IMG/VR virus record: IMGVR_UViG_3300025168_000893
Span: 1 to 20,264 of that record
Length of the DNA stretch: 20,264 nt
From: a virus
Reading direction: 5' to 3' (one strand)
The notes below the pieces were generated by a model. It was given only the letters and a program-made list of their open reading frames with translations, did no database searches and was not told the origin of the DNA. Positions 1-20,264 of this stretch are shown here, one piece after another (positions within the stretch are counted from its first letter, which is position 1; each line of letters opens with the position of its first letter). The position numbers were made by a program, and so were the translations under genes.

Positions 1-26
1 TAGCTGCAAGGTTCATTGTTGGATTC

Positions 27-2777
27 CTATATGTCTTTCAGTGTTCTGCCTACGTCTGCCTCTGCCGTCATGGGTACTTCCCACGAGGGTATTCTGATGA
101 CCATGCACTCTTCCATGGTGCGTCGCATACGTTCAATCTCCGGCGGCAAAGGCTCGCCCTTCACCGGAGACCATAAAGGATCGAAGCCGCCTGGTAGCGG
201 TACCTCGACTGCGATGGAGTCATGGCACTGATGAATCATCCCGGTGCCTGGACCCGCAAACTCGAAGGGGAACGCGTCTCTTACGGCGCACTCAGCTAAA
301 CGCATGACACTTCCCTCGGCTGCCAGGATGGGGAAGTTCACCACCTCGTTGAGCTTGCCATCACTGAGAGGACCGGAGCGCCTACCCATAACGGGCTCCT
401 CCATCCAGCCTTGGTGTTTGTAGTCCGCCATCATGCGGTCCCATGCTTGCGCCCACTCGGGTTCGGACTTCAACCAGGCGTCGTGCATTACCCGCACCTC
501 GCGGATGGACATGCCCACGTACGGAAGCTCCCCGTTATCTACCTCAGTAGACGTGATAATCTGCCACACCGTTGCGGGGTTAGCCGCATAGATACTGGAG
601 TAACGAAGTGTCTTCACTACATCACGCATAGCTTTCGCCGTACCACCAGACGGTTTCGTGTAGAGGCTGAACCCGTCCGGCCCCCACCCATCGGCGTTAG
701 CGAATCGATCCCCAAAGGCCGACGCTGCGAGCGTGTTGTGTGGGTCTTTGCCCTCGCGGAAGCACTCCAACAGCAGTGGTATCTTCCAGTAGCTTGCGGT
801 GATTCTTAGGTGGGCTTGGTCCAGGTCCGCGCCGATGAGTATGCGTCCGGGCGGTGCTGCAAAGATAGACTTCAATCGCCCTTGGCCCTTACGACTCCCG
901 AGGTTTTGCAGGTTTGGTCCGCTACTCGATAGTCTACCCACACTGGTGACATGAGCGTTCCAACTGGACCGCACCCGGCCGTCGTCCCACGCAACGCCTT
1001 TCTTCGGGTCCATGCGTTTCGTTCGCATGGGAATGAGTGTGGTGCCCAGCACCTTGTTCTTCTCTCGGCGATAGAGACGTAGCTCATAGATGAACCGTGT
1101 CTGCTCAGGGTTGAGTTGACCGCCGGCCAAGTGACCTCGAAGCACAGCATCACCGGTACTCGGTAGCCCGGCCTCTGTGTAGAAGTCTTTTGTCTCCATC
1201 TGAGCGGGCATACTTAACTGCCACTTATCGTAGAGCAGGTCGCGTATTTGGGCCGCGCTACCTGGGTTATCTATTGTAGGTGCCAAGGCCCGCAGGTTCT
1301 TATATCGCTTGTCTACGCTAATCTTGTACTCGACCTCAAGGCGACCGCGCAGTCCCTGGTCCACCCACACACCATTCTTGTGCATCTCCACACACATCTC
1401 TTGGGTCTTGTGGTCTACCTCGTTGAGATTCCATGCCTGTGTGCCGGGCCAGTTACCAGGCTTAATGTCTGCACGGATACCACGAAACGCACCCTGCGCC
1501 GCTGCGGCATCTATAAGAGGGGCAACGATACGCGCGTTGACTACAGTGTCTAAGATGTTGTAGCGCAGTAGCTCGTCGTCATCCTGAGAGCCGGTACTAA
1601 TCTTGGTACCCTTCTCGGTGGTCTCCCAACGCTCAACGTCAGTGAGTATCGAGCCGATGGTCTTCAACCCCTTCGGTAAGTCCGGCGCTCGGAAGCGTGC
1701 GGGAAACAGCGTGTCGACCAGTGGCTTAGGGGTGACACCCAGGTGATGCTCCACCACCATGCGGTCGTAGCTCCCCGCGTTGTGGCCCACCCAGACACGC
1801 CCGTCGGTGAAGACACGCCGCATAATGTCGAGTAGTGCCCGCTCTTTCTCAGGTGGGTTCAGTCTTGTATGGCCATCTGTAGAGAGTATCGGGAACGCAA
1901 CAGCCCGCGACACCTGGTGCGCCTTGCCTGTGCGAACCACCTTACCGTTAGCATCGAGGTCAGGTATGGCGATAGCGATGGTGCGCAGCCCACAAGTCAT
2001 CGCCTCAATGCCATCCGTCTCAACGTCGTAGACCCAGAAGGGTGACGGCTGCGCCAACCACTCTTCCAGCTCGTGTGGCTCAGGCTTCCACAGCACGTCA
2101 GGATCTTCCCACCGCAATGTATCGGCGAACCACCGGAACGCTTTACCCAGGTCCGCGTGTAGCACATGCCGCCAACTGGGCGACCGCTGTATGAATCCGG
2201 GTGAAAGCATCGGCATAGCTTTACGAGTGCCTTCTTCACGGACGACGGACCAGTCATCGTCGAGGCTAAGTGGACCGCCGCGCGTAGCTTGGATGCTGCT
2301 GTTCAGCCGAGTCAGCGCAAAGGTCGCGCGCTTACCCATCGTTATGATGTAGGGATAGTTAGCTGCGACACTAAGCAGTCGCGGGCGGCAGCACTCAGAC
2401 GGGTGAGCGATTGCCTCGTCACCATCTTTGGCGCGCTTCTTGTTGAGCCTACCCAAGTCTTTGTCGAAGCGCCTCCAGGCACCTGCCTCTTGACCGGACG
2501 GCTTACAGCACGTCACATGGTCGAGGTCTACATCAGGTCGCCGCTTACCCAAAGCACTGAGCGCGCTGTTCCACTCACTGCCTGCCCGACCTACCAAGGG
2601 TCGGCCGTAGGTGGTCGACTCCGCAGATGGGCTTTCACCTACAGCAAGAACCCGCGCCCCGGTGTGTCTCTCCGGGGGCACGGGCTGCCACAAGTCCTTA
2701 CGCAAAACCCCCGATGAACCTGGGCCGAGCGGACATTCGCCGCATCGGGCACCGTGGTTTCGGGGGTCGTACTTCAC
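27..2777 (-). CDS. Family A DNA polymerase with N-terminal family 4 uracil-DNA glycosylase-like domain (SPO1 polymerase type)
   Basis: This is the phage replicative polymerase, 916 residues. Residues 1-215 resemble family 4 uracil-DNA glycosylase: GESPSAE (47-53), GRPLVGRAG (58-66) and cysteines C12, C15, C90/C91 and C129/C130, placed as for a 4Fe-4S cluster. This fusion is known from phage SPO1 polymerase. Residues 245-420 are a 3'-5' proofreading exonuclease with D251, E253, D338, Y406 and D410 all present. Residues 450-916 are the polymerase: GRLSSSGPNLQN near 614-625, motif A DLDQAHLR (D651), motif B with R718, K722, Y726 and Y730, motif C HDS (852-854). Oddities: the usual His of the glycosylase HPxxxxR motif is Ser (LSPGF, 191-195); the motif A Glu steric-gate position is His656; motif C is HDS rather than HDE. 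The start is GTG with GAGGA four bases upstream. It is the last gene of the leftward early operon. Polymerase identity is firm; glycosylase activity is doubtful. Confidence 0.95.
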   Translation of the reverse strand: MKYDPRNHGARCGECPLGPGSSGVLRKDLWQPVPPERHTGARVLAVGESPSAESTTYGRPLVGRAGSEWNSALSALGKRRPDVDLDHVTCCKPSGQEAGAWRRFDKDLGRLNKKRAKDGDEAIAHPSECCRPRLLSVAANYPYIITMGKRATFALTRLNSSIQATRGGPLSLDDDWSVVREEGTRKAMPMLSPGFIQRSPSWRHVLHADLGKAFRWFADTLRWEDPDVLWKPEPHELEEWLAQPSPFWVYDVETDGIEAMTCGLRTIAIAIPDLDANGKVVRTGKAHQVSRAVAFPILSTDGHTRLNPPEKERALLDIMRRVFTDGRVWVGHNAGSYDRMVVEHHLGVTPKPLVDTLFPARFRAPDLPKGLKTIGSILTDVERWETTEKGTKISTGSQDDDELLRYNILDTVVNARIVAPLIDAAAAQGAFRGIRADIKPGNWPGTQAWNLNEVDHKTQEMCVEMHKNGVWVDQGLRGRLEVEYKISVDKRYKNLRALAPTIDNPGSAAQIRDLLYDKWQLSMPAQMETKDFYTEAGLPSTGDAVLRGHLAGGQLNPEQTRFIYELRLYRREKNKVLGTTLIPMRTKRMDPKKGVAWDDGRVRSSWNAHVTSVGRLSSSGPNLQNLGSRKGQGRLKSIFAAPPGRILIGADLDQAHLRITASYWKIPLLLECFREGKDPHNTLAASAFGDRFANADGWGPDGFSLYTKPSGGTAKAMRDVVKTLRYSSIYAANPATVWQIITSTEVDNGELPYVGMSIREVRVMHDAWLKSEPEWAQAWDRMMADYKHQGWMEEPVMGRRSGPLSDGKLNEVVNFPILAAEGSVMRLAECAVRDAFPFEFAGPGTGMIHQCHDSIAVEVPLPGGFDPLWSPVKGEPLPPEIERMRRTMEECMVIRIPSWEVPMTAEADVGRTLKDI

Positions 2778-2869
2778 TTTTCCTCAACGATGAGAGGCAT
2801 CTATTCGGTCACCCACATGCCTCCCTGCTGGGCCAACAAGAGTCCAAGAGCTGACTCTCGACCAAAAAG
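2778..2869 (-). other. Intergenic leader of the polymerase gene with a 6-bp dyad
   Basis: These 92 bases between the binding-protein gene and the polymerase contain an inverted repeat, AGAGTC at 2839-2844 and GACTCT at 2853-2858, with an 8-base loop. No T-run follows on the minus strand, so it is not an intrinsic terminator. The polymerase ribosome binding site (GAGGA) lies at the left end. I see no convincing sigma70 promoter. Confidence 0.35.
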
Positions 2870-3481
2870 TTAGCTGACGATTAACTGCGCTGCCGATGGT
2901 GGTGGAGGCAATGCCACGCCACCAGGGACGGGTGCTGCAACACTACTACCATTCACCGGAGGTGCGGCAGCAGGTGGTGTCATCATTGGCGACGCATCGG
3001 CGGACGCCACAACGGCACCGCTTTCAACAAGCGAGTCAAACTGCGCCTTGTTCATCCAACGCTCAACGGAACTGTACGAACCTTGAATACCTTGGATACC
3101 AGGCACGAACTCGACGTAGCCCTTGCGACCACCATTCGCAGACGAAAGCAACCAGTCATCAGTGATGGTGCCTCCCTCAATCTCGGGGCCGGTGTAGCCC
3201 AAAGACTCCAGCATAGTGCGGAAGGCAGCAAGCTGACCACGCACCTGCTTATCCGACAAACCCACAATGGGTGTGCCGTCGTCGTTGAACGGGATGCTCA
3301 AGAAGTCGAACATCTTAAAGCCGTTCTCGAACTGGACATGGACACGGCGCTTACCGGGTTTGTCTCGGGGGTTCTTCTCTACCTCAACGATAGATACGGT
3401 GTAGAAGCCCGCCTCGGGGGGACGGGAGCCAAAGGATGAGATTCCCTGCATTGCATTGCCTGGGAGTTGGAAAGTAGTCAC
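2870..3481 (-). CDS. Putative single-stranded DNA-binding protein (DUF669-like by context)
   Basis: A 203-residue protein lying between the Sak4-like ATPase and the DNA polymerase, the usual place for a phage ssDNA-binding protein. Residues 24-135 look like a beta-rich OB-type core (FYTVSIVEVEKN, then RRVHVQFENGFKMFDFLSI), with a helical stretch around 77-95 (SDKQVRGQLAAFRTMLESLG). Residues 163-196 are low-complexity Pro/Ala-rich with a PPPP run. The C terminus lacks the acidic tip of bacterial SSB, so it is not a classical SSB; DUF669-type phage proteins are the closest resemblance I can name, without a search. The start is GTG with a strong AAGGAG site six bases upstream (TAAGGAGTCCTCGTG). 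The fold and function are inferred mainly from layout and neighbours. Confidence 0.6.
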   Translation of the reverse strand: MTTFQLPGNAMQGISSFGSRPPEAGFYTVSIVEVEKNPRDKPGKRRVHVQFENGFKMFDFLSIPFNDDGTPIVGLSDKQVRGQLAAFRTMLESLGYTGPEIEGGTITDDWLLSSANGGRKGYVEFVPGIQGIQGSYSSVERWMNKAQFDSLVESGAVVASADASPMMTPPAAAPPVNGSSVAAPVPGGVALPPPPSAAQLIVS

Positions 3482-3542
3482 GAGGACTCCTTAGTTTTGT
3501 TGTGATGGACATGATTGTCCGGTGGGTGCGACGAGACTGTCG
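3482..3542 (-). other. Intergenic region with two tandem dyads
   Basis: The 61 bases between the Sak4-like ATPase and the binding-protein gene hold two short perfect inverted repeats. One has arms GCGAC at 3528-3532 and GTCGC at 3539-3543, beginning in the ATPase stop codon, with a 6-base loop. The other is GGACATGATTGTCC at 3507-3520 (5-bp arms, 4-base loop). Neither is followed by a T-run. They may be RNA hairpins that tune expression or protect mRNA ends, or a small binding site. The binding-protein ribosome site AAGGAG lies to their left. Confidence 0.35.
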
Positions 3543-4517
3543 CTATGAGATTGGTGGCGGAGGTGGTGGGGCCAGTTGTTTTGTCTCAACCGCCTCCGTT
3601 GTGAAGTCAAACATAGACCGCTGAGCTTGTTTGTTCAGCACTCCTCTTGCTATACCGTCTTGGCAAGCCCAACGCAAGTGTAGTGGGTCACTATTTCTCC
3701 CTTCTACTGCTTGCTGAATGGCCTTCTTCACGGGTACACCCTCGACAATAAGCGAGGCAACAATATCTGCAACATCATCCTGCCACTCCAGGCCGGGAAT
3801 CCTGGCAAGGTGGTATTCCGACTGGCTTGCGCGCAGTATCTCCCGCAGGTTTCCTGGGGTACGCCGAGTGCATACACCTGTGCGGTCACCGGTGATCCAC
3901 TCGGGGTCAGTTGGGTCGCAGTAGTACACGCCGGGGAACCACGGGTCCGGGTACGTGGGGTCTACCATCGCACGTACGTTTATGTCGCACCACGCCGGGA
4001 TGGTCTTGACCTGGTTGCGGCTGGGTACGTCGGGTCCACCCGCGCAGAAGAAGCCGTCACCGTTCGTGCCGGGGTCTCGTTCATGGAACGTCAGCACCAG
4101 GTGAACACCCAAGTGCCGCGATAACGAGGACATTTGCAGCAGGTGTCGGTTTAGCTGCTGATACTGGAAGAACCGATCCGTCTTGCCGCTGCGTCCCTTG
4201 GGTGCCTGTTCCTCCCACATCAACATTGACTGCTTACACAGATGGCTCGCGTCGTCGATAACCAACGCACCGTAGGGCTTTAGCGATGCCGGGTCTTGGC
4301 TTAGTTGCGTCAGCATCTGGACCAGCTCAGGTAGTGTCTGCGGCGACTGCGGGTGTACCGTAGGGGTGTACCCCAACTCATTCTGAGCCACGAGTGTGAC
4401 CGCAGAAGGCACGCCGAGAAACAACGCAGTAGGAAACGCAGCCAAGGCATCGCTGGTCTTTTTCTTTTTAGGCTGTCCGTAGACGGAGATCATAACAGTG
4501 GGGTGTGCTTCGCTCAT
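3543..4517 (-). CDS. Sak4-like RecA-fold ATPase (recombination) with atypical P-loop
   Basis: A 324-residue protein resembling the Sak4/AAA_24 single-strand annealing ATPases of phages. Visible features: a beta strand leading to the P-loop, ISVYGQPKKKKTSDALAAFP (residues 10-29); Walker B ALVIDDAS (84-91); and VHLVLTFHERD (138-148), matching the strand with conserved His in this family. The P-loop reads GQPKKKKT, so the Gly normally before the catalytic Lys is Lys. The C terminus ends in six prolines. The ATG at 4517 was chosen because AGGA lies just upstream (CAGGATTTACATG) and it leaves a 40-base gap after the nuclease gene. An in-frame ATG at 4637 would overlap that gene by 80 bases and has no ribosome site. 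It sits between the Cas4-like nuclease and the putative ssDNA-binding protein, a typical phage recombination set. Family assignment is by pattern, not by search. Confidence 0.75.
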   Translation of the reverse strand: MSEAHPTVMISVYGQPKKKKTSDALAAFPTALFLGVPSAVTLVAQNELGYTPTVHPQSPQTLPELVQMLTQLSQDPASLKPYGALVIDDASHLCKQSMLMWEEQAPKGRSGKTDRFFQYQQLNRHLLQMSSLSRHLGVHLVLTFHERDPGTNGDGFFCAGGPDVPSRNQVKTIPAWCDINVRAMVDPTYPDPWFPGVYYCDPTDPEWITGDRTGVCTRRTPGNLREILRASQSEYHLARIPGLEWQDDVADIVASLIVEGVPVKKAIQQAVEGRNSDPLHLRWACQDGIARGVLNKQAQRSMFDFTTEAVETKQLAPPPPPPIS

Positions 4518-4557
4518 GTAAATCCTGGGGGCGGTTGGGTTAGTAACTGATGCCGGG

Positions 4558-5541
4558 TCAAACCACGGCAGCTTTTCCGTAGAAACAATGCTGTAGTCCT
4601 TTGCATGGGCCGTATCGAGTGACGCACGCGGTCTCATGCTGCACTTTGGGCCAGGTCCAAAAGTCTGGGTTGTCGACGTCTAAGCGAGCCAACGCGTGCT
4701 CAGCACGCCACAGCATCTCAGCAAAGTGTGAGTCGCGGTGCGGTGTTGGTGGCACCATCGGTCGCGCGATGCGCCATGGCTCCTGTGTTTGAATCAAGTT
4801 GAGCGCAACACCACCAAACTTAGACCCGTACATCTGCTTGCCCATAATACGGAACGCAGCAAAGCCACCGTCGATAGCGTAGCCGTCAACGCTCCGGCCC
4901 AGAGACACCCGAGCTTGATGCTTGTGATCCCAGATGAACGCGCGGCCTGTGCGGTCAGACGTAGCCATGTCCAGGCGGCGGGTGAGGACAACTGCCTTGC
5001 CTGAGTCCGGGTGACCGGGGCAGTTCAGCGGTGACGGCCGTATGATGCCCCCGTCCCATGCTTTTACCTTCGTCGCACGGCGATCAAACTTCGCATCCTC
5101 AAGAGCGACGACCCAAAGACCCCAAGTACCGTCCTTCTCACCAAGCACGGCAGTTACAGGGTACTCGACGGCAATGACACGCCCAGGTGACTCCGGGTTG
5201 ACCGCCATGTAGCGGCGGAACGTCTCAATCATCCTATCCAGGTGCTCGTGCCCACCATTAGCGTCGCACCACGTTGTGACGGCGTCTTCGGGGGAGAGAA
5301 ACGCCAACTCGTCGTCGTGCCACTTATCATCCACCCAAACACCGCCCTGACGGGAACCCCAGATGGCATGTTGGTGTGCTTGCATGATGTGACCCATCGA
5401 ACCGCGCGTCAACGCACTGGCAGGGATCATCTCCAGGCCAAGACGCTCACCGTACGCAAATAACTGCGGGCACCTAAAGAATGTGCCTATACGAGACCAG
5501 CCAGAAGCCGAACGGCCCGCGTCAATCAAAACATTACCCAT
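4558..5541 (-). CDS. PD-(D/E)XK nuclease, Cas4/RecB-like, with Fe-S type cysteines
   Basis: A 327-residue nuclease of the PDDEXK_1/Cas4-like group. Motif I is RGSMGH with H51. The acidic residue is D191 in RLDMA, and the D-x-K pair is D205/K207 in FIWDHKHQ. One cysteine near the N terminus (C24 in FFRCPQLFAYGERL) and three at the C terminus (C306, C313, C319 in ACVTRYGPCKGLQHC) match the four-cysteine 4Fe-4S arrangement of Cas4 and AddB. Such phage enzymes are expected to resect DNA ends for recombination or to help degrade DNA. It follows the helicase with a TAATG overlap (the A of the helicase stop is the A of this ATG), so translation is likely coupled. The next gene downstream is the Sak4-like ATPase. 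No cas1 or cas2 is nearby, so a CRISPR role is not supported. Confidence 0.88.
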   Translation of the reverse strand: MGNVLIDAGRSASGWSRIGTFFRCPQLFAYGERLGLEMIPASALTRGSMGHIMQAHQHAIWGSRQGGVWVDDKWHDDELAFLSPEDAVTTWCDANGGHEHLDRMIETFRRYMAVNPESPGRVIAVEYPVTAVLGEKDGTWGLWVVALEDAKFDRRATKVKAWDGGIIRPSPLNCPGHPDSGKAVVLTRRLDMATSDRTGRAFIWDHKHQARVSLGRSVDGYAIDGGFAAFRIMGKQMYGSKFGGVALNLIQTQEPWRIARPMVPPTPHRDSHFAEMLWRAEHALARLDVDNPDFWTWPKVQHETACVTRYGPCKGLQHCFYGKAAVV

Positions 5542-7481
5542 TACTTCACCCCCAACTTGGTGACGATGGAATCGAGCAGCGCGTCGCGGTCCTCAACACC
5601 TAAAAGTTTCTTATCCAGACCCCGAAGCTCGTCGGCTGCAAGGAATTGCTCTATCGGCCCGAACTTCTCGACCAGAATGTCGACCACCCGCTCGTCATAG
5701 GTACCCGAAGCCACGACAACCTTGAGTAACGTCGGGCAACCACCCAATCGGTCAAACCTACCCTTCCATTGGGTAAAATCACCGGGCTTCCAGGGCAGCA
5801 TGGCGAAAATGGCAAGGTTCGCAGTCTGCATCCCGTCAACACCCGTGCCCATGCTCTGCCCTGTGGCCACTAAGCAGCACGCATCGGTGGATTGCCGGAA
5901 CAAATCGACCATATCATCCCGTTCGTTCTCCGGTACCCCACCATGAGCCGACCAGACTGGAACCTTGCCAAGAGATTCGTCGCCGCGACCCACTGCCCGG
6001 CGTATTTGGTGCGCCCATAGCTCTGTTTCTCGGCGGCGAGCGGTAAACACAACAACCTTGCCCCCACCACGGAGACCTTGCAGCACCTCATCAACAACAT
6101 ACTTACGCTTTCGGCTACACGCTTCCGCCAAGCGGGCCTCAACAGCGCGTTCGCGGGCTTCGACCCCACCTGAACGCATCTCCCGTGCCATCTTCTTGAG
6201 CGCCTGCCCGAAGGTAGCCTCGTCGCTCCATCGGTCGGCCCTATTAAGCTCATCGTTGTCCAAGTAGACCACTTGAACCCGCGTGTCGGGTAGCTCAGCG
6301 TGACTCTCCGAGTAAGGAACCTCGTGCATCAAGAAGCTGCAGCGGTTGCGTAGCTCGTCGAGGTTACTGCTACCTTTATCGTCTAACCCACCGTAAGTAC
6401 CCGGCTTTGCGTCACAATAGCGGGTAGCAAAGCGCCCATACGAATGACTGAACCCTCCCGGTGATAGCAAGTCCAGTTGGCTCCACAACCTGCGTGGCCT
6501 ACCATCATCCAGCGGCGTTGCGGTCAGCCCTATCCTCACTCGTAGGCTTTTGAGTCGGCTCACGTCCATCACAGCGACGGCACGGTTCTCTCGGTCGACC
6601 TTAGAGTCAGCGCGCCCACTCGCCTTTGTCTTACGGCGCTCAAAGCTAACCTCACCATCTGCTTCCTGTATAGCAGTCCATCGTTTCGTGCTGCCGTGCG
6701 TGTGAATCTCATCCAAGATCAGCACGGTAGGCTGAAGCATCCGAGCGATGTCCAGGTTGTCGGTCAACGATTCAGCCCCGATAACAACAAGGGGTCGCCG
6801 TGACATTTCCCTGCACTCGTCTATGTAGTCGTCGAAGGTCTGGTCTTTCTTCCGAGTCCCCGACTTAGGCCGAACACGGAAGGGCTTTAGGTGCGTGTAC
6901 TCTTGTGTCTGCGACCACCACACATGACGCGCCTTCGCGGGGCAAACAACGAGTACCGGCCCAGCATAGGTGAGACTGCTCATCAGCGCACCCGCTGTCT
7001 TACCGCTACCGCAGCTCCAGGTATTCAGTGTCCAAGGCCGACTATTCGTCCATGCGACCCCCGCAGTCTGGTAGCTTGTTGCCAGCGCGGGAACATGATC
7101 TCGAAGCTCGCCTCGCTGAACCGCATCATCAACTAACTCGCGTCCACGAGCAACCAGCGCCACCTTACCTTCGTCCGTCCACGGGGCGATACCACCAACG
7201 CCGCGAGCCGTGAAATCGTACGTCATCTGACAACGGCGTAGCTCCAACTCAACCAACCACGCACCGTGCAGAGGCACGAACAACTCACACTCACTCATCG
7301 AAGCCAGTTGATGCTCAGTCGCCTTCTCAATACGAACCCGCTTGTATTTCTGCTCGCCTCGGGAGTAGTAAGGCTCACGAGCATAAGCCAGCACACCGGG
7401 AACCAAATACTCAAAATGACGTAGATAGTCCCACTGATTTTCGGCGGTGACGAAGTAGCGAAAGTGCGGTTGTGTCCACAT
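5541..7481 (-). CDS. SNF2-like superfamily 2 DNA helicase/ATPase
   Basis: A 646-residue superfamily 2 helicase. Motif I is WSCGSGKT (155-162), motif II is DEIH (257-260), motif III is LTATP (319-323), motif V is GQSMGTGVDG (541-550) and motif VI is QWKGRFDRLG (571-580). The order and spacing fit the SNF2-like helicases of phage replication modules, which translocate on or unwind duplex DNA. About 130 residues precede motif I and have no recognised domain. Residues 280-300 form a charged insert between motifs II and III. The start is ATG with AAGAGGG upstream. It is the first gene of the leftward operon, directly behind the divergent promoter region. Helicase identity is secure; whether it acts at the origin or in recombination is not shown by the sequence. 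Confidence 0.92.
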   Translation of the reverse strand: MWTQPHFRYFVTAENQWDYLRHFEYLVPGVLAYAREPYYSRGEQKYKRVRIEKATEHQLASMSECELFVPLHGAWLVELELRRCQMTYDFTARGVGGIAPWTDEGKVALVARGRELVDDAVQRGELRDHVPALATSYQTAGVAWTNSRPWTLNTWSCGSGKTAGALMSSLTYAGPVLVVCPAKARHVWWSQTQEYTHLKPFRVRPKSGTRKKDQTFDDYIDECREMSRRPLVVIGAESLTDNLDIARMLQPTVLILDEIHTHGSTKRWTAIQEADGEVSFERRKTKASGRADSKVDRENRAVAVMDVSRLKSLRVRIGLTATPLDDGRPRRLWSQLDLLSPGGFSHSYGRFATRYCDAKPGTYGGLDDKGSSNLDELRNRCSFLMHEVPYSESHAELPDTRVQVVYLDNDELNRADRWSDEATFGQALKKMAREMRSGGVEARERAVEARLAEACSRKRKYVVDEVLQGLRGGGKVVVFTARRRETELWAHQIRRAVGRGDESLGKVPVWSAHGGVPENERDDMVDLFRQSTDACCLVATGQSMGTGVDGMQTANLAIFAMLPWKPGDFTQWKGRFDRLGGCPTLLKVVVASGTYDERVVDILVEKFGPIEQFLAADELRGLDKKLLGVEDRDALLDSIVTKLGVK

Positions 7482-7505
7482 TGATATGGCCCTCTTGGAT
7501 AGTCA

Positions 7506-7534
7506 TTGTTACCTCGTCATTACCAGTGTGTCAA
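7506..7534 (-). promoter_or_regulatory. Predicted leftward promoter of the helicase-polymerase operon
   Basis: On the minus strand a perfect TTGACA (7534-7529) is followed after 17 bases by TAACAA (7511-7506), a weak -10. With an 18-base spacer the -10 reads AACAAT, which matches four of six consensus positions. The leader to the helicase ATG would be about 20 bases and include the ribosome site. The prediction rests on consensus match and position only. Confidence 0.5.
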
Positions 7535-7548
7535 CAGTTAAAGTTGAC
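7530..7548. promoter_or_regulatory. Candidate operator: inverted repeat joining the two divergent -35 boxes
   Basis: GTCAAC (7530-7535) and GTTGAC (7543-7548) are perfect 6-bp arms around a 7-base AT-rich spacer (AGTTAAA). The dyad is centred on 7539. Each arm contains most of one predicted -35 element. A dimeric regulator such as the adjacent XRE protein could bind here and cover both promoters. The symmetry could also simply arise from two back-to-back TTGAC boxes. Confidence 0.45.
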
Positions 7549-7572
7549 GATGTGGTTAAACTGGGCTACCGT
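7544..7572 (+). promoter_or_regulatory. Predicted rightward promoter of the XRE regulator
   Basis: TTGACG (7544-7549) is followed after exactly 17 bases by TACCGT (7567-7572). The -35 is near consensus; the -10 matches three of six positions and is weak. The transcript would begin near 7579, just ahead of the AAAGGGG ribosome site at 7584-7590. Confidence 0.45.
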
Positions 7573-7597
7573 TCTGGTGTACCAAAGGGGAATTACT

Positions 7598-7906
7598 ATG
7601 GCCGAGTCAGACAACGGGTTTATTCGATTTATGCGCCACAATAGAACAAGTAGGCAATGGAGCTTGGCTGAGTTGGCCCGCCGCGCTTCCTTATCTCAGC
7701 CCGAAGTGTGTCGGCTTGAATCAGGTGTGCGCCTACCCACTATGCGGCACGTAAAGGGAATGTCCGAAGCCTTCTTTGCTGCACCAGTAAAAATCGAGGG
7801 TCAACCGCAGCGGTACGAAGAGTGGATTACCACACTGCTTGAGCTTGGTGAGCTTGCACGCATCGCCGCGCGCAGCGGGCCAGGTCGTTGGTCTAAGCGT
7901 ACTTAG
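7598..7906 (+). CDS. XRE/Cro-type helix-turn-helix regulator
   Basis: A 102-residue protein and the only rightward gene of the window. Residues 22-44 form a Cro/CI-type helix-turn-helix (SLAELARRASLSQPEVCRLE), with a short helix before and about 55 residues after. There is no peptidase or other effector domain, so it would be a simple DNA-binding repressor or activator. The ATG at 7598 was chosen because AAAGGGG ends seven bases upstream. An in-frame ATG at 7472 would add 42 hydrophobic residues, overlap the helicase start and run through the promoter region, so it is unlikely. The gene is divergent from the replication operon and ends with its TAG abutting the stop of the converging late operon. 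The likely target is the inverted repeat at 7530-7548, an inference from position. Confidence 0.82.
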   Translation: MAESDNGFIRFMRHNRTSRQWSLAELARRASLSQPEVCRLESGVRLPTMRHVKGMSEAFFAAPVKIEGQPQRYEEWITTLLELGELARIAARSGPGRWSKRT

Positions 7907-8161
7907 CTACACATCCTTGTTTTCGATCATCTTGGCGATGTCTTTCTTGAGCTTGTCTTCTTCTTTGCTCTTGATGATCGCGTCTAACTTCGCTGTCTGA
8001 TCCGTCAGTTGAGTTGCAATCGTGTCAGTCATCTGGTCAATGCGCTTCTGAGCGAACCAGTTGGTAGCAATCAAGTAAATGGCAAAGATGCCCATAGCAC
8101 CATACTCCAGCAGGGCAGTGACTATACTGCTGGCACTATCGGCTACGACTTGCTCATCCAT
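7907..8161 (-). CDS. Small membrane protein with one TM segment and coiled coil (holin candidate)
   Basis: An 84-residue protein with one predicted membrane segment at about 14-36 (ALLEYGAMGIFAIYLIATNW), followed by a charged helical tail, residues 38-84, rich in Lys, Asp and Glu. Short N terminus, single hydrophobic segment and cationic coiled-coil tail recall BhlA/UviB-type holins, but I cannot confirm homology. It is the last gene of the late operon and overlaps the YkuD-like gene by one base (TAATG). Position next to a candidate wall-degrading enzyme supports a lysis role. Its stop abuts the stop of the XRE gene on the other strand. Confidence 0.6.
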   Translation of the reverse strand: MDEQVVADSASSIVTALLEYGAMGIFAIYLIATNWFAQKRIDQMTDTIATQLTDQTAKLDAIIKSKEEDKLKKDIAKMIENKDV

Positions 8162-8739
8162 TAGAAATCCGGCTGGTCAACGAGGGTATAGGTAAAGCTA
8201 TCGCCCCACTTTGTTTTGGCGCAGTACACGATGCTCATAAGCTCGTCGAAGTGGGCTTCTTCTGCGAAAACCTGGCAGCCGGCTGAGAACCGATTTACCT
8301 GCGTAGATTTTTTTCTGCCCGATTTGTGGATGTTGATTCCGTACATCCCTTCTTGGGCAGTTGAAGGGGCCATGTCCAGAGTCTCGTCCCGATTCTTGTC
8401 TCGGTACACCGTGACGGCTTTGCGCTGAACGAGAGCGTCATACCCCCGGTGCAAGCCGATTTTGTACGCGCCGCGATACTGGCCGGGCTTCAAGATGGCA
8501 GTCCCATCGACGTTCATCGGGTGCGTCCGCCAATACGTGCCTGGGTCCGTCGTCGCTGGCCATGTACGCGTTACCCACCCAACTTCGTCCCTGTAGACGA
8601 GGCAGATGCGATCATCGAAGGTATTAGCATCGCTGGCTACAGTACGGATGCCAATGATGTTCAGGTTGTACTCGCCCTTAGTGAACACTGCGTGGCCAAG
8701 GGACGCGACATAATCAAGCAGGACTGGGAGCTTAGTCAC
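8161..8739 (-). CDS. YkuD-like (L,D-transpeptidase-fold) cysteine enzyme, candidate wall-acting lysis protein
   Basis: A 192-residue protein. The diagnostic part is MYGINIHKSG (residues 132-141) followed by NRFSAGCQVF (149-158), giving H138, then S152-A-G154-C155 with 16 residues between His and Cys. This matches the H-x(14-18)-S-x-G-C catalytic signature of YkuD-fold L,D-transpeptidases, which act on peptidoglycan stem peptides through a cysteine. No signal peptide or wall-binding domain is visible. It lies between small membrane proteins and no lysozyme or amidase is present in the window, so it may serve as the endolysin; this is inference. The start is GTG, overlapping the upstream gene by 8 bases with no strong ribosome site, which suggests coupled translation. 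It could instead be a structural or wall-remodelling enzyme. Confidence 0.65.
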   Translation of the reverse strand: MTKLPVLLDYVASLGHAVFTKGEYNLNIIGIRTVASDANTFDDRICLVYRDEVGWVTRTWPATTDPGTYWRTHPMNVDGTAILKPGQYRGAYKIGLHRGYDALVQRKAVTVYRDKNRDETLDMAPSTAQEGMYGINIHKSGRKKSTQVNRFSAGCQVFAEEAHFDELMSIVYCAKTKWGDSFTYTLVDQPDF

Positions 8740-8950
8740 AGTTGATATTCATTGCTTGGCACATCCGAGCCTGGTTCTGCAAGATAATAGATATGTCTTC
8801 ACGGACACCATCTTGGCTCATCTCAAGTTTGTTGACTCGTAGACCGAGGTTGTCCAAAGACATCCAGCCACCGCCAGCAAAGAAGATCATACCAACAACC
8901 CAGATAAAAAGTTTTGTATCGAGCCATGAAGGCAAGCTATCTGCGCTCAT
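8732..8950 (-). CDS. Small single-TM protein of the lysis cassette
   Basis: A 72-residue protein with one predicted membrane segment at about 13-32 (KLFIWVVGMIFFAGGGWMSL), then a helical tail with heptad-like spacing (residues 33-62) and two late cysteines (C64, C71). The layout resembles an inner-membrane spanin subunit or a small holin; I do not recognise a family. It has a strong GGAGGA ribosome site before ATG. Its start overlaps the stop of the preceding gene as ATGA, and its end overlaps the YkuD-like gene by 8 bases. Confidence 0.6.
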   Translation of the reverse strand: MSADSLPSWLDTKLFIWVVGMIFFAGGGWMSLDNLGLRVNKLEMSQDGVREDISIILQNQARMCQAMNINCD

Positions 8951-9387
8951 CGGAATCCTCCAGAACTATAATGATATGCGGTACCTAACCCTACTGTAAC
9001 AACTCCAACAGTCACAAGAGTCTCAATCCTTCCCAACCAACGCTGGGTGCCTGGTCTCTCAAGGAAGGGTAGTGGCTTGTTTGCCTCTTCTAACTTGACT
9101 TTATACCAATCCCGGTCAGCCTTCAAAGCAGTAGTATCAATCGTGTATCTTTCCGAGACCGCCTTTCCCCAAGACTCAGTTGCGAGCAAATCCGAATAAT
9201 CGGACAATGGAACAGCAATAGCCGAGCACAAGGCTTTGCTATCTTGACCCAGGATGGACGGCGCTATGCCCTTACCCACTTCAATCGGGTAGGTCATGCC
9301 GCACTGGCCAGGCACGTCGGCGATGGGGGGCAGGCGTTCAGGCATGTCTACAGCCCAAGCTAATCCCGATAGCAGTAATAGGATCAT
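8947..9387 (-). CDS. Secreted membrane-anchored protein of the lysis cassette (spanin-like candidate)
   Basis: A 146-residue protein. Residues 1-12 (MILLLLSGLAWA) look like a short signal peptide with an AWA cleavage site. A Pro-rich stretch and two cysteines (C29, C54) follow, then a mostly helical charged region (60-105), and a C-terminal membrane segment at about 121-138 (IETLVTVGVVTVGLGTAY). A signal at one end and an anchor at the other, with a periplasmic helix between, recalls unimolecular spanins, but there is no lipobox cysteine after the signal, so the outer-membrane link is missing. It joins its neighbours by ATGA overlaps on both sides. The spanin idea rests on topology and position. 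Confidence 0.55.
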   Translation of the reverse strand: MILLLLSGLAWAVDMPERLPPIADVPGQCGMTYPIEVGKGIAPSILGQDSKALCSAIAVPLSDYSDLLATESWGKAVSERYTIDTTALKADRDWYKVKLEEANKPLPFLERPGTQRWLGRIETLVTVGVVTVGLGTAYHYSSGGFR

Positions 9388-9653
9388 TCTTTGGGCGACC
9401 GTTTACGGGCATTACCCAAGGCCGCAAGCTGGGCTGCGGTGTTGGCCTCGTTTAGAGCCGAGGTCACCCGGTCTATTTCTTCTTCGAAAGTCTGTTGGAT
9501 ATTATCGCGAGCAGCATCAGCCACAAGATTCTTAGGCGGCGCATCAGGCTTTTTGGTTTTCTTTTTTCCACAACCACTCTTCCCTACGAAGACCGCAAGG
9601 ACGATTGCGCCAAGAGCCGCGAGGATCTGGATGATGGTGTCCATTTCGATCAT
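9384..9653 (-). CDS. Small membrane protein with N-terminal TM and periplasmic coiled coil (i-spanin-like candidate)
   Basis: An 89-residue protein. A membrane segment at about 5-24 (DTIIQILAALGAIVLAVFVG) is followed by a lysine-rich patch (GKSGCGKKKTKK) and an Ala/Gln/Glu-rich helix at 43-82. An N-terminal anchor with a helical soluble tail is the Rz-type inner-membrane spanin layout, but it is shorter than usual and the Lys patch would more naturally face the cytoplasm, so orientation is uncertain. The first ATG overlaps the stop of the preceding gene as ATGA; an ATG three codons later is an alternative start. Confidence 0.55.
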   Translation of the reverse strand: MIEMDTIIQILAALGAIVLAVFVGKSGCGKKKTKKPDAPPKNLVADAARDNIQQTFEEEIDRVTSALNEANTAAQLAALGNARKRSPKE

Positions 9654-10021
9654 GACGCTACCAAGCGAACTACGACGGAGCTGGTTGGGGCTGTTCCATT
9701 ACCCGAGGCTGGATTCGACGTGCACCAGGTAGTCACACCCGCAGCATACAACGCGCCCTCTTGGATGGCGTAAGAGAGTCGCTGCCCGGCAGGCGCATAG
9801 AACATCCAAGTATGGTCAGAGGCCACCGAACCGATGCTCGCCGCGTCCGCGATGCGTAGATACACCGAATCTGTCGTATTCGCCGTATTATCAATGTCGA
9901 CCAGGTAGATTCGACCAGAGGTATTACCTGTAACGTTGTTCTTGATTCCCGCGTTCGCGACTAAGTCAACGACCAGGGTACCCGCAAGTGCTGTAGCTGT
10001 AGTGGATCGTGTGATTGCCAT
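9650..10021 (-). CDS. Small beta-rich virion-type protein, paralogue A
   Basis: A 123-residue protein rich in Ala, Thr, Val and Ser with no membrane segment, apparently all beta. It shares with the protein at 10603-10995 the blocks NVTG..(S/A)G..Y.V.IDN and W.FYA.A......Y.I..G......W. The two are clear paralogues, and weaker versions of the blocks appear in the proteins at 10025 and 11005. No function is recognised; a capsid decoration or fibre-associated role is possible. It lies three bases after the preceding gene with a weak ribosome site (TGAGCC), which suggests coupled translation. Confidence 0.75.
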   Translation of the reverse strand: MAITRSTTATALAGTLVVDLVANAGIKNNVTGNTSGRIYLVDIDNTANTTDSVYLRIADAASIGSVASDHTWMFYAPAGQRLSYAIQEGALYAAGVTTWCTSNPASGNGTAPTSSVVVRLVAS

Positions 10022-10024
10022 GGC

Positions 10025-10399
10025 TCAGCTACACGTCAAGCGAACAGTCGCTAAGCCGGTCAAGCTCGTTGTATCTGTCTGATTAGCTGATCTGGTCGCC
10101 CAGATACTCAACTGGGTAAAAGCAAACCCGTAAGGTATCTGGAACCACTCACGCGTGTATGCCTTACCTTTGATGATCAACTGCGGTACGGAACTACCCG
10201 GCGTGGGGTCGGCACCGTCATACAACTTCACCCAGTAGTCTGCCGACGCGTCTGTGCCGTCCAGGTACACGTTAAACAACCGACCTGGACCACCAGTGAC
10301 GTTCGACTGGACCTCTGTTGCCGTCTGCATGTTTGAGACCTCTACGATCTTAAAGTCTACAGCACCATGAAACCCGGTAGCTTTGAGCGTTGCTGCCAT
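10025..10399 (-). CDS. Small beta-rich virion-type protein, paralogue B
   Basis: A 124-residue beta-rich protein. It carries SNVTGGPGRLFNVYLDG and PQLIIKGKAYT, then IPYGFAFTQLSIWAT. The last block is nearly the same as IPSGVAFTKLSLWQT in the protein at 11005-11373, which makes those two the closest pair; the NVTG block links it to the other two. No known domain recognised. The start is ATG, three bases after the holin-like gene. Likely a virion protein by neighbourhood, not by homology. Confidence 0.75.
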   Translation of the reverse strand: MAATLKATGFHGAVDFKIVEVSNMQTATEVQSNVTGGPGRLFNVYLDGTDASADYWVKLYDGADPTPGSSVPQLIIKGKAYTREWFQIPYGFAFTQLSIWATRSANQTDTTSLTGLATVRLTCS

Positions 10400-10402
10400 A
10401 AG

Positions 10403-10594
10403 TTACTTCTTGCTCAGCGCAGCCATGGCTTTCTCGGCACTATCACCCGCAATGTAAGCAAGCCCAAGATACAACCACTGGGTTGAGTCGAGCATTCCCA
10501 AAGCGAGAAGGGCTGTACCTAATGCGAGGACTGCGAGCCTACGCCACGAGATTCGATGCTGAGAATCGAAGAATGTTTTAAGTAAGGCTTTCAT
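10403..10594 (-). CDS. Small holin-like membrane protein
   Basis: A 63-residue protein with a basic N terminus (MKALLKTFFDSQHRISWRR), a membrane segment at about 19-35 (LAVLALGTALLALGMLD) and a second, weaker hydrophobic stretch at about 40-49 (WLYLGLAYIAG), ending in a short charged tail (SKK). The size and topology fit small phage holins, but no family was recognised. The ribosome site is AGGGGA. It sits between two pairs of structural-type paralogues rather than in the lysis cassette, so a membrane role in assembly is also possible. Confidence 0.6.
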   Translation of the reverse strand: MKALLKTFFDSQHRISWRRLAVLALGTALLALGMLDSTQWLYLGLAYIAGDSAEKAMAALSKK

Positions 10595-10602
10595 GGGTTC
10601 CC

Positions 10603-10995
10603 CTATGTAGTGAGAATCTTAGTTGTGACCGGGTTACCGGGGTCCGTTTGCGCAACAGTAGTCGCCGCCGAGCCGTTAGCCGCCGTTGATGTACCCCAAA
10701 AGGACAAGGCAGTGGAAAACGCCACACCGGTTTCGATTACATACGATGTCTTAGTAGATGCCGCCGCGTAAAAAACCCAATCAGCGGACGTCGTTGACGG
10801 CGTAGCGTTAGCAACGTCTCCCGCTTTTACATACGTCGCCGCAGCGTTATTCTTGTTGTCAATCTGAACGTAGTACATGATACCCGCGGCACCTGTAACG
10901 TTATCTTCCGCCGCGTTGCTGTTCGTGTCTGTGGCCGCGTCAATGACGAGCTTAGTGGCTAATGGGTTGGATACATCTGCAACTGTAACAGCCAT
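10603..10995 (-). CDS. Small beta-rich virion-type protein, paralogue C
   Basis: A 130-residue Ala/Thr-rich, probably all-beta protein. The blocks DNVTGAAGIMYYVQIDN and DWVFYAAASTKTSYVIETG, followed by W at the end of the next strand, align with the protein at 9650-10021, making it the nearest paralogue. It has a strong AGGAGG ribosome site, the best among the four paralogues, which suggests high expression as for a virion component. No function is recognised. Confidence 0.75.
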   Translation of the reverse strand: MAVTVADVSNPLATKLVIDAATDTNSNAAEDNVTGAAGIMYYVQIDNKNNAAATYVKAGDVANATPSTTSADWVFYAAASTKTSYVIETGVAFSTALSFWGTSTAANGSAATTVAQTDPGNPVTTKILTT

Positions 10996-11004
10996 GATGG
11001 CCTC

Positions 11005-11373
11005 CTATGTTGTGACCAGTGTAACATTAAACGCAGCGGCAATTGACGCGTTGTTGACGTCGGTGCTCAGGGTCGTCTGCCATAAACTTAACTTGGTAAA
11101 CGCAACACCACTCGGTATTGTGACGCGAACAGTCGTGCTCGCGGGCACTTTAATCATAATATCAGGCACCGTGGTGCTGACAACTACCGTTGCTTCCGTG
11201 AGTGTAATCTTGAGATACCCAGCGTTTGCGCCGTTGACGACCGTGATGCTATGCAAAAACCCCGACGATGCAGTCACGTCGTCCATTGACGCATGAGTCA
11301 GTGCCGTATCCGAGACAATCTTATAGGTCAAAGTCTCAGTATCGAATCGAGCTGTTTTAAGATTTGTACTCAT
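11005..11373 (-). CDS. Small beta-rich virion-type protein, paralogue D
   Basis: A 122-residue Thr/Val-rich protein, first of the four paralogues to be transcribed. It shares PDIMIKVPAS and IPSGVAFTKLSLWQT with the protein at 10025-10399. The DDVTASSG block matches NVTG..G of the others only weakly. The start is ATG with AGGAT upstream. No known domain; role as minor capsid, decoration or fibre-associated protein is a guess from context. Confidence 0.75.
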   Translation of the reverse strand: MSTNLKTARFDTETLTYKIVSDTALTHASMDDVTASSGFLHSITVVNGANAGYLKITLTEATVVVSTTVPDIMIKVPASTTVRVTIPSGVAFTKLSLWQTTLSTDVNNASIAAAFNVTLVTT

Positions 11374-11382
11374 TGTAATATC

Positions 11383-12516
11383 CTATACGGGGAGGTAAAC
11401 ATTCGCGGCGACGGCTTCCAGGTTCTCAACATTGCTTCCGCCGGTTGGGAATCTCATATTGGTATTGCTTCCACCGTCTTGGGCACCAGTTTGCTCAGCC
11501 CAGCTATCGCCGTTGTTTGTGCTGATGCTCACCCGCCCGCTGTCATGCACCACAATCCAGTTACCCAACCCATCGGTTGCGACATCGCGGGCATCGGTTC
11601 GCGGTAAGTCGTTGGAGTTCTTTGTCCAATTCTGTCCACCGTCTGTGCTGCGTGACGTGTCGTTGCTAGTGACAATAATCACCGTTCCATCACCCGCTGC
11701 CATGCGTCGGGCTGCTTGGCTGACGATGGCCTGGGCGGTCGCATCGGCACCACCGACTTGGGCTATGGTCCAAGCTGACGTATCAGCCGCCGCCGCATGA
11801 TAGACCCGTGAGTTCCCCGTAGCGCGCAAGAAGACCGACCATCGGCTGGCTGTGTATGCCATCGAATAGGCTGTATAACCAGACAAGTCCGTACCTCCCC
11901 AGCTTGCGAAGTTCACCACCCGCGCCCAGGATGCACCATCGTCAGTGGATAGAAAAACATTCATGCCCTGAGCAAACATCCATTCCCCAGCGCCATCCGA
12001 CACCACTTCATAGATGGTGACACCACTCGACCACCCGGTAACGCCTGACATGTCTAAAGAGGTCCAACCCGATGTTCCCGCAGTTGAACGATAAACCAGG
12101 CCGTTCTTGCCTACAGCGATCCAAACATTGTTGCCCCAGGCAACCCCCTGTAAAGTATTCGTCGCGTTCATATCTGACCACCCACCAGTATTCGTCGGAT
12201 CGGATGAAACCCGAAGCTCACGGTTACCGTTCGAGTCTGTGACTGCCCATAATGGATTTCCACTACCATCTTTTCCATACGCGATGTTGGTGTAGTCGGA
12301 ACTTCCCATGCTGCCAGAAACGTAACAAGTCCAATCGTTAAGATCGGATGCGGGTGCCGTACCCACACCACCATCTTCGCCCACCAAGGTCCACAGCGAT
12401 GCCCCCGCTGCGGGTACACCACATCCGTTGATGGCTTGGATGTTGGCCTTTGCCACGCCGTTAACCGCCTCAACGTCGGCAGCGGCTACGCCATCTATTG
12501 CTTCGATGTCAGCCAT
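11383..12516 (-). CDS. Asp-box (BNR) beta-propeller tail protein
   Basis: A 377-residue protein. Residues 4-34 hold three 11-residue repeats (IEAIDGVAAAD, VEAVNGVAKAN, IQAINGCGVPA), a pattern seen at the N termini of some phage appendage proteins. Residues 40-377 form repeated beta units with three clear Asp boxes: STDDGASW (190-197), STDGGQNW (290-297) and STNNGDSW (332-339); further S/T-Gly-Trp units are degenerate. This predicts a sialidase-type beta-propeller, common in receptor-binding and glycan-binding proteins. I see no set of sialidase catalytic residues (Arg triad, Tyr/Glu), so binding rather than cleavage is more likely. It overlaps the fibre gene by one base (TAATG), consistent with the two being assembled together. 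Confidence 0.78.
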   Translation of the reverse strand: MADIEAIDGVAAADVEAVNGVAKANIQAINGCGVPAAGASLWTLVGEDGGVGTAPASDLNDWTCYVSGSMGSSDYTNIAYGKDGSGNPLWAVTDSNGNRELRVSSDPTNTGGWSDMNATNTLQGVAWGNNVWIAVGKNGLVYRSTAGTSGWTSLDMSGVTGWSSGVTIYEVVSDGAGEWMFAQGMNVFLSTDDGASWARVVNFASWGGTDLSGYTAYSMAYTASRWSVFLRATGNSRVYHAAAADTSAWTIAQVGGADATAQAIVSQAARRMAAGDGTVIIVTSNDTSRSTDGGQNWTKNSNDLPRTDARDVATDGLGNWIVVHDSGRVSISTNNGDSWAEQTGAQDGGSNTNMRFPTGGSNVENLEAVAANVYLPV

Positions 12517-15044
12517 TAGGCGACCTCAATGATGTCGTTGCTTGGATTGAAGTAAACCATATCCGCTGTCACAGCCCATCCGAGGACTTGTACGAAGTCG
12601 CCGTCCGTATCGGGCGCGGTCTGCTCGGGCACGTTTTGGCTCGATGTCTCTGCTTCAGGTGTATAGAGCGCCCCAGCTATAGTGTAAGCCGGAAAGGTAC
12701 CGTTATCGCGGAGAAACCCTTGAAGCAGAAACTTGCCCACTGCATCCCCAGCTATGTCATCAGCCGCCATGGCGACACAACGAGATGTAGCTGCGGCAGT
12801 CGCAACGGCTTTCCACATCTTACTGTCACTGGCCTTGAAGTAGACGACTTCGCCTCGTTCTAAGGCTTCACCAGCAGTAAAGAACGCGGTCACACCTGAA
12901 ACCGTTTCGTCCGCGATTGCCGTATTGATACTCAGTGTTCCAAGAACCTCAACGTTTGCCGCCGAATCAACCACAATCGCGGGCGTGGTGCCGTGTGCTG
13001 CGCCTACACCAATCTCAAGAGTGTCCGTCCCATCGTCTAAACCAATACGATAGTCTTGAGCGTTGCCATCAAAGACCAGCATGGTGTCTTCTGCACCCGC
13101 ATCACCGATGGTCAGCTTCGGGGTTGCTCCACCGATGAGGATGTCACCACCACTTACGGTCAGATCACCCGATACCGTAGTCAAAGATGCAGCACCACTA
13201 CCGATAGTTACGTCAATCTCATCCTCGGCGTCACCATCAGAAATGACAAGGCCAGGCTGGGATTCACCGTCATGGGAGGCCACCTCAAAAATAAGCTCGC
13301 CACCCTCTTGACCATTGGTATGTACCTTGACGATGGCAGCGATCTTAGCAAACTGAACTTGGTCTTGGTTGGCATCGTCACCAACAAACTCAATGACACC
13401 GCACTCATCATTTGCTGCACCCGCAGCGCCCTTGTCCTTAACGAAGCGAAGGCGAGCGCCGTCAGCGTCATTCGTGGTGTTCTTGATAATGAGCAGCGGG
13501 TCTGTAGCGTTCGCTGACTCAAACGTGTTTGTGTCGCCGCTAAACGTGGCATCAGCCGAGAAAGTCTTGGCCCCAGAAAACGTCTGCACTCCAGACAAGT
13601 GGGCCGTATCAGCGTCGAGGTAAGCAGAGGCTACAGCAGTCCCCTGCCAAACGCCTGTGCCAATCGTACCAGTTGTCGTGAGGTTCGAGAGCGTATCAAT
13701 CGCGGCTTCGATTGTCGCTTCAGTTGTAGCGTCCAACGCATCGACATTTGAGAGCGTCATTGTGCCGCTACTGTCGGACAAGATGGCATTGCTCCCAAAC
13801 TTGAGTGCCTTACTCTCAGCGCAAACAACATCTCCAACAAACGTGGCAGACAAGTCATCACTAATCGTCAGTGCGGTAGCAGTAGCATTTAGTGAGCTAC
13901 CAGAACCAGCGGCATTGGCCGTCTTAAAGATGATGTCACCGCCGGCACCAGACCCCTTACCTTGACCACCTGCAATAATGACATCGCCACCAGCAATGTT
14001 GTTTGTTGTCCCCGCGGTAGTAGCGCCAGCGGTCAATACAAGGTTCTTTCCGACTGCGTTATGGGCGGTCGGTTCAAGAGAGAGCGTAGCGTGCTGCCCA
14101 TTCCCAAAAAAGACGTCGCCGCCGTCAATGGTAAGATCCGTGCCTACAAACGCCGTGGTTGTTGCACTAAGTGCGCCCGTCACTGCCAGGGTCGAGCCGT
14201 CGAAGCTAAGATTGCCCTCGGAGGTGACCGTACCATCGCCATCATCGGTGATGAGTTGGTTGGCAGCGCCGCTGACACCAACGGAGTGGAGGTCACTAAC
14301 AGTGAGGACACCAGAAGAGGCTGTCAATCCGGTAGCGGCAGCCGCTCCCGCTTGGAGCGCGCTCAAGGCGGTAATGGTCGTGCGCTGCTCCGCCGCGCCG
14401 TCCGAGTCCAGTGTGGCAAAACTGTCGGTAGCGGTGGGCGTGATCGCACTTAGCTCGGACAAGTCAAGGGTAAGCGTTACCGTCCCGCTGCTCCCACCCC
14501 CGGAAAGCCCTACGCCCGCAGTAACACCCGTGATGTCACCAACAGTGGGTGATTCACCAACAAACTTCGCGCCATCCCAGGTCAGAACGTCGCCGCTCGA
14601 CATAGAATCTTGGCCCAACTTGGTCACGTTACCCGAGGCATCAATCGTAATTGCGGCTGTGCCGCCTGCTTCCTTCAGCGACCCACCATCATCAAGGATG
14701 ATGTCTCCCGACGCAGTTAGGTCGGCGCAGGAGAGGTTTGCGTCAGTCAAAGTCAGGTCACCGCTACTGCCGCCGGTAGCCGACGTCGTGCAAGCAACCC
14801 ATTTGTCGGCGCTTTCGTCCCAGACTAACCCCGCGTTAGCCGATGAGCCGCGCTCTACAATGACGCCGGCATCGCCTGAAGGAGTGCCGCTGGTTCCGTT
14901 GCCCAGCTCAATGAGCTTGTCGGCGATGACGGTGTTGGTCGACGCAATCGTCGTCGTTGCACCATTTACGGTCAAGTCACCGTTGACTGTGGCGTTGCCG
15001 TCTGCATCGACGTCGATATTCCGTTGCCAAATACTACCAGCCAT
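12516..15044 (-). CDS. Large fibre-like structural protein
   Basis: An 842-residue Gly/Ser/Thr/Ala/Asp-rich protein, typical of phage tail or capsid fibres. Residues 10-90 hold the module DLTVNGATTTI followed by LGNGTSGTPSGDAGVIVERG and WDESADKW, which recurs in structural proteins of marine phages. Residues 90-700 repeat short beta units (GDLTVSGGDI, FDGSTLAVTG, TIDGGDVFFG) expected to form a long trimeric beta fibre. Residues 720-842 are a distinct globular tip (ALERGEVVYFKAS, then GDAVGKFLLQGFL), possibly receptor binding. It has few cysteines (C85, C106, C408, C548, C756). The start is ATG with GGAGAG upstream and a TAATG overlap with the preceding gene. The opposite strand has a long open frame here, an effect of the repetitive codons, not a gene. 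Confidence 0.85.
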   Translation of the reverse strand: MAGSIWQRNIDVDADGNATVNGDLTVNGATTTIASTNTVIADKLIELGNGTSGTPSGDAGVIVERGSSANAGLVWDESADKWVACTTSATGGSSGDLTLTDANLSCADLTASGDIILDDGGSLKEAGGTAAITIDASGNVTKLGQDSMSSGDVLTWDGAKFVGESPTVGDITGVTAGVGLSGGGSSGTVTLTLDLSELSAITPTATDSFATLDSDGAAEQRTTITALSALQAGAAAATGLTASSGVLTVSDLHSVGVSGAANQLITDDGDGTVTSEGNLSFDGSTLAVTGALSATTTAFVGTDLTIDGGDVFFGNGQHATLSLEPTAHNAVGKNLVLTAGATTAGTTNNIAGGDVIIAGGQGKGSGAGGDIIFKTANAAGSGSSLNATATALTISDDLSATFVGDVVCAESKALKFGSNAILSDSSGTMTLSNVDALDATTEATIEAAIDTLSNLTTTGTIGTGVWQGTAVASAYLDADTAHLSGVQTFSGAKTFSADATFSGDTNTFESANATDPLLIIKNTTNDADGARLRFVKDKGAAGAANDECGVIEFVGDDANQDQVQFAKIAAIVKVHTNGQEGGELIFEVASHDGESQPGLVISDGDAEDEIDVTIGSGAASLTTVSGDLTVSGGDILIGGATPKLTIGDAGAEDTMLVFDGNAQDYRIGLDDGTDTLEIGVGAAHGTTPAIVVDSAANVEVLGTLSINTAIADETVSGVTAFFTAGEALERGEVVYFKASDSKMWKAVATAAATSRCVAMAADDIAGDAVGKFLLQGFLRDNGTFPAYTIAGALYTPEAETSSQNVPEQTAPDTDGDFVQVLGWAVTADMVYFNPSNDIIEVA

Positions 15045-15505
15045 TATGCTCTCCAGTTGACGCGGATGTTAGTGACTGTCGCGTCTGCTCCAGACGTGTC
15101 CGTCTTCTTAGCAACAACGTATATGGTACCACGAGAGGTGCCTGTAATCGCTGTGCCCGCACCGGTGCCGCCATCGAAGTGATAGTCAATCTCGTCAGAA
15201 AAGATTGCTCCGCCTTTCGTCGCAGCCCCGACGCCAACCGTGATATTTTCAGTGGACGGGTTCGTGATTGGGATGTTACCCGCGGAATCGCGCGCCAAGT
15301 ATGTCGTGATTGAAGTACCGTGACCCACCGTGGTGACCTCAAACTCGATAGACTGAATGTTGCAGTCATCAGGGAAACTGGCGGAGTTGGTCGAGTTTGT
15401 CGTGTCAACCGTAACAGGGAACACCTGATATGTAGTTGTGATATTTGCCGGCGACGTGCTACCGTGGTGATACGAGTAGCCGAAGTGAGTATAAGATTTG
15501 ATCAT
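15044..15505 (-). CDS. Small beta-rich structural protein
   Basis: A 153-residue Thr/Ser/Gly-rich protein without membrane segments or cysteine clusters. It has alternating beta segments (IQSIEFEVTTVG, TSITTYLARD, GTIYVVAKKT, TVTNIRVNW). I recognise no family. It sits directly before the fibre gene with a TAATG overlap, so it may be a fibre base, adaptor or decoration protein. The start is ATG with a GGGGG stretch upstream. Confidence 0.7.
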   Translation of the reverse strand: MIKSYTHFGYSYHHGSTSPANITTTYQVFPVTVDTTNSTNSASFPDDCNIQSIEFEVTTVGHGTSITTYLARDSAGNIPITNPSTENITVGVGAATKGGAIFSDEIDYHFDGGTGAGTAITGTSRGTIYVVAKKTDTSGADATVTNIRVNWRA

Positions 15506-15571
15506 AAAAGACCCCCGAAAGACACTCGTGTTTGTAGCTTAACATTAAATGCACCCTGGAAGGTCTCGGTA

Positions 15572-16021
15572 TCAGCCAAATACGAACCAGTTGATGCCAT
15601 TGGTATATAACTGATAGCTCGAATAGCCCGTGGTTACAATCAAGCGATCCGACCCTTCGAGCGTTTCCCGTATCGGTGTCGTGACTGTGATGTTGTTGGC
15701 TGCGGCCCTGCCACCCTCGTCTTTGAGGAAAAAAGTAAACCCCGCACCTACTGAGGATGACTCGGGAAGCTCAACAGTAATAGCGCCGTGTGACGTGTCA
15801 ACACCCACGAAATAGTCAGTAGGCTTGACCTTGTAGGGGCTGTTGGTAATAGATACCGACTCATGGTTGAAGCGCATACCTCCGCGTAAGTGAAGTAGGC
15901 CATCAGCCATTAGTAGGGGGCCAGCAGCCACGACCCGAGCGGAGCCTTTCCGCCACGTAAGCAGCCGGTTCTCCGAGCCTCGACCAAACCCTCGACGTAA
16001 GTAGTCAGAGAACCGCGGCAT
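15572..16021 (-). CDS. Small tail or fibre-associated protein with beta domain
   Basis: A 149-residue protein. The first 25 residues are basic (SDYLRRGFGRGSENR, WRKGS), and residues 48-149 form a beta domain with VTDY-like start (PTDYFVGVDT), ITVELPESS, FFLKDEGGRAAANNITVTT and a closing YSSYQLYTNGINWFVF. This arrangement of strand, LP turn, KDE.G.A..N.I and final W is common in short phage tail-fibre and decoration domains. The basic N terminus might bind a partner. It overlaps the large virion protein gene by one base (TAATG). Confidence 0.72.
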   Translation of the reverse strand: MPRFSDYLRRGFGRGSENRLLTWRKGSARVVAAGPLLMADGLLHLRGGMRFNHESVSITNSPYKVKPTDYFVGVDTSHGAITVELPESSSVGAGFTFFLKDEGGRAAANNITVTTPIRETLEGSDRLIVTTGYSSYQLYTNGINWFVFG

Positions 16022-19000
16022 TACTTATCACCCGGACGTTTCTGCCGCCCTTTCCGTGCAGCGTCGTAAACTTTTTCTGACCCCTTCTCATTGCGGGCAC
16101 GCCTACTCTCACCCGCCACCGTGCGGCTCGGGTAGACATCCTCGGTGTCAAGCCCGGTGACGCGACGTGCCCAAAGAATCGACTCTCCCTTCGCCGCGGC
16201 CTGCTCCAGTGGAGTCACGCGAGACTTCATAAGTATCGAGTTAAGCTCGCCGATGGGAGTATTGACAAAGAGCAGACGAGGTATCCCTGGCATCATATAA
16301 TAGCGCGCCTCTTTAATCGTGCCCGCGAACTCCGCCACGGGCCGCCCCTGCTCAAGCGCATCTTTACGCTCTGCCTCCTTCGTAAACGGGTCTTCCGACG
16401 GCGTCGTGGCGAACGTGTCAATCCCCGATGCCTCTGCAATAGCCACTAACGACGGGTGCAGCTTTTGCGGGTATGACGCTTTTTCCAAGCCGTAAGACGC
16501 AAGAAGCTCACTGGGAACCGGCGCTCTCTGAGGGCTGAACACCTCACCTAAAACACCCATCGACTGAACCAAATCGTCGGTACTGTCGCCCTCAGTTACC
16601 AACGACAACGGCGCTTTGACCAAGCCCTCGGCGGCCAGAATCATCGTGGCTGCCGTGTACCCCATGTGGTGAAACGCTGCGGTGTAAAACGGCTCAGGTA
16701 GCATGACAAAGGTATATGGCGTGTCCGGTGTGTTGTTCCGAATACCGTTGATCCACTTTCTCATGTTCTCTCTGTAGGTGTGCGGTACAGCAAGACCCGG
16801 ACGGTCGCGGCGAAACGTTCTACGTGAAGACATTGCAGGTTTGGGCACGTAGTACCGCGACAACTCCAGAGTACCCGTAGCCATCAGGAGACGTTTAATC
16901 TTGTCACCGGTAAACAGGGCACTCGACTCCAAGGCACCCGCTCTCATCTTACCCGACACCCAAGTCTCAAAGTCGCGACGAACATCATCGGGGATCGCAT
17001 CGGCCGAGCCATAGTGTTCTTCTAACGCTTCTTTGAGGCCGTAATAGGTGTCGCTCAACTCAATCGACATATTCTCTGTATCGATCCCGTACTCGTCGAC
17101 CATATCGTAGTACAGCATGTCACTGAGTAAGTCGAGCCCGTGCTCGTAGGATCTCCGCATAACGCCCAGACGATACGCGCCCTTCGGGCTAAACACCGTG
17201 TCCATTATCTGGCGGTTCGCGTTCTTCTGGAAAGCCCAAAACGGTAGCACCAGGTTGATCAGCCAGTGGCGATCCCACTTCGACATGGAACCCGCATAGT
17301 CATACAGCGCGTCAATCGTGATTCGCGCAGCAGTACGGGCATCAATGCCCATCTCCATGAGTGTAACCATCGCGCCCAATCGCTCGCGCTCAGACCAGGC
17401 TTCCGCTATATCGGCCGCCACACGCGGGAAATCGTTTAAGGAGAGAAACCGCTTCAACCGAAGCGCCATATCAGGGTCGTTTTCTTTCGCCTGCTTCAGC
17501 AATAGGTCGAGTGACTTCTGAATCTTTGTGCCCAACTGGGCCGTGTCGAAGCTGGAAAAGATCCCTTCCTGTAGAGCAACGTCCCGTATAACTTTCGCCG
17601 AAGTGGGGTTTCCCCCAAGAGAGTATACGATGCGACGCCCCTCTAAAATGTCGTTGACCTCTAACCGCCACTTAGACCCCATCAAGATCGCTCCAGCCCA
17701 ATGCGCGCCCTTGTCACCTGCTTTCTGTAGCTGCTTCCTGATTGCCTCACCCGCTTTGGGGAACCCGAGCTTTTTCGCCGCAACGACAACTGCCTGACCA
17801 AGAGGGTTTGAGATCGCGTTCTGATCCATCATCCTAATAGTCGACACAAACGCAGGACGAAAGCCCGTCACTAAAGCCATTTGATTGTAGTGGTCAAACG
17901 TGTTCATCGTGAAGTAGCGTGACTTCATTACAAAGTGGCCGCGAACCATCCGTGTCTTTGAGTAGCGATACGACCACGCCAGCCCCATAGCAAGTGGGTC
18001 CGTCGTAACTGCGGTACCCCCGCCGATAGCCTCTAAAAAGTCGCCCTTCAACAAGTCACTTACAGAGGGGTCAGTCGCACGTATCAACGCCTGAGACAAC
18101 CGCCTACGTGCCGCTTTCGGGACATACAAATCCAACCCGTAAAGGTCCATACCCTTCACGAAGTTCGGGCTATAGCCATGTACTTGGTACAACTGCAACA
18201 CGCGAAGCATATCGACTTCGGACTCTACAACCTCACCAGAAACCCAACGCTTAAAAGCTGATGCTGTTTGTGCGTCAGTCACAATACCCATCTTCGCCCA
18301 AGTAGACATCGCCTTCGCCGCTTTCCCGTGACCAGCGATAAGAACCACTACTCGGTTCGCTACCTTCGGATCGCCTTTGAATAGGGACGGACTGACTAAG
18401 TCTGAGTAAAGCTGCGTAAATATATGCGCAGAATCCATGCGCTGAGCCGCGGGTAAGAACTGCAGATCAAACTGCTTTGTTGCGCGCCCCAGACCGGCGG
18501 GGGGCCGACGACTTACACCCGATGCGTACATCAACGACTCAATGAGGCTACCAGGCTGACCTGCCTTTGATGGGGCACCAAAGATATTCGGTAAAAGCTG
18601 ACGCCCAGGAGCCACCCCTGCTGCCTTTAGAACCTCCGATATAAACGGGCTGGCGGCAGAATCCGACTTGATCTTGGCCAAGGCAGAGGTGACCAGCTCG
18701 GCTTTTGCCCGCATCTGCGTGTACTCCAACGTGCCTTTATGAACATGAATCGACTCAGCAAAATCTATCAATGCGTTCAACTCGGCCGAGGTTAGCGGCC
18801 CCTGCGCAGGGTCGAAAAAGCGTTTCATCTGCATCAAAACCGAACCCATCATGTCGTGACCCGAACTAATCGCGGGGCGACCACTATCGGCGAAGTTGAC
18901 CAGATCACCTGTGATATACGCTACCGTTGAATCAAAGTCACCCGTAGTGATTAGTTTGATCACGTCGCCGACTGTCTGCTCAAGCTCTTTTGGCATCGCG

Positions 19001-20264
19001 ATAATCGAGCGGCGTATCGGTTCAGGTAAGTTACGCATGTCTTCCACCGCGTCACCGCCCAAGTAGATACTACGCACCCACTTCTTGACTCCAGCAAACT
19101 CCCCGCTTGACACCCAGTTGTCGATGATCTGGGTCGGAGTCATCTCTTTAATGGCCTCTCGCCGCGCGCTTAGAGCCATGCGTGGACCAGGTGCTTTCGC
19201 TAAAAGCGACGCGCCTATTACCTCTTCAGTCAACCTAACTAAATCAGCCGCGGCAAACTCGGCCTTGCCCTCGGGGAACCGCCCCGCCATGTAGACCGGT
19301 CCAGGTAGCGTAATCTTGCCTAACCCATCCTTCTTATCGACCCCCCGCGCAGCAGCGTCTGCCGCAGCAGACTCGTCAAACTGCTTCACGAGATCCACGT
19401 GGCTTATGTCATGACCCAACCTACGGGACTCTCGTGCCAGGTCTTTGAACAAGTTGTAGCGAGTCCCCTTGTTACGCAGTGAATCCCCCGTGATCTCGTC
19501 ACGCACAGTCTTCATTATGTTCCGAAGAAACGGCTGCTTCGCTGGCTCATTACCCAGCAGCTCATCAAACACCTTGCGAATATCGGGGGTGACCGTCACG
19601 TCGAGGCCGCTTAGTGATCCGTAGATACCGATCAGCCACTGCTTCATCTGCTCAAACACCTGCTTCAGCGACGGTTTCGCCGCCACACCGGTGCGTATGT
19701 ATTCCTCGAACGCGCGCGCAAACTTCTCTTCTGCCTCTGTGACCATCTCTGCGGTACCGTCAAATCGCCCGCCCTTCGCTGAAACGCTCACACCCTCCGT
19801 ATCATTGAGCCACTTGACGACGGTGTCCATCTGAACCTCGCTCAAGTCCCGACGCATGACGTGGCCTATCTCGTGAATAAAGGTGGCAAAGTTTGGCTTG
19901 TTGAGTCCATAGATGACGGACCGACCGTTCTCCAAAAACTCCATCGCCCCCCGAAGCTCATCGTCAATTTCTTGCGCCAGCACCTGCGCTTTATACATCC
20001 CTTTATGGGTGGTCTCTAAGTCTTTTGCGCGGTCCCAGAGCCAGTGGTGCAAGATATGAGGCGCAATATCATCGTCGACACCCTCGGTAATACCCGACTT
20101 CTGTAGCCCTTTGAGTCGTTGCGTAATTCGCCGCTTAATCGTTTCCGATACTACCTTACTGCTAAACCTATTTTTTACGTCCCGCGCAAGCTGAGCTGAC
20201 TTAGTCTTTAGCGACCCAACGTCACCGCGCCCTGTAAGCCAGAGGTTAATCTCTACCGCGTCAA
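16021..20264 (-). CDS. Large internal-virion-type polyvalent protein with HExxH metallopeptidase motif (5' part outside window)
   Basis: The reading frame stays open to the right edge, giving at least 1,413 residues; the true start is outside. A TTG at 20052 lies in mid-frame and is not a credible start, since a further 70 sense codons precede it. Near the visible N terminus, ATFIHEIGHVMRRDL contains a zinc-metallopeptidase motif (HEIGH at 19861-19875), and EEKFARAFEEYIRTG some 45-57 residues later can supply the third ligand. The middle and C-terminal parts are long, mainly helical and unrecognised, but LINLVLPFWAFQKNANRQIM (about 17200-17262) resembles a hydrophobic block with conserved PF-aromatic seen in giant phage polyproteins (LPD-type domains). 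The tail end is basic (RRARNEKGS, RKGRQKRPGDK). Such proteins are packaged in the capsid and ejected with the DNA. Role and class are inferred from size, motif and position. Confidence 0.8.
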   Translation of the reverse strand, partial: DAVEINLWLTGRGDVGSLKTKSAQLARDVKNRFSSKVVSETIKRRITQRLKGLQKSGITEGVDDDIAPHILHHWLWDRAKDLETTHKGMYKAQVLAQEIDDELRGAMEFLENGRSVIYGLNKPNFATFIHEIGHVMRRDLSEVQMDTVVKWLNDTEGVSVSAKGGRFDGTAEMVTEAEEKFARAFEEYIRTGVAAKPSLKQVFEQMKQWLIGIYGSLSGLDVTVTPDIRKVFDELLGNEPAKQPFLRNIMKTVRDEITGDSLRNKGTRYNLFKDLARESRRLGHDISHVDLVKQFDESAAADAAARGVDKKDGLGKITLPGPVYMAGRFPEGKAEFAAADLVRLTEEVIGASLLAKAPGPRMALSARREAIKEMTPTQIIDNWVSSGEFAGVKKWVRSIYLGGDAVEDMRNLPEPIRRSIIAMPKELEQTVGDVIKLITTGDFDSTVAYITGDLVNFADSGRPAISSGHDMMGSVLMQMKRFFDPAQGPLTSAELNALIDFAESIHVHKGTLEYTQMRAKAELVTSALAKIKSDSAASPFISEVLKAAGVAPGRQLLPNIFGAPSKAGQPGSLIESLMYASGVSRRPPAGLGRATKQFDLQFLPAAQRMDSAHIFTQLYSDLVSPSLFKGDPKVANRVVVLIAGHGKAAKAMSTWAKMGIVTDAQTASAFKRWVSGEVVESEVDMLRVLQLYQVHGYSPNFVKGMDLYGLDLYVPKAARRRLSQALIRATDPSVSDLLKGDFLEAIGGGTAVTTDPLAMGLAWSYRYSKTRMVRGHFVMKSRYFTMNTFDHYNQMALVTGFRPAFVSTIRMMDQNAISNPLGQAVVVAAKKLGFPKAGEAIRKQLQKAGDKGAHWAGAILMGSKWRLEVNDILEGRRIVYSLGGNPTSAKVIRDVALQEGIFSSFDTAQLGTKIQKSLDLLLKQAKENDPDMALRLKRFLSLNDFPRVAADIAEAWSERERLGAMVTLMEMGIDARTAARITIDALYDYAGSMSKWDRHWLINLVLPFWAFQKNANRQIMDTVFSPKGAYRLGVMRRSYEHGLDLLSDMLYYDMVDEYGIDTENMSIELSDTYYGLKEALEEHYGSADAIPDDVRRDFETWVSGKMRAGALESSALFTGDKIKRLLMATGTLELSRYYVPKPAMSSRRTFRRDRPGLAVPHTYRENMRKWINGIRNNTPDTPYTFVMLPEPFYTAAFHHMGYTAATMILAAEGLVKAPLSLVTEGDSTDDLVQSMGVLGEVFSPQRAPVPSELLASYGLEKASYPQKLHPSLVAIAEASGIDTFATTPSEDPFTKEAERKDALEQGRPVAEFAGTIKEARYYMMPGIPRLLFVNTPIGELNSILMKSRVTPLEQAAAKGESILWARRVTGLDTEDVYPSRTVAGESRRARNEKGSEKVYDAARKGRQKRPGDK

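Follow-up and report, generated by a model that had tools for sequence, protein, structure and literature searches.

A viral clade of family A DNA polymerases with histidine in place of the sugar-gate glutamate and a co-occurring glutamate at Klenow position 852

The polymerase encoded in the viral DNA analysed here belongs to a clade of family A enzymes that carry histidine where Klenow has the gate glutamate E710, and that have at the same time exchanged Q849 for an aliphatic residue and gained a glutamate at position 852. We tentatively read these changes as a sugar gate that has been rebuilt and not simply lost.

The analysed DNA is the virus record IMGVR_UViG_3300025168_000893 of 20,264 bases, which we refer to, over its full length, as the window. 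Its polymerase protein has the following layout:

27-2777, (-) strand: DNA polymerase gene (open reading frame with translation, GTG start, 916 amino acids)
2148-2777, (-) strand: UDG-like domain, about residues 1-210 of the polymerase protein
about residues 225-430 of the same protein, (-) strand: 3'-5' exonuclease domain
about residues 440-916 of the same protein, (-) strand: family A polymerase domain

By profile, fold and catalytic residues, the 916-amino-acid protein is a family A polymerase. In the profile search it matches PF00476 with 94.4 bits against a cut-off of 34.3, the PHROGs match to phrog_17 (DNA polymerase) spans residues 41-912, and the NCBIfam models of Pol I and family 4 UDG match it only in part and below cut-off. 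The AlphaFold2 model of the protein, made with 52 sequences as input (mean pLDDT 91.1, pTM 0.87), aligns with Klenow (1kfd; Z 30.5, 528 residues, rmsd 3.5) and with Bst (4dsj; Z 31.8, 552 residues, rmsd 3.0). D651, D853, K722 and Y730 are invariant among 52 aligned relatives, in agreement with the initial annotation, in which the two catalytic aspartates were described as retained. The Pfam exonuclease model scores 15 bits, under its cut-off of 23.6; the residue set of a DEDDy proofreading exonuclease is nevertheless complete, with three Asp, one Glu and the Exo III Tyr (D251, E253, D338, Y406 and D410), all present in the window and invariant in the 52 relatives. The proofreading residues of the His-gated polymerase are thus intact.

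The active-site residues lie at the following positions:

933-941, (-) strand: Val613 to Arg615 (Klenow R668); residue 613 is Thr, Ser or Gly in other rows
825-827, (-) strand: GAC, motif A codon, catalytic Asp651 (Klenow D705)
819-821, (-) strand: GAC, motif A codon, extra Asp653 (Klenow S707)
810-812, (-) strand: CAC, motif A codon, His656 at the sugar-gate position (Klenow E710)
612-614, (-) strand: AAG, codon of K722 (Klenow K758)
600-602, (-) strand: TAC, motif B codon, Tyr726 (Klenow F762)
588-590, (-) strand: TAT, codon of Tyr730 (Klenow Y766), the retained partner of the gate residue
324-326, (-) strand: Leu818 (Klenow Q849), Leu or Ile only in the His clade
315-317, (-) strand: Glu821 (Klenow A852), a new glutamate in model helix 809-835
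222-224, (-) strand: CAT, motif C codon, His852 (Klenow H881)
219-221, (-) strand: GAC, motif C codon, catalytic Asp853 (Klenow D882)
216-218, (-) strand: TCC, motif C codon, Ser854 (Klenow E883)

Motif A reads DLDQAHLR, with His656 five residues past D651, while motif B is KTLRYSSIY and motif C is HDS. The phmmer alignment to Klenow around D705 and E710 runs through motif A without a gap, and in a wider family A alignment 263 of the 274 rows pass a check of the motif columns. Codons and Klenow alignment both bear out the residues named in the initial annotation (DLDQAHLR with His656, Tyr726 and HDS), and the codons from D651 to S854, including those of D653, H656, K722, Y726, Y730, H852 and D853, all lie within the region 210-830 to which it had assigned them. 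The window thus has His656 in place of the canonical Glu710-type gate. The codons of L818 and E821, which went unmentioned there, fall within the same region.

The three motif residues had been described together as unusual, and this description is apt for His656, which has a clade of its own, but not for HDS and Tyr726, which are common. After removal of 11 rows that failed the motif-column check (L225 and L346, with a Glu gate and a non-acid residue at 852; L184 and L352, with Glu and position 852 missing; and seven without the motifs) and of one duplicate among the remaining 263, the survey comprised 262 family A rows, nearly all from viral collections, gathered with few queries and enriched in relatives of these queries, not a random sample. 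In these rows position 883 is E in 97, S in 93, A in 62, G in 5, Q in 4 and Y in 1, and position 762 is Y in 132, F in 109, H in 18 and L in 3. The polymerase of Thermus phage Tt72 naturally has Ser at 883 and is reported to be active, with the S616A variant retaining 76% of the activity (PMC9324360), and Tyr762 is treated in connection with dideoxynucleotides in PMC6302109. Because both residues are common in the survey and a Ser883 enzyme is active, no special explanation is needed for them, and by their frequency HDS and Tyr726 are ordinary for phage family A polymerases. The idea that D653, where Klenow has S707, compensates for HDS was rejected as a rule, since Ser707 is found with Ala883 in 42 and with Ser883 in 33 of 263 rows; within the polymerase family of the window, D653 is Asp in 74/74 His rows and 32/32 Glu rows. 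As a separate observation, a UDG-fused polymerase of Microcystis phage Mel-JY34 (L052, 5076-7508) forms with loci L187-L210 a clade that combines an Asp gate with His762 and HDS, and His762 is present in 18/18 Asp-gated rows.

For His656, the initial annotation had suggested placing the sequence in a tree to see whether the residue defines a clade. The family set, drawn from three IMG/VR scans, two named phages, two genome loci and the window, holds 117 distinct rows: at the gate, 74 read His, 35 read Glu and 1 reads Asp, while 7 are fragments with no residue there. The count of 74 was taken over rows having His and is by itself no proof of invariance, so that a tree was needed for the claim of a single group. 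Among the 118 rows (117 distinct), 100 span motifs A to C, and the first tree was built from 63 rows at <90% identity. When the motif columns were blanked, a maximum-likelihood tree of 59 rows placed the His sequences on one side of a branch with support 100/95; with the motifs left in and four outgroups added, the support for the His clade is 99/96. In the sister groups the residue is Glu in each of the 32 sequences that include the site, and the tree contains no reversal from His within the clade. Sequencing error is ruled out by the presence of His656 in 74 distinct sequences. The codon is CAC in 60 of these and CAT in 14 (window included), and the fact that His is kept across CAC/CAT switches points to selection for this residue. 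Alternatives that join the core clade or L122-L124 to the Glu group were rejected narrowly (p-AU 0.0445 and 0.0416), and the wide tree leaves the fork between one and two His origins unsettled; a single origin of His, in the core clade plus L122-L124, is therefore favoured, not certain. Outside viruses, one scan of genome contigs for relatives in cellular genomes gave two distant matches, and the 88 plasmid records with a match all stayed below 60% identity and below 80% coverage of the query. The polymerase of record L002 (IMGVR_UViG_3300001450_001243) is 100% identical to that of the window in tblastn, yet the whole frame is not letter-identical.

The histidine does not stand alone. Four of 784 columns (613, 630, 656 and 818) fully separate 37 His-gated representatives from 65 other family A rows, column 630 being occupied in only about half of these 65. 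At 818, the equivalent of Q849, the representatives have Leu (34) or Ile (3), and the full His set has Leu in 65 and Ile in 3 (n=68); Gln is found in 225/225 other rows, 222/222 Glu/Asp-gated ones included. At the position of Klenow 852, Glu is present in 37/37 His representatives and in 66/66 His-gated sequences covering the site, and Glu or Asp in 0/221 Glu/Asp-gated rows with a residue there. The gate partner Y766 is kept as Tyr in 37/37 representatives. By the AlphaFold2 secondary structure, E821 lies within helix 809-835, three residues past L818. A glutamate placed elsewhere in the gate had been named at the outset as an observation that would speak against altered sugar selectivity, and E821 comes close to this, its contact with the gate being a candidate suggested by sequence. 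As for Q849, the Klenow Q849A change leaves DNA substrate recognition unaffected according to a published source, and the equivalent Taq Q754 is listed among the residues that tolerate substitution least (PMC6345897).

Apart from His, Gln is the sole non-acid residue at the gate in the surveyed rows; it occurs in the distinct but close sequences of Cyanophage PP, Pf-WMP3 (contig L222) and Lbo-JY12. Again, Glu is present at 852 in 3/3 of these rows, while their cousins TR020, A-4L and Pf-WMP4 have a Glu gate and Ala, Ala and Cys, respectively, at 852. When these columns were blanked in a tree of 64 representatives, the loss of the gate acid and the gain of Glu852 each mapped to two events, the two kinds of change coinciding, and well-supported branches require two changes. 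When sequences are clustered at 50% identity, Glu852 occurs in 3/3 non-acid clusters (two of them from the His clade) and in 0/31 acid-gated ones. Position 852 is the sole one of 209 comparable columns in which the His and Gln groups share a residue absent from all acid-gated rows, the next-best being column 826, whose Arg is present in 1/222 acid-gated rows. In two lineages, then, a different helix may provide the carboxylate that the gate has lost. A point against this is the Asp-gated Mel-JY34 clade, in which the gate residue changed without Glu852, although the acid was retained. The same pattern could also be explained by neutral, lineage-specific drift, in which His656, L818 and E821 would be unrelated changes on one long branch and the cyanophage Glu852 a coincidence. 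Indeed, the branch to the core His clade is long in the first tree, 17 of 808 columns within the family separate this clade from its sister groups, and lineage history may for these reasons account for part of the association; furthermore, the sign test on coincident changes gives p 0.5, since with only two independent events it cannot reach significance. Weighing against drift are the location of all three sites in or near the active site by homology and the singular behaviour of column 852, and we consider drift rather unlikely.

The substitutions, the clade and the co-occurrence are read directly from the sequences; starting from these, we infer which contacts are made and that ribonucleotides are still excluded. 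E710 is the steric gate against ribonucleotides (PMC13228545, citing Astatke et al. 1998), and E710 and Y766, joined by a hydrogen bond in the closed complex, are described as giving the nucleotide pocket its shape (PMC4882331). In the proposed gate, the imidazole of His656 would lie next to C2' of the incoming nucleotide, where E710 has its side chain, and would pair with the retained Tyr730, and Glu821, on the helix after L818, would restore the negative charge of E710 via His656 and/or Arg615. In reverse transcriptases and in polymerase families B and Y, the gate is generally aromatic and occupies the equivalent position following the motif A Asp, so a ring at the gate is chemically not strange and is odd only for family A. 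Because the bulky side chain would still block the 2'-OH, the His-gated polymerase probably keeps its exclusion of ribonucleotides, at least for the most part. Loss of Q849 would remove a template-side minor-groove contact at the primer end, and extension of mismatches would for this reason be the property likeliest to differ. We regard this rebuilt gate, with Glu821 standing in for the charge of E710, as plausible while holding it tentatively. A more general version, namely a second working family A gate with a carboxylate at 852 and His or Gln in motif A, which arose at least twice in phages and would mean that E710 is not universal, is possible, and we put it forward with greater reserve.

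One feature of the clade could argue the other way. Ala655, beside the gate, is present in 71/74 His-gated sequences and could widen the pocket, which is a point against a rebuilt gate. By analogy with known variants, the pocket formed by His656 and Ala655 might then admit ribonucleotides and help copying when dNTPs are short, as in DinB2. Taq I614K, changed at the residue equivalent to Ala655, takes up ribonucleotides (PMC6345897), the gate mutation E615G serves to make Taq accept them (PMC4215692), and the Leu-gated DinB2 of mycobacteria, a natural variant from another family, is described as using them (PMC4176160). The lack of any PF02867 (ribonucleotide reductase) match in 20 related records would also fit such a relaxed gate, but it is common to 14 His-gated and 6 Glu-gated records, many of them fragments, and thus does not track the gate. 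Moreover, His is bulky and strictly kept whereas known relaxed gates are small or aliphatic residues, the proofreading residues are intact, and the co-gained Glu would be left without explanation. A relaxed gate is in our judgement unlikely.

The amino-terminal domain invites a further reading. PF03167 scores 22.2 bits on the window polymerase, under its cut-off of 24.3, and TIGR00758 (family 4 UDG) reaches 31.3 bits against 125.3; PF03167 is over cut-off in 5/6 relatives scanned (L003, L052, L105, L119 and L122) and under it in L044. The domain contains C12, C15, C91 and C130, which we take to be the four Fe-S cluster cysteines of family 4 UDG, and among the 117 distinct rows, those with a residue at the site concerned have Cys in 110/111, 111/113, 111/112 and 112/113 cases, respectively. 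The position of the HP-motif His (residue 192) is Ser in the window, and across the 117 rows it is His in 74, Ser in 28 and Ala in 9; given this Ser, the domain of the window may bind uracil rather than cut it. The polymerase of phage SPO1 also carries a UDG-type domain; among the matches listed in our literature search, we found no report of a UDG-polymerase fusion. The fusion, and a low-scoring local hit to NF038380, the model of the aminoadenine polymerase DpoZ, could be taken to mean that the pocket was reshaped for a modified dNTP or a modified DNA template. This is a highly improbable reading: the NF038380 match has 33.2 bits against a cut-off of 500, which places the window polymerase outside DpoZ, local similarity of this kind is expected for any family A polymerase, and PF00709, thymidylate synthase and dUTPase gave no match over cut-off in the 20 related records.

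We also considered the genomic context of the His-gated polymerase. Upstream of the polymerase gene, the (-) strand of the window encodes a 203-amino-acid protein with no significant match, a Sak4-like protein, a PD-(D/E)XK-type nuclease (phrog_1218, exonuclease) and a SNF2/DEAD-type helicase. In the related record G003 (71.6 kb), helicase, exonuclease and Sak4-like genes stand in the same order just before the polymerase and are followed by a primase/helicase, and a scan of 20 of its 60 listed open reading frames revealed portal-, head-tail adaptor-, major head- and internal virion-like genes elsewhere. Given the shared gene order and these virion-like genes, we assign the window to a tailed phage. 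PF00476 is found in one open frame per record in the 20 related records, in G017 and G019 as two pieces of one frame, and because this is the sole family A gene seen in each of them, the His-gated enzyme presumably copies the phage genomes. None of PF02867, PF00709, PF00303 (thymidylate synthase) and PF00692 (dUTPase) gave a match over cut-off in the 20 records, many of which are fragments, with a sub-threshold PF00709 match of 13.9 bits in G018. With one family A gene per record and no match over cut-off to these four profiles, the enzyme is probably a replicase that uses host-supplied dNTPs. Two other features of the (-) strand of the window were noted, namely four adjacent, mutually related genes of 122-130 amino acids at 9650-11373 (phmmer best E 1.7e-15, weakest 0.009) and, at 16021-20262, an open frame of 1413 amino acids that runs off the window and matches phrog_9880 (function unknown) over residues 92-237.

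In the description given in PMC4882331, conservation of E710 and Y766 is universal across family A, and our literature search, which covered few subscription papers, brought up no family A enzyme with a naturally occurring His or Gln gate among the matches listed. A natural clade without the gate Glu and without Q849, with a Glu elsewhere, departs from this published universality. The clade offers natural starting points for dissecting sugar and mismatch discrimination among H656, L818 and E821, and its enzymes may find use in applications that call for the incorporation of unusual nucleotides.

Compared with Klenow, the window polymerase shares the fold, the catalytic aspartates, the equivalents of Lys758 and Tyr766 and the exonuclease residues, and differs in having His for E710, Leu for Q849, Glu for A852, Asp for S707 and Ser for E883. 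The Klenow-type enzyme has a 5' nuclease in front of the polymerase, in place of which the window protein has its UDG-like domain. The L105/L106 group of UDG-fused phage polymerases, 37-41% identical, resembles the window in domain order, DxDQ, Tyr762 and, in L105 and L106, HDS, but retains the Glu gate and Gln849 and has Gly or Ala at 852. Tt72 polymerase, as described in PMC9324360, is alike in its natural Ser for E883 and differs in keeping the gate Glu (E389) and in having Phe762. The Gln-gated cyanophage enzymes, distant on the tree, share with the His clade a non-acid gate and Glu at 852; since they keep Q849 and have Phe at 766, in addition to Phe762 and an intact HDE, they are no replica of it. 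Lastly, DinB2 of Mycobacterium smegmatis likewise represents a naturally occurring clade whose steric gate has changed, but it belongs to family Y, its gate is Leu, and its use of ribonucleotides has been demonstrated (PMC4176160).
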